Of a stretch of 64,000 nt of DNA, positions 1-64,000 are shown piece by piece. The notes under the pieces are model-generated. The model was not told the origin of the DNA and ran no database searches. It was given only the letters and a program-made list of their open reading frames with translations. How positions within the stretch are numbered: the first letter of the stretch is position 1; each line of letters starts with the position of its first letter. The translations under genes were made by a program, and so were the position numbers. The stretch is taken from positions 124,001 to 188,000 of the forward strand of contig JAMLGR010000001.1 in NCBI GenBank assembly GCA_023957775.1. Reading direction: 5' to 3'. Source of the DNA: Fimbriimonadaceae bacterium (GTDB taxonomy: Bacteria > Armatimonadota > Fimbriimonadia > Fimbriimonadales > Fimbriimonadaceae).

Positions 1-476
1 ATGTACTGGAATTTCGGAGTGACGTTCATCCCGTACGCCCCGCCCAGCGTCTCGATGTTCTGCACGACGATCCGCAGGATCTCGCCAAAGCCGAGGGTGA
101 CGATCGCGAGGTAATCGCCTCGCAGGCGCAGGGAGGGGAGCCCGACCACGAAGCCCGCCACACTCGCAAAGAGAGCCCCGACGAACATCATGCAGATCAG
201 CCACGCCTCGCCTTTGATCGGCGAAGCGTCGTAGAACCGCATCGCCATGTAGCCGGTCGTATACGCCCCGACCTGGTAGAAGGCCGCGTGCCCGATGGAG
301 AACTGGCCCGTGATCCCGTTGATGAGGTTGAGGCTCACCGCAAGCGTGACGTAAAGCCCGGCCAGCACGACCAGCCGCTGGCCGAACGCGTCGAAGCCGC
401 CAGCCAGCCGCTCGATGATGAAGGCGAAGAGGACGGCCGCTGCAATCGAGCCCAATCGGACGATCCAGTACCTCAA
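1..476 (-). CDS. livM: Branched-chain amino-acid ABC transporter permease LivM (partial)
   Basis: Inner-membrane permease subunit of a high-affinity branched-chain amino-acid (Liv/HAAT) importer. Translating the complement from 476 gives about 158 residues of hydrophobic permease, including the family hallmarks GQFSIGHAAFYQVGAY and GLPSLRLRGDYLAIVTLGFG, so identity is clear. The chosen start is TTG at 476-474, overlapping the livH stop in a TTGA tetranucleotide. The next candidate start lies well inside the conserved part. The 3' end runs off the left edge, where the ATPase genes livG/livF would be expected (inference). Confidence 0.93.
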   Translation of the reverse strand, partial: MRYWIVRLGSIAAAVLFAFIIERLAGGFDAFGQRLVVLAGLYVTLAVSLNLINGITGQFSIGHAAFYQVGAYTTGYMAMRFYDASPIKGEAWLICMMFVGALFASVAGFVVGLPSLRLRGDYLAIVTLGFGEILRIVVQNIETLGGAYGMNVTPKFQY

Positions 477-1645
477 ACCTTTTCCACCTTCGATGATCCC
501 AACAAGCCCCCCGGTCGGAAGAGCAGAACGACGATGAGGATGACGAAGGCGACCGCGTCGCGATGCGAGCTGTATCCCATCCAGACCACCGTGGTTTCGG
601 CGATCCCCATCAGCAACCCGCCCAGCACCGCGCCCGGGATGTTGCCGATGCCGCCAAGCACCGCGGCGACGAACGCCTTCACGCCGGGCTGGAAGCCGTA
701 AAAAGTGGTCAGCGGGGTCCCGATGAAGGTTGCGTTCATCATCGCGCCCGCGCCCGCCAGCATCGAGCCGATCAGGAACGTGAAGGTGATCGTCTGGCCC
801 ACGTTGATGCCCATCAGCGAGGCGGAGTCGAAATCGTGCGCGACCGCACGCATAGCGCGGCCCGCAGGGGTGCCCATGACCAGGAGCGTCAGCAGGACCA
901 TGAGGGCGACCGTCGTTCCCAGCATGAGGAACTGCCCCTTCGGTATCCGGATGCGCACGCCGCTGTTGTCGAGCAGGCGCTGAGCGTTTTGGGCTTCGCG
1001 GTCGGTCGTGTTGCGCTGGTCGCGAAGCGGCTTGAGCTCGGGGGGTTCGGGATCGCCGGGCTTGAGGGTCTGATGCACCGCCTCGTACGCGTCGTTCGCG
1101 ACCTTGGCCGCCGCCGTCTTCTGCTCCCAGTCGGCCTTGAGCTTGGCGTCGGGAGGCGTGAGGTTGATCTCGGCAGCGCCCCGCAGCGACTCGGGCATCA
1201 CCTTCTCGTTGATGCTCGGAGGAGGGCTGTTGGGAAGGAAGAGCGCCCCGCCGTACTGGAGAAAGAGCGACACGCCGATCGCGGTGATGAGGACCGAGAT
1301 GCGTGGCTGGTTGCGCATCGGCCGATACGCCAGACGCTCGATGATTACGCCGATGGTGCCGCAGACGAACATCGAGATCAGCAGCATCGCGCCGAGTTTG
1401 AGAAGGCTGGCCTCCGGCATCTCCGCCCCGCCCTTGAATCCGAAGATCCAGGACGTGAAGAGGGCCGTGTAGGCGCCGAGCATGAACACTTCGCCGTGGG
1501 CGAAGTTGATCAGGCGCAGCACGCCGTACACCATGGTGTAGCCCAGCGCGATCAGCGCGTAAATGGCGCCCAAAAGGACGCCATTCACAAGTTGCTGCGG
1601 CAGGGTTGAGAAATCCAACCCTGCCATGAGGTGGCCGAAGTCCAT
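473..1645 (-). CDS. livH: Branched-chain amino-acid ABC transporter permease LivH, with an inserted loop
   Basis: Second permease subunit of the Liv importer, pairing with LivM in the inner membrane. The N-terminus (GVLLGAIYALIALGYTMVYG, then RLINFAHGEVFMLGAY) and C-terminus (GGIGNIPGAVLGGLLMG) are classic LivH. At 390 residues it is about 80-90 longer than usual. The extra length is a charged, proline-rich, probably helical loop at roughly residues 140-235, between transmembrane segments. It lies 3 bp from livJ on the same strand and overlaps livM by 4 bp, so the three form one operon. The loop is in frame and bounded by intact family sequence, so it is a real insertion, not a frameshift. 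Confidence 0.93.
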   Translation of the reverse strand: MDFGHLMAGLDFSTLPQQLVNGVLLGAIYALIALGYTMVYGVLRLINFAHGEVFMLGAYTALFTSWIFGFKGGAEMPEASLLKLGAMLLISMFVCGTIGVIIERLAYRPMRNQPRISVLITAIGVSLFLQYGGALFLPNSPPPSINEKVMPESLRGAAEINLTPPDAKLKADWEQKTAAAKVANDAYEAVHQTLKPGDPEPPELKPLRDQRNTTDREAQNAQRLLDNSGVRIRIPKGQFLMLGTTVALMVLLTLLVMGTPAGRAMRAVAHDFDSASLMGINVGQTITFTFLIGSMLAGAGAMMNATFIGTPLTTFYGFQPGVKAFVAAVLGGIGNIPGAVLGGLLMGIAETTVVWMGYSSHRDAVAFVILIVVLLFRPGGLLGSSKVEKV

Positions 1646-1648
1646 ACG

Positions 1649-2890
1649 CTACTTCAGCTCGTCGGGCTCGTACGCCTTCTCGAAGACTTGGCCCTCTTTC
1701 GTGAGCTTGACGACGAGCGCGCGCTTGGGCGGGTCACCGTGGTTCCCCTTGAGCGTGATCTTGCCGGACACACCGGCGAAGTCCACCGTGTTGTCCAGGG
1801 CTTCGGCCAATCCAGCGGACGTCGCTTCGGGGGCCCGCTTCAGGGCGTCGCACACGAGCTTGGCCGCGTCGTAGGCCAGTGCGCCCATGGTCGTGCCGGG
1901 AACGCCTCCGAACGCCGCCTTCCACTTGGCGAGGAAGTCCTTGACTTCCGGCCGATCTTCCTGGCTGTTGTAGTGGTTGCAGAAGTAGCCGCCGAGGATG
2001 GCGTCGCCGCCCGAGGTCAGGATCTCGCTGCTGTCCCATCCGTCTCCGCCGAGGAACTTCACGTTGAGACCCGCGTCGGCCGCCTGCCGAACGATCGGTC
2101 CCACCTCGTTGAAGTAGCCGCTGAGGAAGAGGCCGTCGGGATTTTGGGACTTGACCTGCGTGAGCTGGCCGCCGAACTGCGTTTGGCCGGTTTCGTAGAA
2201 CTGCTCCGTGACGATCTCGCCTCCCAACTTCTCGTAGTAGGCGCGGAAACTGTCCGAAAGACCCGTGGAGTAGGGTTGCTTCTTGTCCGTCATCAAGGCG
2301 ACACGGCGCAGACCGAGATCGTCGTAGGCGAACTTGGCCATCACGGGGCCTTGCAGCGCGTCCGTGTAGCACACGCGGTAAACGTGGGCGGCCAGGGAGG
2401 TGATGTCGTTGCGGGTGGCCCCCACGGCGACGACGGGAATGTCCTTATCCTTCGCAGCGAGGGCGATTTGGGCGGTGATGCCGCTTGCGACCTCGCCGAC
2501 GAGGCCGATCACGCCGTCCGACATCAGCTTCTCAGCGGCCGTCTTGCCTTGCTCGGGCTTGGACGCGCTGTCGCCGATGAGCAACTGGACCTTCTTGCCG
2601 TTTAGGCCGCCGGCGTCGTTGAACTCCTTCACCGCAAGGAGGGCGCCGTTGACGCTGTCCACGCCCCACGGGCGCAGCTCACCGTTCTGGCTCGCGACCA
2701 GCCCGATTTGGATCATCTCGGAGTTGGGCGAAGTCGTGCTGAAGCCGGGGTCGAAGTTCGTGTTGCTGGCGGTGCCGCCGGGCTCATTGCCGCCGGAGTC
2801 GCTCTTGCCACAACCGGCCAGGCCGATCGCGACGCCACTCACCACGGCGAGGGCCAAATAGGGGACTGCGGAGATTCTTGAGAGTTTCAC
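1649..2890 (-). CDS. Branched-chain amino-acid ABC transporter substrate-binding lipoprotein
   Basis: Periplasmic-binding-protein-fold receptor (LivJ/LivK family, peripla_BP_6) of 413 residues that delivers ligand to LivHM. It has a short signal peptide ending in a lipobox (GLAGC) followed by a Gly/Ser/Asp linker, so it should be a lipid-anchored protein. Family sequence includes IQIGLVASQNGELRPWG and LIGDSASKPEQGKTAAEKLM. The GTG start at 2890 is preferred because GGCAGGTG sits 6 nt upstream. ATG at 2917 would give a longer, less typical signal peptide. A TATACT -10-like hexamer lies on this strand at 2950-2945. First gene of the liv operon. Ligand specificity cannot be told from sequence. 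Confidence 0.9.
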   Translation of the reverse strand: MKLSRISAVPYLALAVVSGVAIGLAGCGKSDSGGNEPGGTASNTNFDPGFSTTSPNSEMIQIGLVASQNGELRPWGVDSVNGALLAVKEFNDAGGLNGKKVQLLIGDSASKPEQGKTAAEKLMSDGVIGLVGEVASGITAQIALAAKDKDIPVVAVGATRNDITSLAAHVYRVCYTDALQGPVMAKFAYDDLGLRRVALMTDKKQPYSTGLSDSFRAYYEKLGGEIVTEQFYETGQTQFGGQLTQVKSQNPDGLFLSGYFNEVGPIVRQAADAGLNVKFLGGDGWDSSEILTSGGDAILGGYFCNHYNSQEDRPEVKDFLAKWKAAFGGVPGTTMGALAYDAAKLVCDALKRAPEATSAGLAEALDNTVDFAGVSGKITLKGNHGDPPKRALVVKLTKEGQVFEKAYEPDELK

Positions 2891-3057
2891 TGTTTTCACC
2901 TGCCAAAGACAAGACATCACGCACCGGATGCGTCGTTCGGGACGAGTATACAGAACGCGTTGGGCGAATGCTACCTGCGGAAACGACGCACAAGGGGATC
3001 GCACTCCATCTGGCACGGGTATATTTCGGCCCCGGGGAGGGAGGAGGGACTCAGTCG

Positions 3058-3909
3058 ATGTCTCAAGAGCAAGCCAAGGCTTTCATCGAGCAAGCCACAC
3101 AATCGATTCAGAGCGGTCAGTTCGCCCAGGCGCTGGAGTTGGCGGATCAGGCGATCGCGTTGACGCCGGACGACAGCGAGGCGCAGATTCTGAGAGGGAT
3201 CGCTCTCTCGCAAACGCAGCGGCCCGACGAAGCGACCGAGGCGTTTCGGAAAGCGATCTCGCTGTCGCCTTACAACGCCAAAGCCTATTTCAACCTCGCG
3301 GTGCACCTGTACGGCACCGGTCAAAAGGTCGAGGCGCTCGAAATGGCCCGTGAAGCCGCGAGCATCGACGTGAAGCACGCCGGAGCCCGTGAACTCGCCG
3401 CTCGGATCGAGGCCGAGACGATGGCACCGTCCACCGAGCAGACGATGGCGCACTCCGACCCGCCTCCGGGGTCGATCGGTGCGGCCGGACCGGGGCCCGA
3501 AGCCCCTCGGCCCGCAGCCTATCCCCGGCCCGAGTACCAACCCGTGCACAGCGTGGCGCTGGTTGAGAAGATGGGTTCGAATTGGGGCACCGTCGGGTGG
3601 ATCCTGATCTTGATCTCTCTGGTGATCTTCGTGGGACTGACCGCCTACATGGTGCCGCTGTTCATGCAGGCTGGGAATCCGCAGAATTTCCAAGAGGCGA
3701 TGAAACAGGCTCAAGCGAACCAGCCTGCCTGGGTGCAGCTTGTGGGGCTTTTCGGATGGCTCAACCGGGCACTCCTTTTGGGCTGGATGATCATGGACAT
3801 CATGGATCGCAGGGCCAACTGGCTCTGGCTGGTGCCCATGGTCCCTTGCTGCTGCTGCGGACTCGAGTGGCTGGCGCCGACGATCTATCGACTGGCGGGC
3901 CGCAAGTAA
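3058..3909 (+). CDS. TPR-repeat membrane protein
   Basis: 283-residue protein with two to three tetratricopeptide repeats at residues 1-115 (helical pairs such as AQALELADQAIALTPDDSEA), a proline-rich linker at about 120-165, and a hydrophobic C-terminal domain. That domain has a clear membrane segment (WILILISLVIFVGLTAYMV) and a second hydrophobic pair with an unusual run of four cysteines (VPCCCCGLEW). TPRs mediate protein-protein contacts; the partner is unknown. The start at 3058 follows a strong GGAGGGAGGAGGG purine tract. It is divergent from the liv operon, with the 167-bp intergenic region holding promoters for both. Confidence 0.75.
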   Translation: MSQEQAKAFIEQATQSIQSGQFAQALELADQAIALTPDDSEAQILRGIALSQTQRPDEATEAFRKAISLSPYNAKAYFNLAVHLYGTGQKVEALEMAREAASIDVKHAGARELAARIEAETMAPSTEQTMAHSDPPPGSIGAAGPGPEAPRPAAYPRPEYQPVHSVALVEKMGSNWGTVGWILILISLVIFVGLTAYMVPLFMQAGNPQNFQEAMKQAQANQPAWVQLVGLFGWLNRALLLGWMIMDIMDRRANWLWLVPMVPCCCCGLEWLAPTIYRLAGRK

Positions 3910-3949
3910 TGACGCAACCGATGGGCGCGGGTCGATCGTCAAGAAAGGG

Positions 3950-5110
3950 ATGATCCTCCCCGCGCTCGTCGCCCTCGCTCTGTCGCCCCAGGCCCCCGTC
4001 GAAGTCCCCTTCCGGATCGGGGACAACGCGATCATCGTGGACGCCCTTGTCAACGGGCGCACCGTGGCTCTGATGTTCGACACCGGATTCTCCGGCGACG
4101 TCGTGGTCAACGACGCGCTGAACATCGGACCGCCGTCCGGCGAGCTGGAGCTGCGGGACTTCGTCGGAACGTTCACCGCGCGGACGGTGGCGATCCGCTC
4201 CCTGCGGCTCGGCCCCATGAACCTCGACGCTCCCGATCTCGAAGCCGTTCAGCAGCCGATGATGCACATGTCCCTCGCCTACGGCACGCATACGGACGGC
4301 ATCCTGGGCTACGGCCCGGTTGCGCACCAGGTGTTCGAGATCAACTTCCAAACGAACAAGTTCATCTTCCACCCGCAGAGCTACGACATCACCAAGAAGG
4401 TGCCCGACGGCAAGCGCACGTTCCTTGCGCGCATGCTGCCGATCGGGCGCAACTCCATCGAGCTGGAAGTGAAGACCGCCGAAGGGAGGCGCATGGTGCT
4501 CGCCCTGGATACCGGCAACGGGTTCTACGCGACGACCCACCGCGACGTGCTCGAGCGCGTCGGGCTCTGGGACAAGTCGAGAACGCCCGCTTTCGTCAAA
4601 GCGTCGATGGTCGCCTCGGGTCCCGTCGACAGTTGGTACAAGCGCGTGCAGGACGTCACGATCTACGGCGTGCCGGTGAAAGAGAGCTACTGGGACATCA
4701 TCGACATGCCGTCCAGCTCCGCCGAGGGCGACGGCACGGTGGGATTCGGCTTCCTGAAGAACTTCAACATCGTGATCGACTACGAGCGGCGCCGGGTCTG
4801 GCTCGACAACTTCACAGGGGTTGTGGCCAATGAACCAGCCGGCGGAGTCGGCATGTCCATCGCGATGGACGAGGCGGGCAAGCGCGCCCGCGTGATGCGC
4901 ATCGCTCCGGGAGGTCCCGCCGAGAAAGCCGGGATCCAGCGCGGCGATGCGATCCTCTCGATCAACGGAACGGACCTCACGGGCTTCAGCCACGACCAGT
5001 TGGATGCGCTGATGGAGGGGAAGGTCGGCTCCACGATCGAGCTTGCGGTCTCCTCCTCCGGCATCGTGACCCGCCACACGCTGACGCGCGTTGCCTTGGT
5101 GAACGACTAG
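3950..5110 (+). CDS. Exported retropepsin-like aspartyl protease with C-terminal PDZ domain
   Basis: 386 residues: a short hydrophobic signal sequence (about 1-17), then two retropepsin-like lobes, each with an aspartyl motif ([10 protein letters not shown] near residue 43 and [10 protein letters not shown] near 187). A PDZ domain follows at about 300-380 ([20 protein letters not shown]). Aspartyl_protease_2 plus PDZ is a known architecture of secreted bacterial proteins. Two DTG sites in one chain suggest an intramolecular pseudo-dimer like pepsin. The substrate is unknown. The ATG at 3950 closely follows a purine tract (AAGAAAGGG). The gene ends in a CTAG shared with the stop of the convergent glycosylase gene. 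Confidence 0.8.
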
Positions 5111-5799
5111 GCGGAGAGGAACGCCAAAACCGCCTCGTCCAGCATCGCCTCGGTCAACCGGCCGGTGAAGGTGTTCTGCTGGCTGGGATGGTAGCTCGCC
5201 ACGAGGACCAGGCCGTCCCGCGCGGTTGCGGTGGCCAGGTGGGCGAAGGGCGTCTTCACGGGGATGCCGAGGGCCCGGTGCGTCTCCTTCCACGCGATGC
5301 CTCCCAGGCAGAGCAGCGCGCGCCACGGCCGATCGTCGAGGAGCCTTGCAAGATAGGGTCGGCATGCGTCGAACTCGCCGGGCAGGGGCTTGTTCGCAGG
5401 GGGAGCGCAGTGCACGGCGGCGGTGATGAGCACGCCCTCGAGGCGGAGCCCGTCGTCGGACGCGCAAGACTCGGCCTGGTTCGCGACGCCCGCTCGGTGG
5501 AGGGCCCGATAGAGCCAATCCCCGCTCCGATCTCCGGTGAACATGCGTCCCGTTCGGTTGGCCCCGTGGGCGGCGGGGGCCAAGCCGACGATCAGGCGGT
5601 CGGCGCTGGGGTCGCCGAAGTGGGGAACGGGTCGGCCCCAGTAGTCCCAGTCGGCAAAGGCCTTCTTGCGGGCCCGGGCGACGCTCTCCCTCCACTCGAC
5701 CAGGCGTGGGCAGCGCCGACACGCGACGATCGGAGCGTTCAGCGCGTCGAGGGAGTCGACGACGGCACCTCCGTGCCGAGCGACTCTTCGAAGCCGCAC
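5107..5799 (-). CDS. Uracil-DNA glycosylase, family 5 (UDGb)
   Basis: DNA repair glycosylase excising uracil (and often hypoxanthine) from DNA. The two signature motifs are intact: [20 protein letters not shown] and [15 protein letters not shown], both diagnostic of the thermophile-type UDGb family. CRRCP near the N-terminus supplies Fe-S ligands in this family. The start is uncertain: GTG at 5799 gives 230 residues, near family length, but overlaps the upstream gene by 61 bp. No ATG lies closer, and the open frame continues far upstream without homology. It is the last gene of a left-reading cluster. Confidence 0.88.
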
Positions 5800-6479
5800 A
5801 TCACGTTCATCGCATGCACCAACTGTGAGGCCCCGCACTTGCCCTCGAGCGAGGCCATCACGAGGATCGTAAGGAGCGAACGAGGCTCGTCCGGCGTCAA
5901 GCGCAGCCGAAAGAGGGCGTTTGGGGATCCGGCGGCCAGTTTCACATCCCAGGGAGCGTCTTCGTCCCGCCGCACGAACAGGGATCGGCCGTAGGCCTCG
6001 TCGTAGAGCTCGTCGATCTGCTCCGAGGACGCCCCCTCCACCACCGCAAGCCCTGTGGCGGCCACGACGCCCTCGACGGGGGGCTGGTCCGCGAAGTCGA
6101 CGGTGGCACCCAGGGTCCAGTGCTCGGACGCCAGAGCTTCGACCACGGACTCCTGGGTGCCGGGCGCGTTGGTCAGCATCGTGGGGGCCTCCGCGAGGAT
6201 TCCCGCCCGGATCAACGGTCCGAAGGCGATCAGCGCAAGCGTTCCCGCGGGATCGGGAACCCCGACGGAGTCTGCGCAGACCCACGGGTTGTTGTCGGCG
6301 AGTTCGACCAAACCGAAGGGTTTGCGGCCGTCGGCTCCCACCGTGACGGAACGCTTCCAACCCTCTGCCTCGAAGCAGAGAGGTGCGCCATCGGCCCCTT
6401 CCAAATGCAACCGCACCTCGGGATGGCCTTCCAGTCGGGCGAGCAGGGAAGGATCCGAGGCGCGGGTGACGGTGATCAT
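5739..6479 (-). CDS. ArgC-like protein lacking the nucleotide-binding motif and catalytic residues
   Basis: 246-residue protein that resembles N-acetyl-gamma-glutamyl-phosphate reductase (ArgC, about 340 residues) in order. [16 protein letters not shown] matches the helix/strand after the Rossmann glycine motif; FGLVEL and [15 protein letters not shown] match the segment around the active site; [14 protein letters not shown] and the tail ([20 protein letters not shown]) match the KGAAGQAVQNMN end of ArgC. The Rossmann GxxGxxG is absent, the NPGCY cysteine is not present (DPAGT), and the HLVP histidine position reads Q. I infer a non-catalytic homologue. It sits 8 bp after the DUF6263-like gene in the same direction and overlaps the UDG gene. 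No arginine-pathway gene is nearby. The family call rests on reading by eye. Confidence 0.55.
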
Positions 6480-6487
6480 CGTCCGGC

Positions 6488-7189
6488 TCAGGCGCGCTTC
6501 ATCGAGATCTTCATGTCGATCGTCATCGGCTTCTGGTTGCCCTGTGCCCCGCTGATCGTGAGCTTCTGACCGAGATTGGTGCTCTGCAGGGATCCATCCG
6601 CGGTGCGAAGGAAGACCGATCCGGAACCCGTGATCTGCATCTGACCACCCCCTCCCGACATGGAAACATCAATCTGCGCGACGGATTGCCCGCCCACCGA
6701 CTTGATGCCGACGAACTTGTACTTCGCGTTGATGGTCATGCTGCCGCCGGGCCCGGGCACAGTCTGCGAACCTGTCCAGGTGCCCCCGGGCTTCACGGGC
6801 CCCTCGGGGAAGGTGATGTTGCCGCCCATCTGCTGGGCCTGCGTCGCGCCGCTGACGATCTTGCCGCGAGGGTCGACCTTGGCGACCACCTTCTGGGCGG
6901 CGCCCATGGGCTTTCCGTTCGCGCTGGCCGGACCGACGTTGTACTCCACTTCGCCGACGCCTCCGGCCACCGAAAGAACCTTGAGGCTCATCGGCATGTT
7001 GACGGCCATGGCGCTCGGTCCGCCGCTCGTCGTGGTGGTCATCGTGTATTTCGCGGTTTGACCTTTCGTCCACTTGATGCGGAACAGGTAGCCGGCCCCT
7101 TTCTTCGATATCTGGGCGGGTGCGACGGTCCAGAGCGCCGCAAAGACAAGGGCAACGGTGATTTTGGTGAGCGAGGCGATTCGAGTCAT
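6488..7189 (-). CDS. Exported protein, DUF6263-like
   Basis: 233 residues with a signal peptide ([14 protein letters not shown], cleavage near residue 26), then a beta-rich Gly/Ser-rich body with repeated phrases on transformed and untransformed sums ([30 protein letters not shown]). This layout is that of the DUF6263 family of secreted proteins of unknown role. A Shine-Dalgarno AGGAGAAG lies 5 nt before the ATG. It is 9 bp downstream of ald and 8 bp upstream of the ArgC-like gene, so probably co-transcribed with both. No enzyme motif is visible. Confidence 0.7.
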
Positions 7190-7198
7190 GTTCTTCTC

Positions 7199-8329
7199 CT
7201 ACGCCAGTCCGACCTGTTCCCGTGCCAGGTAGCTTTCCGGCGAAACAAACGCGTACCCAAACTGTTCGGCGATCGCCTGCAACGTGACCTCTCCCGTCGC
7301 GACGTTCAATCCCTTGCGCAGCGCGGCATCGACCCGCAGCGCGTCGAGGCCGTGGTTGGCCAGCTTCACCACATATGGCAATGTGGCGTTCGTCAGCGCG
7401 TAGGTGCTCGTGTGGGCGACCGCGCCGGGCATGTTCGCCACCGCGTAGTGCACCACGCCGTCCACCTCGTAGATCGGGTTGCGGTGGGTCGTCGGACGGG
7501 TGGTCTCGAAGCATCCGCCTTGGTCCACACACACGTCGACGGCGACCGAACCGGGCTTCATGAGCCCCAACATCTCGCGCGTGACCAGAACCGGGGTGCG
7601 GGCACCGGTGACGTAGACGGCGCCGACCAGGAGATCGCACTCGCGCAGCACGTCGGCGAGGGTTCCGGGATTGCTGTGGAGGGTGATCACGTTCTTCGGG
7701 AAGATGTCGTCGAGGTACCGGAGTCGGTCGAGGTTGATGTCCAGGACGTAGACCGTCGCGCCGAACCCTGCGGCCACCTTGACCGCGTTGATGCCCACGA
7801 CCCCGGCGCCGATCACGGCAACCGTGGCGGGCCGGACGCCCGGAACGCCGCAGAGCAACACACCCCTGCCTCCCATCGGGCGCTCGAGGTACTTTGCGCC
7901 CTCCTGGATGCTCAGCCGGCCCGCAACCTCGCTCATCGGGGTGAGCAGGGGCAGGGAACCGTTCGGCATCTCGACGGTCTCGTAGGCGATGCAGACGCCC
8001 TTGCTCTCGACCATCGCGCTCATGAGCTTGGCGTCGGCGGCGAAGTGGAAATAGGTGAACACCAGTTGCCCCGGCTTGATGCGGGGATACTCGTCGGGCT
8101 GGGGCTCCTTGACCTTCACGATGAGGTCCGCGCGCGACCAGACCTCGTCGACCGGAGCGAGTTCCGCGCCGGCGGCCAGGTACTCCGAGTCGGGAATGTG
8201 CGTGCCAGCCCCCGCGCTCTCTTCGACGACCACCTGGTGCCCGATGCTGGTCAAGCTCATCACGCCGGCGGGAGTCATCGCGACGCGGTACTCGTCCTGC
8301 TTCACCTCTTTGGGAACGCCTACAACCAT
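7199..8329 (-). CDS. ald: Alanine dehydrogenase
   Basis: NAD-dependent oxidative deamination of L-alanine to pyruvate and ammonium (or the reverse). 376 residues, the normal length. Intact features are N-terminal VGVPKEVKQDEYRVAMTPAG, the substrate lysine in VKVKEP, the catalytic histidine in FTYFHFAAD, the Rossmann motif VIGAGVVGINAV, and the aspartate of DVCVDQGGC. A GAGGAGGG ribosome site precedes the ATG, and on the minus strand a TAAAAT -10-like hexamer lies at 8361-8356. It probably heads a unit with the DUF6263-like, ArgC-like and UDG genes. Likely role: nitrogen and alanine balance in the cytoplasm. Confidence 0.96.
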   Translation of the reverse strand: MVVGVPKEVKQDEYRVAMTPAGVMSLTSIGHQVVVEESAGAGTHIPDSEYLAAGAELAPVDEVWSRADLIVKVKEPQPDEYPRIKPGQLVFTYFHFAADAKLMSAMVESKGVCIAYETVEMPNGSLPLLTPMSEVAGRLSIQEGAKYLERPMGGRGVLLCGVPGVRPATVAVIGAGVVGINAVKVAAGFGATVYVLDINLDRLRYLDDIFPKNVITLHSNPGTLADVLRECDLLVGAVYVTGARTPVLVTREMLGLMKPGSVAVDVCVDQGGCFETTRPTTHRNPIYEVDGVVHYAVANMPGAVAHTSTYALTNATLPYVVKLANHGLDALRVDAALRKGLNVATGEVTLQAIAEQFGYAFVSPESYLAREQVGLA

Positions 8330-8376
8330 GGGATCACCCTCCTCAAACCGCCCCGATTTTACCGTGAGGAAGGGAC

Positions 8377-9201
8377 TTAGCCGCCGGGCTGGATCTTCAG
8401 CATTTCGATGGTGAAGAGCAACGTGGCGTCCGGAGGGATCGAAGGGGGGTTGCCGCGTCCCCCGTAGGCGACCTCGGGAGGCAGCCGCAGTTTGCGAACC
8501 CCGCCGACCCGCATGCCCGTGATTCCCGCGTCAAAGCCGGGAACAACGTCGTTGGCCCCGAGGGTGAACGTGAACGGCGTGCCTCGTCCTCGGCTCGAGT
8601 CGAAGACGTCGCCATTGGCGAGTGTGCCCTCGTACTCCACCGTGACCTTGTCGCCAGCCTTGGCCTGCGGGCCCGTGCCGAGCTTCACGTCCGTCTTGTC
8701 GTAGATCTGCTCTTCGCCCTTCTTCACCACGTCGAGCAGCTTGACATCGAAGTAGAGGTCGGCTTTCGGCGGAACCTTGGGGGGCGAGCCTTGGTCTCCG
8801 TACGCCAGGGAAGCCGGGATCGAAATCTTGCGCGTTCCGCCGACCTTCATGCCGACGACCCCCTCATCCCATCCCTTGATCACGAAGCCCGTACCGAGCC
8901 TGAAGGCGAGAGGGGCCCCGCCCTCCATGTTGCTGTCGAACAGCGCTCCATCCGCCAGCGTTCCCTTGTACAGGACTGCGACGAGGTCGCCGGTCTCCGC
9001 GGTGGGGCCCTTTCCCACCTCCTGATCCTCGATCTTCAGCTCCTTGAGGGTGCCGAGCGGAACGGCCGGCTTCTTCGTGGTCTGTTCCGAGCCCGTTCCC
9101 CCCGTGGTGTTCGTCGAGGCATCGGTCGATTGGGCTTTGTCGCCACACCCCGCCGCCAAGAGGCCGAGGCAGACGATGGGCACGAGGAAACGGGCTTTCA
9201 T
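8377..9201 (-). CDS. Lipoprotein with two FKBP-type peptidyl-prolyl isomerase domains
   Basis: 274 residues. The signal peptide ends in a lipobox (GLLAAGCG), followed by a Ser/Thr linker. Two FKBP domains lie in tandem at about residues 55-155 and 165-272, each with the family sequence VAVLYKGTLADGALFDS / VTVEYEGTLANGDVFDSSRG and a closing GDQGSPPKVPPKADLYFDV / GGRGNPPSIPPDATLLFTIE. FKBPs catalyse prolyl cis-trans isomerisation and act as folding helpers, here at the envelope. The tandem arrangement is less common than the single-domain form. A TACATT hexamer ends 7 nt before the ATG and no Shine-Dalgarno is evident, so the mRNA may be leaderless. Confidence 0.93.
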   Translation of the reverse strand: MKARFLVPIVCLGLLAAGCGDKAQSTDASTNTTGGTGSEQTTKKPAVPLGTLKELKIEDQEVGKGPTAETGDLVAVLYKGTLADGALFDSNMEGGAPLAFRLGTGFVIKGWDEGVVGMKVGGTRKISIPASLAYGDQGSPPKVPPKADLYFDVKLLDVVKKGEEQIYDKTDVKLGTGPQAKAGDKVTVEYEGTLANGDVFDSSRGRGTPFTFTLGANDVVPGFDAGITGMRVGGVRKLRLPPEVAYGGRGNPPSIPPDATLLFTIEMLKIQPGG

Positions 9202-9231
9202 GGACGGGAATGTACCCCTTCGGGGGCGGCC

Positions 9232-10359
9232 CTAGCCGCCCCGAAGTTGAAGTCGCTTGTCGCCGAACACGAAGGTGAGGTTCCACTCGCCGTCGGGGAC
9301 GGCGGAGCCAAGCAGCGCGCGCTGTTTCGCATCGAGGTCCGAGAGTCGCAAATAGCCTCGTTGCGCGTGGAGGGCCCGCTGCTGGGGCGTCAGGCTCGCT
9401 TGGAGTTCCTTGAGGGCTCCAATTGAGATCGAAGCCTGGCCGACTTTCATTGGGGCGAGCTTCGACAACTCGTCCAAATGGAGCTTGAGTTGCGGGAGCC
9501 CCTGCATCCCCTCGAGTTCTCGGAGTTTTGACAACTCGCCCAGGTGGAGCTTGAGTTGCGAAAGCTCCTGCAGGTCCTTGCCTTGGAGAACGCCGGCTTC
9601 CGCTAGCGCGCGTTCGATCTGTCCCTTCAGTTCTGCCTGGTTCGGCATGGCTGCGCGCGCTCGATCCATCGCTTTGCGCTCGGCTTCCATGGCCTTGCGA
9701 AGGTCGGCGATCTGCGGGGGGGAGAGCTCGTGGAGGCCCTTGCCTTGGAGCACTCCCGCCTTCTCCATCTCCTTTTGGGCTTCCGCAAGCGCGCGTTCGA
9801 TCTGTTCCTTCAGTTCCGCTTGGTTCGGCATGACCACGCGCGCTCGTTCCATCGCCATGCGCTCGCCTTCCAGGGCCTTGCGAAGGTCGAGGGCCTGCGG
9901 CGTTCCCAGTTCGCGAATCCGCAACGGGGCGATCGCCGCCGGGGTTCCGGCGTGCTCGCGGTTGGACAACACGTGGACTTGGCCAACTTGGACCCACACG
10001 CCGCCGTAAGCCCGCGCGATCGCATCCAACACCTCGGACAGCGCCACATCGTGCACCGAAAGGCTGAGCTGGCGATCCGCAAACTCGGCGTCCGGCGCCG
10101 CCGCGAAGTTGAGGCCTTGGGAAGCAAGCCACTGGAACACCTTGTTCATTGGCGCATTGTCGAAGGTGATCGACACCTTCTTTTGCAGGGCGGGCGATTT
10201 CTCCTGGGCGATGACCCACAGCTGCGTCTCGGCCGGGGGCGCCGGGGCGACGTGTTCGGGCGGCTTGGGAGGTTCCGGCGGGTCCGACTTCTGGGCCAGG
10301 GGTGGTCCGCCGACGCCAAGCGCAAGGCTTGCGAGAAGGGTCTTCAGAAACATGCTCAT
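9232..10359 (-). CDS. Exported protein with STN (secretin/TonB short N-terminal-like) domain and internal repeats
   Basis: 375 residues: signal peptide, a proline-rich stretch, then an STN-like module at about residues 60-130 (VSITFDNAPMNKVFQWLASQ, ending VWVQVGQVHVLSN), the fold found at the start of secretins and TonB-dependent transducers. The rest is a charged helical region with a duplicated unit of about 45 residues (ALEGERMAMERARVVMPNQA / AMEAERKAMDRARAAMPNQA) and shorter QLKLHL-ELSKL repeats. ATG at 10359 is preferred because GAGGAGT stands 9 nt before it. No secretin or barrel domain follows, so it is not a secretin itself. Function unknown. Confidence 0.65.
   Translation of the reverse strand: MSMFLKTLLASLALGVGGPPLAQKSDPPEPPKPPEHVAPAPPAETQLWVIAQEKSPALQKKVSITFDNAPMNKVFQWLASQGLNFAAAPDAEFADRQLSLSVHDVALSEVLDAIARAYGGVWVQVGQVHVLSNREHAGTPAAIAPLRIRELGTPQALDLRKALEGERMAMERARVVMPNQAELKEQIERALAEAQKEMEKAGVLQGKGLHELSPPQIADLRKAMEAERKAMDRARAAMPNQAELKGQIERALAEAGVLQGKDLQELSQLKLHLGELSKLRELEGMQGLPQLKLHLDELSKLAPMKVGQASISIGALKELQASLTPQQRALHAQRGYLRLSDLDAKQRALLGSAVPDGEWNLTFVFGDKRLQLRGG
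9576..9884. repeat. Intragenic imperfect direct repeat
   Basis: Two copies of a roughly 130-bp unit, at about 9576-9702 and 9736-9884, inside the STN-domain gene. Both contain CTTGCCTTGGAG, GCGCGTTCGATCTG, CTTCAGTT and GGTTCGGCATG in the same order. The second copy carries a short extra segment. They encode the duplicated helical unit of the protein, and the close nucleotide match suggests a recent tandem duplication. Confidence 0.75.
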
Positions 10360-10529
10360 CGTTATCAACTCCTCATGCGGTGCTTTCATGGCATCTACGA
10401 GATGGACCGAATTCTGCGTTCCAGGGTCCTAGGACTCGAGTTGCGGCGAAAGACCACCGACTCAATGAGTGTCCTTGGATCGCACACGACCAACGTCCTC
10501 GGCTCGGAGTGGGTAAACAGGGAAAACCA

Positions 10530-12683
10530 ATGGCGAAGCAACAAGTGGGGGCGGACGTCGAACTGCAGAAGAGCCTGGCGGCTGTTCGTGCTCGACTGCC
10601 AATCCTCGTCTTTGCTGGGTGCATGCTCCTCGCCGCGGTCGTCTCGCGCCAGCTCACCATCGCGCGCGAGTCCGCCGAGACCGCTCAGGTGGAATCCGCT
10701 TCGCACGCGATGCTCGAGGAGATGCAGCTCCGACTCAACGCCTACGAAGTCATGCTGCGGAGCACTGCCTCGTTCATCTCGAACCGACCGGAGTTCGATC
10801 GGGACGCCTTCGAGGGCTTCATCACCTCGCAGAGCATTCGCGACTCGTTCCCAGGCGTGCTGGCGATCGGGTATGCGGTGTGGGGTGGTCCGGCCACAAC
10901 ACCCACGGCGAAGATCCGGTACGTCGAACCTGCCCAACCCGAGAATGCGCGGGTCATGGGCTTCGATCTCATGAGCGAGCCAGCGCGGCGCGAAGCGATC
11001 GAAGCGTGCATCCGGACCGGGGATCCCGTCGCGACGTCCCCCGTCACTCTCTCGCAGGACCAAGGCTCTCCGAGAACCGGCCCCGGCGTCGTGTTGTTGG
11101 CCCCTGTTCGTTCCGAGCCCCTCGACCACAACTCTCCGGTCCGCGGGATCGCCTTTCTCTCGTTCCGGACGAGGGACTTCTTTCAGGCCATTCTCGCCAC
11201 CACGCCTCCTATCACCTTTTCGGTCACGGACGGTGCGACCTTGCTCGGGGGCGCGGCACCTCGTTCCGACAAGTCGGAGAACGTTCGGACCACCGAGCGG
11301 CCGGTGCTTTGTGCTGGAAGAACTTGGACCTTTCGCGGTTGGAGCAACGTGGGGTCGTGGCCGGGATTCCCCACGGGGTATGCCATTTATGGGATCGGGT
11401 TGCTCGTGGCCACTTTCCTCTCGGTGACGGTCAGCCGCGAGATTCGAGGCAGAGAGGCAGCCGAGCGGATGGCGGAGCGGGTGAGGGAGTCCGAACGTGC
11501 GGCCGCCGGCGCGGAGGAGCGCTATCGCCTGTTCGTCGCACAAAGCTCCGAGGCCATTTGGCGCTTCGAGTGCTCCAAACCTCTCGACGTCAAGATGCCG
11601 CCGTCCGAACAGGCGGCAGCGCTGCTTTCCGACGCGAAGATCGAGGAGTGCAACTCGGCATTCGCTCTCATGTGCGGGGCCGAGTTGCCGGACGAATTGG
11701 TGGGCCGATCCATCGCCGAGGTGTTCGGAGACGGATCTTGGCTCCCTAAGTTCCTCGCAGGGTTCGTCGAAAGGGGATATCGCGTCGTGGGCTTCGAATC
11801 CGAGGACCACGTGGACGGTGCTCCGCGCTTCCATCTTCACAGCCTGGTGGGAGTCCTCGAGAACGGCTTCCTGAGACGGGGGTGGGGTGTTGTCCGCTCG
11901 GTGACCACCGAACGCCTCGCCCAGCGCGAGATTCTCCAACTCAACCTCGAACTGGAAGATCGTGTGAACGCCCGGACCTCGGAACTTCACGAGGCTAACC
12001 AGGAGATGGAGGCGTTCACCTACACCGTGTCGCACGACCTGCGCTCGCCGCTGCGAACCATGGCCGGATTCGGGAGGATCCTGCGCGAGGATTACGGCGA
12101 TCGCTTGGACGAGGAAGGGCGGACCCTTCTTGGACGCATCGAATCCGCCGCTGTACGCTTGTCCCAATTGATCGATGCGCTGTTGGGTTACTCCCGACTT
12201 TCCCGGGTCGCCATGGAGGTGCGCGAACTTGATTTCTCGGAAACTGCGAGTCGAATCGCAGAAGAGATACGGGAGGCGAAGGCCGAGTCCGTCGACGTCT
12301 GGGTCGAACCGGGTCTATCGATCCGTGCCGACCCCGAGCTCCTCGAGATTCTCCTCGCGAATCTTCTGTCCAACGCGTTCAAATTCACCTCCCGCACGGC
12401 CAACCCAAGGATAGAAGTGGGCAAGGTCGGGGACGAGTTCTTCGTTCGCGACAACGGCGCCGGCTTCGATCCGGCCTTCTCCCAGCGCCTGTTTCGCGCG
12501 TTCGAGCGCCTTCACAATGAACGGGAGTTCCCAGGCACCGGGATCGGGCTGGCGAGCGTCGAGAGGATCGTTGCGAGGCACCGGGGTTCGGTACGCGCCG
12601 AATCGGCGCCCGGCGAGGGAGCGACGTTCTACTTCCGTCTCGAAGGCGGCACGCAGGGAGAGGGCTCGGGCGCCGTGGCATAG
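10530..12683 (+). CDS. CHASE-domain sensor histidine kinase (HisKA type)
   Basis: 717-residue membrane kinase. Order: TM1 at about 18-40 (LPILVFAGCMLLAAVVSRQL); periplasmic CHASE ligand-sensing domain (about 60-250, SFPGVLAIGYAVWG); TM2 (YAIYGIGLLVATFLSVTVSRE); a PAS-like domain; a coiled coil; HisKA with phospho-acceptor His in YTVSHDLRSPLRTMAGFG (near residue 502); HATPase with N box (NLLSNAFKF), G1 (DNGAGFD) and G2 (GTGIGLASV). The H-box resembles phytochrome-like kinases. The ATG at 10530 is chosen because it begins just before TM1. No response regulator is adjacent, so it is an orphan kinase. The lone receiver at 29444 is a possible but unproven partner. Confidence 0.88.
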   Translation: MAKQQVGADVELQKSLAAVRARLPILVFAGCMLLAAVVSRQLTIARESAETAQVESASHAMLEEMQLRLNAYEVMLRSTASFISNRPEFDRDAFEGFITSQSIRDSFPGVLAIGYAVWGGPATTPTAKIRYVEPAQPENARVMGFDLMSEPARREAIEACIRTGDPVATSPVTLSQDQGSPRTGPGVVLLAPVRSEPLDHNSPVRGIAFLSFRTRDFFQAILATTPPITFSVTDGATLLGGAAPRSDKSENVRTTERPVLCAGRTWTFRGWSNVGSWPGFPTGYAIYGIGLLVATFLSVTVSREIRGREAAERMAERVRESERAAAGAEERYRLFVAQSSEAIWRFECSKPLDVKMPPSEQAAALLSDAKIEECNSAFALMCGAELPDELVGRSIAEVFGDGSWLPKFLAGFVERGYRVVGFESEDHVDGAPRFHLHSLVGVLENGFLRRGWGVVRSVTTERLAQREILQLNLELEDRVNARTSELHEANQEMEAFTYTVSHDLRSPLRTMAGFGRILREDYGDRLDEEGRTLLGRIESAAVRLSQLIDALLGYSRLSRVAMEVRELDFSETASRIAEEIREAKAESVDVWVEPGLSIRADPELLEILLANLLSNAFKFTSRTANPRIEVGKVGDEFFVRDNGAGFDPAFSQRLFRAFERLHNEREFPGTGIGLASVERIVARHRGSVRAESAPGEGATFYFRLEGGTQGEGSGAVA

Positions 12684-12685
12684 GG

Positions 12686-12718
12686 AAGGCCCGAGACCTC
12701 TATCGAGGTTCGGGCCTT
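12686..12718. terminator. Bidirectional terminator-like hairpin
   Basis: Inverted repeat AAGGCCCGAGACCTC / GAGGTTCGGGCCTT with a TATC loop and one bulged base, lying 3 nt after the kinase stop and 20 nt from the end of the convergent exported-protein gene. It can serve both strands. No U-run follows on either side, so it may be factor-assisted. Confidence 0.7.
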
Positions 12719-12737
12719 CGGATTGGCGGGCTCTGGG

Positions 12738-14042
12738 TTAGGGTCGACCCACGTGCCAGGTCGCACGGTCGATCGTGGCGAAGAGCGGCACCGTGGTCTC
12801 TGCGGCAACGGGCCTCCACTCGAACCTCGCGCGCATCCGACGTGTCGACGCGTTCACGAATCGAGCCGGGTTCGAGCCGATGGTCCACGAAAGCGGCACC
12901 AACGTCGTCGGCGCGGCGCGGCGAGCGATCTCCACCCAGTGGTTCGTCGAGTAGTCGAACAGACTCACCTTCAACTCGTTGCCCTGTTGGTTGACGAAGG
13001 CGTCGAGATTGAATTTGAGGCTTGTGATGTTCGCCACCGGCGAGAGCCCTTCGATGATCACCGAAATCGGATAGATCGTCTCGGAGGCGTTGCTTTGGCG
13101 AACCTTGAGAGAACTGCCGTCCACGATCCACAGGTCGATGAAGTCCCCATCCACGTACTGTCCAGCCAAGATCGTGTAGTTGAAGGGGAAGGCCTCGCTG
13201 ATCGTGCCTCCCGTCTCGACCACGAGGAGGAGGTTCGCAAGTCCGGGGGGTCCGCCGAAATTCTCTGCCTCGGTCTCGTCGTAGATGCCATCGGGTTGAG
13301 GATCGTTGTCGTAGTAGAACAGGTCCTCGCTCGAACCAGACGTGACCCCACCGCCGCTGAACATGGTCCAGAACTGGGGCATGAACGCGCCTTCACCAGA
13401 GGCTACTGGCGCGCGAATCTGCGAGGCAAAGTAGAAGCTGCCGTCGGGGACGATCACTCCAGCGATGGAGATGTCGAACGTGATCTTCCAGTCTCCCGTG
13501 CTGGGGAAGGCGTAGAAGCCCCCGAAGTCGGCGAGGACGCCCGAAAACGCGGAAACGCCTGCTCCGCGTCCGGACACGAAACTGTCGTGGACGATCCAGC
13601 GCAAAATGACCTGCTGGGTCGACTCCACGTGGTAGCCCACCGTCATGTTGGTCCAGGGCTGGCCGTTGCTTGAGGAGACCATCACGGCGTCGTCCAAGGC
13701 GCTTGGCATCGGGAACTCGGGTCCGGTGTAGAAGTAGGTCCCGTCGATGTCGTTCTTGTAGCCGATCGCCGAAGCATAGGGGCCACCATGGGGGTTGACT
13801 TGGCCCGGCTTGGTGGAAGCCTTGACCCGCACCGCATGGAAGGGCACCTTCATGCCCTGCGCCGACTGGTACGTGCCATCGGCCCGGCGCACCATGCCGA
13901 AGGTCAGCTCCATGACGCCCGAAAACGACTGGATCTCTCCTTTGGTGCCGGATCTCGATCCCAGTCCGACGCTCTGTGCAGATGCCGTGCCGACCAAAGT
14001 GGCCGCCACCAGGCCCGCAACGAACAAATTGCCAAGTTTCAC
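12738..14042 (-). CDS. Exported protein of unknown function, sharing its C-terminal domain with the divergent neighbour
   Basis: 434 residues with a signal peptide (VAGLVAATLVGTASAQ). The body is beta-rich and describes no known enzyme. The last 120 or so residues (LKVSLFDYSTNHWVEI ... RFVNASTRRMRARFEWRP ... DRATWHVGRP) match the end of the product encoded divergently from 14185 (RTVDLFDFVANRWEAV ... FVRAGTGEMRAKVGY ... DLAMFRVGHP), so the two are paralogues in that module. The GTG start at 14042 follows GAGGAGGATC. A consensus-like promoter lies upstream. Probably a surface or periplasmic protein; role unknown. Confidence 0.7.
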   Translation of the reverse strand: MKLGNLFVAGLVAATLVGTASAQSVGLGSRSGTKGEIQSFSGVMELTFGMVRRADGTYQSAQGMKVPFHAVRVKASTKPGQVNPHGGPYASAIGYKNDIDGTYFYTGPEFPMPSALDDAVMVSSSNGQPWTNMTVGYHVESTQQVILRWIVHDSFVSGRGAGVSAFSGVLADFGGFYAFPSTGDWKITFDISIAGVIVPDGSFYFASQIRAPVASGEGAFMPQFWTMFSGGGVTSGSSEDLFYYDNDPQPDGIYDETEAENFGGPPGLANLLLVVETGGTISEAFPFNYTILAGQYVDGDFIDLWIVDGSSLKVRQSNASETIYPISVIIEGLSPVANITSLKFNLDAFVNQQGNELKVSLFDYSTNHWVEIARRAAPTTLVPLSWTIGSNPARFVNASTRRMRARFEWRPVAAETTVPLFATIDRATWHVGRP

Positions 14043-14067
14043 TCGATCCTCCTCGGATTCAACGATT

Positions 14068-14096
14068 ATTATAAGAGAGGAGTTGCCGACCACCAA
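14068..14096 (-). promoter_or_regulatory. Sigma-70-like promoter for the exported-protein gene
   Basis: On the minus strand TTGGTG (14096-14091) and TATAAT (14073-14068) are separated by 17 nt, 25 nt before the start codon at 14042. This places the RNA start near 14061 with a short leader carrying the GAGGAGG ribosome site. Confidence 0.65.
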
Positions 14097-14136
14097 ATGG
14101 GGCGGGCGAGACTCAACCGTCTCTTGGATGGAGGTT

Positions 14137-14157
14137 GCCCCGGAATTGTTCCGGGGC
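14137..14157 (+). promoter_or_regulatory. Perfect 9-bp inverted repeat in the leader of the plus-strand exported protein
   Basis: GCCCCGGAA-TTG-TTCCGGGGC, 27 nt before the GTG start at 14185. It could be a leader hairpin (attenuator or mRNA stabiliser) or, as DNA, an operator dyad. No U-run follows. Nothing in the sequence decides between these. Confidence 0.45.
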
Positions 14158-14184
14158 GACGGCGCGACTCCAGGGAGTTTGCGA

Positions 14185-15579
14185 GTGAACACGGTGATTC
14201 GTCTGTTCTTGGGGGCTTTGGCCGTGGCCGCCCTGACCTCGATGCCACAGGCCCAACAATTCCGGTCGGGGCCGCCGCTTTTCAGTCCCGAAAAGCGATC
14301 GCGACCGTACCCTGGGTCTCTGCGCAGCGTCCAGCCACTTCGCGTCGCGCGGGTGGATCGCCTGGGACGGATCGTTGGAAGGTGGAAACCGGTTGTCTCG
14401 GTGGACTGGCCGGAAGATCCCTGGTTCGTCGCGTTTGACTGCTTCGAGGCGGATCCGGACAGCGCCGACGGCACGCCGTACGACGGCGGCTACGGAGTCA
14501 ACTACAACTCCCCCGGGAATGGATCCGACCGCTGGTTCTTCGGTCCGACGTACGCGAACATGTTCGCCGTGAACGACATGGTGGTCGCTCCGGCATTCGC
14601 CTTGGGAAGCGCCTCGCGCACGTCGTTCTCCTGGTATTGGGGAGGCGCCGCCAACGAGCGATGCATCATCGTCATCGCCACTTGGGAGCGTTTTGGCGAC
14701 ACGGAGGCCGGGGTCGCCCCGAACGAGGCGGCCGAGACCCTACTAGACGCGTGGGCCTTCGACTTCGGCACCACGCTCACCGAAGGGGGCTACTTCGCGG
14801 GGATCAACCTTGCGAGCCCGGATGTGTTCCGACTTCCGGCAGACGGCAGGGGCGCGTACTCGATGACGATTGCACGCGACGTGGGCGCCGGCGGGATCAC
14901 GCTGGCATCGCTGGCGCAGCCCTTTCTCTGGTTCACCAAGCCGGAGAACCCGAGCTTCCAGGGTCCGCTGCAGTGGGACGACGACAATCCCGCAGATGGT
15001 GTTCACCGAACGAATCCGCCGGGCCCCGCCGAGGATGTAGAGTTGTACGACTACACCGGCGCGGTCAGCGCCCCCGTGCCCGCCGGGGTGATGACGGCCT
15101 TCTACTCGAAGGCGCAGGCGGTGCCTCCAACATCCCTCTTGGTCGTCAACGGGGTGAACTTGGGCGGCGGCATTCCCGCGATCGTCAAGAGCGACGACGT
15201 GAGGCAGGGGGTTCGCCTCAATCCTGCAGCGGAGCAAGTGGGCCATCAACTGCAGCTCGTGCTGACCGCGACGAGCCCTCTCGCGTCCCCGACGAGTTTG
15301 GAGCTCGTGATCGAGGACAACTCGAGCGTCACCGGGGTGAGGCGCACGGTCGATCTCTTCGATTTCGTTGCCAACCGCTGGGAGGCCGTGGACGCCCGCT
15401 TTGAAAGCCTCGCCGACCGGACGAGCGTCGCAGTGGCATCGGGCGACCTCTCGAGGTTCGTCAGAGCCGGAACGGGAGAGATGCGGGCGAAGGTGGGTTA
15501 CGATCTCGTGGCCGCCGATCTCTTCTTCGTCTGGCAGGCCCAGATCGATCTGGCCATGTTTCGCGTCGGCCACCCGTAG
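14185..15579 (+). CDS. Exported protein of unknown function, paralogous module with the divergent gene
   Basis: 464 residues with a signal peptide (LFLGALAVAALTSMPQAQQ). The mid-region is rich in Gly, Trp and Asp (FSWYWGGAANERCIIVI, FFGPTYANMFAVNDMVV) and resembles secreted carbohydrate- or surface-associated proteins, but matches no family I recognise. The C-terminal 120 residues repeat the module of the 12738-14042 product. GTG at 14185 with CAGGGAG 7 nt upstream is preferred; the open frame before it lacks a signal. Head-to-head placement with its relative suggests duplication followed by inversion (inference). Confidence 0.7.
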   Translation: MNTVIRLFLGALAVAALTSMPQAQQFRSGPPLFSPEKRSRPYPGSLRSVQPLRVARVDRLGRIVGRWKPVVSVDWPEDPWFVAFDCFEADPDSADGTPYDGGYGVNYNSPGNGSDRWFFGPTYANMFAVNDMVVAPAFALGSASRTSFSWYWGGAANERCIIVIATWERFGDTEAGVAPNEAAETLLDAWAFDFGTTLTEGGYFAGINLASPDVFRLPADGRGAYSMTIARDVGAGGITLASLAQPFLWFTKPENPSFQGPLQWDDDNPADGVHRTNPPGPAEDVELYDYTGAVSAPVPAGVMTAFYSKAQAVPPTSLLVVNGVNLGGGIPAIVKSDDVRQGVRLNPAAEQVGHQLQLVLTATSPLASPTSLELVIEDNSSVTGVRRTVDLFDFVANRWEAVDARFESLADRTSVAVASGDLSRFVRAGTGEMRAKVGYDLVAADLFFVWQAQIDLAMFRVGHP

Positions 15580-15587
15580 CGGGATTA

Positions 15588-15613
15588 GCCCCGTTTTCGG
15601 AAGGAGACGGGGC
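15588..15613 (+). terminator. Terminator-like hairpin
   Basis: GCCCCGT ... ACGGGGC (7-bp stem, 12-nt loop) 8 nt after the exported-protein stop and 24 nt before the amidase start. The loop and 3' arm overlap the purine-rich region used as the amidase ribosome site (GGAAGGAAC... further downstream). No U-run. Confidence 0.4.
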
Positions 15614-15636
15614 CTTCGCCGTGGAAGGAACTCCCG

Positions 15637-17349
15637 ATGCAGTTCGACACCGCTCTGTCAAGAAAGGAGTTCCTGCGCGGGCTCATGGCTGCGACCGCGG
15701 CCGGCGCGATGGCCCCGCGGGGAGCTGCGCAGGGTCAAAGTCCGCCCTCCGACCCCGCCGCGGTGACTGCAGACGACCTCAAGGTCCTGGAAAAGGTCTT
15801 CGCCATCGAGTTCACGGACGAGGAGCGGGCGGCTTTGGTCAACTCGGTGCGTGGCGCGCGTAGGGGCTTTGAGAACATCCGAACGCTTCCCATCGACTAC
15901 ACGGTCGAACCCCCGACGCCCTTTTCTCCCCTTCCAGGGCGCAGCCGGGTCGCCAGTGCGCCGCGAGGGGTCAGTGTGCGCCCATCGCCCCCGACGGTGA
16001 AGGAGGTCCCGAAAGGCGAGGAGCTCGCCTTCCAGTCGGTCCGCAACCTGGGCGAGCTCCTTCGCACGCGGAAGGTCACGTCGGTTCAACTCACCCAGCT
16101 CTATCTGGAGCGGCTGCGGCGATACGGCGACGCGTTGCTGTGCGTCGTCACCCTCACCCCGGATCTTGCGCTGAAGCAGGCCGAGCAAGCCGACGCGGAG
16201 ATTCGAGCGGGGAAGTCCCGGGGGCCTCTGCACGGGATTCCCTGCGGCGTCAAAGACCTGCTCGCAACCAAGGGCATTCCAACCACCTGGGGCGCGGACC
16301 CCTACAAGGATCAGGTTTTCGACTACGATGCCGCAGTCGTCGAGCGCCTGCGCGATGCCGGAGCGGTCTTGGTCGCGAAGCTCAGCATGGGAGCCCTGGC
16401 GCAGGGCGACGTCTGGTTCAAGGGCAGGACCCGAAACCCGTGGAATCCCGCTACGGGGTCCTCCGGCTCGAGCGCGGGCTCGGCCGCCGCGACCGCGGCG
16501 GGACTCGTGGGCTTTGCGATTGGGACCGAGACGCTGGGTTCCATCGTTTCCCCGAGCCACGTGTGCCGGGTCACCGGCCTCCGTCCCACCTACGGCCGGG
16601 TCAGCCGCCGCGGTGCGATGGCCGTGAGTTGGACGATGGACAAGATTGGAATCCTTTGCCGCGAGGTGGAGGACTGCGCTCTGGTCTTCGCCGCGATTTG
16701 CGGCGCGGACCCCGGCGACCCGAGCAGCGTGGAGCGGCCGTTTCACTACGATCCGCGCGTGGACCTTTCGCGTCTGCGCATCGGGTATCTCTCCAGCGCG
16801 GGAACCGAAGGGGAGGCGGCGGCTCCCCAATCCGTGGGCTATCTCAAGCGGCTGCTCGATCTCGGGGCCAAGCTTGAGCCCGTGGTGGTCGATCCGATTC
16901 CAAGCGGGGCGAACCTGGTGCTCGGCGTCGAGGCGTCGGCGGCCTTCGACGCGTTCACGCGGGGAGACGCGATCGACGAGCTGAAGAACAGCGCGTGGCC
17001 GAGCACCTATCGTTCCAACCGCTACGTGCCCGCGGTCGAGTATCTGCAGGCCCAGCGTGCGCGGACCTTGCTCCAGAAACGTTTCGAAGAGCAGCTCGGC
17101 GACGTGGACGTGCTTGTGGCCGACGAGCGCGGCGGGCATACTTTGTTTGTCACGAACCTGACCGGCCACCCCCAGGTGCTGGTGCCGAACGGGACCGACG
17201 ACCGGGGTGCGGCGAGGAGCGTGTCGTTCATCGGCCGGCTGTACGAGGACGATCTCCTCCTGGCGGTGGCCAGGCGGTTTCAGGAGACGGGCGATGCCCA
17301 CCACCTGAGACCGGATTTGTCCAAGATCGGCACAGACCTGAACCGATAG
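15637..17349 (+). CDS. Tat-exported amidase (amidase signature family) with fused N-terminal domain
   Basis: 570 residues. N-terminal Tat-like signal (SRKEFLRGLMAATAAGAMA), then a domain of about 95 residues (LEKVFAIEFTDEERAALV...), then the catalytic amidase from about residue 130. The Ser-cisSer-Lys triad is visible: Lys in GVKDLLATKGIPTTWG and the Ser-rich loop GSSGSSAGSAAATAAGL. The family hydrolyses amide bonds (GatA, fatty amides, peptide amides and others); substrate unknown. The N-terminal domain matches the separate small gene at 60805-61074, which precedes another amidase. Ribosome site GAAGGAA 6 nt upstream. Followed 11 bp later by a glycosyltransferase-like gene. Confidence 0.88.
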   Translation: MQFDTALSRKEFLRGLMAATAAGAMAPRGAAQGQSPPSDPAAVTADDLKVLEKVFAIEFTDEERAALVNSVRGARRGFENIRTLPIDYTVEPPTPFSPLPGRSRVASAPRGVSVRPSPPTVKEVPKGEELAFQSVRNLGELLRTRKVTSVQLTQLYLERLRRYGDALLCVVTLTPDLALKQAEQADAEIRAGKSRGPLHGIPCGVKDLLATKGIPTTWGADPYKDQVFDYDAAVVERLRDAGAVLVAKLSMGALAQGDVWFKGRTRNPWNPATGSSGSSAGSAAATAAGLVGFAIGTETLGSIVSPSHVCRVTGLRPTYGRVSRRGAMAVSWTMDKIGILCREVEDCALVFAAICGADPGDPSSVERPFHYDPRVDLSRLRIGYLSSAGTEGEAAAPQSVGYLKRLLDLGAKLEPVVVDPIPSGANLVLGVEASAAFDAFTRGDAIDELKNSAWPSTYRSNRYVPAVEYLQAQRARTLLQKRFEEQLGDVDVLVADERGGHTLFVTNLTGHPQVLVPNGTDDRGAARSVSFIGRLYEDDLLLAVARRFQETGDAHHLRPDLSKIGTDLNR

Positions 17350-17360
17350 GGACGGATTCG

Positions 17361-18236
17361 ATGGAGCGAGCAGTGTTCACCGTGGCGCTCGGGCGCCCGC
17401 CCTTCGCGGAAATGGCGATGGGGCTTGGTCGGTCCTTGAGCCTGGCCGGCGACACCACACCCCGCATCGTGATGACGGACATCGAGGGATACGACTGGGG
17501 ACGCTACTTCGACAGGGTCGTGCCGCCGCCGCACGAGCGGGACGGACTGGAAAAACTGGCCGCGCTCGAATACACGGAGGCGCGTCACGTCCTCGCCCTC
17601 GACTGCGACATGCTTGCCTTCAAGAGACTCGACCCCATCTTCGAGTTCTGCCGCGGTTCGGCGCTCGCGGTGCAGGGGTGGATGATCTCGAGCGGAACTT
17701 GGCATGGGATCGACATTGGACCGACCCTCAAGGATCATGGGAGGGATGCCCTGCCAAAGTTCAACGGGGGGATGATCTACATGGAGCGTGGCCCCGAATG
17801 CGAGGCGATCGTGGCGCGGTCCCGCGAGATTGCCAACGGCTACGACGCCACCGGTTTCGCGCGGTACCGAAAGGGGCTGGCTTCGGAGGAGATCTGTCTG
17901 ATGCTCGCGATGCTGGATCGACCGGGATGGACGCTCGTTCCCGAAGACAGGGACTTCCAAAACACGGCTTCAGGCCTGATCGGATTCCCCTCGATCGATA
18001 TCCGAAAGGGTCGGTGCCGGTACCTCGTGCGCAGCAACCGGGTGCGGCGGGTCGAACCCATCCTGTTCCACGCCCTCTCGCTGAGGCACTTTCCCGTCTA
18101 CTGGCACCAGTTGGACGCCCTCAAACGGCTGGAGCGGTACGAGGATCGACACCCCCAAGGCTACACCCCACCCTGGCGCACGTGGGCGCGGACCGTTTAC
18201 CGCTTCATCTACCGTCACATCAGCCATCGACTGTAG
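17361..18236 (+). CDS. Putative glycosyltransferase (GT-A-like, DxD)
   Basis: 291 residues. TVALGRPPFAEMAMGLGRSL opens like GT8-type nucleotide-sugar transferases, and HVLALDCDMLAFKRLDPIFE gives the expected D-x-D metal site with flanking strand. The C-terminus is basic and aromatic (TVYRFIYRHISHRL), possibly membrane-associating. Family membership is a judgement from the DxD context; acceptor and donor are unknown. It begins 11 bp after the amidase stop, probably in the same transcript. The longer open frame upstream is out of phase overlap with the amidase and is not used. Confidence 0.5.
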   Translation: MERAVFTVALGRPPFAEMAMGLGRSLSLAGDTTPRIVMTDIEGYDWGRYFDRVVPPPHERDGLEKLAALEYTEARHVLALDCDMLAFKRLDPIFEFCRGSALAVQGWMISSGTWHGIDIGPTLKDHGRDALPKFNGGMIYMERGPECEAIVARSREIANGYDATGFARYRKGLASEEICLMLAMLDRPGWTLVPEDRDFQNTASGLIGFPSIDIRKGRCRYLVRSNRVRRVEPILFHALSLRHFPVYWHQLDALKRLERYEDRHPQGYTPPWRTWARTVYRFIYRHISHRL

Positions 18237-18277
18237 AAAGCGCGTGCGTATGGCCCGCAACCGGCATAGAATGAGCC

Positions 18278-19411
18278 ATGAGTCTGTGGATCGCACTGAT
18301 GGCCGCGACGGTTCTTGGACAGGGGCCCGGAGACCTTGAGGACCGAGTGGCGGAGGTCCTTCCCGCGGCTTCCGAGGAGCGGTGGCTCGCGATCCCGTGG
18401 CGGCTCGATCTGGACGAGGCCCGACGCGACGCGCAGACGACGGGCAAGCCGCTCTTCCTGTGGATCATGAACGGCCACCCGTTCGGCTGCACGTGAAACA
18501 ACGGCCTGTGGGACCGGTCGGTCACCTTCAGCGATGCGCGCGTGATCCAGAAGCTCACGACGGAGTTCATCCCGTTTGCCGGAGACACGCACGAGTTGCA
18601 GAACGGGAGATCCGCGGCACGCAACTGGTTCGTCGCCATGGCGCGGACGGTCAACCCCCGGATTTCCGACGGGCAGACCGCGCAGGGCTTCTACACTGCG
18701 TCGCCGGACGGCAAGGGTCTCGGCTTCAACAACAACCGCTCCGTGGAGAGAGTGCTGGGGTTGTTGGACCTTGGTCTGGCGAAGTCATCGCCGGCGTCGG
18801 GTCCGATCGAGCCGGCGCCCGGCGACCGTGGCGGCGCCCGCGAAGACGTCTTCGTCGCCCGCACGTTTACCCGCATCCGTCCGTTGCCGCCTGGATCCGC
18901 CGAGTCGAACAAGAACGTCGCGCGCGATCATCTGTGGATCTACCCGGCCGACGTGGAGGCGATCCTGGCGGGGAAGGGCGACCGCTTTCCGGCTCCCGCT
19001 GCGTTCGCCAGGCGCCTGGCCCGATTTCACTTGGTGGACAACGTGAGGGGCGAACCGGACATGTGGTCCGCGAGCGAGGTCCGTAAAGCGGAGCTGTTCG
19101 TCGTCCGGGACCCGCGCGGCTTCAAGCTTGAGGGCGACTTTGAGATGGAGACCGCCAACGGGAGCCGCGGACTCGACGCCTCGTTCGAGGGCTGGATCGA
19201 ACTCGACGGAGGGACGATCAAACGCTTCCTGGGCCTCGCGAAGGGCAAGGCTTGGGGGGCGGGGCGCTACACGCCCAATCCGCCCGAAGGGGTGTTTCCC
19301 ATCGTCGTTGCGATGGTCGAGGCGAACGATGCGGCGTCCAGGCGAGTCCCACCCCAGGGGCTGCTGTGGGGTCCCGAGTATCGGGGCTCCGGGGCGTTCG
19401 CGGGTCGCTAG
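18278..19411 (+). CDS. Probable selenoprotein: exported thioredoxin-like protein with in-frame TGA (Sec73)
   Basis: One frame of 378 codons interrupted by a single TGA at 18494-18496. The first part has a weak signal peptide (LWIALMAATVLGQG) and a thioredoxin-like strand-plus-redox motif: ARRDAQTTGKPLFLWIMNGH, then PFGCT-TGA-NNG. After the TGA the frame continues as FSDARVIQKLTTEFIPFAGD, the usual helix and strand after the redox site. TGA therefore falls at the second thiol position of a Cys-Thr-X motif, read as Cys71-Thr72-Sec73. The remaining 300 residues are of unknown family. A SECIS-like hairpin follows the TGA, and selA is in this window. TAGAAT ends 5 nt before the ATG. The alternative is a pseudogene or an assembly error; the intact frame on both sides argues against it. 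Confidence 0.72.
18497..18526 (+). promoter_or_regulatory. Candidate bacterial SECIS element
   Basis: Downstream of the TGA, GACC (18512-18515), loop GGTC (18516-18519) and GGTC (18520-18523) form a 4-bp stem with a GGUC loop, extendable below a G-A mismatch by G18510-C18525. In E. coli fdhF the SECIS loop also contains GGUC, beginning 19 nt after UGA; here it begins 20 nt after. Folding is by eye only. Confidence 0.5.
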
Positions 19412-21192
19412 CCCTTGTGCGGGACGCCGTCGTAGTACAGGCCCTCGCGCAAGGCCCGCTTCTGGAGATCTCCCGGCGCCGCGTCGTCGATCTTCGTGCC
19501 CGTGCGCGTGCTGAGCTCGGGCAGAATCCGCACCTCGATCTCTTCGCCGTCGCGAAGGACGCGCAGGAGGAGAACCTCGTCCGTGGTGGCCTTCTCGAGG
19601 ATGGGTTGCAGGGTGGCGTAGATCGCTCGCGTTGTCGGGAGCTTGAGACTCTTGCCGTTGGCCTCGATGATCCGGTCGCCGTCCCGGAGACGGTCTTTCG
19701 CCGGGCCGTGGACGTTGCGGACGCGGACGGCTTGCTCGGCGCGAACCGCAGCCCAGTCGAAACCAACGTCGACGAACCGATCCAGCCGCTCGGACATCCG
19801 AAGACCGATCTTGGCCAACTGCTCCTCGACGGGAAGTTCGCCGGGCTGCATGACGATCTTGTCGTAGAACGGGCCGAGGGCGGGTCCCCCAAAGCGTACG
19901 CACTGTTTTCGGATCTCATCCTCCGCAAAGCCCGGCTTCCCGTTTCGGCAAAGATCCCACAGGGCGCGCATCACGTCGTCGAGGGATCGCTTGCCGCCGG
20001 TCTGGCTGCGGATTTCGATGTCCAGACACAGGCCCAAAAGCCACCCCGTGTCGTAGTAGCTGACGCCGAACCCTTGGCTGTTTCCTCTGCCGCCGGCCGC
20101 CTCGCCAACGCGGAAGCTGGCGTCGTAGGGCGACACCTCGAGCCGCTGCGGTCGAGCCCGCACCGTGCGCACGTTGTCGAGGATGTCTTGGTGGAACCGG
20201 TCCGTATCCCACCAGCCGTATCGGTGCAGAAGGTGGTGGGCGTAGTAGTCGGTCACGCCCTCCAGCCACCAGAGCGCTCCGGTCTTGGGCAGTTGCGTGT
20301 AGTCGAAGGGGCCCAGGGGTGCGGACCGGATGCGCTTGACGTTCCAGAGGTGGAAGAATTCGTGCGCCAGGACGGACACGGCCCTCGGGCCCACTCCGCT
20401 TGCGAGCGAGATCTGGGTGCTGGAAAGGTGTTCGAGCCCTCCCGCTCCGTCCGGGCTGTCGTTGACGTTGAAGTGCCACACGTACTTGGAGTAGGGCAGG
20501 CCGCCGAAGAAGTCGCCTTCGGACTCGGTGACGAAGCGGCACGCCTTGACGAGACCCTCTCGGTCGACATCGTCGGCGGCCCCTCCCCGCAACGCGATGA
20601 AGTGAGGCTTGCCCTGCACCACGTAGCCCAAGAGGGCAAACTCTCCGAGCGTCGCGGGATTGTCCGCGAGCACGTCGTAGTTCGGCGCGTAGAAGGTGTT
20701 CTTGGCGCCCTTCGATTCGTCGAGCCCGATGGCGACGATCCACTTGTCCGGCATCGAGAAAGCCACCGTGCACGGTTCTCGAAGGCGATCGACCACGTAA
20801 AGGTAGGTGCTCGGGCCGCTGAAGTGCATGGCCCCGCCCACCATCGGGCTGGGGCACGTGTAACGAACGGTCACCGATTTGGCTCCGCTCGGAGCCAGCG
20901 ACCAGGTCCAATCGTCGGGGTGCTGCACCTCGACGGCCTTTCCCGACTCATCTACCGCCGTCAGGTCTCGCACGTTTCGGAAGTTCGTCGTGAGCCGATA
21001 GCTGCCTGGAGCCCAACGGGGCATCTGCAGGCGGACGCCCTCGCTCGGGCTCGGAATCGTGATCGACAGCTTCAGGCTCTCATTCGCAGGATCTGGCTCG
21101 ACTCGATATTGGAGGTCGGCGCCCGCCAGGGAACAGACGGCGAATGCGAGTGCGAGCAGCATGCCGCGGGTGGTGTTCTTCGTGCCACGCAT
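19408..21192 (-). CDS. Exported M61-family metallopeptidase with PDZ domain
   Basis: 594 residues with a signal peptide (MLLALAFAVCSLAGA). The N-terminal beta domain contains MPRWAPGSYRL, typical of M61 glycyl aminopeptidases. The gluzincin core is LAHEFFHLWNVKRIRS (HExxH, two zinc ligands) with the third ligand in WWLEGVTDYYAHHLL. A PDZ domain follows near residues 490-560 (RNVHGPAKDRLRDGDRIIEA). M61 enzymes are aminopeptidases with a preference for Gly/Ala in characterised members. ATG at 21192 gives the signal peptide; the longer frame upstream overlaps the divergent carbonic anhydrase promoter. CACAAT ends 6 nt before the ATG. Confidence 0.92.
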   Translation of the reverse strand: MRGTKNTTRGMLLALAFAVCSLAGADLQYRVEPDPANESLKLSITIPSPSEGVRLQMPRWAPGSYRLTTNFRNVRDLTAVDESGKAVEVQHPDDWTWSLAPSGAKSVTVRYTCPSPMVGGAMHFSGPSTYLYVVDRLREPCTVAFSMPDKWIVAIGLDESKGAKNTFYAPNYDVLADNPATLGEFALLGYVVQGKPHFIALRGGAADDVDREGLVKACRFVTESEGDFFGGLPYSKYVWHFNVNDSPDGAGGLEHLSSTQISLASGVGPRAVSVLAHEFFHLWNVKRIRSAPLGPFDYTQLPKTGALWWLEGVTDYYAHHLLHRYGWWDTDRFHQDILDNVRTVRARPQRLEVSPYDASFRVGEAAGGRGNSQGFGVSYYDTGWLLGLCLDIEIRSQTGGKRSLDDVMRALWDLCRNGKPGFAEDEIRKQCVRFGGPALGPFYDKIVMQPGELPVEEQLAKIGLRMSERLDRFVDVGFDWAAVRAEQAVRVRNVHGPAKDRLRDGDRIIEANGKSLKLPTTRAIYATLQPILEKATTDEVLLLRVLRDGEEIEVRILPELSTRTGTKIDDAAPGDLQKRALREGLYYDGVPHKG

Positions 21193-21228
21193 GACCCCAT
21201 TGTGACCGACCGGGTAGGGTAACTCGAA

Positions 21229-21825
21229 GTGGAGATGGCGAACGACGAAGCAAGGAGAATCCTCGAAGAGCTGAAAGAAGGGAATCGACGATTCCGAGAG
21301 GGACGTTCCCAGCACCGGACCTATTCCCAGCCAGAGTTGGCCCATTTGGCGGCTGGACAAGCGCCGCGCGCGGCAATCGTGGCCTGTTCCGACAGCAGGG
21401 TGGTCCCCGAAGTGCTGTTCGATCAACCCCTTGGGGCGCTCTTTGTGAGCCGCGTGCCCGGCAACGTCGCCTCCGACGGGACGCGTTGGATGATCGAAAT
21501 CGCGATGTCCGCCTTCGAAATCCCTCTCGTCGTCGTACTCGGGCACACCGGCTGCCTAGCCGTGAAATCGATTGTGGAGGACACCTCCGGATCCGAGGGC
21601 GGGCTCCTTCGCCTCAAGACGATCCGTGCCGTCGCTCGCGCGCGCATGCGGCCGGGTGGCGACCTGCTTCGGACCGCCGTGGAGGAGAATGCCCGGAGTT
21701 CGGTGGAGGAGTTATCGCAAGAGAGCGCGATCCTGCGTGCCGCCATCGTCGGAGGACGCACGCACGCCGTCGCGATGGTCTACGAGATGGAGACTGGGAC
21801 GGTCCACGACATTGTGGGGGCCTAG
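21229..21825 (+). CDS. Beta-class carbonic anhydrase
   Basis: Interconverts CO2 and bicarbonate using zinc. 198 residues. The zinc ligands and dyad are visible: Cys in VACSDSRVVPE with the Asp-Arg pair, and His/Cys in LGHTGC. The segment FVSRVPGNVASDG is the typical RNAGN-like region. Start at GTG 21229 or ATG 21235, two codons later; TAGGGT lies 8 nt before the GTG. Its stop shares CTAG with the convergent DUF423 gene. Confidence 0.93.
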   Translation: MEMANDEARRILEELKEGNRRFREGRSQHRTYSQPELAHLAAGQAPRAAIVACSDSRVVPEVLFDQPLGALFVSRVPGNVASDGTRWMIEIAMSAFEIPLVVVLGHTGCLAVKSIVEDTSGSEGGLLRLKTIRAVARARMRPGGDLLRTAVEENARSSVEELSQESAILRAAIVGGRTHAVAMVYEMETGTVHDIVGA

Positions 21826-22202
21826 GTCCCCAGCAGATCGTCCGACTGCCGCGCGGCGACGAACAGGCACAGCCAACCGGCAAGGAAGCAGATGCCGCCA
21901 AGCGGAGTGACCGCTCCCCAGACGCGCACGCCGGACAATGCGAGTGCGTAAAGGCTTCCCGAGAAGAGGACCGTTCCCGCAATGAAGAGCCAAGCTGAAC
22001 GCTCGCCCCAAGACCCCAAACGCGCACCCGAGGCCCCGAGGGCCACGAGGGCCAGGGCGTGGATCATCTGATACAGGGCTCCCGTCCGAAACACTTCGAG
22101 CATCTCCGCAGGAACGCGCTCGCGAAGCCAGTGCGCGCCAAACGCGCCTGCCGCGACGCCCAAGAAGGCCAGGAGCGCACCGACTTCGAGGAACTTTCGC
22201 AT
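21822..22202 (-). CDS. DUF423 family membrane protein
   Basis: 126 residues, four predicted membrane helices. The N-terminal LAFLGVAAGAFGAHWLRERV and the later TPLGGICFLAGWLCLF are the DUF423 (YgdD-like) hallmarks. Function is not established for the family. AGAGG lies 4 nt before the ATG. The gene shares its stop with carbonic anhydrase. Confidence 0.9.
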   Translation of the reverse strand: MRKFLEVGALLAFLGVAAGAFGAHWLRERVPAEMLEVFRTGALYQMIHALALVALGASGARLGSWGERSAWLFIAGTVLFSGSLYALALSGVRVWGAVTPLGGICFLAGWLCLFVAARQSDDLLGT

Positions 22203-22231
22203 CGTCCTCTGCAGGTTAGCATAGGCACGGT

Positions 22232-22810
22232 TCACAGCCCGTAGCGGTAGTGTCCGATGATCCTCCACGCGAAAAGCCCGTCTTCGAGTTGCGCACCGGC
22301 ACCGATGTTGTGCACGATCCATCGGGTGCCGGGACGGTCGGCCGGCTCGACGACGATGCCGATGTGAAGCAGGCCCTTGCCGTTCAGGTCCCACGCCACG
22401 AGATCGCCCGGCTCGTAGGCTGCGGGAAAACCCCGAATGGGAAGCTCCGCCCCGCGGCGCCTGAAGAAGCACTGCAGGTTCGCAACGCGCCGATGGTCGA
22501 TGTTGGGATCGGGCTTGGTGAGACCCCACATCTGCGGGTAGGCGGAAAAGTGGAGCCGCATGTCCTCGTGGACCAGCCTCTGGAGGTCTTGGCCGACGGC
22601 CCGATAGGCGCGCACCAGAACATCGGTGCACACCCCGCGATCTACGGGAACATCGCCGCCGGGGTAGTCGATCTTCACGTACGAGGGATCGTAGACCTTG
22701 GTCACGCCAATCTGCGCCAGCGCTGCTTCGCACAGCGCCGCCGCGCGGGCCGACGGCGTGGCCGGGGGCGCCCCGAAGGCGAGAAGAATCGCGAGAAGCA
22801 CGGCATGCAC
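22232..22810 (-). CDS. DUF1287 family exported protein
   Basis: 192 residues with a signal peptide (VLLAILLAFGAPP). Family landmarks are YPGGDVPVDRGVCTDVLVRA (probable nucleophilic Cys of an NlpC/P60-like fold), DPNIDHRRVANLQCFF, and a His-rich end (KGLLHIGIVV, RWIVHNIGAG), which give a Cys-His arrangement like cell-wall cysteine peptidases. The start is GTG with TAAACC ending 6 nt upstream. It is divergent from the M42 peptidase across a 69-bp gap. Confidence 0.85.
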   Translation of the reverse strand: MHAVLLAILLAFGAPPATPSARAAALCEAALAQIGVTKVYDPSYVKIDYPGGDVPVDRGVCTDVLVRAYRAVGQDLQRLVHEDMRLHFSAYPQMWGLTKPDPNIDHRRVANLQCFFRRRGAELPIRGFPAAYEPGDLVAWDLNGKGLLHIGIVVEPADRPGTRWIVHNIGAGAQLEDGLFAWRIIGHYRYGL

Positions 22811-22879
22811 AAACGCGGTTTACCGCATGCGGCGGGACCAAGGGCGCACGCCGCGGGCCGCCTTCGGTAAAACGCGAAC

Positions 22880-23932
22880 ATGGATGTGCAACTGCTGAAG
22901 CGGCTCACCGAGGCCCATGGCGTACCAGGCCAGGAGGAGGCGATCCGCGAGATCGTTCGTGAAGAGCTGGGGGCGCTGTGCGAGATCACCTCGGACGCCA
23001 TGGGCAACATGATCTGCCTCAAACGGGGAAGTGGTGGCGAGCCACGCAAGAAACTGATGATCGCCGCGCACATGGATGAGATCGGTTTCGTCGTCAAACA
23101 CATCGACGACAAGGGTTTTCTCCGGCTGCAGACGTTGGGAGGTTGGGACCCGCGCCAGATGGCGAGCCAGCGCGTGTTCGTGCACACGGCAGACGGCCCG
23201 CTGAACGGCGTGATGATGGCTTCCACCAAACCGAAACACCTGCTTTCGGCCGAAGAGGCCGGCCGATCGCCCCAGATTCAACAGTTCTTTGTGGACGTGG
23301 GATTGTCCAAAGAAGATGCCCAATCGAAAATTCGGTTGGGTGACATGGTCACGATGAACCGCTCGTTGCAGGAGATGGGAGACCTTCTCACGTGCAAGGC
23401 CATGGACGACCGCGTCGCGGTGTTCGTGATGATCGAAGCCCTGCGAGCGGCCAAGAGCCACGAGGTGGATGTGTTCGCCGTGGCCACGGTGCAGGAGGAG
23501 ATCGGGCTGCGTGGAGCGGCGGCGAGCGGCTGGAGCGTCCACCCCGACGTGGTCGTTGCGATCGACATCACCCTGGCGAACGACATTCCCGGGATTCCGG
23601 AAGAGGACCAGATCACGCGCCTCGGCAAGGGGACCGCGATCAAGATTCTCGACTCTTCGCTCATTTGCCACCCGAAGGTCGTCGCGCACTTCCGCGACCT
23701 CGCCGAGTCGAACGGGATCGCCCACCAGATGGAGATTCTCTCGGCGGGCGGCACGGACGCGGGCGGAGTGCAGCGGCTGCACGGTGGGATTCCCGCCTTC
23801 ACGCTTTCCATCCCCACCCGCTACGTGCACACCGTGAACGAGACCGTCCATCGCGAAGACGTGCAGGCGAGCATCGATCTCATGGCGCGCTACATCGAGG
23901 ACGCCCACACACGGGAGTACGGCTACAGTTAG
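22880..23932 (+). CDS. M42-family aminopeptidase
   Basis: 350 residues, cytoplasmic di-metal aminopeptidase/endoglucanase-type family (tetrahedral aminopeptidase). Metal and catalytic residues are in order: His in MIAAHMDEIGF (with Asp), Asp in CKAMDDRVAV, Glu-Glu in ATVQEEIGLRGA, Asp in VVAIDITL, and His in PTRYVHTVNE. Role: trimming peptides from proteolysis. TAAAAC ends exactly 6 nt before the ATG and no Shine-Dalgarno is present. Confidence 0.94.
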   Translation: MDVQLLKRLTEAHGVPGQEEAIREIVREELGALCEITSDAMGNMICLKRGSGGEPRKKLMIAAHMDEIGFVVKHIDDKGFLRLQTLGGWDPRQMASQRVFVHTADGPLNGVMMASTKPKHLLSAEEAGRSPQIQQFFVDVGLSKEDAQSKIRLGDMVTMNRSLQEMGDLLTCKAMDDRVAVFVMIEALRAAKSHEVDVFAVATVQEEIGLRGAAASGWSVHPDVVVAIDITLANDIPGIPEEDQITRLGKGTAIKILDSSLICHPKVVAHFRDLAESNGIAHQMEILSAGGTDAGGVQRLHGGIPAFTLSIPTRYVHTVNETVHREDVQASIDLMARYIEDAHTREYGYS

Positions 23933-23935
23933 GCG

Positions 23936-23956
23936 CACGCCCGTCGAGCGGGCGTG
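23936..23956. terminator. Terminator-like hairpin between convergent genes
   Basis: CACGCCCG-TCGAG-CGGGCGTG, a perfect 8-bp GC-rich stem 4 nt after the M42 stop and 20 nt from the end of the nuclease gene. It could act on both strands. No U-run. Confidence 0.6.
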
Positions 23957-23975
23957 GAACCCTTGGGTCGCCACG

Positions 23976-24734
23976 CTAGGACTCGTCCGACCACGTTGCT
24001 TGCTTGGCGCATAGCGGCACGAATTCGCAGGTACCGCACAGCGGAATGCGACGCGGTGAGACCGTGTCGAACCGCCGCGAGAGAAGCGCCTCGCCCAGCC
24101 GCAACAGATCTTCCTGTAAAGCGTCGAGCTCCGCGTCGGAGAAGTGGGCGGTGGCGCGCACGCCCCCCTTCATGGCCACAAGGGTCGCGGCGATCGGCCT
24201 GCCGGGATACCTCGCGCGAAGCAGCACCGCGTAACAGCCCATCGCGAGGTCGGTTCGCACGTCGTCTTCCGTCACCTCGGTGCGAAGGGTCTTGTAGTCG
24301 AGGATCTCCAGGGCGCCGCCCTTCGCCTCATCGACCCGATCGAGCCTCCCGGCGAGTTCGAACGGCCCCAGGCCCATCCGGAGGGTTTGCTCGATCAAGA
24401 TCGTCGCGGAAGTGGCGGGTGTGCGCCGAACGTCCTCGACGTAGCTCTCGAGGATCTCCTTTCCCTCGGCGTAGGCGTCCGCCATCTCTTCGGCGCTCGA
24501 GAAGCCCGCCTCGATCCAGTTCTCCTCGTAGCTTTGGAGCACCTGGGCGACGGTCTCGACGGCCCCCTGCTCGTGGAATCGCTCCAAAACCTTGTGCAAG
24601 GAGAGCCCGAAGCTGAACGTCGGCTTGGCCCTGAGGTACCAGCGCCCGCGGGCATCGACGTACGTCCATCGGTAGCGCGTCGGGCACGCCAAGTACGTGG
24701 TGATCTTGCTGGGCGTCAAGGTCGGTTTGGCCAT
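23976..24734 (-). CDS. PD-(D/E)XK nuclease-family protein (RecB/Cas4-like)
   Basis: 252 residues. N-terminal SKITTYLACPTRYRWTY supplies the first cysteine of an Fe-S cluster and the tail CGTCEFVPLC the other three, as in AddB/Cas4-type nucleases. The catalytic core is GRLDRVDEAKGGALEILDYKT (D, then E and K, the D-ExK motif). Likely a single-domain DNA exonuclease acting in repair. There are no cas genes or repeats nearby, so a Cas4 role is not supported. Confidence 0.85.
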   Translation of the reverse strand: MAKPTLTPSKITTYLACPTRYRWTYVDARGRWYLRAKPTFSFGLSLHKVLERFHEQGAVETVAQVLQSYEENWIEAGFSSAEEMADAYAEGKEILESYVEDVRRTPATSATILIEQTLRMGLGPFELAGRLDRVDEAKGGALEILDYKTLRTEVTEDDVRTDLAMGCYAVLLRARYPGRPIAATLVAMKGGVRATAHFSDAELDALQEDLLRLGEALLSRRFDTVSPRRIPLCGTCEFVPLCAKQATWSDES

Positions 24735-24792
24735 GAACCGCCGTCAGCATAGCGCATCCGCGGCGGCGGCTCCGGGGGTACCCTCTGCGTCG

Positions 24793-25629
24793 ATGAAGAT
24801 CCGATTGGGACATAGCCCCGACAGCGACGACGCATTCATGTTTTGGGGGCTGGCTTCGGGCGCCGTTCAGACCGATTACGAGTTCGAACACATCCTGCGC
24901 GACATCCAAACGCTGAACGAGTGGGCCAAAGAGGGGCGCCTGGAGTCCAGCGCCGTGTCGGTCCACGCCTTCGCCCACGTCGCGGACAAGTACGCGCTGC
25001 TTCGCCACGGGGGCAGTTTCGGCGAGGATTACGGCCCCATGGTCGTCGCCAAGGACCCGCAGCCCATCGACGCCGAGACGACGATCGCGGTGCCGGGTCT
25101 TCTCACGAGCGCCTACCTCGAACTGTGCCTCTGGTTCCACGACGAGCGGGGCGCCGGGATTCGGCCCAAGGTCGAAGTCGTGCCGTTCGACGAGATCATT
25201 CCGGCGGTTCTTCGCGGTGACTACTCGATGGGTCTGATCATCCACGAGGGCCAACTGACGTACGGCAGGGAAGGGCTCGTCGTGCTTCTGGACTTGGGCA
25301 AGTGGTGGAAGTCGAAGACGGGATTGCCGCTGCCTCTGGGCGTGAACGTGGTCCGGAAGGACCTCGGCGAGGATGGTGTGCGCGAAATCAGCCGTTGCAT
25401 GCGCGAGAGCATCTCCGCGGGTCTCAACAACCGGAAGCAGGCCCTCGATTACGCCCTGAAGTTCGCCCGGGGCATGGACGAGGGCACCAGCGACGAGTTT
25501 GTCGGCATGTACGTGAACGAACGCACGTTGGACATGGGGCAGGAGGGCGTAGAGGCGATCAAGCTCCTGCTTCGACGCGGCGTCGAGGCCGGCCTGGTTC
25601 CGGAGATCGACGTGGACGTGGTCGACTAG
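24793..25629 (+). CDS. mqnD: 1,4-dihydroxy-6-naphthoate synthase (futalosine pathway)
   Basis: 278 residues. MqnD converts cyclic dehypoxanthinyl futalosine to 1,4-dihydroxy-6-naphthoate in the alternative menaquinone route. The sequence begins with the family signature LGHSPDSDDAFMFWGLASG and keeps the periplasmic-binding-like fold, with IHEGQLTYGREGL near the catalytic region. The ATG at 24793 opens the signature; TACCCT ends 8 nt upstream. No other mqn gene is in the window. Implies menaquinone as quinone, consistent with NDH-2 at 43150. Confidence 0.92.
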   Translation: MKIRLGHSPDSDDAFMFWGLASGAVQTDYEFEHILRDIQTLNEWAKEGRLESSAVSVHAFAHVADKYALLRHGGSFGEDYGPMVVAKDPQPIDAETTIAVPGLLTSAYLELCLWFHDERGAGIRPKVEVVPFDEIIPAVLRGDYSMGLIIHEGQLTYGREGLVVLLDLGKWWKSKTGLPLPLGVNVVRKDLGEDGVREISRCMRESISAGLNNRKQALDYALKFARGMDEGTSDEFVGMYVNERTLDMGQEGVEAIKLLLRRGVEAGLVPEIDVDVVD

Positions 25630-25632
25630 CGG

Positions 25633-27279
25633 CTACTCGCTCCCAAGCCTCGCGAAGAGCAGTTCGGCGACCGCCCAACCCAGGCGGTTTTCGAGCTTGA
25701 ATCGGCCGCCGAGCGCGCGCGCGAGGTTGTCGACGATCTGGAGCCCGAGGTGGCTCTGGTGAGCCGCATCAAAGCCTTCCGGCAGGGGGTCTCCGCTGTT
25801 GGAGACCCAGAGCCCGACCTCGCCGTCGTTCTCCTCGATGTTGATGTGCACCTCTCCCTCCCTGGTGACGCGGAACCCGTGCTCCACCGCGTTGAGAATC
25901 AGCTCGTTGAGGATCAGGGCGACCTGCGTCGCTTGAGCGGTGCCGAGGTGGACGTCCGCGCCGCGAATCTCGAACCGAAGGGTGCGATCGGGGAGAATCA
26001 GCGAGCGCTGCTGGTGCTGGACCAGCGCCTCGCCGATGGATCGAAGCCCGACGTGGTCCAGATCCTCTCGACTCAGGAGCTCGTGGACCGCCGAAATGGC
26101 GAGAATCCGGGAGAGGGTGTCGTTCAACGCCTCCTCAAGGGATTTGTATCGGCTGTGGCGCAGTTGCAGGCGAAGGAGGCTGGCGACCTGCTGGAGGTTG
26201 TTCTTGACCCGGTGGTGCATCTCCTGCATCAGCGTGGTGCGCACCTGGAGCTTGGCGTGCTCGATGCTGAGCGCCGCCTGCTTTGCCAGGGTCTCCAGGG
26301 CCTTCACCTCGTCGGGCGGAAAATCGTGGTCGTGGGTCGTGTAGCACGTCAAGACGCCCACGGATTTGCCCTGCATCGTGAGCGGCACGCAGATCATCGA
26401 CTTGAGGCCCTGCTCGACGGCGAGGTCGTGGCCGATGTAATCCTCCTCCAGGAGGACGTCGGGCACGATGATCGTCCTGCCGGCTTGGATGACTCGGCCC
26501 GCGATCGACTCGCCCAGTTTGATCGCCCGCTTGCGCTGGTAGGCCTTCGCCTGCGACTGCGTGGCCCGCAGAACGAGTTCGCCGCGGGCCTCGTCGAGCA
26601 GACGGACCGTGCACACCGCGTAGTTGAACTGCTGCGCAGTGAGGTTGACGAGCAGTTGGAGGATCTCCTCCAGATAGGGACTGGCCGAGAGGGTCTTCGA
26701 GACCTCGCTCAGAGCGCCCAAGCGGTTGCTTTGCGTCCCGGCCTCGTAGGCGTTTCGGTAGCCCAGGTAACACTGGGTCGCAACGGCGACCAGTTGCTGC
26801 ACCCGGCGCTTCTCGGCTGCCGTGAACTTCCAGTGACTCGACCGACGAAGCAGGACGACGCCGCAAGGCTCCCTCTCGCGCTCCATGGGGACGACGGCGA
26901 GGCCCTCCGTGTGTGTGTCCTCGAGTCCAGGGTATTTGGCGTAACTCGGGTGTCGCTCGGCGTCCTTGGTGAGAAAGATCGGCGCCCCGGTCTGAAAGGC
27001 CAGCCCGGCAACCCCCACGCTTCGCCCGATCCTGAGTCGGACGTTGTACTCGGGGGCCAGTGTGCTGGCGCGCAACACCAGCGAGCCCGGTTCCCCGATC
27101 AGCACGTCGCACACTTCGGCTTCCGTGTGCGCGAGGAGGACGTTCGCCAGTTCGGCGAGCAGCTCGTCCTCGGATCGTGCCCGTTCCATCGCCGCCAACA
27201 ACGCGTCGAATCCTGGTGCCGAGGGCATGATGCGAGTGTACACAGTCGCGTCGGCCAGCCGGTGCTGAACGAGGCGCAT
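25633..27279 (-). CDS. Soluble GAF-GAF sensor histidine kinase (HisKA_2 type)
   Basis: 548 residues with no membrane segment. Two GAF domains lie at about residues 20-165 and 190-335. A HisKA_2 dimerisation domain follows with the phospho-acceptor in EMHHRVKNNLQQVASLL, then a HATPase (NELILNAVEHGF, WVSNSGDPLPEGF, GLQIVDNLARALGG). Kinases of this type often pair with atypical receivers. ATG at 27279 is chosen, with AAAGGCGGG upstream; GTG at 27300 is possible. It follows the M16 peptidase by 25 bp on the same strand. Confidence 0.88.
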   Translation of the reverse strand: MRLVQHRLADATVYTRIMPSAPGFDALLAAMERARSEDELLAELANVLLAHTEAEVCDVLIGEPGSLVLRASTLAPEYNVRLRIGRSVGVAGLAFQTGAPIFLTKDAERHPSYAKYPGLEDTHTEGLAVVPMEREREPCGVVLLRRSSHWKFTAAEKRRVQQLVAVATQCYLGYRNAYEAGTQSNRLGALSEVSKTLSASPYLEEILQLLVNLTAQQFNYAVCTVRLLDEARGELVLRATQSQAKAYQRKRAIKLGESIAGRVIQAGRTIIVPDVLLEEDYIGHDLAVEQGLKSMICVPLTMQGKSVGVLTCYTTHDHDFPPDEVKALETLAKQAALSIEHAKLQVRTTLMQEMHHRVKNNLQQVASLLRLQLRHSRYKSLEEALNDTLSRILAISAVHELLSREDLDHVGLRSIGEALVQHQQRSLILPDRTLRFEIRGADVHLGTAQATQVALILNELILNAVEHGFRVTREGEVHINIEENDGEVGLWVSNSGDPLPEGFDAAHQSHLGLQIVDNLARALGGRFKLENRLGWAVAELLFARLGSE

Positions 27280-27304
27280 GCGCCCGCCTTTCTTCAGCAC
27301 CCAG

Positions 27305-28534
27305 CTAGCCGGGTCCGATCGCCGTGGTGCTCACCAGCTCTTCGGTGAGCATCTGACGGGCTTGCTCCACGACCTCGGTGTTGGTCACGGCCTCGATCTT
27401 CGAGAGCGTCTCATCGATCGGGATCTGCCGCCCGTGGTTCAGCTCGTTGCGGCTGATTCGCATCATGCGGCTGCTCATGCCCTCCAAAGCGAGCACGAGG
27501 TTTCCGGACAAGTGCCGCTTGGTGCGCTCCAACTCGTCGTCCTCGAGGCCATCCCGCATCACCCGGTCGAACTCCTGACGGACCAGCTCCTGCACTTGAT
27601 CCCAGGTGCTCGGGCTGGTGCCTCCGTACACTGTGTACGCTCCGCCCGACGAGTATGCGAGGGCGTAGCTTCCGATCGCGTACACCAGGCCGCGCTTCTC
27701 GCGGATCTCCTGAAAGAGCCTGCTGCTCATGCTGCCGCCCAACGCCGAATCGAGGACGGATTGCGTGTAAAGGTCCGGGCTGGTGACGCCCACGCCGTCG
27801 GTGCCGATGCAGAAGTGGACCTGTTCCACGTCCTTCGCAATCCAGTTCTCCGCTCGCGAACCGTGCGGCGCGTCCAGGGGCTCCTGATCGCCGCCCGCGG
27901 GTATGGATCCCAGCGTACGCTCCGCGGCTTGGGCGATCGCCTTCGGATCCACGTGCCCCACCACGCTCAAGATCACATTGCCTCCGCGGTACCTCCGTTC
28001 CAGGTAGGCGGTCAGGTTGTCGCGCGAGAACCCAGAAACCGACTCCCGGGTTCCGATGACCGGTAGGCCCAGAGGGTGGCCGGGCCACCGGCTCTCCAGG
28101 TGGAGGTCGTGCACGTGGTCGCTCGGTTCGTCCTCGCTGCGCTTGATCTCCTCCAGGACCACCCCCTGTTCGCGGGCAAGCTCCTCGGGATCGATCAGGG
28201 AGTTCCGCATCATGTCGGCGAGGACCTCGATGCCGTTCTCCACATCGTCGGCCAAGGTCCGACAGTAGTAGCAGGTCGCCTCCTTGTCCGTGAACGCGTT
28301 CAGGACGCCGCCCCGTCCCTCGATGGCCTCGGCGATCTCCTTGGCCGAGCGGGAAGGCGTGCCTTTGAACAGCATGTGTTCGATCAGGTGCGTGATGCCC
28401 GCTTCGGACGCAAGCTCGTGTCGGCTTCCCGTGTGGCACCACAGGCCGATCGCGGCCGACCGGACGGTGTCGATCGGCTCGACGAGGATGCGCAGACCGT
28501 TGGCAAGGGTGAATTGTTCGATGAGGATGGACAT
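27305..28534 (-). CDS. M16-family zinc peptidase (processing-peptidase-like)
   Basis: 409 residues. Inverted zinc motif HxxEH in THLIEHMLFKGTPSRSAKEI, with the distal glutamate in the segment DKEATCYYCRTL...VLADMM. The C-terminal half has the second, non-catalytic M16 domain with EIREKRGLVYAIGSY. Length and sequence resemble YmxG/mitochondrial processing peptidase beta. Likely cytoplasmic or periplasmic peptide degradation; no signal peptide is seen. Start at 28534, 11 bp after the FAH-like gene, so the two are co-transcribed. Confidence 0.93.
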   Translation of the reverse strand: MSILIEQFTLANGLRILVEPIDTVRSAAIGLWCHTGSRHELASEAGITHLIEHMLFKGTPSRSAKEIAEAIEGRGGVLNAFTDKEATCYYCRTLADDVENGIEVLADMMRNSLIDPEELAREQGVVLEEIKRSEDEPSDHVHDLHLESRWPGHPLGLPVIGTRESVSGFSRDNLTAYLERRYRGGNVILSVVGHVDPKAIAQAAERTLGSIPAGGDQEPLDAPHGSRAENWIAKDVEQVHFCIGTDGVGVTSPDLYTQSVLDSALGGSMSSRLFQEIREKRGLVYAIGSYALAYSSGGAYTVYGGTSPSTWDQVQELVRQEFDRVMRDGLEDDELERTKRHLSGNLVLALEGMSSRMMRISRNELNHGRQIPIDETLSKIEAVTNTEVVEQARQMLTEELVSTTAIGPG

Positions 28535-28545
28535 GGGTGACTCGA

Positions 28546-29313
28546 TCAGACGATGCGGGTTGCGAGCGTTCCGAGACGGTCGACGAACAGGTGGACTTCG
28601 TCGAACGGTTCGAGGCTCAGGGGCGATTCGGGAGCCCAAAGCGGCCCGAGAAGCACCAGGTCGCCCTCGGCCAGAGGGCTCGACTGCGATGCCTGGCTGC
28701 AGAGAGTTGCCAGCGAGGCGGGCAGGTGGGAAAGGTCGATCTCTCCCACGATCTCGGAGTTGACGCGCACCGTGCCGCGCAGTTCCAAGATCGGCCCCTG
28801 GGCTCCCGGAGACGAGGATTCGGCCAACTCGTCGGGGGTCGTGAGGAACGGTCCGCACGCCACCGCGACGTCGTACGCGCTGGCATGGGGAAGGCGGTCC
28901 TGGGCCACAAAGCAGTTGGCCAGGGTGTAGCCGAGAATCATCTCTTCGGCCTCTTCAGGCTCGACGGCCAGACCCGTCGAAGCCACCACCGCCGCGAGAC
29001 AGGGAAGGATTCCCAGGGCGTCCGTCGTCGTTGGCTTGGTGAGCTCCCGACTCGGTGCGATCAGGGACGAGGGGTTGAGGTAGCGAAAGGGCGTGAAGGG
29101 AACGTCCATGCCGGAGAATCCGACCTCGTCATCGCCCAGTTCGAAGAGGCGGACGCTGGGGGGCCTACCCACCGGGGTCAACGGGACCAGATCGGTCCAG
29201 TCGTGAACGGCCGTGGGCTGCGCACCGTCCGTCTCATACACCTTGTTGTCGTGCAGGAAACCGGAGTGCACGGAACCAGGTTCGGAGATCAGTTCGAAAC
29301 GGCACAGCTTCAC
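28546..29313 (-). CDS. Fumarylacetoacetate-hydrolase-fold protein lacking the metal ligands
   Basis: 255 residues with the FAH-fold landmarks EEAEEMILGYTLANCFVAQD and YDVAVACGPFLTTPDELAE. In active members ExE (in yExELavVig) and D (in GYtvanD) bind Mg. Here the corresponding text is ILPCLAAVVAS and ANC, so all three acidic ligands appear replaced. This suggests a non-enzymatic or altered-activity member (inference by eye alignment). GTG start with TAACCT ending 6 nt upstream and no Shine-Dalgarno. Confidence 0.75.
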   Translation of the reverse strand: MKLCRFELISEPGSVHSGFLHDNKVYETDGAQPTAVHDWTDLVPLTPVGRPPSVRLFELGDDEVGFSGMDVPFTPFRYLNPSSLIAPSRELTKPTTTDALGILPCLAAVVASTGLAVEPEEAEEMILGYTLANCFVAQDRLPHASAYDVAVACGPFLTTPDELAESSSPGAQGPILELRGTVRVNSEIVGEIDLSHLPASLATLCSQASQSSPLAEGDLVLLGPLWAPESPLSLEPFDEVHLFVDRLGTLATRIV

Positions 29314-29380
29314 CCAGAGAGGTTACCCTTGCGCCCTGCAAGGGCCGGAGGAGGCCCTTCCGGCCAGCCTTTTCGGGTGA

Positions 29381-29409
29381 TTGACAGGTTCATTCGGATC
29401 AGGTAGCAT
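29381..29409 (+). promoter_or_regulatory. Consensus sigma-70-like promoter of the receiver gene
   Basis: TTGACA (29381-29386), 17-nt spacer, TAGCAT (29404-29409). RNA would start near 29416, giving a leader of about 28 nt with CGGAG and GAGG purine tracts before the ATG at 29444. Confidence 0.7.
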
Positions 29410-29443
29410 CGCATCACTTCCGGAGCAGAGGTAGGATAGGCGT

Positions 29444-29851
29444 ATGTCGCTCAAGGTTTTGGTCTGTGACGACGAAAGGCACATCGTTCGGTTGATTCAG
29501 GTCAACCTCGAGCGACAGGGTTACCAAGTGGTTACCGCCTTCGATGGGAAAGAGGGATTGGAGAAGATCCGGTCTGAAAAGCCCAACCTCGTCGTACTCG
29601 ATGTGATGATGCCGTACATGGACGGGTTCGAGGTGCTCAAGACGCTGCGCCGAGATCCGGAGACCGAGAGTCTGCCCGTCATCATGCTGACCGCGAAAGC
29701 GCAGGACAAGGACGTGTTCGAGGGCTACCACTACGGGGCCGACATGTACCTTACCAAGCCCTTCAACCCGATGGAGCTGGTGACGTTCGTCAAGCGCATT
29801 GCCCAGGGCTCCGGCGGCGACGACGGCGGTCCGAAGCGCTACGAGGTCTAA
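29444..29851 (+). CDS. Stand-alone CheY-like response regulator
   Basis: 135 residues, receiver domain only. Acidic pocket CDDE (residues 8-11), phospho-acceptor Asp53 in VVLDVMMPYMDG, conserved Thr in IMLTAKAQ and Lys in YLTKPFNPME. There is no output domain; the tail GGDDGGPKRYEV is short and polar. It may relay phosphate from an orphan kinase such as those at 10530 or 25633; this cannot be shown from sequence. It has its own strong promoter and terminator, so it is a single-gene unit. Confidence 0.92.
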   Translation: MSLKVLVCDDERHIVRLIQVNLERQGYQVVTAFDGKEGLEKIRSEKPNLVVLDVMMPYMDGFEVLKTLRRDPETESLPVIMLTAKAQDKDVFEGYHYGADMYLTKPFNPMELVTFVKRIAQGSGGDDGGPKRYEV

Positions 29852-29868
29852 GCCTCTCCCACCCGCCC

Positions 29869-29909
29869 GCAAATCCCGTGAAGAACATTCACGGGATTTG
29901 CGTGTTTTT
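29869..29909 (+). terminator. Rho-independent terminator
   Basis: A perfect 14-bp stem, GCAAATCCCGTGAA / TTCACGGGATTTGC, with loop GAACA, followed by GTGTTTTT. It ends the receiver transcript 18 nt after its stop and insulates the lacI operon. The clearest intrinsic terminator in the window. Confidence 0.93.
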
Positions 29910-29930
29910 GGGGTGAAGCCACGCGAGCGG

Positions 29931-29959
29931 TTGGCAATTCGGCCGACATGGGCTACAAT
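29931..29959 (+). promoter_or_regulatory. Promoter of the lacI-amylase operon
   Basis: TTGGCA (29931-29936), 17-nt spacer, TACAAT (29954-29959), near consensus. The predicted start, about 29966, lies inside the palindrome at 29963-29978. Confidence 0.8.
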
Positions 29960-29962
29960 GCT

Positions 29963-29978
29963 GTGAATACGTATTCAC
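29963..29978 (+). promoter_or_regulatory. Operator palindrome GTGAATACGTATTCAC
   Basis: A perfect 16-bp palindrome with central CG, the usual form of LacI/GalR-family operators. It overlaps the predicted transcription start, 10 nt before the regulator's start codon. Binding there would block the promoter, so autorepression of the whole operon is the straightforward reading (inference). Confidence 0.8.
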
Positions 29979-29987
29979 GGAGTCGAT

Positions 29988-31007
29988 GTGACCCAGGAAC
30001 AGATCGCCAGAATCGCGAAGGTCTCGCAAAGCACGGTCTCCCGCGTCCTTGCCGGCGACGAGCGTGTCGAGCCCCGGATTCGTGATCGTGTCGCGGCGGT
30101 GATGCTGGAGCACAACTACCGCCCGGACGTCCGTGCGCGCTCGCTCCGGAACAAGACCACGGGGATGGTCGGCCTGGTCGTCAAGCGCCCGCACGGCGGA
30201 TTGAGCGACGATCCGTTCTTTGCCAATCTCTTGGCCGCACTGGTCGGAGTGCTCTCGGAGAACGGGCGGCACCTTTGCGTGGATCTGGTCCAATCCGCCT
30301 CGGGGCAGGAAGCCGTCTACGACGAGATGCTGCGCAGCCGGCGTGTGGACGGGTTGATCCTCGTCGAGCCGGAGGCAAAGGACGAGCGGATCCACCGATT
30401 GCAGCGGGAGGGCTTTCCCTTCGTCTTGATCGGCAACCCGGACGATGCCGGCAAACTCTGGTCGGTGGACAACGACAACGTCGCCGCGGGCGCCCTGGCC
30501 GCCCAACACCTGCTCGACCGCGGCTACCGCCGGATTGCCATGCTCGCAGGTCCAGAAGGCGTTTCGGTCAGCAGCGACCGGATCGAAGGGTACCGATCGA
30601 CGTTGAGACGTGCTGGACTGCACCCCCGCGTCTGGCACTCGGAGTTCGGATGCGAGGCCGCGGCATCGGTTGCCGCCGAGGCGTTGCGGGATCCGATGGC
30701 TGTCGACTCCCTGGTCGTTCTGGACGATTTCATGGCGATGGGGGCCATCCAGGCCGCGAGGAGCCTGGGCCGGTCGTTGCCGGGCCAACTGGGGCTGGTG
30801 AGCTTCAACGACAGCCGCCTTTGCGACCTGCTGGAGTGCGGACTGTCGTCCGTCAGCCTCAACCTTGAGAAGCTCGTCGGTGCAGCCTGTGCTCGGCTGC
30901 TCTCGATCATCGACGGAAGGGACCCGGAGGGGCCGAGGAGGCTGCTCGTCCCGTGCGAACTCCACGTTCGCGGGTCGTCGGCGGGGCCGTTGGAGGCAAC
31001 CGGGTGA
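29988..31007 (+). CDS. LacI-family transcriptional regulator
   Basis: 339 residues. HTH at the N-terminus (TQEQIARIAKVSQSTVSRVL) with the hinge helix (YRPDVRARSLRNKTTGMVGL), then a periplasmic-binding-like sugar domain (IAMLAGPEGVSVSSDRIEGY, GLVSFNDSRLCDLL). The GTG start is set by GGAG 8 nt upstream. The HTH begins almost at residue 1. Effector is probably a malto-oligosaccharide or related sugar, because the next gene is a GH13 amylase (inference). The stop overlaps the amylase start as GTGA. Confidence 0.93.
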   Translation: MTQEQIARIAKVSQSTVSRVLAGDERVEPRIRDRVAAVMLEHNYRPDVRARSLRNKTTGMVGLVVKRPHGGLSDDPFFANLLAALVGVLSENGRHLCVDLVQSASGQEAVYDEMLRSRRVDGLILVEPEAKDERIHRLQREGFPFVLIGNPDDAGKLWSVDNDNVAAGALAAQHLLDRGYRRIAMLAGPEGVSVSSDRIEGYRSTLRRAGLHPRVWHSEFGCEAAASVAAEALRDPMAVDSLVVLDDFMAMGAIQAARSLGRSLPGQLGLVSFNDSRLCDLLECGLSSVSLNLEKLVGAACARLLSIIDGRDPEGPRRLLVPCELHVRGSSAGPLEATG

Positions 31008-33106
31008 TCGCCCTCCTTGCCGCGTGGGTGATGTCGGGCCAAGCCACGCTCTCCCACGTGTTCGAGTATCGGAGCGAAACCGCATTGCACTCCGTCTCGC
31101 TCGCCGGAACCTTCAACAACTGGGACAAGAGCGCGACGCCGATGGCCCCCGGGCCCGACCACCGCGTGTGGCGCACGACGCTCTCGCTCGCACCTGGGAA
31201 GCACCTGTACAAATTCGTGCTCGACGGTGAGCGGTGGGTGCTCGATCCGCGCGCAGAAAGGAACGAGGATGACGGGAACGGCAACACCAACTCCGTCCTG
31301 GTACTTCTGCCCGACGAGTATCGATCGCCGGCACGGTTGGGAGACGGGGTCATTGCCCGGACGCCCCTTCGGCACGACGCGTCCATCCCCTACCGCAACT
31401 TCGATCGTGGGCGATTGACCCTCGTCCTGCGCACGCGTCCGGGCGACATCGAATCGGTCGACCTCATGCTCGGAGACAGCGCCGTTCCCATGAGGGCCTG
31501 GGAGTCCGACGAGATGGCCGCACGCTACGCGGCCTCGATTCCCTGGGACGGCAAACGAACCGTGCGCTACTCGTTTCGGCTCAAGGACGGCGCCACCGTC
31601 CTGCACTTCGGGCCGCGGGGCGCAGACGCTCATGACGGCGGGGAGTTCGAGGTGTCCGAAGCAACCTTCCAACCATTCGTCGTTCCCCGGTGGGTCGAGC
31701 AGACCGTCCTCTATCAGATCTTTCCCGATCGCTTCGCCAACGGATCGTCCGCCAACGACCCGAAGGATCGTGTGGCGTGGGATGCCGAGCCCACTTGGTT
31801 CAACCGTTTCGGAGGCGATTTTGCGGGCGTTAGCGAGCACATCGGCTACCTGGAGTCGCTGGGAGTCGGTGCGATTTATTTCAACCCGATCTTCGCCTCT
31901 CCCTCGAACCACCGTTACGAAACAAGCGACTACCATCGCGTCGATCCCCAACTCGGAACCAACGAGGAGTTCGGCGCGCTGACTCGAGACCTGAAGAAGG
32001 CCGGGATTCGCACGATTCTCGACGGGGTGTTCAACCACACGGCGGTCGACTTCGCCCCCTTCCTCGATTTGCGAGAACACGGGGCAAGTTCGAAGTACCG
32101 CGACTGGTATTTTCCGAAATCGTTCCCGATTAGGGTCGAGGAGAATCCCAACTATGTCGCCTGGTTCGGATTTCCCTCGATGCCCAAGGTCAATCTCGGA
32201 AACGCCGAAGCGCGAGCCTACATGCTGGGGGTCCCCGCGTTTTGGCACGAGCGGGCCGAGGTGGCCGGTTGGCGTCTGGACGTCGCCAACGAGGTCCCCA
32301 TGCCCTTCTGGCAGGCGTTCCGCAAGGTCGTGAAAGGGCTCGACCCCCAGATGTGGATCGTCGGCGAAGTATGGGGCGATGGATCTCCGTGGCTCGGCGG
32401 GGACCAGTGGGACTCCGTGATGGACTACCCCTTCCGCGAGGCGTGCCTGGGCTTCTTCGCCCGCAAGGCGACGACCTCCGAGCAGTTCCTCGGGCGCCTC
32501 ATGGGCGTGGTCCAGAGTTACGCCCCGCAGGTGTCGAGGAATCTGATGAACCTGCTCAGCAGCCACGACACGCCCCGCTTCATCACCCTTTGCGGCGACG
32601 ACCCTGCGATGGCGCGCCTCGCCGCCTTGGTCCAGTTCACCTGGGTCGGGGCCCCAAGCGTCTACTACGGCGAGGAGCTGGGAATGCTCGGAGGCGCCGA
32701 TCCCCTGAACCGCCGCGGAATGCGGTGGGACCTCGCCACGGACGCCAATCCCATGCTTCGTTGGTACCGCGCGCTGGGCGCCCTGCGGGGGGCAGTGCCT
32801 GCCCTGCAGTCGGGGGACCCGGAACCGCTTCCGGGCTCCGGTCCGGACGTCGTGGCCTTCGCGCGGAGCTATCAGGGAGTCCGGGTCGTCGTCGCGGTGA
32901 ATCGGGCGGGGTCGCCGAAACCCTTCGACGCGGATCTCAAGGGTCCCAAGGAGGGCTGGGTCGACGCCCTGTCGGGCGAGAGGCACTCCTCCTTGGGCAT
33001 CACCTTGCCCGCCCAGGGAGCGGCGGTCCTCCTGCCGGCGACCCCCGCCCACCTCGAACTTTCCTCATCCCTCATACGGATCCTCGGATCCAAGGAGTCA
33101 TCATGA
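31004..33106 (+). CDS. Exported GH13 alpha-amylase / neopullulanase-like glucan hydrolase
   Basis: 700 residues with an N-terminal signal-like segment ([12 protein letters not shown]). A CBM48-like glycogen-binding domain lies at about residues 15-95 ([28 protein letters not shown]), then a second beta domain, then the catalytic barrel from about 225 ([17 protein letters not shown]). Catalytic residues are the nucleophile Asp in GWRLDVANE (near 425), acid/base Glu in WIVGEVWGD (near 454) and Asp in LLSSHDTPR (near 521). Substrate: alpha-glucans such as starch, pullulan or cyclodextrin. GGAGG precedes the GTG; translation is coupled to lacI. It is followed directly by a pseudopilin. Confidence 0.94.
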
Positions 33107-33948
33107 AACAACGCAGAGACGGGGGGTTCACCCTCATCGAGCTCTTGGTCGTCATCGCGATCATCGCCATCCTCGCGGCGATTCTCTTCCCAGTGTTCGC
33201 CCAAGCGAAGCAGGCTGCGAAGAAGATCACCACGATCAGCAATCTCAAGCAGATTCTGTTGGCGTCGATCATGTACCAGGGGGACTACGACGACGTCTAC
33301 GCGCCGAAGGTGCGCGTCGGCTTCGGGCCGAGCCAAGGCGGAGGCGATCCCACCAACGCGATGTCGTTCGACAAGCTCGTATTCGACTACATGAAGAACG
33401 CCGAGCTGTTCACCTCGCCGGTCGATCCCAACCAGAAGTTCCGCACGCCGAACGGGTTCTATCGCCGCAGCTTCGGGCTTGCCAGCAACCTCTTTCGAGG
33501 CGTGCAGGTCGCTCCGGGCTACTGGGGCAGCTTCGTCGGTAAGGCCGCGATCAGCGCATCGGCCGTTCCGGCTCCCGCGTCCACGATCGCCATGGGCGAG
33601 CGACGCATGTGCCCGGATCCAAACGTGGGCAATCCGTGGACCGACGATTCGTGGTTCTGGTGCATCGAGATCAACCACACCCGCGCCTTGGAGCAGCCCT
33701 ACGGCGAAGTGAGCTACTCCTTCACCGAGGGGGCGAACTGGTCGTTCGCGGACGGCCATGCCAAGTGGGCGAAGAAGAACGGCGTGAGGCAGTCGGATGG
33801 AGCCCTGGTGGGAACCCGCTTCCCGGGTTACGCCGAAAAGGCCGCCTGGTGGGTGGGTTCCCCGGACCCGTACTGGGACACCGGCCTGTCGTGCTTTGAT
33901 TCGGGATGGGCTGCGACCGACGGAGACTGCCCGCTCCCTCCGCAGTAA
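33103..33948 (+). CDS. Type II-like pseudopilin (prepilin-type N-terminus, DUF1559-like)
   Basis: 281 residues. Short basic leader MKQRRDGG with prepilin peptidase cleavage before FTLIEL, a 20-residue hydrophobic helix, then AQAKQAAKK and a globular domain ending with the H-x9-DG type motif ([10 protein letters not shown]) seen in the large H-X9-DG pseudopilin family. Such proteins are expanded in Planctomycetes and Armatimonadota; roles are mostly unknown. The ATG overlaps the amylase stop as ATGA, with AAGGAG upstream, so it is in the LacI operon. A near-identical N-terminus occurs at 53394-54212. Confidence 0.92.
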
Positions 33949-33953
33949 GAGCG

Positions 33954-34205
33954 ATGAAGCAGGAACTCTCTCCCGTCAAAGCGGCCGGTCTGATCGGACT
34001 CGCGATCGTCGTGCTGGGCGGCGCCCTCTACTGGTTCATGGGCACGGAGGCCGGTCAGGGCCATCCGCCCGAAACCGAGAGGATCAAACCGGAAGAGGCA
34101 CGCCAGCGATACGATCAGTACAACGGCGGGCCTGGAGGCGGCCCGGGAGGCACGGGCGCAGAAGCTGCGGCCCGTGCCCGGGGCGTGCCGCCGCCCGGCG
34201 GCTAG
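33954..34205 (+). CDS. Small single-pass membrane protein, unknown
   Basis: 83 residues: one membrane helix (AAGLIGLAIVVLGGALYWFM), then a polar tail with a glycine/proline-rich end (GGPGGGPGGTG, GVPPPGG). It starts 5 bp after the pseudopilin stop, and the upstream sequence GTAAGAGCG is a weak ribosome site. The position as last gene of the LacI operon suggests a role with the amylase or pilin, but no family is recognised. Confidence 0.6.
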   Translation: MKQELSPVKAAGLIGLAIVVLGGALYWFMGTEAGQGHPPETERIKPEEARQRYDQYNGGPGGGPGGTGAEAAARARGVPPPGG

Positions 34206-34213
34206 GCGAGCCG

Positions 34214-34248
34214 AAGTGTCGGGAGGGCGGCCCGCTCTCCCAACACTT
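34214..34248 (+). terminator. Terminator-like hairpin after the LacI operon
   Basis: AAGTGT-C-GGGAG ... CTCCC-A-ACACTT: 11 pairs with one mismatch, 11-nt loop, 8 nt after the last stop. A short T-run (TTTG) follows. It closes the four-gene operon. Confidence 0.7.
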
Positions 34249-34297
34249 TGAGCCCGAACTGGTCTCGTTGGCCTGAAATGTGCCACCTTAGACGTCG

Positions 34298-34651
34298 ATG
34301 GACTCGTTCTCGAACTTAACACAGCTCAGCCTGCTCGACGTCTTGCTGTGGCCCGTCGCCGCGGCCATCCTCGGCGCCCTCATTTGGATTCTGGGGAACC
34401 GGTATGAGGAGGACGACGGCAGCCCGTTGGTCAAGTGGATCGCCGTGGCGCCCGTCGGTTTCGCCCTGGTCAAAGGGTTTTCCCTGGTCCTACGCGTGAT
34501 GGGCAACTCCGTCGATGCCGTGATCTATCGTGACGCCATCGGTGGCCGCAAGATGTTGTTCGCCCACTACGCCGCGTTTGTGATCCCGCTGCTGGTCGCC
34601 ATCGGCATTGCCGCATGGTTCACCGTCCGCCGCAACCAGGACCGCATCTGA
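34298..34651 (+). CDS. Small integral membrane protein, unknown
   Basis: 117 residues with three predicted membrane helices (LLWPVAAAILGALIWIL; IAVAPVGFALVKGFSLVL; YAAFVIPLLVAIGIAAWF). The N-terminus is polar and acidic residues follow the first helix (NRYEEDDGS). No motif or family recognised. Probably a single-gene unit between the LacI operon and the hydroxylase gene. Confidence 0.6.
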   Translation: MDSFSNLTQLSLLDVLLWPVAAAILGALIWILGNRYEEDDGSPLVKWIAVAPVGFALVKGFSLVLRVMGNSVDAVIYRDAIGGRKMLFAHYAAFVIPLLVAIGIAAWFTVRRNQDRI

Positions 34652-34689
34652 TCCCACAAGGGCTTCCCGCCGTCTGTTACACTAACGAC

Positions 34690-35616
34690 GTGAGCGAACA
34701 GGCGGCACACCCCGATGCGATGGCCGGCGAAGGGCTGACCACGACCCAAGCGCCCTTTATCGAACAGGCGCGCGCGAACGGCGAACTTTACATACACCAA
34801 CCGTACGAGCTGTACTCCGACGAGAACCACCAGGCGTGGCGGGAACTCTACGCGCGGATGGGCGATCGCTGGCAACGATATGCCAATCCGCACTTCCTGA
34901 AGGGGATCGAAAACCTCTGTCTGGACCCCAACGCCGTGCCCCGCCTCGAGGACGTCAACAAGTTCCTACGACCGCTTACGGGATTTCGGGCCAAGGCCGT
35001 CAGCGGCTATGTTCCCGCATTCCTCTTCTTCGATTGCCTGCGCAACCGGGACTTCCCGACGACCATCACGATCCGCAGGGCGGACAAGCTCGACTACCTG
35101 CCGGAACCGGACATCTTCCACGACATCGCGGGCCACGTGCCCATGCATACGGACCGGGCGTTCGCCGACACGCTGGTCCAGTTCGGCGAGTGCGCCCACA
35201 CGGCGGCAGAGATTGCGAAGGGCATCTCCGACCCCGCCGAGCAGACGCGCGTCCTGACGAGCATCATCAAGGCGATGGCGCGGTTCTTCTGGTTCACGAT
35301 CGAGTTTGGGCTGATGCGCTCCGACGAGGGCTTGAAGGTCTACGGCAGCGGCCTGCTCAGCTCCTACGGCGAGCTGAAGTACTCGATCGAATCGCCGGAC
35401 GTGCAACGCTTCCCGCTCCAGCTCGAGTGGATCATCAACCAGTACTTCGAGATCGACCACTACCAGCCGTTGCTCTTCATCGCAGACTCGTTCGACCACG
35501 TCTTCGAACAGGTCCACCTCCTTGAGAAGTGGATGAAAGAGGGCAAGCTCTCCAATGTGTCGCCGGGCGAGCCCGCCGTCAACGAGGCCGACCTGCGCAG
35601 CTTCCTCGACGCCTAG
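34690..35616 (+). CDS. phhA: Phenylalanine 4-monooxygenase
   Basis: Pterin-dependent, iron-containing hydroxylation of phenylalanine to tyrosine. 308 residues, the length of bacterial monodomain enzymes. Iron ligands are visible as the two His of PDIFHDIAGHVPMH and the Glu of FWFTIEFGLM. LTGFRAKAVSGYVPAFLFFD is also family-typical. The GTG start has TACACT ending exactly 6 nt upstream and no Shine-Dalgarno. A partner pterin dehydratase (phhB) is not adjacent. Followed 5 bp later by a barrel-protein gene. Confidence 0.95.
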   Translation: MSEQAAHPDAMAGEGLTTTQAPFIEQARANGELYIHQPYELYSDENHQAWRELYARMGDRWQRYANPHFLKGIENLCLDPNAVPRLEDVNKFLRPLTGFRAKAVSGYVPAFLFFDCLRNRDFPTTITIRRADKLDYLPEPDIFHDIAGHVPMHTDRAFADTLVQFGECAHTAAEIAKGISDPAEQTRVLTSIIKAMARFFWFTIEFGLMRSDEGLKVYGSGLLSSYGELKYSIESPDVQRFPLQLEWIINQYFEIDHYQPLLFIADSFDHVFEQVHLLEKWMKEGKLSNVSPGEPAVNEADLRSFLDA

Positions 35617-35621
35617 GAGCC

Positions 35622-36623
35622 ATGATCAGGCGCAGCGCGGCCACCGCCCTCCTCTTGATCCTCGCGCTCAGCCAGGCTGACGCCCAGTCGCTGCCCGTGC
35701 GTTTGGACGTCGGCTACTCCCACACCGAAGCCAGCGGCCGACTCTTCTACCGGCTGGAATATCGAAAGGCCGTCCTGAGCAAGCAGGGCGCGCCCTTTGC
35801 CGAAACCCCCGTGGGCGACGCGCCGCAGCCCCGCAACCTGTCGGGGCGCGGCGACGACTTCTCGCTGGTCTTGGAGCGGGACCAAACTCGGCTCGACGGC
35901 GCGCTCTTCGACGCCTTGGGGTTGCGGGATTTCCGCGTGCCGGCCCTCCGCAACGTCCGCCTGGTCGGCGGCTTGGCCGGGCGGTTCGGAGAGGCCCAGC
36001 GCCTTTCGCTCGGATTCGGTCTGGAATCTGTTCCCATCCACCCCCTCGGCATCGGGGCCGTCTCGAATTACGCCATGCTCGGACTGTTGGGCGAGTCCCT
36101 CTACCGGGATGCATCGGAGGGAGGCAACGAGGATGCGGTGAGCGCGACGTATCGCGTGTTCGCTGGCATCAGCGGCGGGCGCGTCCTGACGCGCGAGCGC
36201 GTTTTGAAACGCGACGACCTGGCCGCAAGGGTGGAGGCGGGCGAGTTTCCGTTCGAGCGTTGGCCGCAAGAGGCGCGGCGCAATCGCGATCCGGAGGTGC
36301 GCGCGATCCTCTCTCTGGCGATTGCGGATTTTGGAGGGCAACCGGACGAGGCCCGCCCGAACCTGCTTCGAGTGGTGCGGGCCTACTATGTGCCCGACCA
36401 GCCCTCGCTGGCGCTTTGGTTCGAAGGGGAGGGCGCCTACCGGCTCGACGCGGCGGAGGGTCCCCGCTACCGCGATACGATCGCGCTGAGCGCGAACTGG
36501 TGGCCCGCACCGGAAACGCCGGAGCGGTTGCGCGTCCAGATGAGATACGAAAACGGGTTCCGACGAGCCGATCCGACCCGCCGTTCGACTGGATGGCAAG
36601 TCACGTTGGGATTCGCTTTCTAA
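35622..36623 (+). CDS. Probable outer-membrane beta-barrel protein, unknown
   Basis: 333 residues with a signal peptide (TALLLILALSQADAQ). Many alternating amphipathic strands (LDVGYSHTEASGRLFYRLEY, LRVQMRYENGF) end in STGWQVTLGFAF with a C-terminal Phe, the signal recognised by the Bam complex. Family not recognised. AGGAGCC lies just before the ATG, and the gene directly follows phhA. The stop overlaps that of the convergent gene as CTAA. Confidence 0.65.
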   Translation: MIRRSAATALLLILALSQADAQSLPVRLDVGYSHTEASGRLFYRLEYRKAVLSKQGAPFAETPVGDAPQPRNLSGRGDDFSLVLERDQTRLDGALFDALGLRDFRVPALRNVRLVGGLAGRFGEAQRLSLGFGLESVPIHPLGIGAVSNYAMLGLLGESLYRDASEGGNEDAVSATYRVFAGISGGRVLTRERVLKRDDLAARVEAGEFPFERWPQEARRNRDPEVRAILSLAIADFGGQPDEARPNLLRVVRAYYVPDQPSLALWFEGEGAYRLDAAEGPRYRDTIALSANWWPAPETPERLRVQMRYENGFRRADPTRRSTGWQVTLGFAF

Positions 36624-37543
36624 TCGCCCAACACGCTGCGGAAGAAGCCTTCGAACTCCAACCTCGAGGCCAATGGCCACGAGTCTTGGGCAAAGGGCAA
36701 GATGCCGACGGCTCGGCCAGTGGGTTCCCTGGCGATCAGAGGCGCATCGGCGTCGTTGCAGGCAAGGATCGCGGGCGAGGCCCACTCCTCGCCTCGCAGC
36801 CACCGGCTCCTAGCCGCCCACGCCAGCATCGACGGGACGCCGGATGCAGGCAGCTCCATCCGAACCAGAGGCAGCGGCTCGTACGAGACGTCCCGACCTC
36901 CCGTCAGCACGGCGAGCGAACCCGGGACGATCGTGGGAAGCCCCGTGGCCGCCTCATCGTTCTCGGCCTGATCCGAGGCGGGGAATAGGAGCACCTTCTC
37001 AAGGCCTGCCGGAACCGAGACCCGCTCGTCTGGGGCGGCGGTCAGCAAACCTGTTTCACCCGGATCGTCCATGAGCATCGCCGCCGCCGAGGGGTCCCCA
37101 ACCCCGCCAATGGACTCCAAGTGATCGCCAAGATGTCGTTGGGCCCAGAGGTGCTGCGGCGCGGTGGAAAGCGCCAACCGGAGGAGCGCCTCCAGCGCCG
37201 GAAGCTCCACCGTGACGGCGGCCTCCCCGTCCCAGAAGGCCGTCCATCGCCAACCGCGGGGCCCGTGCGACAACTCTCCGTACGGGGGCAGGCGCCGGAA
37301 GAGAGCCCAGCCCTCTGGAGTCAGCGCCGTCCGAGGTTCGGCATCGGCCAGGGATAGGATCGGGCAGGCCATGGGATCGAGGGCGCCCTCCGCTGCGGCC
37401 TGGTTCAAGGCCCCAGCGACGGCCGCTGCGGACGGACTGCAGAAGGCGGGGGGCAGGTAGCGGTAGAGAAGGCCCTCCTGTCCTTGGCGTTCGGAGCCGG
37501 GACAGAAGCCAAATCCCAGAACCGGGGGCAAGGGCACGCTCAC
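36620..37543 (-). CDS. Hypothetical protein, unknown family
   Basis: 307 residues, no signal peptide or membrane segment. It opens LPPVLGFGFCPGSERQGQEG, followed by an Ala-rich helical region and a long mixed domain (RRLPPYGELSHGPRGWRWTA; SRWLRGEEWASPAILACNDA). I do not recognise the family. The start is GTG at 37543, with CAAACT ending 6 nt upstream; a second GTG two codons on is possible. It is divergent from the DUF255 gene with only 41 bp between. Confidence 0.55.
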   Translation of the reverse strand: MSVPLPPVLGFGFCPGSERQGQEGLLYRYLPPAFCSPSAAAVAGALNQAAAEGALDPMACPILSLADAEPRTALTPEGWALFRRLPPYGELSHGPRGWRWTAFWDGEAAVTVELPALEALLRLALSTAPQHLWAQRHLGDHLESIGGVGDPSAAAMLMDDPGETGLLTAAPDERVSVPAGLEKVLLFPASDQAENDEAATGLPTIVPGSLAVLTGGRDVSYEPLPLVRMELPASGVPSMLAWAARSRWLRGEEWASPAILACNDADAPLIAREPTGRAVGILPFAQDSWPLASRLEFEGFFRSVLGD

Positions 37544-37584
37544 CTCTTCAGTTTGGCATCTCACCCGGCTGATACACTGCGGGG

Positions 37585-39693
37585 ATGGGCAACCGCTTGG
37601 CCGCCTCGACGTCCCTCTATCTGCGTCAGCACGCGTCCAACCCGATCGCATGGCACGCGTGGGGAGAGGAGGCTTTCGAAGAGGCCGCCCGGCGGGACTG
37701 CCCCGTCTTCCTCAGCGTCGGTTACGCCTCTTGCCACTGGTGCCACGTGATGGCGCACGAGTCCTTCGAGGACCCGGACGTCGCCCGCGTCCTGAACGAG
37801 CACTTCGTGTGCGTCAAGGTGGATCGCGAGGAGCGTCCGGACGTGGATGAGGCCTACATGCTGGCCGTCCAGTTGGCCACGGGACGGGGAGGGTGGCCCA
37901 TGAGCGTGTTCCTCACACCCTCCCGCAAGCCGTTCCTGGCGGCCACCTACGTTCCCAAGGAGCCTCGCGGCGGCCACCCCGGCTTCCAAGCCCTCTGCCT
38001 CCGGGTCGAGGAAGCTTGGCGTACGGAACGGGATGCCCTCGAAGCGGCCGCGGAGGAGTTCAGCGAGGCGATCGCAAGGGTCCAGGCCCGGCAGGCTCCC
38101 GCCTCGGACGTCGGACTCTCCCAATTGCCCGACCAGGCGGTGGCCGCCCTCGCCCATGACTTCGACAACCGCTTTGGCGGCTTTGGGGACACGCCGAAGT
38201 TTCCACCCCACACCGCCATCGCGCTTCTGATGGCCTGCGCCCGGCGCGCGGGGGCAGAGGAGATGCGGAGCACGGCGGCCTCGATGGCGCACGCGACGCT
38301 CGTCCAGATGATCCGCGGGGGCATCCACGACCAGGTGGGAGGCGGCTTCCACCGGTATTCGACCGACGCGGCGTGGCTGCTTCCGCACTTCGAGAAGATG
38401 CTCGTCGACAATGCGCTGATGCTGGTCAACCTTGGCGAGGCTGCTGAGTCGGGGACGGGCGAGACCGAGGTGTACCGCCGCACCGCGGCCCGGCTCGTCG
38501 CATGGATGGAGCGCGAACTGCGCCTGCCCGGAGGGCTTTACGGGTCCGCGCTCGACGCGGACTCGGAAGGAGAGGAGGGGCGTTACTACGTGTGGACGGA
38601 GGACGAGGTCCGGTCCGCGCTGGGCGATCGGGCGGCCGCGTTCCTCTCCGCGTTCGGTTTCGAACAGGACGGGAACTTCGCGGACGAAGCGACGGGCGAG
38701 CGCACGGGCGCGAACATCCCCCACGGTGTGCTGAATGCCGCGCCCTTCGACGCGGACCTGGGACGCCTCCTCGAGGTGCGGGCCGAGAGGCCCCCTCCCG
38801 CGCTGGACGACAAGGCCGTCGTCGGTTGGAACGCCCTTGCGATGGGAGCGCTCGCACGCATGGGATTCCTGGATCCGGCTCTGCGGTTGGCCGAGGTGCT
38901 GGAGGGTGTCGTGGAGACCGACGGCGGAGTGCCCAGAGTCGTCTCCACGCAGCGACCCTCGACGCTGGGTTACCTCGACGATCACGCCTTTGCCGCCCAA
39001 GGATTCTTCCGCGTCGCAGAAGCGACGGGCGATCCGCGCTGGTCCGCACTCGCAAAGCGGATCGTCGCGAAAATGGTCTCGGAGTTTGAAGACCCGGAGG
39101 GCGGCTTCTTCGCCACCGGAGTGCACCACGAGCGGCTCCTGGGCCGCACCAAACCCGTGTTCGACCAGCCCGCTCCCAGCGGAAACGCCGTGGCCGTCGA
39201 GTGCCTGCTGCGTGCGGGACGCCAAGATGCCGCGGAGCGCGCCGTGCGGTCCCTCGCCGGTTGGATGGCCCACGCCCCCCAAGCCACCGAGGCGCTGCTC
39301 CGGGCCACCATGCCCCTGATTGCACAGCCCGGGTTCGCGGGCTTCCAGGAACCGGTTCAGATCCGCCTGGAACCAGAGGCATGGGCGGTTGAGGGCGACG
39401 TGGCCCGAGGTCGGATCCTAATCACCATCGCTCCCGGCCATCACATCAACTCCCGCCGGCCACCCGCCAAGTGGCTGATCCCGACGAGCGTGGAGTTCGA
39501 GGGGTTGGACGCCACGGTCGGATTCCCCGAGGACGCGGAGCTGGGTTGGGATGGCGAGTTGGAGCTTCCCGTAACGCTCCAGGTTTCCGGACAGGACTCG
39601 TTCGAGGTCGTCGTGCGCTACCAGGCGTGCACGGAAGACGTCTGTCTGGAACCATCGGTCCAGCGCGTGGCAGGCCGCCTGCGGCGCAGCTAG
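37585..39693 (+). CDS. DUF255 thioredoxin-domain protein (YyaL family) with a DsbD-alpha-like C-terminal domain
   Basis: 702 residues. N-terminal thioredoxin-like DUF255 domain with SVGYASCHWCHVMAHESF (CxxC) at about residue 50, followed by an alpha/alpha-barrel like N-acylglucosamine epimerase (FEKMLVDNALMLVNL), the usual YyaL/spermatogenesis-associated-20 form. After about residue 580 an extra beta domain follows, with IAPGHHINSRRPPAKWLIPT and VVRYQACTEDVCLEPSVQ. The latter carries the Cys pair typical of the DsbD N-terminal periplasmic domain. No signal peptide is visible, so location is unclear. TACACT ends 6 nt before the ATG. Confidence 0.88.
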   Translation: MGNRLAASTSLYLRQHASNPIAWHAWGEEAFEEAARRDCPVFLSVGYASCHWCHVMAHESFEDPDVARVLNEHFVCVKVDREERPDVDEAYMLAVQLATGRGGWPMSVFLTPSRKPFLAATYVPKEPRGGHPGFQALCLRVEEAWRTERDALEAAAEEFSEAIARVQARQAPASDVGLSQLPDQAVAALAHDFDNRFGGFGDTPKFPPHTAIALLMACARRAGAEEMRSTAASMAHATLVQMIRGGIHDQVGGGFHRYSTDAAWLLPHFEKMLVDNALMLVNLGEAAESGTGETEVYRRTAARLVAWMERELRLPGGLYGSALDADSEGEEGRYYVWTEDEVRSALGDRAAAFLSAFGFEQDGNFADEATGERTGANIPHGVLNAAPFDADLGRLLEVRAERPPPALDDKAVVGWNALAMGALARMGFLDPALRLAEVLEGVVETDGGVPRVVSTQRPSTLGYLDDHAFAAQGFFRVAEATGDPRWSALAKRIVAKMVSEFEDPEGGFFATGVHHERLLGRTKPVFDQPAPSGNAVAVECLLRAGRQDAAERAVRSLAGWMAHAPQATEALLRATMPLIAQPGFAGFQEPVQIRLEPEAWAVEGDVARGRILITIAPGHHINSRRPPAKWLIPTSVEFEGLDATVGFPEDAELGWDGELELPVTLQVSGQDSFEVVVRYQACTEDVCLEPSVQRVAGRLRRS

Positions 39694-41909
39694 GGCGCCC
39701 ACCGCATGCGTTTGTACATCCAGGCCCGCGCCAGCGGCTCTTGGTCGCTGGCATGCGCTCCGGACTCGGCGACCCCGGGAGTCAGGACGTTGCGGCCCGC
39801 GGGCGTCTTCCAAAGCTCGACCAGTTGGATGTACGTCCCTCGGTTCGAGTAGGGAATAGGCACGCCTTCGACCACGGGGATGGTCCCCGGCGTGTACGCC
39901 CACGTGCCAGGATTCTCGCCGCGCTCGGACACCATCCGCTCGACCGCTTTTCGAAAGGCGGCAACGATGAGTTGGTCGGCGGTGCGACCGGCGAGGTAGT
40001 CGATGTTTGTCTCGCCTTCGAGCGCGTTGAGGATCAAGGAGGGTTGGAGCGCCGTTCGAAAGAGGTCTGGCGAGAGGAAGCTCCCCATCGGCGCGCTGAA
40101 CAACTCCGCGCGGACGGCGTCGAGGGTTCGCAGGTAGAGGCTGGCACCGTGCGATCCCGCGACTGCCTTCCCCTCGTAGGCGATCAGCATCTGTGCGGCC
40201 TGTCGTTCCGTCTCGCTGGACCACGCCGCGCCCTGCAGGGCGTGTCGAAACGCGGGCATGAGGTACTCCGCGGTCTCCTCGGTGCGCGCGATCCACCACG
40301 CGGCCATCTCCAGATCCACGGGAGCCAGCGACTCTGCCGTGAGTTGGTGGAGGAGGGCCGAGTTGCGGAAGATGCGACCCCATGCCGGTGTGTCGAAATT
40401 CGGCCACCATGCCGCAGGTTTGTTGTTCCAGTTGGCGATCAGCCCTTCTCGGGGATCGACGACGAGCGGCATCTGCCCCGGCGGCACGAAACCCCTCCAC
40501 GCCGTATCCTGCGAAAGGGGCATGGGAAAACGCGGGTCCCAACCGGGCGCGCGCAACGGAACCCGGCCGCAGTAGTGGTAGCCGATGTGCCCGGAGGTGG
40601 TGGCATAGAAGAGGTTGAACGTGAGCGGGATCCGTGCGGCGACGGCCTTGACGTCGCTTGGCTCCTTGGCCGAGTAGAGGTCGTAAAGCGCCGCGAAGCC
40701 CTGCAGCTCGCGATCGGCAAAACCGGACCGCCGGACGAACACGGTCGATCGGGTGGCCAGCAGCACGGGTCCGTCCTCGGTGGATTTCGCCACCACGGAC
40801 TCCGGTTTCTCGCCTTTGACCGCAAGCGCCCGGTTCTCACTCCGTATGGGTTTCAACTTCCCATCGACCCGATACGAACCGCCCTCGATCGGCGCGAAGA
40901 AGATGTCGTCGGTGTCGGCCACCCCGCTGGTCAGACCCCACGCGAGGTCCTTGGTGTGGCCGATGATCACCCCCGGCACGCCCGGCACGTCCATCCCGAC
41001 GACGTGCACGCCCTCGGCGTCGAGCGACATCTCGTGGACGACCGAGGGCACGCGAAAGCCCATTTGGGGCGCGGACAGCAGGAGGGGAACGCCGAGTCGG
41101 GAACGCCCCTTCGACACGACCACCGCGTAGCTGCCCGTCTTGAAGGGCACGTTCCGCGTTTCCGCCACGATTCGGGAGTCCTCCAGCGATGCCGTGCGGA
41201 TCGCCGGGAGCAGCTCGAGCAACGAAACTTTGGGCAGGGCGGCGAGATGGTGCTCCGTTTCCGCCCGGGTGGCCGTGGGAAACGCGGGGTGCGTCGACAG
41301 CGGATCGTCCGAAGGGGCGACGGTGGGGATCGAGCGTGGGTCGTTCTGCCACAGCAAATCGTCGAGGACGTCGGGCAGCCGGTCCTTGACCGGACGCCCT
41401 TTCAGATATTCGACGAGGGCCAAGTTGCGAAGCTCCCCTGCGCCGCCCGAACCAAACAGTTGGCCGAGCCGAATCGCGATGGCCGCAGAGTCCAGAGCGG
41501 TCCACGGTTGGGGCTCGAAGCCCGCCGCGGCGTAGCCGGGGGGCAACGTCTTGGATTGGCGCGCCTTCTCGATGTAGGCGTTCACTCCGAGCGCGTACGC
41601 CTCGAAGGCCGCCCGCGAGCGAGCATCCAACCCGGCAAGCTGCGCTTCGATTTGGGCAACGGTGTAGCCCGTCCGGAGGACCTCGCGGTCCGAGGCGGCC
41701 ACTTCGGGCCCGAATACCTCCGCCAGAGTCCCGCGCGCCAGGCGGCGGCTGTTCTCCATCTGCCAGAGGCGATCCTCGGCGGTCGCGTAGCCCGCGCCCT
41801 CAAACGCCTGCTCCCACGTCGAGGCCCGCACGTGCGGGACGCCGTAGTCGTCCCTCGTCACGGTGTAGGACGGCTGGTGCAGAAACAGGGCGAGGGCGAC
41901 GAACCACAT
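39690..41909 (-). CDS. Exported penicillin acylase-family N-terminal-nucleophile hydrolase
   Basis: 739 residues with a short signal (MWFVALALFLHQ). The alpha-chain region has YGVPHVRASTWEQAFEGAGY and AEDRLWQMENSRR, S45-family landmarks. Autocleavage probably exposes the Ser of FKTGSYAVVVSKGRS (near residue 261), followed by LSAPQMGFRVPSVVHEM and the conserved GVPGVIIGHTKDLAWGLT. In many members the Ser is followed by Asn; here it is Tyr. Substrates include acyl amides and acyl-homoserine lactones; unknown here. TAAACT ends 6 nt before the ATG. Confidence 0.92.
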   Translation of the reverse strand: MWFVALALFLHQPSYTVTRDDYGVPHVRASTWEQAFEGAGYATAEDRLWQMENSRRLARGTLAEVFGPEVAASDREVLRTGYTVAQIEAQLAGLDARSRAAFEAYALGVNAYIEKARQSKTLPPGYAAAGFEPQPWTALDSAAIAIRLGQLFGSGGAGELRNLALVEYLKGRPVKDRLPDVLDDLLWQNDPRSIPTVAPSDDPLSTHPAFPTATRAETEHHLAALPKVSLLELLPAIRTASLEDSRIVAETRNVPFKTGSYAVVVSKGRSRLGVPLLLSAPQMGFRVPSVVHEMSLDAEGVHVVGMDVPGVPGVIIGHTKDLAWGLTSGVADTDDIFFAPIEGGSYRVDGKLKPIRSENRALAVKGEKPESVVAKSTEDGPVLLATRSTVFVRRSGFADRELQGFAALYDLYSAKEPSDVKAVAARIPLTFNLFYATTSGHIGYHYCGRVPLRAPGWDPRFPMPLSQDTAWRGFVPPGQMPLVVDPREGLIANWNNKPAAWWPNFDTPAWGRIFRNSALLHQLTAESLAPVDLEMAAWWIARTEETAEYLMPAFRHALQGAAWSSETERQAAQMLIAYEGKAVAGSHGASLYLRTLDAVRAELFSAPMGSFLSPDLFRTALQPSLILNALEGETNIDYLAGRTADQLIVAAFRKAVERMVSERGENPGTWAYTPGTIPVVEGVPIPYSNRGTYIQLVELWKTPAGRNVLTPGVAESGAHASDQEPLARAWMYKRMRWAP

Positions 41910-41947
41910 GCCGCCAGTTTAGCGTTTCACGCGCCGCGGGGCGTGGG

Positions 41948-42151
41948 TTAGGGAAGGCTGCGGCCGCTTCCGCCACCGAGGCTTTTGCGCGTGATCAAGC
42001 CGTAGAGGATCAGGCCGATTCCACCGATGATCGCGATGGGAATCAAGATCTGCAAGAGCCCGGCGAGAAGTCCAAGAACGATCTTGACCGCGAAGAACGC
42101 CGCAAAGACGCCTGCGATGATGTACAGACCCAGTTTGATGCTTCCCGACAT
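41948..42151 (-). CDS. Small membrane protein, unknown
   Basis: 67 residues with two hydrophobic helices (LGLYIIAGVFAAFFAVKIVL and LLQILIPIAIIGGIGLILYG) and a short basic Gly-rich tail. GGAG precedes the ATG by about 6 nt. No family recognised. The long open frame extending to 44335 on this strand is a shadow of nadE and the oxidoreductase. Confidence 0.6.
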   Translation of the reverse strand: MSGSIKLGLYIIAGVFAAFFAVKIVLGLLAGLLQILIPIAIIGGIGLILYGLITRKSLGGGSGRSLP

Positions 42152-42295
42152 GGTTGCTCCAAGGTTTCCGCGGACAGTCTTCTGCGGCGACCTTAAGGCT
42201 AATCTACAGCAATTGTCGGCGCGATGTCGCGCCTGGCTCCAACTCGGGGACTTTGGGCCCGGCAAACCCGGTTGGCCCCCAAGTAAGATTCGACC

Positions 42296-43156
42296 ATGCA
42301 GGTCCCGGTGTTCCGAGCCTCGGCGCCCGATCCCGAATCCGATGCGTTGCTGCAGCTCAACGAGTCGCTCACGCTCGACTGGCTCGTGCGCTTCCTGCGG
42401 CACGAGTGCATCGTCCGCCGCGGCGTCCCGCGCGCCGTCCTCGGGCTCTCGGGCGGGGTGGACTCCGCGCTCGCGGCCACCCTCTGCGCCCGCGCCTTCG
42501 GACCCGAGAACGTCTGGGCGTATCGGATGCCCTACAAACTCTCGTCGGGCGAGAGTCTCGAGCACGCCCGGCTCGTCGTGAAGGCCTTGGGAATCCACGA
42601 GCGAACGATCGACATCAGCCCGATGGTCGACGGTTACGCCGCCACGCAGCCCGACCTCACGCCGGCCAGGCTCGGCAACGTGTGCGCGCGGGCCCGGATG
42701 ATCGTCCTGTTCGACCAGTCCGCCGAGATGGGTGCGCTTCCCATCGGAACCGGAAACAAGACCGAGCGCCTCTTTGGCTACTACACGTGGCATGCGGACG
42801 ACGCGCCTCCCATCAACCCGCTGGGCGATCTCTTCAAGACGCAGGTGTGGGCGCTTGCACGCGCCGCCGGCGTCCCGGAAATCATCGTTGAGAAGCCGGC
42901 AACCGCCGACCTGATCCAGGGACAGACCGACGAGGGCGATTTCGGCATCTCCTACCCGCGCGCCGACCGCATTCTCGTGCAGCTCGTGCAGGGAAGGAAG
43001 CCGGCGGCGCTCGTGCGCCAGGGATTCGACCCGCGCGAAGTCGAACTGGTGCGGTCCAAAGTGGACGCGACCCACTGGAAACGCCGACTCCCGACCGTCG
43101 CGATGCTCAGTACCAGCTCGATCGGGGACTACTATCTGCGCCCTGTGGATTACTGA
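42296..43156 (+). CDS. nadE: NAD+ synthase (ammonia-dependent type)
   Basis: Last step of NAD synthesis: ATP-dependent amidation of deamido-NAD. 286 residues. ATP pyrophosphatase P-loop SGGVDSALAATL near residue 53, then the NH3/NaAD-binding loop GTGNKTERLFGYYTWHADDA and the C-terminal EKPATADLIQGQTDEGDFG. No glutaminase (nitrilase) domain, so ammonia or a separate amidotransferase must supply nitrogen. TAAGAT ends 6 nt before the ATG. Convergent 7-bp overlap with the oxidoreductase. Confidence 0.95.
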   Translation: MQVPVFRASAPDPESDALLQLNESLTLDWLVRFLRHECIVRRGVPRAVLGLSGGVDSALAATLCARAFGPENVWAYRMPYKLSSGESLEHARLVVKALGIHERTIDISPMVDGYAATQPDLTPARLGNVCARARMIVLFDQSAEMGALPIGTGNKTERLFGYYTWHADDAPPINPLGDLFKTQVWALARAAGVPEIIVEKPATADLIQGQTDEGDFGISYPRADRILVQLVQGRKPAALVRQGFDPREVELVRSKVDATHWKRRLPTVAMLSTSSIGDYYLRPVDY

Positions 43157-44403
43157 CCGGGACGCGTGATGAGGCGGGCGCCCCGTTCGTAGGTCGCGTA
43201 CGCCCAGGCCCACTCCACCAACACCACGATTCGGTTCCGGAAACCGATCAGATAGACGATGTGGATCGCCAGCCAGAGGAGCCATGCCAGCGCCCCGCCG
43301 AGCTTCCAGCGCCCCCACTCCAGAACGGCGGAGGAGCGTCCCACCGTCGCCAAGTTGCCCTTGTCGACGTAATGGAACGGGCCTGGGTCCCTCCCAAGGC
43401 CTGCGCGGCTGCGCAACAACTTCGCGACGTGCCTCGCCTGCTGCATGGCGACCGGCGCCACGCCGGGGAGCGGGACGCCGTCTTCGCCCTCGCACCTTGC
43501 CGTGTCGCCGATCACGAACAGGTCGGTGTCCGCCGCGGGCTCCAACGTCGGACCGACCGGCACGCGGCCGGCCCGATCGGGTTCGACGCAAAGCCATCGC
43601 GCTGCTGGCGACGCCTCGACTCCCGCAGCCCAGAGGACGGTGGCTGCGGCCACGGGCCCCTGGGTGGTCTCGACCCCTTCTGGCGTCACTTTCTCCACCC
43701 TTGTCGAGGTGCGGACCTCGACCCCGAGTCTTCTCAGATCCCGCACCGCTCGCTCGGCCAGGTCCTTCGAAAACGTCGCCAGAATGCGATCGCCGCCTTC
43801 CAGCAAGAGGATCTTCGCCCGGGTGGGGTCGATGCGCCGGAAATCTCGTGCGAGGACCCGCTTGGCGAGTTCTCCGATCGAACCGGCCAACTCGACTCCC
43901 GTTGGCCCCCCGCCGACGATCGCGAAGGTCAGCAGGGCCTCTCTTTGTGCAGGATCCTCGCACCGCTCGGCGCGTTCGAACGCCGTGAGGATCCGGCGCC
44001 GCATCTCCGTTGCGTCCTCGACGGTCTTCAAGCCCGGGGCGTCGCGCTCCCATTCGGGATGGCCGAAGTAGCTGTGGGACGCGCCTGTGGCAAGGACGAG
44101 GGAGTCGTAGGGAAGGTGCGAACCATCGGCGAGGAGTACGCGTCGGCCTGGGACGTCCACGTCGACCACCTCGGCCATGAGAACCCTCGTGTTCTTGCAT
44201 CGCCTCAGGATCGAGCGAATGGGAGCCGCGATGCTCGCGGGCGAGAGGCCCGCGGTGGCGACCTGGTAGAGCAAGGGCTGGAAGAGATGGTGGTTCGTCC
44301 GGTCCACGACCGTGACCTCGAAAGCCTCGCCGCAAAGCGCCTTCGCCAACGTGAGGCCTCCGAAGCCTGCCCCCACGATCACGACCTTCCTCGAATCCCC
44401 CAT
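43150..44403 (-). CDS. Type II NADH:quinone oxidoreductase (NDH-2-like)
   Basis: 417 residues. FAD-binding GxGxxG in VVIVGAGFGGLTLAKAL, QPLLYQVATAGLSP (quinone-site region), NADH-binding IVGGGPTGVELAGSI, the second FAD motif DLFVIGDTARCEGEDGVPLPGVAPVAMQQ, and a hydrophobic C-terminal tail (LAWLLWLAIHIVYLIGF) that anchors it peripherally. It transfers electrons from NADH to menaquinone without pumping protons. ATG at 44403 is preferred, as CATAAT ends 7 nt before it; ATG at 44412 is possible. Confidence 0.93.
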   Translation of the reverse strand: MGDSRKVVIVGAGFGGLTLAKALCGEAFEVTVVDRTNHHLFQPLLYQVATAGLSPASIAAPIRSILRRCKNTRVLMAEVVDVDVPGRRVLLADGSHLPYDSLVLATGASHSYFGHPEWERDAPGLKTVEDATEMRRRILTAFERAERCEDPAQREALLTFAIVGGGPTGVELAGSIGELAKRVLARDFRRIDPTRAKILLLEGGDRILATFSKDLAERAVRDLRRLGVEVRTSTRVEKVTPEGVETTQGPVAAATVLWAAGVEASPAARWLCVEPDRAGRVPVGPTLEPAADTDLFVIGDTARCEGEDGVPLPGVAPVAMQQARHVAKLLRSRAGLGRDPGPFHYVDKGNLATVGRSSAVLEWGRWKLGGALAWLLWLAIHIVYLIGFRNRIVVLVEWAWAYATYERGARLITRPGQ

Positions 44404-44465
44404 GCCAGGCATTATGAAAGCCTGCTGGGTTGCCCAGAAGCGCTCCGCTCGGCCATGATCCACCT

Positions 44466-44798
44466 ATGGAGCACTTTCGGCATGCTCTGTGGGCGGTCGC
44501 AAGGAGCGTGGTGGACGCCTCGGGAACGACCGGGACGGGTCAAGGAGCGAAGGCCCTTCGCGCGTTCCTGAGGGACGAACACGACGCCACCGTCCAGCTC
44601 AGCCTCTTTGGCGGATGGTCGCTCGCCCGGTTCTTCGCCCACTCGGACCAGGCGCTGCAACGCATGGAGGAGGAGATTCGGATCGGGATCCGGGTCCGCA
44701 TGCCGCTCAGCGTCTTCACGAGACGCCTGAGGGCCGACGATACGCTCGCGATCCTGGCCCTCGACGTGGCCCAGGCGGCGGAGCGGGAGGCTTCTTGA
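44466..44798 (+). CDS. Hypothetical protein, unknown
   Basis: 110 residues, mostly helical. Text such as FRHALWAVARSVVDASGTTG, VQLSLFGGWSLARFFAHSD and MEEEIRIGIRVRM suggests a small soluble protein; no family recognised. The coding frame is credible by its position, 29 bp before the E2 gene and with CATGAT ending 6 nt before the ATG. It may be in a transcript with E2. Confidence 0.5.
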   Translation: MEHFRHALWAVARSVVDASGTTGTGQGAKALRAFLRDEHDATVQLSLFGGWSLARFFAHSDQALQRMEEEIRIGIRVRMPLSVFTRRLRADDTLAILALDVAQAAEREAS

Positions 44799-44827
44799 GG
44801 CCCTCCCAGGTTCGGTAGAATCCCCCC

Positions 44828-46063
44828 ATGCCTGTGGAGATCCTCATGCCCGAACTGGGCGAGTCCGTGCACGAAGGGACCGTGAGCCGGTGGCTCAAGA
44901 AGGAGGGGGAGGCGGTCAAGGAAGACGAGCCGGTCGTGGAGATCATGACCGACAAAGTCAACACGGAGCTGCCCGCGCCCGCCAGCGGAGTGCTTTCCAA
45001 GATCCTCATTCAAGAGGGTGAGCTGGTCAAGGTCTTCGCGGCGATGGGGATCATCGACGAGACAGGCTCGGCGGCGAAGACGGCCCCGGCGAAGGAAACG
45101 GCAGGCAAGACCAAGGAGAAGCCTGCGGAGGCGCCGAAGGCGGAACCCAGGGCCGAGCCGGCGGCGGCCGAGAGCGAACGCACCTGGTTCACGCCGGTGG
45201 TTCGCTCGATTGCGAAGGAGCATGGCCTCGACGACGCCACTCTCTCCACCATTTCCGGATCTGGTGCGGGAGGCCGCGTCACCCGTCGGGACGTCGAGGC
45301 CTACCTCGAGTCGCGAGAGGGCGCTCCTGCTCCCGCCGGCCCGCAGCCGGCGGCGGTCGGGCCGGACCAGGAGGTTGTGAAGCTCGCGGGAATGCGAAAG
45401 ATGATCGCCGACGCGTTGACCCGCAGTTCCCAAGTGCCCACCGTGAGCACGACGATCGATGTCGACGTGAGCCGGATGGTCGAGTTTCGGGCTCACAACA
45501 AGGAGTCATTCCTCAACCAATACGGCCTGAAGCTCACGTACACCCCGTTCTTCATCAAGGCCGTCACCGAGGCTCTGCAAGAGTTCCCGCTGGTCAACGC
45601 GTCCCTCCAGGAAGACGACAAGATCGTGATGCACCGCGGCGTGACGATGGGAGTCGCCGTTTCGTTGGGCCAAAAGGGCGACCAGGGACTGATCGTGCCC
45701 GTGCTTCGAGACACGCACAAGAAGTCGCTGGTCGAAATCGCAAAGGAGTTGGACAGCATCGCCGACAAGGCGCGCAACAACGGGTTGAAACCCGACGACG
45801 TTCAAGGCGGGACGTTCACCCTCACCAACCCCGGCAGTTACGGCGCGCTGTTCGGGACGCCGATGATCAACGCGCCGCAGGCGGGGATCCTGGGCACCTA
45901 TGCGATCCGCCAGGAAGTGGTCGTGCGGGACGGGATGATCGGCATCCGCCCCATGATGTACCTCGTCCTCACGTACGACCACCGCATCGTGGACGGGCTC
46001 CTTGCGGGCAGATTCCTGCAGTCGGTTCGAGACAAGCTGCAGAGCTTCGACTTCTTCAAGTAG
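44828..46063 (+). CDS. 2-oxo acid dehydrogenase E2 (dihydrolipoamide acyltransferase)
   Basis: 411 residues. Lipoyl domain at 1-78 with attachment lysine in EIMTDKVNTELPA, Ala/Pro/Lys-rich linker, peripheral-subunit-binding domain at about 120-160 (RSIAKEHGLDDATLSTISGS), and the catalytic trimer-forming domain with VLTYDHRIVDGLLAGRFL (His and Asp). The EIMTDKVN form is more common in branched-chain (BkdB) and mixed-type complexes than in pyruvate E2. No E1 or E3 gene is adjacent, so complex type is undecided. TAGAAT ends 6 nt before the ATG; the intervening bases are all C, so no ribosome site is present. Confidence 0.95.
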   Translation: MPVEILMPELGESVHEGTVSRWLKKEGEAVKEDEPVVEIMTDKVNTELPAPASGVLSKILIQEGELVKVFAAMGIIDETGSAAKTAPAKETAGKTKEKPAEAPKAEPRAEPAAAESERTWFTPVVRSIAKEHGLDDATLSTISGSGAGGRVTRRDVEAYLESREGAPAPAGPQPAAVGPDQEVVKLAGMRKMIADALTRSSQVPTVSTTIDVDVSRMVEFRAHNKESFLNQYGLKLTYTPFFIKAVTEALQEFPLVNASLQEDDKIVMHRGVTMGVAVSLGQKGDQGLIVPVLRDTHKKSLVEIAKELDSIADKARNNGLKPDDVQGGTFTLTNPGSYGALFGTPMINAPQAGILGTYAIRQEVVVRDGMIGIRPMMYLVLTYDHRIVDGLLAGRFLQSVRDKLQSFDFFK

Positions 46064-46076
46064 CCGCCGCACGGGC

Positions 46077-46547
46077 TTAGAGGTCGCGCTCCATGAAGAC
46101 CACGTTGGGAATGGGGTTGTCGTAGTAAGGCGTCCGCTCGACGAACTCGAGACTTCGGTACAGCGACCGTGCAGCGTCCATGGAGGCGAGCGTGTCCAGG
46201 CGCATCACGCGATAGCCCGCAGAGCGCGCATCCTCGATGACCCGGTTCGCCAGAACGCGTCCGATCCCGGAGCCGCGGGCCTCTGTCCGGACATAGAGGC
46301 GCTTCAATTCGCAGACTCCGGGCTCGAGGGGCCTCATCGCGACACAGCCCGCGAACGCATCGGTCGTCGCGGCTAGCCAGAGCGAGCCGTCCGGCGGGGC
46401 GTACTTGCCGGGCAGACCCGCCAACTCCTCGTCAAACCCCTGGAAGCAGAAGTTCAAGCCAATCGCGGCCGCGTACTCGTTGAAAAGGTCTCGAACGGCT
46501 CGCAGGTCGTCGGGGAACCTCGCTTCCCGATAGACGATCGTGCTCAT
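46077..46547 (-). CDS. GNAT-family N-acetyltransferase
   Basis: 156 residues. Acetyl-CoA pyrophosphate loop with the R/QxxGxG/A form in RTEARGSGIGRVLANRVIED, preceded by CELKRLYVR and followed by the closing FVERTPYYDNPIPNVVFMER. Acceptor is unknown. ATGA overlap with the upstream phzF-like gene means coupled translation; a strong shared promoter is not visible. Confidence 0.92.
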   Translation of the reverse strand: MSTIVYREARFPDDLRAVRDLFNEYAAAIGLNFCFQGFDEELAGLPGKYAPPDGSLWLAATTDAFAGCVAMRPLEPGVCELKRLYVRTEARGSGIGRVLANRVIEDARSAGYRVMRLDTLASMDAARSLYRSLEFVERTPYYDNPIPNVVFMERDL

Positions 46548-47341
46548 GTCTGCAGCTTCCCGGTCGCAACGACCACGACTCCGCCGCGCAAGAAGACGCG
46601 CGGCCCTTCCAGACGCATCTTCACGAGCCCTCCCCGGCGCGAAGCTTGGTAGCCGTGGAGCTCGGTCCGACCGAGCCGCTCTCCCCAGAAGGGGGCGAGC
46701 GCGCAGTGAGCGGAGCCGGTCACCTGGTCTTCATCCACACCGCACGCAGGGGCGAAGTAGCGTGAGACGAAGTCGATCGTCGGGTCGGAGGATTTTGCGG
46801 TGACGATGAGCCCTCTGGCGTCGAGCTTCGCGATCTCTGGCAAATCGGGGTCCATCCGTCGCACGGCGTCTTCGCTCTCCAACTGAATGAGCACATCCAG
46901 CCGGTTCTTCCCAATCCAGGTCGGCTTGGCGTGGACCAACGTCTCTGCGTTCGGCAGCCGGTAAGAACGGGGCGGCTCGGCAGGGAAGTCCAGCGTGGCG
47001 CCCTTCTTCTCCGACCACGCTTTGTGCTTGCCGCTGAGCGTGTGGAACACGATCTCCTCGCCCCACGGCACGTGTCCGGCAACCGAAAGGACGTGGGCGG
47101 CTGCGAGGGTCGCATGGCCGCACAGATCCACCTCGACCGTGGGCGTGAACCAGCGAAGGTTCCACTGTTTGTCCCGACGCGGCCTCAGGAACGCGGTTTC
47201 CGCTTGGTTCAGCTCGTTGGCGACGTGCTGCATCCATGAAGCGTCCCGCCCTTTGCGCAAGACGCACACACCGGCGCAGTTGCCCTCGAAGGGGGCCTCC
47301 GCGAACGCGTCGACCAACCAGAACGGCTCCACAGAGTCCAT
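46544..47341 (-). CDS. PhzF-family isomerase/epimerase-like protein
   Basis: 265 residues with the diaminopimelate-epimerase-like fold. Landmarks: FWLVDAFAEAPFEGNCAGVC, EHLNQ-equivalent ELNQAETAF with the catalytic Glu, RWFTPTVEVDLCGHATLAAA, and YFAPACGVDEDQVTGSAHCAL. In PhzF the Glu acts as acid/base. No phenazine genes are nearby, so this is one of the many broad-family members of unknown substrate. Confidence 0.92.
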   Translation of the reverse strand: MDSVEPFWLVDAFAEAPFEGNCAGVCVLRKGRDASWMQHVANELNQAETAFLRPRRDKQWNLRWFTPTVEVDLCGHATLAAAHVLSVAGHVPWGEEIVFHTLSGKHKAWSEKKGATLDFPAEPPRSYRLPNAETLVHAKPTWIGKNRLDVLIQLESEDAVRRMDPDLPEIAKLDARGLIVTAKSSDPTIDFVSRYFAPACGVDEDQVTGSAHCALAPFWGERLGRTELHGYQASRRGGLVKMRLEGPRVFLRGGVVVVATGKLQT

Positions 47342-47440
47342 GGTACCGGGACCGCAACCCGAGGTTGGAAGCCCTGTGGGGAGGAGCGTGTTCGGCGAAG
47401 GTAGAATCGAACCGACGAGGCAGGGAGAGGAAGCGCAAGC

Positions 47441-47680
47441 ATGGCGATTGTCGATGTGAACATCACGGCTGGAAAAGAAACGGTTGGGGAACCCTGGATG
47501 TGGCGGCTCTCACGAGAGTTCGAGGTCCGAGTCACGATCAAGAAGGCCAACATCGACGCCGACTATGGCTGGGCGCAAATCGAGCTGGAGGGGCCGGTCG
47601 AGGAGATTCAACGCGCCACCTCCTGGCTGATGACGACGGGCTTGCACGTGGAGGCCCAGCAACGCGCCGTCGGGGCATGA
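47441..47680 (+). CDS. NIL-domain protein
   Basis: 79 residues, a single ferredoxin-like NIL domain (PWMWRLSREFEVRVTIKKAN, then YGWAQIELEGPVEEIQRATS). NIL domains bind small ligands, as in methionine ABC transporters and some ferredoxins. Here it is alone, which suggests a stand-alone ligand sensor or a partner for another protein. GGGAGAGGAAG supplies a ribosome site, and a TAGAAT hexamer at 47402-47407 may be the -10. Overlaps the next gene as ATGA. Confidence 0.85.
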   Translation: MAIVDVNITAGKETVGEPWMWRLSREFEVRVTIKKANIDADYGWAQIELEGPVEEIQRATSWLMTTGLHVEAQQRAVGA

Positions 47681-48579
47681 GCCTCTTCGAACCGTACGTC
47701 CCCGAGGATTTCGACGGGTTCTGGCAGGAAGTGGCCGACGCGGCGCGCGCCGCCCCGCTCGACTTCCACCGCAGTCTGCAACCGGAATCCCCCGCCCCCG
47801 GTCTGCTGGTGGAGCCCTTCGACTTCCGAGGCATCGCAGGATCGCGACTGCATGGCTGGTTCGCGTATCCCGAGCACGTGCGCCGCGCTCCGGCATTCCT
47901 GTGGATTCCCCCCTACGGGCGGGAATCGCTCTTGCCGAACAGCTATGGAACACGGCCAGGCTACGCGAGCCTCAGCTTCAACTTCTTCGGGCACAGCGCG
48001 TTCCACCAGGAGGCCTACATCCCGTCCCGCGGCTATTTCGCAGAGGGCGCGGACGACCCCGAGTCCTTCGTTTTCCGGAGCATGGCCCAGGATGCGATGA
48101 TCGCGGCCCGCGTGCTGCAAGCCCAAATCGAGGTGGACGAGGATCGCATCGGGGCGATGGGGATGAGCCAAGGCGGCGGCATGGCGATTTGGCTTGGGGC
48201 GTGGTTGCCCTTCGTCAAGGCTGTGGTGGCCGACATGCCCTTCCTTGGGGCGATGGGGGCCGCTTTGACCCGCAACGCCCACCGGTATCCAATGAAGGAG
48301 CTGGTGGACTATGGCGAGTCGGTCCCGCTCGGTGCCGAACGCGTGCTGAACACGTTGAGCTACTTCGATACGATGAACCAAGCCACGAGGTGCCGTGTCC
48401 CAACCCGCGTCACCCTGGGTGAGAAGGACCCCGCGGCGCGGCCGGAGAACGTCGAGGCGATCTACCACGCGCTCCCAGGCGAGAAGGAGCTGGTCCGGCT
48501 GGACATCGGCCACGACTGGGACCCCCGCATGGTCGAAGGAGGGCGGCGTTGGCTCGACCGGCACCTTCCGACCGTTTGA
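47677..48579 (+). CDS. Acetyl-xylan-esterase-like alpha/beta hydrolase
   Basis: 300 residues, AXE1/cephalosporin-C-deacetylase-like. The nucleophile is in IGAMGMSQGGGMAIW (GxSxGG), Asp in LGEKDPAARPE, and His in RLDIGHDWDPRM. The text FDGFWQEVADAARAAPLDFH at the start is family-typical. No signal peptide. Likely deacetylates sugars or antibiotics; which is unknown. Translation is coupled to the NIL gene and, through TTGA, to the glycosyltransferase. Confidence 0.85.
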   Translation: MSLFEPYVPEDFDGFWQEVADAARAAPLDFHRSLQPESPAPGLLVEPFDFRGIAGSRLHGWFAYPEHVRRAPAFLWIPPYGRESLLPNSYGTRPGYASLSFNFFGHSAFHQEAYIPSRGYFAEGADDPESFVFRSMAQDAMIAARVLQAQIEVDEDRIGAMGMSQGGGMAIWLGAWLPFVKAVVADMPFLGAMGAALTRNAHRYPMKELVDYGESVPLGAERVLNTLSYFDTMNQATRCRVPTRVTLGEKDPAARPENVEAIYHALPGEKELVRLDIGHDWDPRMVEGGRRWLDRHLPTV

Positions 48580-49613
48580 AGATCGCCCAAGTGGGAAGCT
48601 CGCTCTTCGATTGGGGAGGGATCGAGCGGTATGTGGCGTACCTCTCGCAGGGCCTGGCCGCGCGGGGACACGACGTCGACGTCTGGTGCCCTGCGGAATC
48701 GCCTTTGGCGCAACGCGCGACCGTCGCGGTGCGGCCCTCCGCGCTCCGGGGACAATTCCGATTCGACCGAATCGGGGGCTTTGTCCGCCTGTTTCGGAAG
48801 GGGCGGTACGACGTCGCGCACATCCATTTCAGTCCCGACTTCATCGTGCCCGCGCTCGCGGCGAGACTGCAGCGAGTTCCCCTGGTGGTCATGACCCGGC
48901 ACGTCGCCTTGCCGTGGAGCCCGTCCAAGGTGCGGCGCTACCTCAGGCTCTTCGACCACATCATCCCCGTTTCCGACGCCGTCGAGAGGCGTCTGCACGA
49001 ATCAGGGGTCCCAGCGTCGCGCATGACCGTGGCCAAAGCCGGCTGCGAACCCCTTCGACCCAAAGTCGGGCGCGAGGCGGCGCGCGAGGCGCTGGGGATT
49101 GCCGAGGGAGATTTTGCCGCCGGGGTGTTCGGACGGCTGGTCAAAGAAAAGGGCGTTGACGTGCTGTTGCGAGCGCAGAGCGTTCCCGACCATGTCCGCT
49201 ACGAGGTGTTCGGGGAGGGCCCCGAGCTGGATTCGCTGCGCCGGGAGGCAGGCCCGCGCACGACCTTTCGGGGCTTTGTTCCCGACGTGGCCGACGCGAT
49301 GAACGCGATGGATGCGATCGTCCTGCCGAGCGTCTGGGAAGAGGCGTTCCCCTATGCCGCGCTCGAAGCGATGTCGTTGGGACGCGCCTTGGTGGCGTCC
49401 AGGATCGGGGGGCTTCCCGAAGTGGTGGTCGACGGGGAGACGGGGCTCTTGTTCGACCCCGGATCCTCGCCGATGCTCGCCTCGTGTCTGACGCGTCTGG
49501 CCGGGGATGCGGACCTCGTCGCCCGACTCGGTGCGGCGGGTCTGGCTTCGCACCGCGCCACGTACGAGCTCGGCCACATGGCGGAGCGGATCGAGAGGGT
49601 CTATTTCGCGAAC

Positions 49614-49625
<12 letters not shown>
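48576..49625 (+). CDS. GT4-family glycosyltransferase
   Basis: 349 residues, GT-B fold. N-terminal LFDWGGIERYVAYLSQGLAA and C-terminal donor domain with FGRLVKEKGVDVLLRA, GEGPELDSLRREAG and the EX7E-like VWEEAFPYAALEAMSLG. Transfers sugar to lipid- or glycan-linked acceptors, probably in envelope polysaccharide synthesis. The TTG start overlaps the esterase stop as TTGA. Overlaps the convergent kdsA by 12 bp. An earlier TTG at 48549 is less likely. Confidence 0.9.
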
Positions 49626-50428
<803 letters not shown>

Positions 50429-50432
<4 letters not shown>

Positions 50433-52450
50433 ATCCCCGCGCCCGCCCGCCTGAGCGCGTCCTTCAGCTCCTGCGCGTTGGAAAGGTGGGTTTTGATCTC
50501 CGAGCGCTCGCCTCCCGGTTTGTGGAACACGATGTGCGGAAGCCCGACGATGTCGAACATCTTTTGCGTCTGTTTCTGATACTCGGGATCGACGCCGGTG
50601 GACCAATCGATGCGGAGGGCGATGACGTCCTTCATGGCTTGGATCGCCTCGGGTTTCTCGAAGACGTTCTTCTCGATCACCTTGCACTCCGCGCACCAGT
50701 TGGCGCTGCCATCCACGACGATGACCTTGTTTTGCTTCTTGGCTTGCTCGAACGCCTCGAACGTGAAGGGCTGCCACTGGATCTCGGACAGCGAGCCGCC
50801 GCCTCCCAACCTCGAGAGCTCCGCCTGCATGGCCGAGTGGACGCCCTCCTGCCACGCCATGCCGCCCAAGAGTCCGAACCCCAGAATCGCCGCCCCTTTG
50901 AGGCCCAGGATGAAGCGGGTGGGGCTCTCCCTGTCGAAGGCGAACAGGTAAACCGCCGACCCGACGTAGAATGCGACCCAAATCCAGGTGACGGCCTCCG
51001 GCTGCAAGTTCCTCTCAAACGCCTGCATCAGGTAGTTGAGACCCACGCCGATGACGATCAGTCCGAGCAGCACCTTGACGGTCTTCATCCACCCGCCCGC
51101 CTTGGGAAGGGCCTTCGCGCCGCTGGTCGCCGTGCCGAGCACGAGATAGGGAATGCCAATGCCGAGGCCCACGGTCGTGAACATGAGCACCGCCAACGTG
51201 GTGTCGCGCAGTTTCGCGGCCTCGGTGAAGACCGCCGCGATCAGGGGACCGGCGCACGGTGCCGCGGCCACGCCGACCAGCAGCCCCATGATCAACGCGC
51301 CCACCGGTCCGCTCCTCCCTCGGAGGTGTTTGGTGACGAACGGAGGCAGGGTCAGCTGATAGAGATCGAACATCGAGAGGGCCAGCACGATCATGAGTGC
51401 GCCCAAGAAGACCAGGAACCACGTTTGCGTGAACAGCGCTCCAAAGCTGGCGCCCGCCGCGGCGGCGATGCCGCCGGTCAGGCCGTAGGTCAGCGCGATA
51501 CCCAGCATGTACATCAGCCCCAGTTGCAGGCGCGCAGCCTTGCTGTCGCCCGCCTGGTTCGAGAAGAAACCGATCGTGACGGGGATCAGCGGGTAGACGC
51601 ACGGGGTGAGGTTGACGGCCAACCCGATCAGGAGCAGGAGGCCGAACAAGATCACGTAGTTCTTGTTCCGGAAACTCTGCTGGAGAAGACCGGCGAGGCC
51701 GCCCTCGGTCACCGGCTCCGGTGCCTGCGCTGCCGCCAGATCTTCCTGCGGGGGGCTGGGTTGAGGGGCCGTGACCGAACCCGCGGGAGGCGCCACCGGG
51801 TCATTTCCCGACGTTTGGTCCGGGTCGGCAGGCTGAACCGGGGGAGGCGTCGGAGCGCTTCCGACCGTCGCAGTGTCGGGATCGGTTTTGACCGGGGCCG
51901 TGTCGGAGACGGGCGGTTTGTCAGGTTGGCCAAGACTGGAACCCTTGGGAGGGGTGTCCCCGCCTTTTGGCGGAGCTGCCACCTCGGTCACCTCGACCGT
52001 GAACGGCGCCGACGCCTTCACGGTGCCGGGCGCAAAGCAGTTGTTCGCGTCGCACTGCTGGTAGTCCACGGCGACCGAAACCTTTGCCGCGCCCACCTTG
52101 GCCGGCGCCTTGAACACGACCTGGACCTCGGTTCGGCCCGAGTAGACCTTGGCCCTTTCGCCTCCCACCTCCTCGTCGTGGCCCGCGGGGTACTTGACCG
52201 AGGAGAAGACGGTTCCGGCGTCGCCTTTCACCACGACGGGCAGTTGGTAGTCCTGCGACGGGGGGTTCTGATACCCGTGGAGCCCAGGCGCGAACGTGAT
52301 GACGACCGTGCCTTTGACCTCCGCACCGGGTGCGGCTTTGGCCTTGGAGAGCTTGAGTTCGACCTTGGGCGCGTCCTGCGCGCCAGCGAGCGCGGGCACC
52401 AGGACGAGCGCAAGAAGGGCGAGGTGGGTGCGAAGGCTATTCCAAAGCAT
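50429..52450 (-). CDS. Thiol:disulfide interchange protein DsbD-like
   Basis: 673 residues carrying reducing power from the cytoplasm to the periplasm. Signal peptide; N-terminal DsbD-alpha-like domain (ISFAPGLHGYQN-type text, VAVDYQQCDANNCFAPGT with the Cys pair); a long Pro/Thr/Asp linker; a transmembrane CcdA-like domain with Cys in NLTPCVYPLIPVT and GVAAAPCAGPLI; a C-terminal thioredoxin with ANWCAECKVIE (CxxC). The C-terminal alpha/gamma arrangement is complete. This and the DUF255 protein share the N-domain type. It may reduce envelope thiol proteins, possibly including the selenoprotein (speculation). Confidence 0.93.
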
Positions 52451-52514
52451 GGCGGGTCACAGGTTCCAATCTTCTAAGCGGAGGGGATGCTCGGAGAGTT
52501 CCCAAGCAACGCGG

Positions 52515-53285
52515 TCAACCCATCATCCCGAACCACTTGCGGAGCTTGTACTTCGTCGTGTCTCGGTTGATCCGGGCGATCGCGTAGGTCAGGGGAACTT
52601 CCTTGGGACAGACCTTCACGCAGTTCTGGGCGTTGCCGCAGTTGGTGATGCCCTCTTCGCCCGTCATGAATTCCAAGCGCTCGTCCTCGAGGGTCTGGCC
52701 CACGGGATGGAGGTTGAAAAGAAGCGTCGATCCGATCGCCGCCGGGCCGACGAACGAGGAGCGTTCGTTGACCTGCGGACAAGCCTCCAAACAGCAACCA
52801 CAGGACATGCAACGCGACAAAGCGTAGCGAATGTGGCGCACGTGGTCGTCTTGCGGCGGCGCCATGCCGCGGTCGAAAGAACCGTCGATGGGGACCCAGC
52901 CTTTGACCTTCTTCAGCCCCTCGAACATCCGGGATCGATCCACCAGCAAGTCGCGCACGAGCGGAAACTTGGTCATCGGCCGGAGCTCGACGACCAAGGC
53001 GTCTCCCTCTACCAAACCGACGTCGTCGATCAACGCCGTGCACGCCTGGCGCACACCGCCGTTGATGTTCATCGAGCAGGCCCCACACACCTCTTCGAGG
53101 CATGCCGCTTCCCACGTGACCGGTTCGACGAGTTGTCCCTCGGTGTTGACGGGATTCTTGCGGACTTCCATCAACGCGGAGATCACGTTGAGGTTCTCGC
53201 GGTAGGGAATCTCGAACGACTCCCAATAAGGGGCGGCGTCAGCGTCCTTTCGGCGCTGGATTTTCAGTCGGATCGTGTTCGCCAT
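52515..53285 (-). CDS. sdhB: Succinate dehydrogenase / fumarate reductase iron-sulfur subunit
   Basis: 256 residues. [2Fe-2S] ligands in CLEEVCGACSMNINGG with a later Cys (VRQACTAL), then the two C-terminal clusters in SRCMSCGCCLEACPQVN and TNCGNAQNCVKVCPKEVP. The usual neighbours sdhA and sdhC are not in this window on either side, so the gene stands apart. ATG at 53285 is preferred, with GGGA 6 nt upstream. It also lies next to a large inverted repeat. Couples succinate oxidation to the quinone pool, probably menaquinone. Confidence 0.93.
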   Translation of the reverse strand: MANTIRLKIQRRKDADAAPYWESFEIPYRENLNVISALMEVRKNPVNTEGQLVEPVTWEAACLEEVCGACSMNINGGVRQACTALIDDVGLVEGDALVVELRPMTKFPLVRDLLVDRSRMFEGLKKVKGWVPIDGSFDRGMAPPQDDHVRHIRYALSRCMSCGCCLEACPQVNERSSFVGPAAIGSTLLFNLHPVGQTLEDERLEFMTGEEGITNCGNAQNCVKVCPKEVPLTYAIARINRDTTKYKLRKWFGMMG

Positions 53286-53307
53286 GCGCGTTCCCATGAT
53301 ACCGCTG

Positions 53308-53393
53308 GGGACGGGAATCGGGAGACGGGAATCGGGAATCGGGAATCGGGAATCTTGACCGTCTCCCGATTCCCGACTCCCGATTCCCGTCCC
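53308..53393. repeat. Heptad repeats (CGGGAAT) forming a large inverted repeat
   Basis: Left arm 53308-53337 and right arm 53364-53393 are complementary at 29 of 30 positions, with a roughly 26-nt loop. The left arm carries six tandem-like CGGGAAT/CGGGAGA units. It would form a long hairpin in RNA from either strand. Its position right after the pseudopilin stop suggests a terminator or a mobile-type REP element. There are no spacers of CRISPR kind. Confidence 0.8.
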
Positions 53394-54212
53394 TTAGGCC
53401 CTCGGCTCGGCGATCAGACTCGGAATGCCGTTCAGGTCGTACGGGAGGTTGTAGACCTGGACCGCGGAGGCGCCGCTGTAGTACGGATCGGGGGCCGTGC
53501 CCGGAATGACCGCGTTTCGCTTGAGCGACTTCGCATGGGTGTCCGTGAAGTTGGCGTTGAGCACCTCGGAGTGGCGGGCGAAACCGGGGAAGTTCGTGCG
53601 GTCGAACGGCCCCGCGGGGGTGCGATAGGGGCTGCCGGCCGGAGCATCCGGATTCAGCACGCCCGCGCCCACGTAATGGGAGTCGTAGAACATGACCGTG
53701 TCGACGGGGAATTCGAGTTGCCCCTCGCTGATCGTCGGGTCGGCCCCGAACAGGTTCGGCGGAACGCCCGGATCCTCAAAGAGCGCGAAGTTCGGGGCGA
53801 GGCTCGCGATGGTGATGTTCCCTCCGGCCGCACCCGCGTTCTGAAGTCCGATTGAGGCAAGAATCTGCTTCCACTTGATCGCTTCCGGGTCCGAGGGACA
53901 CTTGTAGATGTCGATGTTCTTGGTGTAGGGCATGATCGCGTCGTACATGGCGAAAACGCGCGCCCCGGTTCCAGGGACGATGATCCCCTGAATCTGGTCC
54001 AAAGAGTAGGCGCTCTGGGGGTAGACGCCGTCGTAATCGGTCGTGTACATCGCGACGGCCGTGCCGTTCTGCTTCAGGTTGCTGAGGCAGGAGATCTTCT
54101 TGGCAGCTTCCTTTGCCTGCGCGAAGACGGGGAAGAGGATGGCCGCAAGGATCGCGATGATCGCGATGACGACCAAGAGTTCGATGAGAGTGAACGCACG
54201 CTTGGAATACAT
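53394..54212 (-). CDS. Type II-like pseudopilin (H-X9-DG/DUF1559-like)
   Basis: 272 residues. Leader MYSKRA, prepilin site before FTLIEL, and the same hydrophobic helix as the 33103 pseudopilin, then [20 protein letters not shown]. The body differs. Near the end [12 protein letters not shown] recalls the family's DGH motif but lacks the Gly-His order. GGAGGA precedes the ATG by about 10 nt. Single-gene unit ending at the large inverted repeat. Confidence 0.9.
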
Positions 54213-54374
54213 GTGACTGGGAATCCTCCGGTGCGTCGCATCGGCAAGGGCCCAACCCCTGGTTGGCCTCGCACGCAACGCAAACCTCATGATAGCGCAT
54301 GGTCTGAACGCTCAGGGCTTGCAAATTGCGGGAATCTTCGCAAGCATAGTATTATCTCCAGCACGTACAAGGCC

Positions 54375-55121
54375 ATGTTGATCCAGTCGAAGCGTGGCGA
54401 GGCCCCGCGCGTTTCCATCCTTGGCATACCAGTGGACCGCGTCACGATGGACGAGGCCGTGGCGCGCATCGAGGGCTATCTGGCCGTCGATCGGCCCCAC
54501 ATGGTGGTGACCGCCGATTCCAGCGGCATCGTGGCGGCCCAGTCCGACGTGGAGTTCCGCGAGATCCTCCTAAGAGCCGATCTGGTCACACCCGACAGCG
54601 TCGGCATCCTCTGGGCGGCGAAGCGCTCTGGCGCGCCGATCGCGGGACGCGTCAGCGGCGTTGATCTGCTGGACTCGTTGTGCGGGCGCAGTGCGGACCG
54701 GGGGTATCGCGTCTTCCTGCTCGGCTCGTCTCCGGGAGTCGCCGAGATGGCGGCCGAGCGCCTGCGCCTGCGCCATCCAGGCTGCCTGATCGTGGGGACC
54801 CGGCACGGCTATTTTCCACCTGAGAGCGATGAGGTCGTGGCGCGCGAAGTCGCCCAATCACAACCCGATCTCGTGTTCGTTGCCATGGGCATCCCGCGGC
54901 AGGAGAAGTTCATCGCCTCCACCCTCCACCTGATGGGTGCGCGGGTGGCAATGGGGGTTGGTGGTTCGCTCGACGTCTTCAGCGGGCGCGTTCGCCGTGC
55001 GCCGAAATTGTTTCAGACGCTGCGACTCGAATGGCTGTGGAGGCTCATGCTCAACCCGCGCAAGTACCAGAAGGTGTTGAGCCTTCCCCGATTCGTTTGG
55101 ATGGTGTTGCGCGACCGATGA
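54375..55121 (+). CDS. WecG/TagA/CpsF-family glycosyltransferase
   Basis: 248 residues (GT26). Family text: ILGIPVDRVTMDEAVARIEG, VTADSSGIVAAQSDVEFREI, PDSVGILWAAKRSG, VFLLGSSPGVAEMAAERL, and PDLVFVAMGIPRQEKFI. Transfers an N-acetylmannosamine-type sugar to undecaprenyl-linked GlcNAc in related systems. The first ATG of the conserved block at 54375 has AAGG close upstream. A weak promoter-like pair, TTGCGG (54326-54331) and TATTAT (54350-54355), has an 18-nt spacer. ATGA overlap with the next gene. Confidence 0.9.
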   Translation: MLIQSKRGEAPRVSILGIPVDRVTMDEAVARIEGYLAVDRPHMVVTADSSGIVAAQSDVEFREILLRADLVTPDSVGILWAAKRSGAPIAGRVSGVDLLDSLCGRSADRGYRVFLLGSSPGVAEMAAERLRLRHPGCLIVGTRHGYFPPESDEVVAREVAQSQPDLVFVAMGIPRQEKFIASTLHLMGARVAMGVGGSLDVFSGRVRRAPKLFQTLRLEWLWRLMLNPRKYQKVLSLPRFVWMVLRDR

Positions 55122-55666
55122 AGATCTACACCAAGGGAGGAGATGCCGGCGAGACCGGATTGCTCGGCGGGGGGAGGATTCCGAAGAGCAGCGCCCGGAT
55201 CGACGCGATTGGAAGCGTCGACGAGGCGAACGCGGCGTTGGGTCTGTGCCGTTCGTCGGCGGGCGACTCCTCGCTCCGCGCCGAGATCGAGTCGATCCAG
55301 GAGTGGCTCTTCGACCTGGGCGCGCGCCTGGCCAACCCCAATCCGCCGGACGACAGGGCCCTGGTCGCTCCCGCGGCTTCGCTCGAATCGTCGATCGACC
55401 GACAGGAGGAGGAGCTGGCTCCGCTGCGCCAGTTCATCCTTCCCGGCGGCAGCCCGTTCGCATCGCACCTCCACCTGGCGCGCACCTTGATCCGTCGAGC
55501 CGAGCGCGCGGTGTTGAATCTCGCGCGCGAATCCGAAGTGCACGACGATTCGCTGATCTTCCTGAACCGTCTTTCTGATTGGGCATTCGTCGCAGCCCGC
55601 ACCGCAAACCGCGAAGCGAACGTCGAGGATATCAAATGGACCGGAAAACACCGCTCGTCATCATGA
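55118..55666 (+). CDS. Cob(I)alamin adenosyltransferase, PduO type
   Basis: 182 residues, makes adenosylcobalamin from cobalamin and ATP. N-terminal ATP-binding KIYTKGGDAGETGLLGGGRI and the downstream SVDEANAALGLCRSSA; later PGGSPFASHLHLARTLIRRAERAV and SDWAFVAARTANREAN. Implies B12-dependent enzymes in the organism. Translationally coupled to the WecG/TagA-type gene, an unusual pairing. Its 3' end overlaps the next gene by 31 bp. Confidence 0.93.
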   Translation: MKIYTKGGDAGETGLLGGGRIPKSSARIDAIGSVDEANAALGLCRSSAGDSSLRAEIESIQEWLFDLGARLANPNPPDDRALVAPAASLESSIDRQEEELAPLRQFILPGGSPFASHLHLARTLIRRAERAVLNLARESEVHDDSLIFLNRLSDWAFVAARTANREANVEDIKWTGKHRSSS

Positions 55667-56400
55667 TCGCCCTGCTGACCGTATCGGTCGGAGCCCAAGA
55701 GAGCGCGAAGGTCAGCGCCAGCGGGCTGGTCTCGCGCATGCTCGGCCGCTACTCGGCCGCCTCCAGCATGACGGGCACGATCCGGTTCACCCAGTCCGCC
55801 CAGCGCAACTCGGTCACGATCGAGACCACGCTCCAGTACGAGAAGCCCAGCAAGCTGTACATACGCCAGCAGCTTCGGTCGAGCGAGCCCATGACGTGGC
55901 TCGTCGTGAGCGACGGAACCCAGTTCTCCTACAACACGCCCGAGAACCTCCCCGGGGCCGCGAACCTGCCGCGCTTGGTGGAGCAGGTCAAACAGAACGA
56001 CGTCACGCTCGACACCCGCGGCATCTACAAAGCCGCCGCATCGAGCATCGGCGACCGGTCCGCGCCCCTCGACATCGTCATCGGCGATCCGGACGACCTC
56101 AAGGGTCTTACGTTTCAGTGGGCAACCCTCGAGTACCGCGGCCAAGTCCTGGTCGGAGACGAGAGGCTGGACCTGATCGCCGGGCGTTGGCGGCCCTATG
56201 GGACGGCCCCGGCTCACGGGACCTACGAGATGTATCTCACCCCGTCCGGCGAACTCCGCCGTTACGTGGTCGTCGAAACGGTCGGCGCGGGCCCCGAGAA
56301 CCCCACGGTCATCGAAGTCCGCAGCGTCTGGGACGTGAATCTGAAGATCGACGGCAAGGTGGATCCGGCCCTGTTCAAGGTCGTCCGCCAACCCCAATAG
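55636..56400 (+). CDS. Exported LolA/DUF2092-like protein
   Basis: 254 residues with a signal peptide (PLVIMIALLTVSVGA). The rest looks like the LolA/LolB-type half-barrel (SRMLGRYSAASSMTGTIRFT, ETTLQYEKPSKLYIRQQL, VSDGTQFSYNTPEN), as in DUF2092 proteins, which carry or sense lipids and lipoproteins. No catalytic motif. Start ATG at 55636, inside the end of the PduO gene. The family call is from fold-like text only. Confidence 0.65.
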   Translation: MDRKTPLVIMIALLTVSVGAQESAKVSASGLVSRMLGRYSAASSMTGTIRFTQSAQRNSVTIETTLQYEKPSKLYIRQQLRSSEPMTWLVVSDGTQFSYNTPENLPGAANLPRLVEQVKQNDVTLDTRGIYKAAASSIGDRSAPLDIVIGDPDDLKGLTFQWATLEYRGQVLVGDERLDLIAGRWRPYGTAPAHGTYEMYLTPSGELRRYVVVETVGAGPENPTVIEVRSVWDVNLKIDGKVDPALFKVVRQPQ

Positions 56401-56433
56401 TTTGGACACGTCAAAACTTTTCTTTGGAGTGGC

Positions 56434-56439
56434 TATAAT
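56434..56439 (+). promoter_or_regulatory. Consensus -10 hexamer 6 nt before feoA
   Basis: TATAAT at 56434-56439 followed by CCCCTC and then ATG at 56446. RNA starting about 7 nt after the hexamer would begin at the start codon itself, so the message would be leaderless. No -35 consensus at 17 nt (TCAAAA there). Confidence 0.65.
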
Positions 56440-56445
56440 CCCCTC

Positions 56446-56694
56446 ATGATCGGGGTCGCCAAAGGCATGCGCTTTTCAGAGGTTCGACAGGGGATGCGCG
56501 CACGGGTCGTGAGAGTCCATTCGAGTTCGCCCGAAGTGCGGCGTCTTGAAGAGATGGGCTTGACCGTTGGCACCGAATTCACCGTGGTCAAGGTCGCCCC
56601 CTTCGGCGATCCTGTCGAAATCGACCTCCGCGGGTACCGACTCTGTCTGCGGCGCAGGGAATCGGCCGACTTCGAGATCGAGCTCGTGGAGTAG
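56446..56694 (+). CDS. feoA: FeoA ferrous-iron transport accessory protein
   Basis: 82 residues, SH3-like FeoA domain (RARVVRVHSSSPEVRRLEEM, then GLTVGTEFTVVKVAPFGDPV). Cytoplasmic partner of FeoB. 4 bp before feoB. No Fur box is recognised upstream. The start is fixed by the domain. Confidence 0.93.
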   Translation: MIGVAKGMRFSEVRQGMRARVVRVHSSSPEVRRLEEMGLTVGTEFTVVKVAPFGDPVEIDLRGYRLCLRRRESADFEIELVE

Positions 56695-56698
56695 CTCG

Positions 56699-58855
56699 TT
56701 GCCCTCCAACGCCCCTCATCTGGAAGCGGCTCGGCCGCTCGTGGCAATCGTTGGCAATCCCAACGCGGGAAAGACCAGCCTCTTCAACGGCCTGACGGGT
56801 TCCTTCCAGAAGGTGGGGAACTACCCGGGTGTGACCGTCGAGAAGGTCGTGGGCTCTCTGCGCCTGGGCGACCGGTCAGTCGAGTGCATCGACGTTCCCG
56901 GCCTCTACAGCCTGGAACCCGTTTCCCAGGACGAAGAGGTTGCCGTGGCGGTCCTCAAAGGCCTCTCGCCAGGCACTCCGGCACCCGATCTGCTCCTTTG
57001 CGTGCTCGATGCGGGCAATCTCGAGCGCAATCTGTTCTTCTTCGGGCAATTGGCTGAGGCCGGTTACCCGATGGTGGTCGCCCTCACGATGACCGACATC
57101 CTGGCGCGTCGGGGTCAAGCGATCGATACGGCCAAGCTGGCGAATCTCCTTGGGGTCGAGGTGGTTCCCGTAATCAGCCATAAGGGAATCGGCCTGGTCG
57201 AACTTCGGGAGGCGATCGAGCGCGGTCTGGACACCCCCCGCCGGGCAAACGTCGAATTCGAGTACCCGATCGGCATCGAAACGAAGGTCGCGGCACTTTG
57301 CGAACGCCTCGCGCGAGCCGGCATGGACGCCCCCAAGGCGGCCGTGAGGAAGGCGTTGCTGGCCCCTCAACCGGAATCCGACGAGGAGGGATATCCCCTG
57401 GAACTCCGGTCCGCGTTCGCGGAGGCGCGCGAGGAGCTGGAGGCCGAGGGACTCTTGCCGCCGAAGATCGAATCGTCGAGTCGCTACGGCTGGGCCCAGA
57501 TGGTCCAGCGCGCGGTGGTCACCCAATCTTCGCCTGCGCGCCCATCGACCTCGCACCGTCTGGACTGGTTTCTCACGCACCGCGTCTTCGGCCTGGCCGC
57601 CTTCGCCTGCATCATGTGCGTGGTCTTCTTGTCCATCTACACCTTGGCCGCGCCGCTGATGGACGTGATGACCGCCGCCTTCGACCAGTTGGCCGCCTGG
57701 ATCCGTCCACCCCTCGAAGGCGCGCCGGTCGTTCAATCCCTGCTCGCCGACGGGCTCATCGGCGGCGTGGGCACGATGCTGACGTTCCTGCCCCAGATCT
57801 GCATCCTTTTCTTCTTCATCGCCGCGCTCGAAGGCACCGGCTATCTCGCCCGTGCGGCCTTCTTGATGGACCGGCTCCTCGGCTGGTGCGGGTTGAACGG
57901 ACGGGCGTTCATTCCGCTGCTGTCCAGCTTCGCATGCGCCATTCCCGGCATCATGTCCGCGCGCGTCATGCCCGATCCCAAGAGCCGTTTGGCGACCATT
58001 CTCGTGGCGCCGCTGATGAGCTGTTCGGCAAGGCTCCCGATCTATCTCCTGCTGATCGGGGCGTTCATCGAACCGCAGTTCGGTCCAATATGGGCGGGCA
58101 TCGCCCTCTTCGGCATGCACCTGGTGGGCCTGGTGGTCGCCATCCCCGTCGTGTTCGTGCTGAATCGAGGCGTCTTGCGCGGGAAGCGCCTTCCATTCCT
58201 GCTTGAGCTGCCCCCGTATCAGTGGCCGAAGTGGCGAGACGTGTGGCTGAGCGTCTACTTCCGCGGCAAGGCGTTCGTCCAAACGGCCGGCACCATCATC
58301 GTCGTCCTCAGCGTGGTCATCTGGGCCCTGTCGTACTTTCCCCGGTCCGAAACCGACCTGAAGGCGTACGAAGCGAGGCTCACGGCGGAGCATCCGGAGG
58401 CGACGCCGCAAGGCATCCAGCATTCGGTGGACGAGTATGCCCTCGCCCACTCGTTCCTCGGGCGGTTCGGCAAGACGATCGAGCCCGTGTTCGAGCCGGC
58501 AGGTTTCGATTGGCGCATTTCCACCGCCATCCTGGCGGCGTTTCCGGCCAGGGAAGTGGTCGTCGCCTCTCTGGGAATCCTCTTCAATCTCGGAGGCGAC
58601 GTCGATGAGGCGTCCGGCGATCTCCGCTCGGCGCTTCAGTCCGCCAGGTGGCCCGACGGCCGTCCGCTCGTCACGCCCTGGACGGCCGTCGGACTGATGG
58701 TGTTCTTCGCCCTATGCTGCCAATGTATGGCCACCCTCGCCACCGTCAAGCGGGAGACGAACAGTTGGAAGTGGGCCGCGTTCATGTTCACGTACATGAC
58801 CGTGCTCGCCTACCTGTCGGCGGTGGGCATCCACCAACTGGGACGACTGTTCTAG
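56699..58855 (+). CDS. feoB: FeoB ferrous-iron transporter
   Basis: 718 residues. Cytoplasmic G domain with G1 GNPNAGKTSLFN, G3 region DVPGLYSL, and G4-like TMTD, then the transmembrane permease with two Gate motifs: GGVGTMLTFLPQICILFFFI and LSSFACAIPGIMSARVM. Imports Fe(II) using the G domain as regulator. TTG at 56699 is the start, 4 bp after the feoA stop; the longer open frame is an overlap with feoA in another phase. Confidence 0.96.
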   Translation: MPSNAPHLEAARPLVAIVGNPNAGKTSLFNGLTGSFQKVGNYPGVTVEKVVGSLRLGDRSVECIDVPGLYSLEPVSQDEEVAVAVLKGLSPGTPAPDLLLCVLDAGNLERNLFFFGQLAEAGYPMVVALTMTDILARRGQAIDTAKLANLLGVEVVPVISHKGIGLVELREAIERGLDTPRRANVEFEYPIGIETKVAALCERLARAGMDAPKAAVRKALLAPQPESDEEGYPLELRSAFAEAREELEAEGLLPPKIESSSRYGWAQMVQRAVVTQSSPARPSTSHRLDWFLTHRVFGLAAFACIMCVVFLSIYTLAAPLMDVMTAAFDQLAAWIRPPLEGAPVVQSLLADGLIGGVGTMLTFLPQICILFFFIAALEGTGYLARAAFLMDRLLGWCGLNGRAFIPLLSSFACAIPGIMSARVMPDPKSRLATILVAPLMSCSARLPIYLLLIGAFIEPQFGPIWAGIALFGMHLVGLVVAIPVVFVLNRGVLRGKRLPFLLELPPYQWPKWRDVWLSVYFRGKAFVQTAGTIIVVLSVVIWALSYFPRSETDLKAYEARLTAEHPEATPQGIQHSVDEYALAHSFLGRFGKTIEPVFEPAGFDWRISTAILAAFPAREVVVASLGILFNLGGDVDEASGDLRSALQSARWPDGRPLVTPWTAVGLMVFFALCCQCMATLATVKRETNSWKWAAFMFTYMTVLAYLSAVGIHQLGRLF

Positions 58856-58856
58856 T

Positions 58857-59408
58857 TTAGAATCGAATGTTCGCGCCGAAGGTCCAACCTCGGAGCGCGC
58901 CGTCGGAGCCGGTGTGGTACGAGACCTCCAGAGAGGCCTTGTCCGCCGCCCCGTAGGTGTTCAGCCCGTAGCCAACCGTGTAGCGCTGGGTGAACCCGGA
59001 CTGGTCCTCGAACTCGTTGTTCCGAGCCTGGGAAGCGCTGTAGCCGATGGCGAAGCGCGTGTAAAAGCCCTTCGCGCCGATGGGTGCGTTCACGCCGATC
59101 TGGCCTCGGTACACGTAGCCGTCCGTATCGCCCCCGTGCGTCAACTGCCCCCCGAGCAGCACCGACGGCATCAGCATGATGACCGGCGCTCCCGGCGCGG
59201 GCCGTGCGAGAGGAATTTCCAGGCCGATTTCGGGGCCTTCGAGATGGACCCGTTGCGACGCGTTGTTGCGGAAGGTCTCCGTGCGGCCGTAACCGAGCGT
59301 GACCCGGAAGGGCAACGCCTTCGCCATTTGGTTGCCGCCGAAAACCTGGGCGGAAGCGGGGGCCGATGCGAGGGCGGCCAAGACGATCGCGAGGGTGGTC
59401 TGCTTCAT
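58857..59408 (-). CDS. Probable outer-membrane beta-barrel protein, unknown
   Basis: 183 residues with a signal peptide (IVLAALASAPASAQ). Alternating strands (FRVTLGYGRTETFRNNASQR, GYVYRGQIGVNAPIG, RYTVGYGLNTYGAADKASLE) end in GWTFGANIRF with C-terminal Phe. Resembles a small barrel such as OmpW/OmpA-type but no family is certain. AGGAGA precedes the ATG. Convergent with feoB, one base apart. Confidence 0.65.
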   Translation of the reverse strand: MKQTTLAIVLAALASAPASAQVFGGNQMAKALPFRVTLGYGRTETFRNNASQRVHLEGPEIGLEIPLARPAPGAPVIMLMPSVLLGGQLTHGGDTDGYVYRGQIGVNAPIGAKGFYTRFAIGYSASQARNNEFEDQSGFTQRYTVGYGLNTYGAADKASLEVSYHTGSDGALRGWTFGANIRF

Positions 59409-59422
59409 GCGGTGTTGTTCTC

Positions 59423-60805
59423 CTAGGTTGGGCCCATTTCGGGAGGGCGCCGTGTGTGCCAGTCGGTCGCGCGTTGGAAGTCCCGTGCGACTCGGATGCA
59501 GACATTCTCCCTCATTGCGGGGGCGATGATCTGCCCCCCCAGAGGCGCGCCATCCTCAAAACCGATCGGAAACGCGGCCGCAGGCCAACCCAAGAGGTTC
59601 GCCGGACCGCCGTCGCCGCCCATCTTCTCGAAGGATTTCTCGAAGCCCTCCGAGAGCGGCACCGCCGCGTGGTAAAAGACCGGCGTGAAGATGCAGTCGC
59701 ACTGGTCCCACACGGTGTTCGCCTTCAAAGCCTCCGTCCGAAGGCGCATGGCCCAAAGGTAGTCCACGGCCTTGGTCTCCAGCGAGGCCGCGAATCCTGC
59801 CACCTGGTGGGGGTCCCTCAACTGGTTGAGCCTCGGGCCGCGGATGAAATGCTCGTGGGCGCTCGCTCCCTCCGCATCGACGATGAGGCCGACCGCGAGG
59901 CCATAGGGCAGGTCGGGGTAAGCGACGTCGACCGTCTCGTATCCCAGGCTCCTGAACACGGACAGCGCGTCGGCATAGGCCTTCTCGCACGCCTGGGCGT
60001 CGTTGGCTTCGAATGACTCTTTCAACAGGCCGATCCGGGGACGTCGTCCCCGCATGCCGAGGGCCAACTTCTGGCTCAGGGTGCTGGGATCGTGCGGGTC
60101 GGGGCCCGCAATGGCCTGCAGAACGGTCGCGCAATCCTCCGCCGAACGGGCCAGCGGTCCGATCTTGTCGAGCGTCCAGCAGAGCGCCATCGCTCCATAG
60201 CGGCTGACACGGCCATACGTGGGCCGGAGGCCGGTGACCCCATTGAACGCGCTGGGACAGGTGATGCTCCCGCTGGTCTCGCTCCCAAGGCTGTAGCCCA
60301 CGCAGCCCAGGGCGGTCGCGGCGCCCGAGCCGGTCGAGGATCCACCGGCCCAGCGGCTTCGGTCCCAGGCGCAGATGCCGGGGCCGGAGGCGCTCGCATC
60401 GGGAACCATGTAGTTGCCGCCACCCGCAAGCTCGACCATCGACAACTTGGCCACGAGCACGCCCCCCGCCTCCTGCAGCTTCGCGACCGGCGTTGCGTCG
60501 AAATCGAACACCTGGTCGTCGTGCCCCGGCGATCCCCACCTCGTCGGGATTCCCTTGGTGGCTAGGAGATCCTTGACGCCGAACGGGATTCCCAACAAGG
60601 GCCCGCGCTCTCCTCCCGCCCGGCGGGCGTCGGCTGCCTTGGCCTGAGCGATCGCGCGCTCTTCCGTGATCTCCGCCACGGCGTTGTGGGCGCGGCCGAG
60701 GGTCTCGAGTCGCCGCAGATAGTCCCGCGTCATCTCCACCGAGGAGACCTGCTTGCGTTCGAGCGCCTGCTGCAGTGCGGCGATCGTCGAGTAGGGGCCA
60801 AACAT
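59423..60805 (-). CDS. Amidase (amidase signature family), no own signal peptide
   Basis: 460 residues. Triad region: Lys in GVKDLLATKGIPTRWGSPGH and the Ser loop RWAGGSSTGSGAATALGC, with SETSGSITCPSAFNGVTGLR. It begins directly with the catalytic helix (MFGPYSTIAALQQALERKQV) and has no signal peptide. The related amidase at 15637 has a Tat signal and a 95-residue domain before this point. Here that part is the separate gene at 60805-61074. The overlap TGATG couples the two genes. Substrate unknown. Confidence 0.9.
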   Translation of the reverse strand: MFGPYSTIAALQQALERKQVSSVEMTRDYLRRLETLGRAHNAVAEITEERAIAQAKAADARRAGGERGPLLGIPFGVKDLLATKGIPTRWGSPGHDDQVFDFDATPVAKLQEAGGVLVAKLSMVELAGGGNYMVPDASASGPGICAWDRSRWAGGSSTGSGAATALGCVGYSLGSETSGSITCPSAFNGVTGLRPTYGRVSRYGAMALCWTLDKIGPLARSAEDCATVLQAIAGPDPHDPSTLSQKLALGMRGRRPRIGLLKESFEANDAQACEKAYADALSVFRSLGYETVDVAYPDLPYGLAVGLIVDAEGASAHEHFIRGPRLNQLRDPHQVAGFAASLETKAVDYLWAMRLRTEALKANTVWDQCDCIFTPVFYHAAVPLSEGFEKSFEKMGGDGGPANLLGWPAAAFPIGFEDGAPLGGQIIAPAMRENVCIRVARDFQRATDWHTRRPPEMGPT

Positions 60806-61074
60806 CAACGCGCCTCCTCCGTGCTTGGAACGTAGCGCGTGCAAGGTTCGCTGTTCTCCGGAAGGGCGTGCTTCATCCGCTCCTTCGATGCGTCGCGTAC
60901 GGCCTTGAGCGCCCCACCGACGAGGGGTTTGGATTCCGGCGAGAACGGGGTTGCGAGCTGCTTCTCCAACTCTTCGACCTCCCCCGATTGGGCGGCGGGA
61001 ACCGCGGCGGCGGCCCCGGCGACCGACGCCAGCCCTGCCGTGAGGGCCACCTTCCCAAAGCGACGGCGCGACAT
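60805..61074 (-). CDS. Small Tat-signal protein, homologous to the N-terminal domain of the 15637 amidase
   Basis: 89 residues. Twin-arginine signal MSRRRFGKVALTAGLASVAG, then EVEELEKQLATPFSPESKPL and AVRDASKERMKHALPENSEP. This follows the same plan as the region after the Tat signal in the 15637 amidase (LEKVFAIEFTDEERAALVNS, then ARRGFENIRTLPID). ATG at 61074 is chosen because GGAG stands 6 nt before it. It would supply the only export signal for the downstream amidase (hitchhiker export, as known for hydrogenases). The stop overlaps the amidase start. Confidence 0.75.
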   Translation of the reverse strand: MSRRRFGKVALTAGLASVAGAAAAVPAAQSGEVEELEKQLATPFSPESKPLVGGALKAVRDASKERMKHALPENSEPCTRYVPSTEEAR

Positions 61075-61126
61075 GCGAGACTCCATAACCCGTTCGTTCG
61101 ACGTCGGCACGGAGTAACCTTCCGGC

Positions 61127-61537
61127 ATGCAGTTGCGCTATGCGCTTGCGTGCGACTACGCCAACGTGACCAACGACGGCCGTCTCAACATCTCGGGGGT
61201 CATCGACCGTCTCTACGCGCCCCATTTTCCGGCGGTTCACCGCACCCTGTATCTGGTGGTGTCCATGGAGATCGAGCCCGAGGACGATGGGCAGGAGCGT
61301 GAAGTGCACGTCCAACTGATCGACGGCGACGCGCGCACGCTCGCGGACCTTCACGGAAAGATGCGCCTCGGACACGGGGATCGGGTCCTCAACCAGGTGC
61401 ATGTGTTTCACGACCTGCACTTCATCGAACCCGGCACCTACCGCTTCAACATCTTTCTCGACGGGATCCAGGTGAAGACCTTCGATCTCGATCTGATTCA
61501 ACTGCCTCAGGGCCCTCCGTCCGAGGGGTCCCCTTGA
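61127..61537 (+). CDS. DUF6941-like protein
   Basis: 136 residues: MQLRYALACDYANVTNDGRL with later LYLVVSMEIEPEDDG and PGTYRFNIFLDGIQV, a beta-rich fold as in the DUF6941 family of unknown function. No signal. TAACCT ends 6 nt before the ATG with no ribosome site. Overlaps rsmG as TTGA. Confidence 0.7.
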   Translation: MQLRYALACDYANVTNDGRLNISGVIDRLYAPHFPAVHRTLYLVVSMEIEPEDDGQEREVHVQLIDGDARTLADLHGKMRLGHGDRVLNQVHVFHDLHFIEPGTYRFNIFLDGIQVKTFDLDLIQLPQGPPSEGSP

Positions 61538-62166
61538 TCCGCGCCCCCGAGGTCGTCGAGGCCCTGGCGCGGTTCGAGGAGGCCCTTTACCGAGCCAACG
61601 AGGTCATGAACCTCACCCGGGTGCCTCGCGGGGAGTTCATGACCCGCCACGTCGCAGATTCGCTGCTCGTCGCCGAGTTCGCGGATCGCGGGGCCTCGGT
61701 GCTCGACATCGGAACGGGGGCGGGTTTCCCCGCTTGGCCCTTGGCGGCGGTGCGTCCGGACCTTCAGGTCACCGCGCTCGACTCGTCGGGGAAGGCCACG
61801 CGGTTCCTGGAACAGCTTCCGCTACCCAATCTGACCGTGGTGAACGCACGGGCCGAAGCGTGGGGAGTGCGCGACCGATTCGACCTCGTCACCGGCCGAG
61901 CGGTCGCTCCTCTCGCCCTCCAACTCGAACTGAGCGCGGCGCCTTGCCGGGTGGGCGGGATCGTCCTTCCGATGCGGACTCCGGCCGAAAGGGAAGAGGC
62001 CGAGCGCGTTCCCGTCAAGAGGCTCGGGCTCACCCTCGAGTCCCTGGAGGAGCGCGCCGTCCCGGGGACCGACGTGACTCGGTTGCTGCCGGTGTACAGG
62101 AAGGTGGAGGCGACGGCACAAACCTACCCGCGCCCGTGGGCGGAAATGCGTCGCAAACCGCTCTAG
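61534..62166 (+). CDS. rsmG: 16S rRNA (guanine527-N7)-methyltransferase RsmG
   Basis: 210 residues. SAM-binding motif LDIGTGAGFPAWPLAAVRPD with the family's NLTRVPRGEFMTRHVADSL and the downstream VVNARAEAWGVRDRFDLVTG, RAVAPL. Methylates G527 of 16S rRNA; loss often gives low-level streptomycin resistance. It starts at TTG, overlapping the previous stop. In many bacteria it is next to mnmG/parAB; here it is with a DUF6941-like gene. Confidence 0.93.
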   Translation: MIRAPEVVEALARFEEALYRANEVMNLTRVPRGEFMTRHVADSLLVAEFADRGASVLDIGTGAGFPAWPLAAVRPDLQVTALDSSGKATRFLEQLPLPNLTVVNARAEAWGVRDRFDLVTGRAVAPLALQLELSAAPCRVGGIVLPMRTPAEREEAERVPVKRLGLTLESLEERAVPGTDVTRLLPVYRKVEATAQTYPRPWAEMRRKPL

Positions 62167-62190
62167 CAGGGTGATCGAACCGCGCGGGGC

Positions 62191-62436
62191 TTAACCCGGT
62201 TGGTTGGACGTGTCCGCCGTGTCGGCCGGCTTGGCCCTTTCGGCCTCGTTCTCCTTTGCGTGGAGTTCTTCCTGGTAGGACTTCTCGATGACGTTCCGCC
62301 CTTCGTGAAGGCCCTTTTGAAGCTCGCCGACACCCTTTCCGACGCCGCGAAGCAACTCGGGAATCTTCTTGCCTCCGAAGAGTACAAGAACGATTACGAG
62401 GACGATGAGAAGTTCCTGGCCGCCTAATCCGAACAT
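62191..62436 (-). CDS. tatA: Twin-arginine translocase subunit TatA/TatB-like
   Basis: 81 residues: membrane helix ([20 protein letters not shown]), hinge [20 protein letters not shown], then an amphipathic helix and a polar tail. FGxKK and the tail length favour TatA. Forms the pore for folded Tat substrates, two of which are inferred in this window (15637 and 61074 gene products). AAGGAG lies 7 nt before the ATG, and TATACT at 62471-62466 is a likely -10. No tatC in the window. Confidence 0.93.
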
Positions 62437-62521
62437 GTTGGCTCCTTGCCGCTGGGTAGCGATTCAGTATACGTCACGCGATGACGCACCATCGCGTTCC
62501 CGAGTTCAATCGTAAAGCCCA

Positions 62522-63148
62522 TCAGTCGATGGAAATCTTCGCCGATCCGCCACGACCGGCCTTGATCGACTGCGAGCCCTTCACGTTCACAACGATCCAA
62601 TCGCGGTGCTCGTTCATGATCATGGGGCCGGTCGCGCGGTCACGCCGTTTGAACGCCTCGTGGGCGTTGGGCGACGGTTTTTCGACTTCAAAGATCAGCG
62701 GCGTGCCCTCGGGGTCCTTGATGTCGGCCAACTTCTTTCCGCCGAGCGCTTCGTTGAACGCAATCCCGGTCATGCCGCTCTCCTGGGTGCAACCCCAGGG
62801 TTCGTCGGCCCCCATCGGTTCGATGGGACCGAGTTCATCCTTGGCCTTCTCGGCGATCTTCCGGTAGTAGGGCCTCACGTCGTCCTGCCAAGTCGCGGCT
62901 TTGGGCAGGGTTCCATCGTGCTCCTTCGCGTACTCTTCGAGGGCCTCCCGCACGTGCTCGAAAGCGATCCCGCACTGGGCCATCGGCAAGCCCTCTTTGA
63001 GTGCGAACTTGCCCACGTTGTAGAGCAGCACCGCGGGAAGGACGCAAACGCAGGCAAAAGCCACAAAGATGATCACGAGGATCAACGGCGTGTTGTTCTT
63101 CTTCCCGGGAACGGGTCCCGGCTGGGCGAAAGGAGGAGGTTGGCTCAC
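62522..63148 (-). CDS. Membrane-anchored protein, unknown
   Basis: 208 residues. Pro-rich N-terminus (PPPFAQPGPVPGKK), one membrane helix (PLILVIIFVAFACVCVLPAVLL), then a domain with FEHVREALEEYAKEHDGTLP, a phrase also seen in pseudopilin-like and DUF-type helical hairpins after a membrane helix. No cleavage motif. The start is GTG at 63148, with TACAAT ending exactly 6 nt upstream; the longer frame to 63355 overlaps selA. Function unknown. Confidence 0.6.
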   Translation of the reverse strand: MSQPPPFAQPGPVPGKKNNTPLILVIIFVAFACVCVLPAVLLYNVGKFALKEGLPMAQCGIAFEHVREALEEYAKEHDGTLPKAATWQDDVRPYYRKIAEKAKDELGPIEPMGADEPWGCTQESGMTGIAFNEALGGKKLADIKDPEGTPLIFEVEKPSPNAHEAFKRRDRATGPMIMNEHRDWIVVNVKGSQSIKAGRGGSAKISID

Positions 63149-63285
63149 CGTCCAATTGTACACTTGCAGGTCGTCGAACCCCACTCGGGGTGGGGCTTCT
63201 GGACCCTCCGGCCCCCAGGGCTGATCCCGCCGAAAGCGAAATCCCCGCCATGCGGGACCAGCGCCACCCGCTAAACTAACTTCTG

Positions 63286-64000
63286 ATGACCGGATTACGA
63301 TCGCTCCCCAAGGTCGATGTTCTCGCACAACACCCCGCGTTGTCGTCCTACGCACCCGCCCTGCGTGCCGAGTCGGCCCGCAAGGCCATCGCTTGGGCCA
63401 GGACAGAACTCAAGGCAGGACGCGAAGTCGCGCGCGAGGCGATCGAGGCGCGGGCGGAGGCCGAGGCGGGGCGCGCCGCCCAGGCGTCTCTCAGGCCCGT
63501 CATCAACGCCTCCGGCGTGATTCTCCATACGGGGCTGGGCAGGGCGCGGCTCGCAGCAGAGGCCGTCGAGCAGATCCGAGCGGCCAGCGCTTCGCACGCG
63601 GCGGTGGAGTTCGACCTGGCGGAGGGGACTCGGGGCGACCGCCAAGCCCACGTCGAAACGATGTTGTGCTCGCTCACGGGAGCAGAGGCCGCCCATGTGG
63701 TCAACAACGCCGCCGCTGCGGTGTTCCTCTCCTTGGCCTCGGTGGCCTCGGGGAGGGAAGTGGTGCTCTCCCGCGGCCAGATGGTGGAGATCGGAGGCTC
63801 CTTCCGGATGCCCGACATCGTGCGAAACAGCGGATGCCGCCTCGTCGAAGTGGGCTGCACCAACAAGACGCGACTGTCGGACTACCGCGAAGCGCTAGGC
63901 GAGGAGACGGGCGCCATTCTCCGCTGCCATCCGAGCAACTTCCGCATCGTTGGCTTCGTCGAAGAACCTTCGCTCGGTGAGCTGGTCGCCCTCGCCGACG
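63286..64000 (+). CDS. selA: L-seryl-tRNA(Sec) selenium transferase SelA (partial, 3' end beyond the window)
   Basis: 238 residues of the N-terminal half. Family text: LPKVDVLAQHPAL, RPVINASGVILHTGLGRARL, VEFDLAEGTRGDRQAHVETM, LTGAEAAHVVNNAAAAVFLS, LSRGQMVEIGGSFRMPDI, EVGCTNKTRLSDY. SelA is a PLP enzyme converting Ser-tRNA(Sec) to Sec-tRNA(Sec) with selenophosphate, so the organism should decode UGA as selenocysteine at suitable sites. The PLP lysine lies beyond the window edge. TAAACT ends 8 nt before the ATG. selB and selD are expected outside. Confidence 0.95.
   Translation, partial: MTGLRSLPKVDVLAQHPALSSYAPALRAESARKAIAWARTELKAGREVAREAIEARAEAEAGRAAQASLRPVINASGVILHTGLGRARLAAEAVEQIRAASASHAAVEFDLAEGTRGDRQAHVETMLCSLTGAEAAHVVNNAAAAVFLSLASVASGREVVLSRGQMVEIGGSFRMPDIVRNSGCRLVEVGCTNKTRLSDYREALGEETGAILRCHPSNFRIVGFVEEPSLGELVALAD

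Follow-up and report, generated by a model that had tools for sequence, protein, structure and literature searches.

Several known systems place a common domain or motif at the C-terminus of exported proteins. In type IX secretion, a C-terminal beta domain with an Ig-like fold is carried by many unrelated exported proteins. Dockerin type I tails consist of short calcium-binding repeats, CBMs (carbohydrate-binding modules) frequently sit as terminal domains, and the choice-of-anchor B family of NCBI was named for varying anchors. PEP-CTERM tails of the exosortase system are also C-terminal and are found many times in a genome, on exported proteins of diverse kinds; passages of PMC1569441 describe such a tail as a PEP motif, a helix, and a basic end.

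The module described here likewise sits at the C-terminus of many exported proteins. It is a folded domain of about 150 residues, in contrast to the motif, helix, and basic end of PEP-CTERM, and a predicted jelly roll, in contrast to the repeats of dockerin type I. Judging from family searches and a structure model, we consider the family new, whereas its fold and its kind of location, a tail at the C-terminus, are known ones. C-terminal tags reveal how a bacterial group builds its surface, and in this case one tag from outside the searched family libraries links exported proteins, up to dozens of them in each genome, in an order with few cultured members, the Fimbriimonadales.

Genes A and B and their shared C-terminal part

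The window (the whole stretch analyzed, 64,000 nucleotides from a Fimbriimonadaceae genome) carries two divergent genes, here called A and B. According to their open frames and translations, gene A (12738..14042, minus strand) codes for a protein of 434 aa and gene B (14194..15579, plus strand) for one of 461 aa, the likeliest starts being GTG codons at 14042 (-) and 14194 (+). The two starts are separated by 151 bp (14043..14193), and a scan of positions 13900-14350, which include this intergenic region, returned no sigma-70-like site. Given these likeliest starts, both N-termini are signal-peptide-like over about 22 residues (13977..14042, minus strand, in A; 14194..14259, plus strand, in B), as read from the sequence without a predictor, and both proteins are probably exported. 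A head-to-head pair of exported-type proteins is what the sequence-only reading had described at this place, and we agree with it. The neighboring genes code for a CHASE-domain histidine kinase (10302-12683, plus strand) and an amidase (15637-17349, plus strand).

The last 120 residues of A and B reach a local alignment score of 118, whereas 1000 shuffles averaged 26.7 (sd 4.9) and never exceeded 60, and BLASTP aligns the two proteins with E = 5e-11 at 25% identity over 251 columns. The shared tail proposed from sequence alone is thus real, but with about 150 residues at about 25% identity it is longer than the 120 or so residues first given. Its motifs were also found, in slightly different form from that quoted: LFDYSTNHWVE in A and LFDFVANRWEA in B, with ATWHVGRP and AMFRVGHP as the respective C-terminal ends. 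The outcomes that would have spoken against a shared module were zero further copies and a weak alignment; further copies were found (see below), and the alignment score lies above those of all shuffles. In A, the module occupies 12738..13190 on the minus strand (profile match 12747-13181, 141.9 bits; also recovered in the own-genome search) and in B 15121..15579 on the plus strand (profile match 15133-15570, 144.7 bits), where its jelly roll is predicted by AlphaFold2.

The N-terminal domain of A (13191..13976, minus strand; BLASTP and family alignment) has five homologues among 72 sampled host proteins (BLASTP E 2.8e-27 to 3.4e-78; the sample is defined below). That of B (14260..15111, plus strand; genome search and family alignment) belongs to a family present in 16 of 61 genomes (24 matches) which has no NCBIfam match. 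The two N-terminal parts had been reported to differ, and in pairwise comparison they do, with at least the same score in 28 of 300 shuffles. A comparison of the A-family and B-family profiles, however, gave a weak match (hhalign probability 77.5%, E 1.9e-5, 98 columns), and the two parts are possibly distantly homologous; the A profile against B alone gave nothing. Each of these domains defines a family of its own, made up of exported proteins with no assigned function.

Family identity and predicted fold

At a limit as loose as E 10, Pfam and NCBIfam gave no match to A or B, which includes the absence of a Pfam dockerin match. Searches of the sequences of solved structures (PDB) with the module also gave zero credible matches, in line with the earlier view that the module is undefined. 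The weak match to GH114_assoc (PF14741) in 2 of 10 modules is below significance (best E 0.03), and this domain is N-terminal by its Pfam name whereas the module is C-terminal. For the members of our alignment A1, Pfam returned weak matches only, none of them to a CBM family. A description of the module was not found in the open-access journal literature searched.

The AlphaFold2 model of the B module (window positions 15115-15576, computed from ten sequences) has a pLDDT of 92 and a pTM of 0.87 and consists largely of beta strands. A full-length model of B from a single sequence (pLDDT 30) was discarded. In VIA-align, CBM4-2 matched the module model at Z 11.4 and CBM32, CBM22, CBM16, CBM6, and CBM29 at about 10-11, a range shared with PAPP-A, the cellulose-synthase subunit BcsB, an intraflagellar-transport protein, and Cry toxins. 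The listed matches from Foldseek were CBM-like jelly rolls. The module is thus predicted to be a CBM-like jelly-roll beta-sandwich. The top match in VIA-align was the baseplate protein of Staphylococcus phage phi812 (Z 14.2, rmsd 2.5, 139 residues), clearly above the CBMs. Many of the matched structures bind sugars, yet likeness to a modeled fold does not prove a function.

Across 73 aligned modules, conservation is highest at G320, G325, D334, D452, and W/F456. Further conserved residues lie on the less hydrophobic faces of the strands (aromatics at 389 and 396, D400, R402, R/K431, R/K433, and K/R437), and these aromatic and charged residues may be exposed.

A C-terminal tail on unrelated exported proteins

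The distribution of the module was assessed with a profile built from 73 modules at E 1e-8 in 61 genomes, which are the genome of the window and those of 60 relatives. The own genome (Armatimonadota, Fimbriimonadales) has 11 copies. At least one copy is present in 36 of the 61 genomes, the numbers ranging from 0 to at least 58 per genome; counts for the richest genomes are lower bounds, with 64 candidates scored per genome. All eight genomes of family f5 have at least 14 copies. Family f1 has the module in 26 of 37 genomes and family f2 in 2 of 14, while the single genomes of f3 and f4 have none. In a phylum-wide search at E 1e-6, the module was recognized in 84 of 291 genomes (63 of f1, 8 of f5, 3 of f2, 1 of f3, and 9 of the three distant families f22, f32, and f35), with at most 13 candidates scored per genome, so that counts for the richest genomes are again lower bounds. 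Matching genomes from the three distant families have one or two copies each. According to these profile searches, the module is expanded in the Fimbriimonadales, and the earlier suggestion of a module repeated in this lineage proved right, with up to 58 copies counted in one relative. A search for plasmid relatives with one module as query found none.

The proteins carrying the module were studied in a sample of 72 hosts (ORFs of at least 300 aa, at most six per genome, taken from the best 141 matches outside the own genome), which by its construction excludes weak module copies; five of these ORFs are still open where the fetched sequence ends upstream. In 71 of the 72 hosts, the protein stops 0-4 residues past the module. 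In the one exception, a protein from family f2, the module is followed by a dockerin; another f2 locus (L063) was judged by eye to have the same order of module and dockerin. No second module was found in any of 80 proteins. A signal-peptide-like stretch is present in 60 of the 72 hosts by a crude rule, under which at least three hosts (L115, L121, and L138) pass only with a stretch located beyond the first 200 residues of the ORF. Conversely, some of the 12 failing hosts look like they have signal peptides. The module is therefore a strictly C-terminal tail on unrelated exported proteins. Among the matches listed, propellers and proteases prevail as hosts. The families matched include BNR and sortilin propellers, glucose/sorbosone dehydrogenases, SBBP, FG-GAP, HAF, delta-60, and RCC1 repeats, and in addition subtilases, M6 metalloproteases, trypsin-like proteins, and TolB-like proteins (the two tallies cover the top 25 families each, out of 33 and 46). 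One of the hosts is similar to a T9SS-dependent M6-like protein (NF052323).

These hosts bear on the reading of the module as an ordinary CBM, which would stick proteins to environmental polysaccharides from algae, plants, or biofilms. Such a role agrees with the predicted fold, which jelly-roll CBMs (CBM4, 22, 32, 6, 16, and 29) share over 120-139 residues, and with the frequent terminal location of CBMs. In contrast to these CBMs, the module has no Pfam CBM match, shows only 5-12% identity to them in the structural alignments, and is fixed at the C-terminus of hosts which are largely non-CAZyme. No classical polysaccharide hydrolase stands out in the 72 hosts, among the matches listed, and there are zero tandem copies and hardly any non-terminal one. 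Because of the hosts and the position, we regard an environmental CBM as quite unlikely.

Copying, exchange with dockerin-like tails, and proposed attachment to the surface

Among the 72 hosts there are 133 same-genome pairs, of which 16 have modules that are at least 60% identical across 100 or more residues. Five of these pairs have homologous N-terminal parts; in the other 11, the N-terminal parts match no better than E 0.004. In eight pairs with unrelated N-terminal parts, the DNA match starts at most 21 bases from the first codon of the module and ends at most 23 bases from the stop codon, with an identity of 85-96% in six pairs; the two remaining pairs have 78% and 68%. The clearest case is that of loci L089 and L091 in genome G050 (438 bp at 96.3%). 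As near-identical copies sit on unrelated proteins within one genome, the module has been copied from gene to gene as a unit. Such recent copying with fairly sharp edges amounts to a domain exchange observed nearly in the act.

A tree of 94 modules, with 44 of its 91 inner branches weakly supported, requires 45 changes of the genome label, compared with 76.1 for shuffled labels (0 of 200 shuffles as low); near-copies add to this clustering by genome. Five of the 15 genomes listed on the tree (G007, G010, G015, G017, and G024) show no clustering. Seven modules of choice-of-anchor B proteins from four f1 genomes form one group, so that in these the module stayed with its host. Over the whole tree, the choice-of-anchor B label (17 rows) changes 11 times. 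The module is thus in part inherited together with its host and in part copied.

The module hosts of the own genome include one from the choice-of-anchor B family (361.6 bits against a cut-off of 100). In total, 28 such proteins were found in 21 of the 61 genomes, and 24 of them match the module, 17 above 60 bits and 7 at 10-55 bits; one of the 24 reaches the end of the fetched stretch (L184). Two of the remaining proteins (L170 and L179) end in dockerin-like repeats, one (L188) has no match, and one locus counted among the 28 (L174) was not readable. A similar alternation is seen for the N-terminal domain of B. Of its 24 matches, 12 loci were fetched, including that of the window, and the 11 others were read: six have dockerin-like ends (L203, L204, L209, L210, L211, and L213; four of f2, two of f1), four match the module (at 68, 30, 13, and 12 bits, the 13-bit one being cut by the contig end), and one (L212) is cut off. 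The dockerin-like tails were assigned largely by eye: the Pfam dockerin model matches four of nine such tails, only L150 above the cut-off, and of the six on homologues of B it matches only L203, below the cut-off. In two host families, the module thus sits at the C-terminal position where homologues from relatives have a dockerin-like tail. Cohesins were considered as partners of these tails, and none was recognized in the 21 genomes searched.

This alternation also bears on the idea that the module is a cap for folding or stability with no binding partner. In favor of a cap, a structural role is conceivable for the positions with the highest conservation (G320, G325, D452, W456), and many hosts are beta-propellers; but hosts of other folds, among them subtilases and the domains of A and B, carry the module as well, and relatives of the same hosts lack it and carry a dockerin-like tail. 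A cap thus seems very improbable.

We favor, at nearly even chances, the reading of the module as a lectin-like attachment tail which binds a glycan of the cell's own surface. Attachment is inferred because of the strict C-terminal place, the CBM-like fold, the choice-of-anchor hosts, the exchange with dockerin-like tails, and the copying. The N-terminal signal peptide would first export the host protein; the folded jelly roll would then bind an envelope glycan of the cell itself (capsule, exopolysaccharide, or lipopolysaccharide), and the bound module would hold the host, be it a beta-propeller, a protease, or the domain of A or B, at the surface. A visible capsule and lipopolysaccharide genes, reported for Fimbriimonas ginsengisoli in passages of PMC4072686, count in favor of an attachment tail, as do the position of the conserved aromatic and charged residues on the less hydrophobic strand faces and the lack of a second module in all 80 proteins. 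Several points count against it. Jelly rolls serve many roles, and the best structural match of the model is to a phage baseplate protein, not a CBM. The dockerin reading is largely by eye, with cohesins not found in 21 genomes. Moreover, 25 of the 61 genomes have no module copy at E 1e-8 and would therefore display proteins without it, and PEP-CTERM tails are abundant in the same genomes. Of the earlier proposal of a surface or anchoring module, the repeated family stands, while anchoring is our interpretation.

A serious rival, which the present data do not separate from an attachment tail and which we consider rather unlikely, is a folded signal for secretion or sorting, comparable to the C-terminal domain of type IX cargo and read by an outer-membrane machine or by type II secretion. 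The strict C-terminal place on many unrelated hosts and the copying onto new hosts would fit a sorting tag, and passages of PMC4072686 report type II secretion genes in Fimbriimonas ginsengisoli. As to type IX secretion, no SprA match reaches the family cut-off in any of the 61 genomes, and this candidate was rejected. The sub-threshold matches, found in 57 of the 61 genomes, all lie at about positions 567-692 of 2319, presumably a secretin-type domain. The module is CBM-like among the matches listed, with no known sorting fold among them, although a gap in that list says nothing against an Ig-like fold, and a candidate machine was not found in searches short of genome-wide profiling.

PEP-CTERM was found in 60 of the 61 genomes, with 57 matches in the own genome, so that these tails and the module coexist. 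The C-termini of A and B have no PEP motif, transmembrane helix, or basic cluster. A trade-off between PEP-CTERM and the module was considered and rejected, as there is no anticorrelation (Spearman +0.27, p 0.058, 50 genomes at least 90% complete). A PEP-CTERM regular expression gave six tails in the window, which look like noise.

Taken further, the attachment tail may belong to an undescribed display system of the Armatimonadota, in which an entire lectin-like jelly roll, in place of a short motif, serves as an interchangeable C-terminal label, spreads by copying among unrelated genes, and is bound by one surface glycan or receptor; this is a tentative idea, to which we give clearly less than an even chance. 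If the module is an attachment tail, it offers a direct handle on protein display in the Fimbriimonadales, and which glycan or machine reads it becomes testable.

More divergent relatives of the module form the protein ends at two further loci of the own genome, L037 and L038 on contig C2 (profile A2, E 2e-8 and 2e-5); one of these two proteins is a subtilase.

What the first reader, a model, noticed from the sequence alone, without database searches (positions are those of the whole stretch)
18278..19411. Probable selenoprotein: thioredoxin-like protein with Cys-Thr-Sec redox motif
Seen: a single in-frame TGA at 18494-18496 splits an otherwise open frame of 378 codons. The text before (KPLFLWIMNGHPFGCT) and after (NNGLWDRSVTFSDARVI) is one thioredoxin-like redox segment with TGA at the second thiol position. 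Known: bacterial selenoproteins often carry Sec at redox-active Cys sites, and selA (63286) is in the same window. Inference: this is an exported CxU thioredoxin-like selenoprotein, of a type I do not recognise as a described family, with a 300-residue C-terminal part of unknown fold.
Basis: partly seen in the sequence, partly recalled or inferred. Interest (0 to 1): 0.92.

Follow-up and report, generated by a model that had tools for sequence, protein, structure and literature searches.

The report
Uncatalogued selenocysteine-bearing thioredoxin-like protein family
A gene that looks broken by a stop codon almost certainly encodes a whole exported enzyme with selenocysteine at its reactive centre, and it belongs to a large bacterial family that is absent from the selenoprotein catalogues and family libraries searched here and that, unlike most, has hardly any cysteine-only relatives.

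Summary
In detail: one in-frame TGA (18494-18496) interrupts a 377-codon frame at 18278-19411. It is not an error or a pseudogene. Among 165 distinct relatives read at this column, 155 have TGA, none has TAA or TAG, and the rest have Ser (6), Asp (3) or Cys (1). They come from three phyla. The genome has selA, selB, tRNA-Sec(UCA) and a selD that itself carries an in-frame TGA. Within the class, TGA members co-occur with selB (31 of 35 genomes; the other four are 68-88% complete). Hairpins of bacterial SECIS shape follow the TGA more often than coding constraint explains; the window's own hairpin is weak.

AlphaFold (pLDDT 93) gives a thioredoxin-like domain (about residues 36-174, nearest TXNDC12/ERp19 and AGR3) and a C-terminal small beta-barrel without a clear match. 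Sec sits where thioredoxin has its first, nucleophilic Cys; the second Cys is Gly, and a Cys lies two residues before (C-T-U-N-N-G).

No Pfam or NCBIfam model passes its cut-off, and a 2026 catalogue of 119 families has no match. Best reading: an exported Sec-dependent redox enzyme of a family not found as described, substrate unknown.

The parts
18278..19411 (+). selenoprotein gene, 377 residues with Sec at 73, final stop TAG
18278..18322 (+). short hydrophobic N-terminus, probably a signal peptide (clearer in relatives, e.g. MKRTAIALLLLLPLAAISSA)
   Evidence: sequence and rows; inference, no signal-peptide program was available
18383..18799 (+). thioredoxin-like domain, residues about 36-174
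   Evidence: AlphaFold model, VIA-align Z 13.2 to 1sen and 12.8 to 3ph9
18488..18490 (+). Cys71, two residues before Sec; Cys in 136 of 155 TGA members
18494..18496 (+). TGA read as selenocysteine 73
   Evidence: 155 of 165 members TGA at this column, no TAA/TAG; Sec machinery
18510..18526 (+). SECIS-like hairpin: GACC/GGTC stem around loop GGTC (18516-18519), extendable by two pairs across a bulged A
   Evidence: weak taken alone (p = 0.245 against synonymous recodings)
18845..19333 (+). C-terminal small beta-barrel domain, residues about 190-352, no confident relative
63286..64000 (+). selA, start of gene (runs past the window end; profile match G000:C1:187295-188584, 504.8 bits)

Best explanation
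The gene makes a 377-residue exported selenoprotein. UGA at codon 73 is decoded as Sec by SelA/SelB/SelD/tRNA-Sec, helped by a hairpin just downstream (decoding: strongly supported by comparison, not shown by experiment). The protein is a thioredoxin-fold redox enzyme: Sec73 at the start of the active-site helix is the nucleophile; instead of a resolving Cys at +3 (which is Gly76), Cys71 at -2 probably forms the selenenylsulfide (inferred). The C-terminal beta-barrel probably binds the substrate or partner (inferred). The most likely chemistry is reduction of peroxides or of disulfides/sulfenic acids in the cell envelope, recycled by an external thiol system; which of these cannot be told here. 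Members without any nearby Cys (TTU, MTU, STU) would need an external thiol to resolve the Sec.
For: TGA in 155 of 165 members, other stops never. Conservation on both sides of the TGA in three phyla. Own genome: selB 365.5 bits, tRNA-Sec 76.5 bits with anticodon TCA, selD 349.9 bits with its own TGA, selA 504.8 bits. TGA members and selB co-occur: 31 of 35 against 26 of 78 genomes, Fisher p = 2.5e-8 (not corrected for kinship), the four exceptions incomplete. SECIS-like hairpins: mean z -1.66 against synonymous recodings in 152 members, controls -0.08; in the Ala-Arg context, where the codon lies in the stem, Arg80 is AGA/AGG in 24 of 28 members against 8.7% background. Trx fold: model pLDDT 92.9, Z 13.2 to 1sen. 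Sec column aligned to the first Cys of a CxxC protein.
Against: No expression or mass-spectrometry data. The window's own hairpin is weak. Cys71 is not universal; it is missing even in the genome's own second copy (GTTU). Where Sec is lost it becomes Ser or Asp in most cases, which a plain thiol enzyme would not predict. No conserved gene neighbourhood hints at a substrate. Kinship among sequences inflates the co-occurrence and hairpin statistics.
Confidence: 0.85

Rival explanations
1. Sec73 is real, but the protein is not a thiol-disulfide or peroxide enzyme: Sec serves another use, such as binding a metal or a selenium/sulfur compound, or sensing redox state.
For: Sec is replaced by Ser or Asp, not Cys, in most losses; Cys at -2 is dispensable; the C-terminal barrel could be a binding domain.
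Against: From established knowledge, Sec at the nucleophile position of a Trx fold is a redox arrangement in nearly all known cases; Cys at -2 or -1 in about 94% of TGA members.
Confidence: 0.12
2. The TGA is a real stop: a short N-terminal product, or a pseudogene.
For: Standard annotation would call it so; the own hairpin is weak.
Against: TGA conserved in 155 of 165 members in three phyla, with the downstream region conserved too; complete Sec machinery; co-occurrence with selB.
Confidence: 0.02
3. TGA is read as another amino acid (for example Trp by a changed code or plain readthrough).
For: A frame open under a changed code is no proof of Sec.
Against: Relatives with sense codons have Ser, Asp or Cys, never Trp, at this column; tRNA-Sec with anticodon TCA, selA, selB and selD are present and co-occur with the TGA form.
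Confidence: 0.01

Closest known systems
VPGUxxT family thioredoxin-like (seleno)proteins (NF041382, NF041383)
   Same: Trx-like selenoproteins without a Cys at +3 from Sec; the NCBIfam models that most members touch weakly (7 and 5 of 39 members; best 4.1e-6)
   Different: motif VPGUxxT rather than GCTUNNG; the window protein itself does not match; relation is distant
Trx7/PDZ domain-containing (seleno)protein (NF041199)
   Same: Thioredoxin_7-type selenoprotein
   Different: CxxU motif and PDZ domain; window protein scores 10.7 bits against a cut-off of 300
Thioredoxin_7 (PF13899) / ERp19-AGR / DsbD-gamma group of Trx folds
   Same: same fold for residues 36-174: Z 13.2 to TXNDC12 (1sen), 12.8 to AGR3, about 9.8 to DsbD-gamma
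   Different: Pfam score 11.9 against cut-off 27; CxxC replaced by C-x-U-x-x-G; additional C-terminal barrel
Other prokaryotic CxU selenoproteins (rhodanese form 3, UshA-like, ferredoxin-thioredoxin reductase, Trx-like Sec.1)
   Same: Cys two residues before Sec (PMC13188914 Table 1)
   Different: different domains (NF041203/rhodanese, NF041198, NF041072, PF13192)
Eukaryotic SELENON (a lead from memory only)
   Same: as remembered, a Cys directly before Sec at the start of a helix, like the GHCU subclade
   Different: not tested: no solved structure was found with a remembered fragment

Membership tests
Selenoproteins (general) | in-frame UGA conserved among relatives at one column | tested here: met
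   155 of 165 members TGA, no TAA/TAG
Selenoproteins (general) | selA, selB, selC, selD in the genome | tested here: met
Selenoproteins (general) | bacterial SECIS hairpin just downstream of UGA | tested here: inconclusive
   family-wide excess (mean z -1.66 vs -0.08), but the window's own hairpin has p = 0.245
Selenoproteins (general) | selenium in the protein | not testable with these tools
   needs mass spectrometry or 75Se labelling
Thioredoxin-like fold | Trx fold | tested here: met
   model pLDDT 92.9; Z 13.2, rmsd 2.5 over 117 residues to 1sen
Pfam Thioredoxin_7 (PF13899) | score over gathering cut-off | tested here: not met
   11.9 bits against 27 for the window protein
NF041199 Trx7/PDZ selenoprotein | score over cut-off (300 bits) and PDZ domain | tested here: not met
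   10.7 bits; no PDZ match in Pfam
NF041382/NF041383 VPGUxxT selenoproteins | VPGUxxT motif and score over cut-off | tested here: not met
   window protein not listed at E <= 1; motif is GCTUNNG
Catalogued prokaryotic selenoprotein families (119) | same domain and Sec motif | tested here: not met
   Table 1 of PMC13188914 read in full; NCBIfam scan

The most novel reading that the evidence does not exclude
A large, ancestrally selenocysteine-based enzyme family, spread over at least three phyla with several copies per genome, whose chemistry cannot be done with Cys: when Sec is lost, Ser or Asp takes its place and the catalytic role is given up. This would be an exception to the rule that nearly every selenoprotein has Cys counterparts, and would explain why Cys/Sec-pair searches missed it.
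Probability: 0.45. Interest if true: 0.78.

Novelty: new variant of a known kind. Interest (0 to 1): 0.68.

Why it matters
[quoted passage not shown] This family has 1 Cys member among 165 read, so such searches would pass it by, and annotation pipelines would call it as fragments. It adds a sizeable selenoprotein family in Planctomycetota, in the window's own phylum and in a third phylum (record titled Gemmatimonadetes), and asks directly what Sec does here that Cys cannot.

Tried and rejected
PDB sequence search with the single protein found nothing; with the profile only 3f9u was below 0.01. Foldseek on the whole model and on the C-terminal part gave no match at E <= 0.001; VIA-align gives at best Z 6.0 (Rv2717c) for the C-terminal barrel, within the range of chance arrangements. 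Conserved gene neighbourhood: none in 12 loci with about 7 kb on each side, except an M61 peptidase-like neighbour shared with one relative. A first hairpin test by plain folding energy was unconvincing (mean z -0.85 vs -0.26); a test with bacterial SECIS geometry was clearer. Literature searches found no description of the family; the supplementary selenoprotein table of PMC4807772 (planctomycetes) and the groundwater MAG study cited in PMC13188914 could not be read, so prior mention there is not excluded. The organism's name was not determined.

Full report
1. Observation. The frame 18278-19411 on the + strand is open apart from one TGA at 18494-18496 (codon 73) and ends with TAG. The region around it reads KPLFLWIMNGHPFGC-T-U-NNGLWDRSVTFSD.

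2. Relatives. A search of 60 related genomes gave relatives in 22 of them, and the own genome has a second copy; the closest have 43-53% identity over nearly the full length and one TGA inside. A scan of named genomes gave 17 loci, 16 titled as planctomycetes of various groups and one as Gemmatimonadetes. With a profile of 39 members, surveys at E below 1e-15 found the family in 39 of 113 genomes of the class (counted), in 53 of 291 genomes of the phylum and in 18 of 64 genomes of the phylum of the Gemmatimonadetes record, where all 20 listed matches have one TGA. In the phylum of Planctomycetes strain Pla163, more than 70 of 294 genomes have a match at E below 1e-60 (counted). Several genomes hold two to five copies.

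3. The column. Reading every fetched locus with the profile gave 165 distinct members that cover the column: TGA 155, TCN 6, GAY 3, TGC 1; TAA and TAG 0. I fetched the main non-TGA full-length matches on purpose, but the profile was built mostly from TGA members and may favour them, so the ratio is not an unbiased census. On a tree of 93 members built without the motif columns, non-TGA forms need at least four changes and lie within TGA groups, so Sec looks ancestral and was lost to Ser or Asp (several cases) and once to Cys, there in a CDDC motif (quick tree, midpoint root, some long branches).

4. Decoding machinery. The genome has selB (365.5 bits), tRNA-Sec (76.5 bits, anticodon TCA), selD with its own in-frame TGA (349.9 bits) and selA (504.8 bits, starting near the right end of this window). 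Across the class, 31 of 35 genomes with a TGA member have selB over its cut-off, against 26 of 78 without; Fisher p = 2.5e-8 without correction for kinship, and the four exceptions are 68-88% complete. Two genomes with only Ser or Asp forms (G099, G023) have no selB over cut-off.

5. SECIS. Hairpins of bacterial SECIS geometry (loop about 16-37 bases after UGA, G in the first two loop positions) are stronger than in synonymous recodings: mean z -1.66 over 152 members against -0.08 in 1212 control windows in the same genes, 43% with p <= 0.05. In many planctomycete-type members the hairpin is CCAGRC-(G/A)GUCU-GUCUGG, in which Arg80 is written AGA or AGG; in the Ala-Arg context 24 of 28 members use AGR against 8.7% elsewhere in these genes. 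Other subgroups use other stems. The window's own hairpin is GACC-GGUC-GGUC, 4 pairs plus two across a bulge, not significant alone (p = 0.245).

6. Structure. The AlphaFold model has mean pLDDT 92.9 and pTM 0.90. Residues about 36-174 are thioredoxin-like: TXNDC12/ERp19 (1sen) Z 13.2, rmsd 2.5 over 117 residues; 3f9u Z 13.2; AGR3 Z 12.8; DsbD-gamma near 9.8. The active-site helix starts at residue 74, and in the profile alignment to 3f9u the Sec column falls on the first Cys of GCVNC. So Sec73 takes the nucleophile's place, Gly76 that of the resolving Cys, and Cys71 is an extra thiol at -2. Cys71 is present in 136 of 155 TGA members; ten have Cys at -1 instead (mostly GHCU); nine have neither, including the genome's second copy on contig 12 (GTTU). 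Residues about 190-352 form a small beta-barrel; modelled alone (pLDDT 94.1) it has no Foldseek match at E <= 0.001 and a best VIA Z of 6.0, and no Pfam family.

7. Function. The N-terminus is hydrophobic and in relatives clearly signal-like, so export is likely (inference). No gene neighbourhood is conserved among 12 loci. I conclude a stand-alone exported selenol redox enzyme: Sec73 attacks a peroxide or disulfide, Cys71 or an external thiol resolves it, and the barrel gives substrate choice. Only the sequence and fold parts are shown (the fold by prediction); the chemistry is inferred.

8. Known or new. No Pfam or NCBIfam (June 2026) model passes its cut-off for the window protein; among 39 members the nearest selenoprotein models are VPGUxxT (best 4.1e-6) and Trx7/PDZ. 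A 2026 catalogue of 119 prokaryotic selenoprotein families has no entry with this domain and motif. That review says nearly all selenoproteins have Cys homologues and that searches rely on it, which may explain why this family was not found. Prior mention in sources I could not read is possible.

Noticed in passing
L048 (G000:C12:98439-99578): Second member in the same genome, motif GTTU: Sec kept, the Cys at -2 lost, 45% identical to the window protein.
   Followed up: partly
L063 (G000:C4:95494-96399): selD of this genome has an in-frame TGA, so it is probably a selenoprotein too.
   Followed up: no
L102-L106, L100, L044-L046: Members in which the Sec column is Ser or Asp, sometimes with a few extra residues before it; possibly inactive forms kept for another role.
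   Followed up: partly
L047, L209-L214, L216: A subclade with motif GHCUQNG, Cys directly before Sec.
   Followed up: no
window 19408-21546 (-): M61 glycyl aminopeptidase-like gene, tail to tail with the selenoprotein gene and overlapping it by 4 bases; a related gene lies beside the family member in one relative (L114).
   Followed up: no
L042, L043, L052-L054: Subgroup with two strong consecutive hairpins after the TGA (GGCGTC..GACGCC, then GGTCT-GGTC-AGACC).
   Followed up: no
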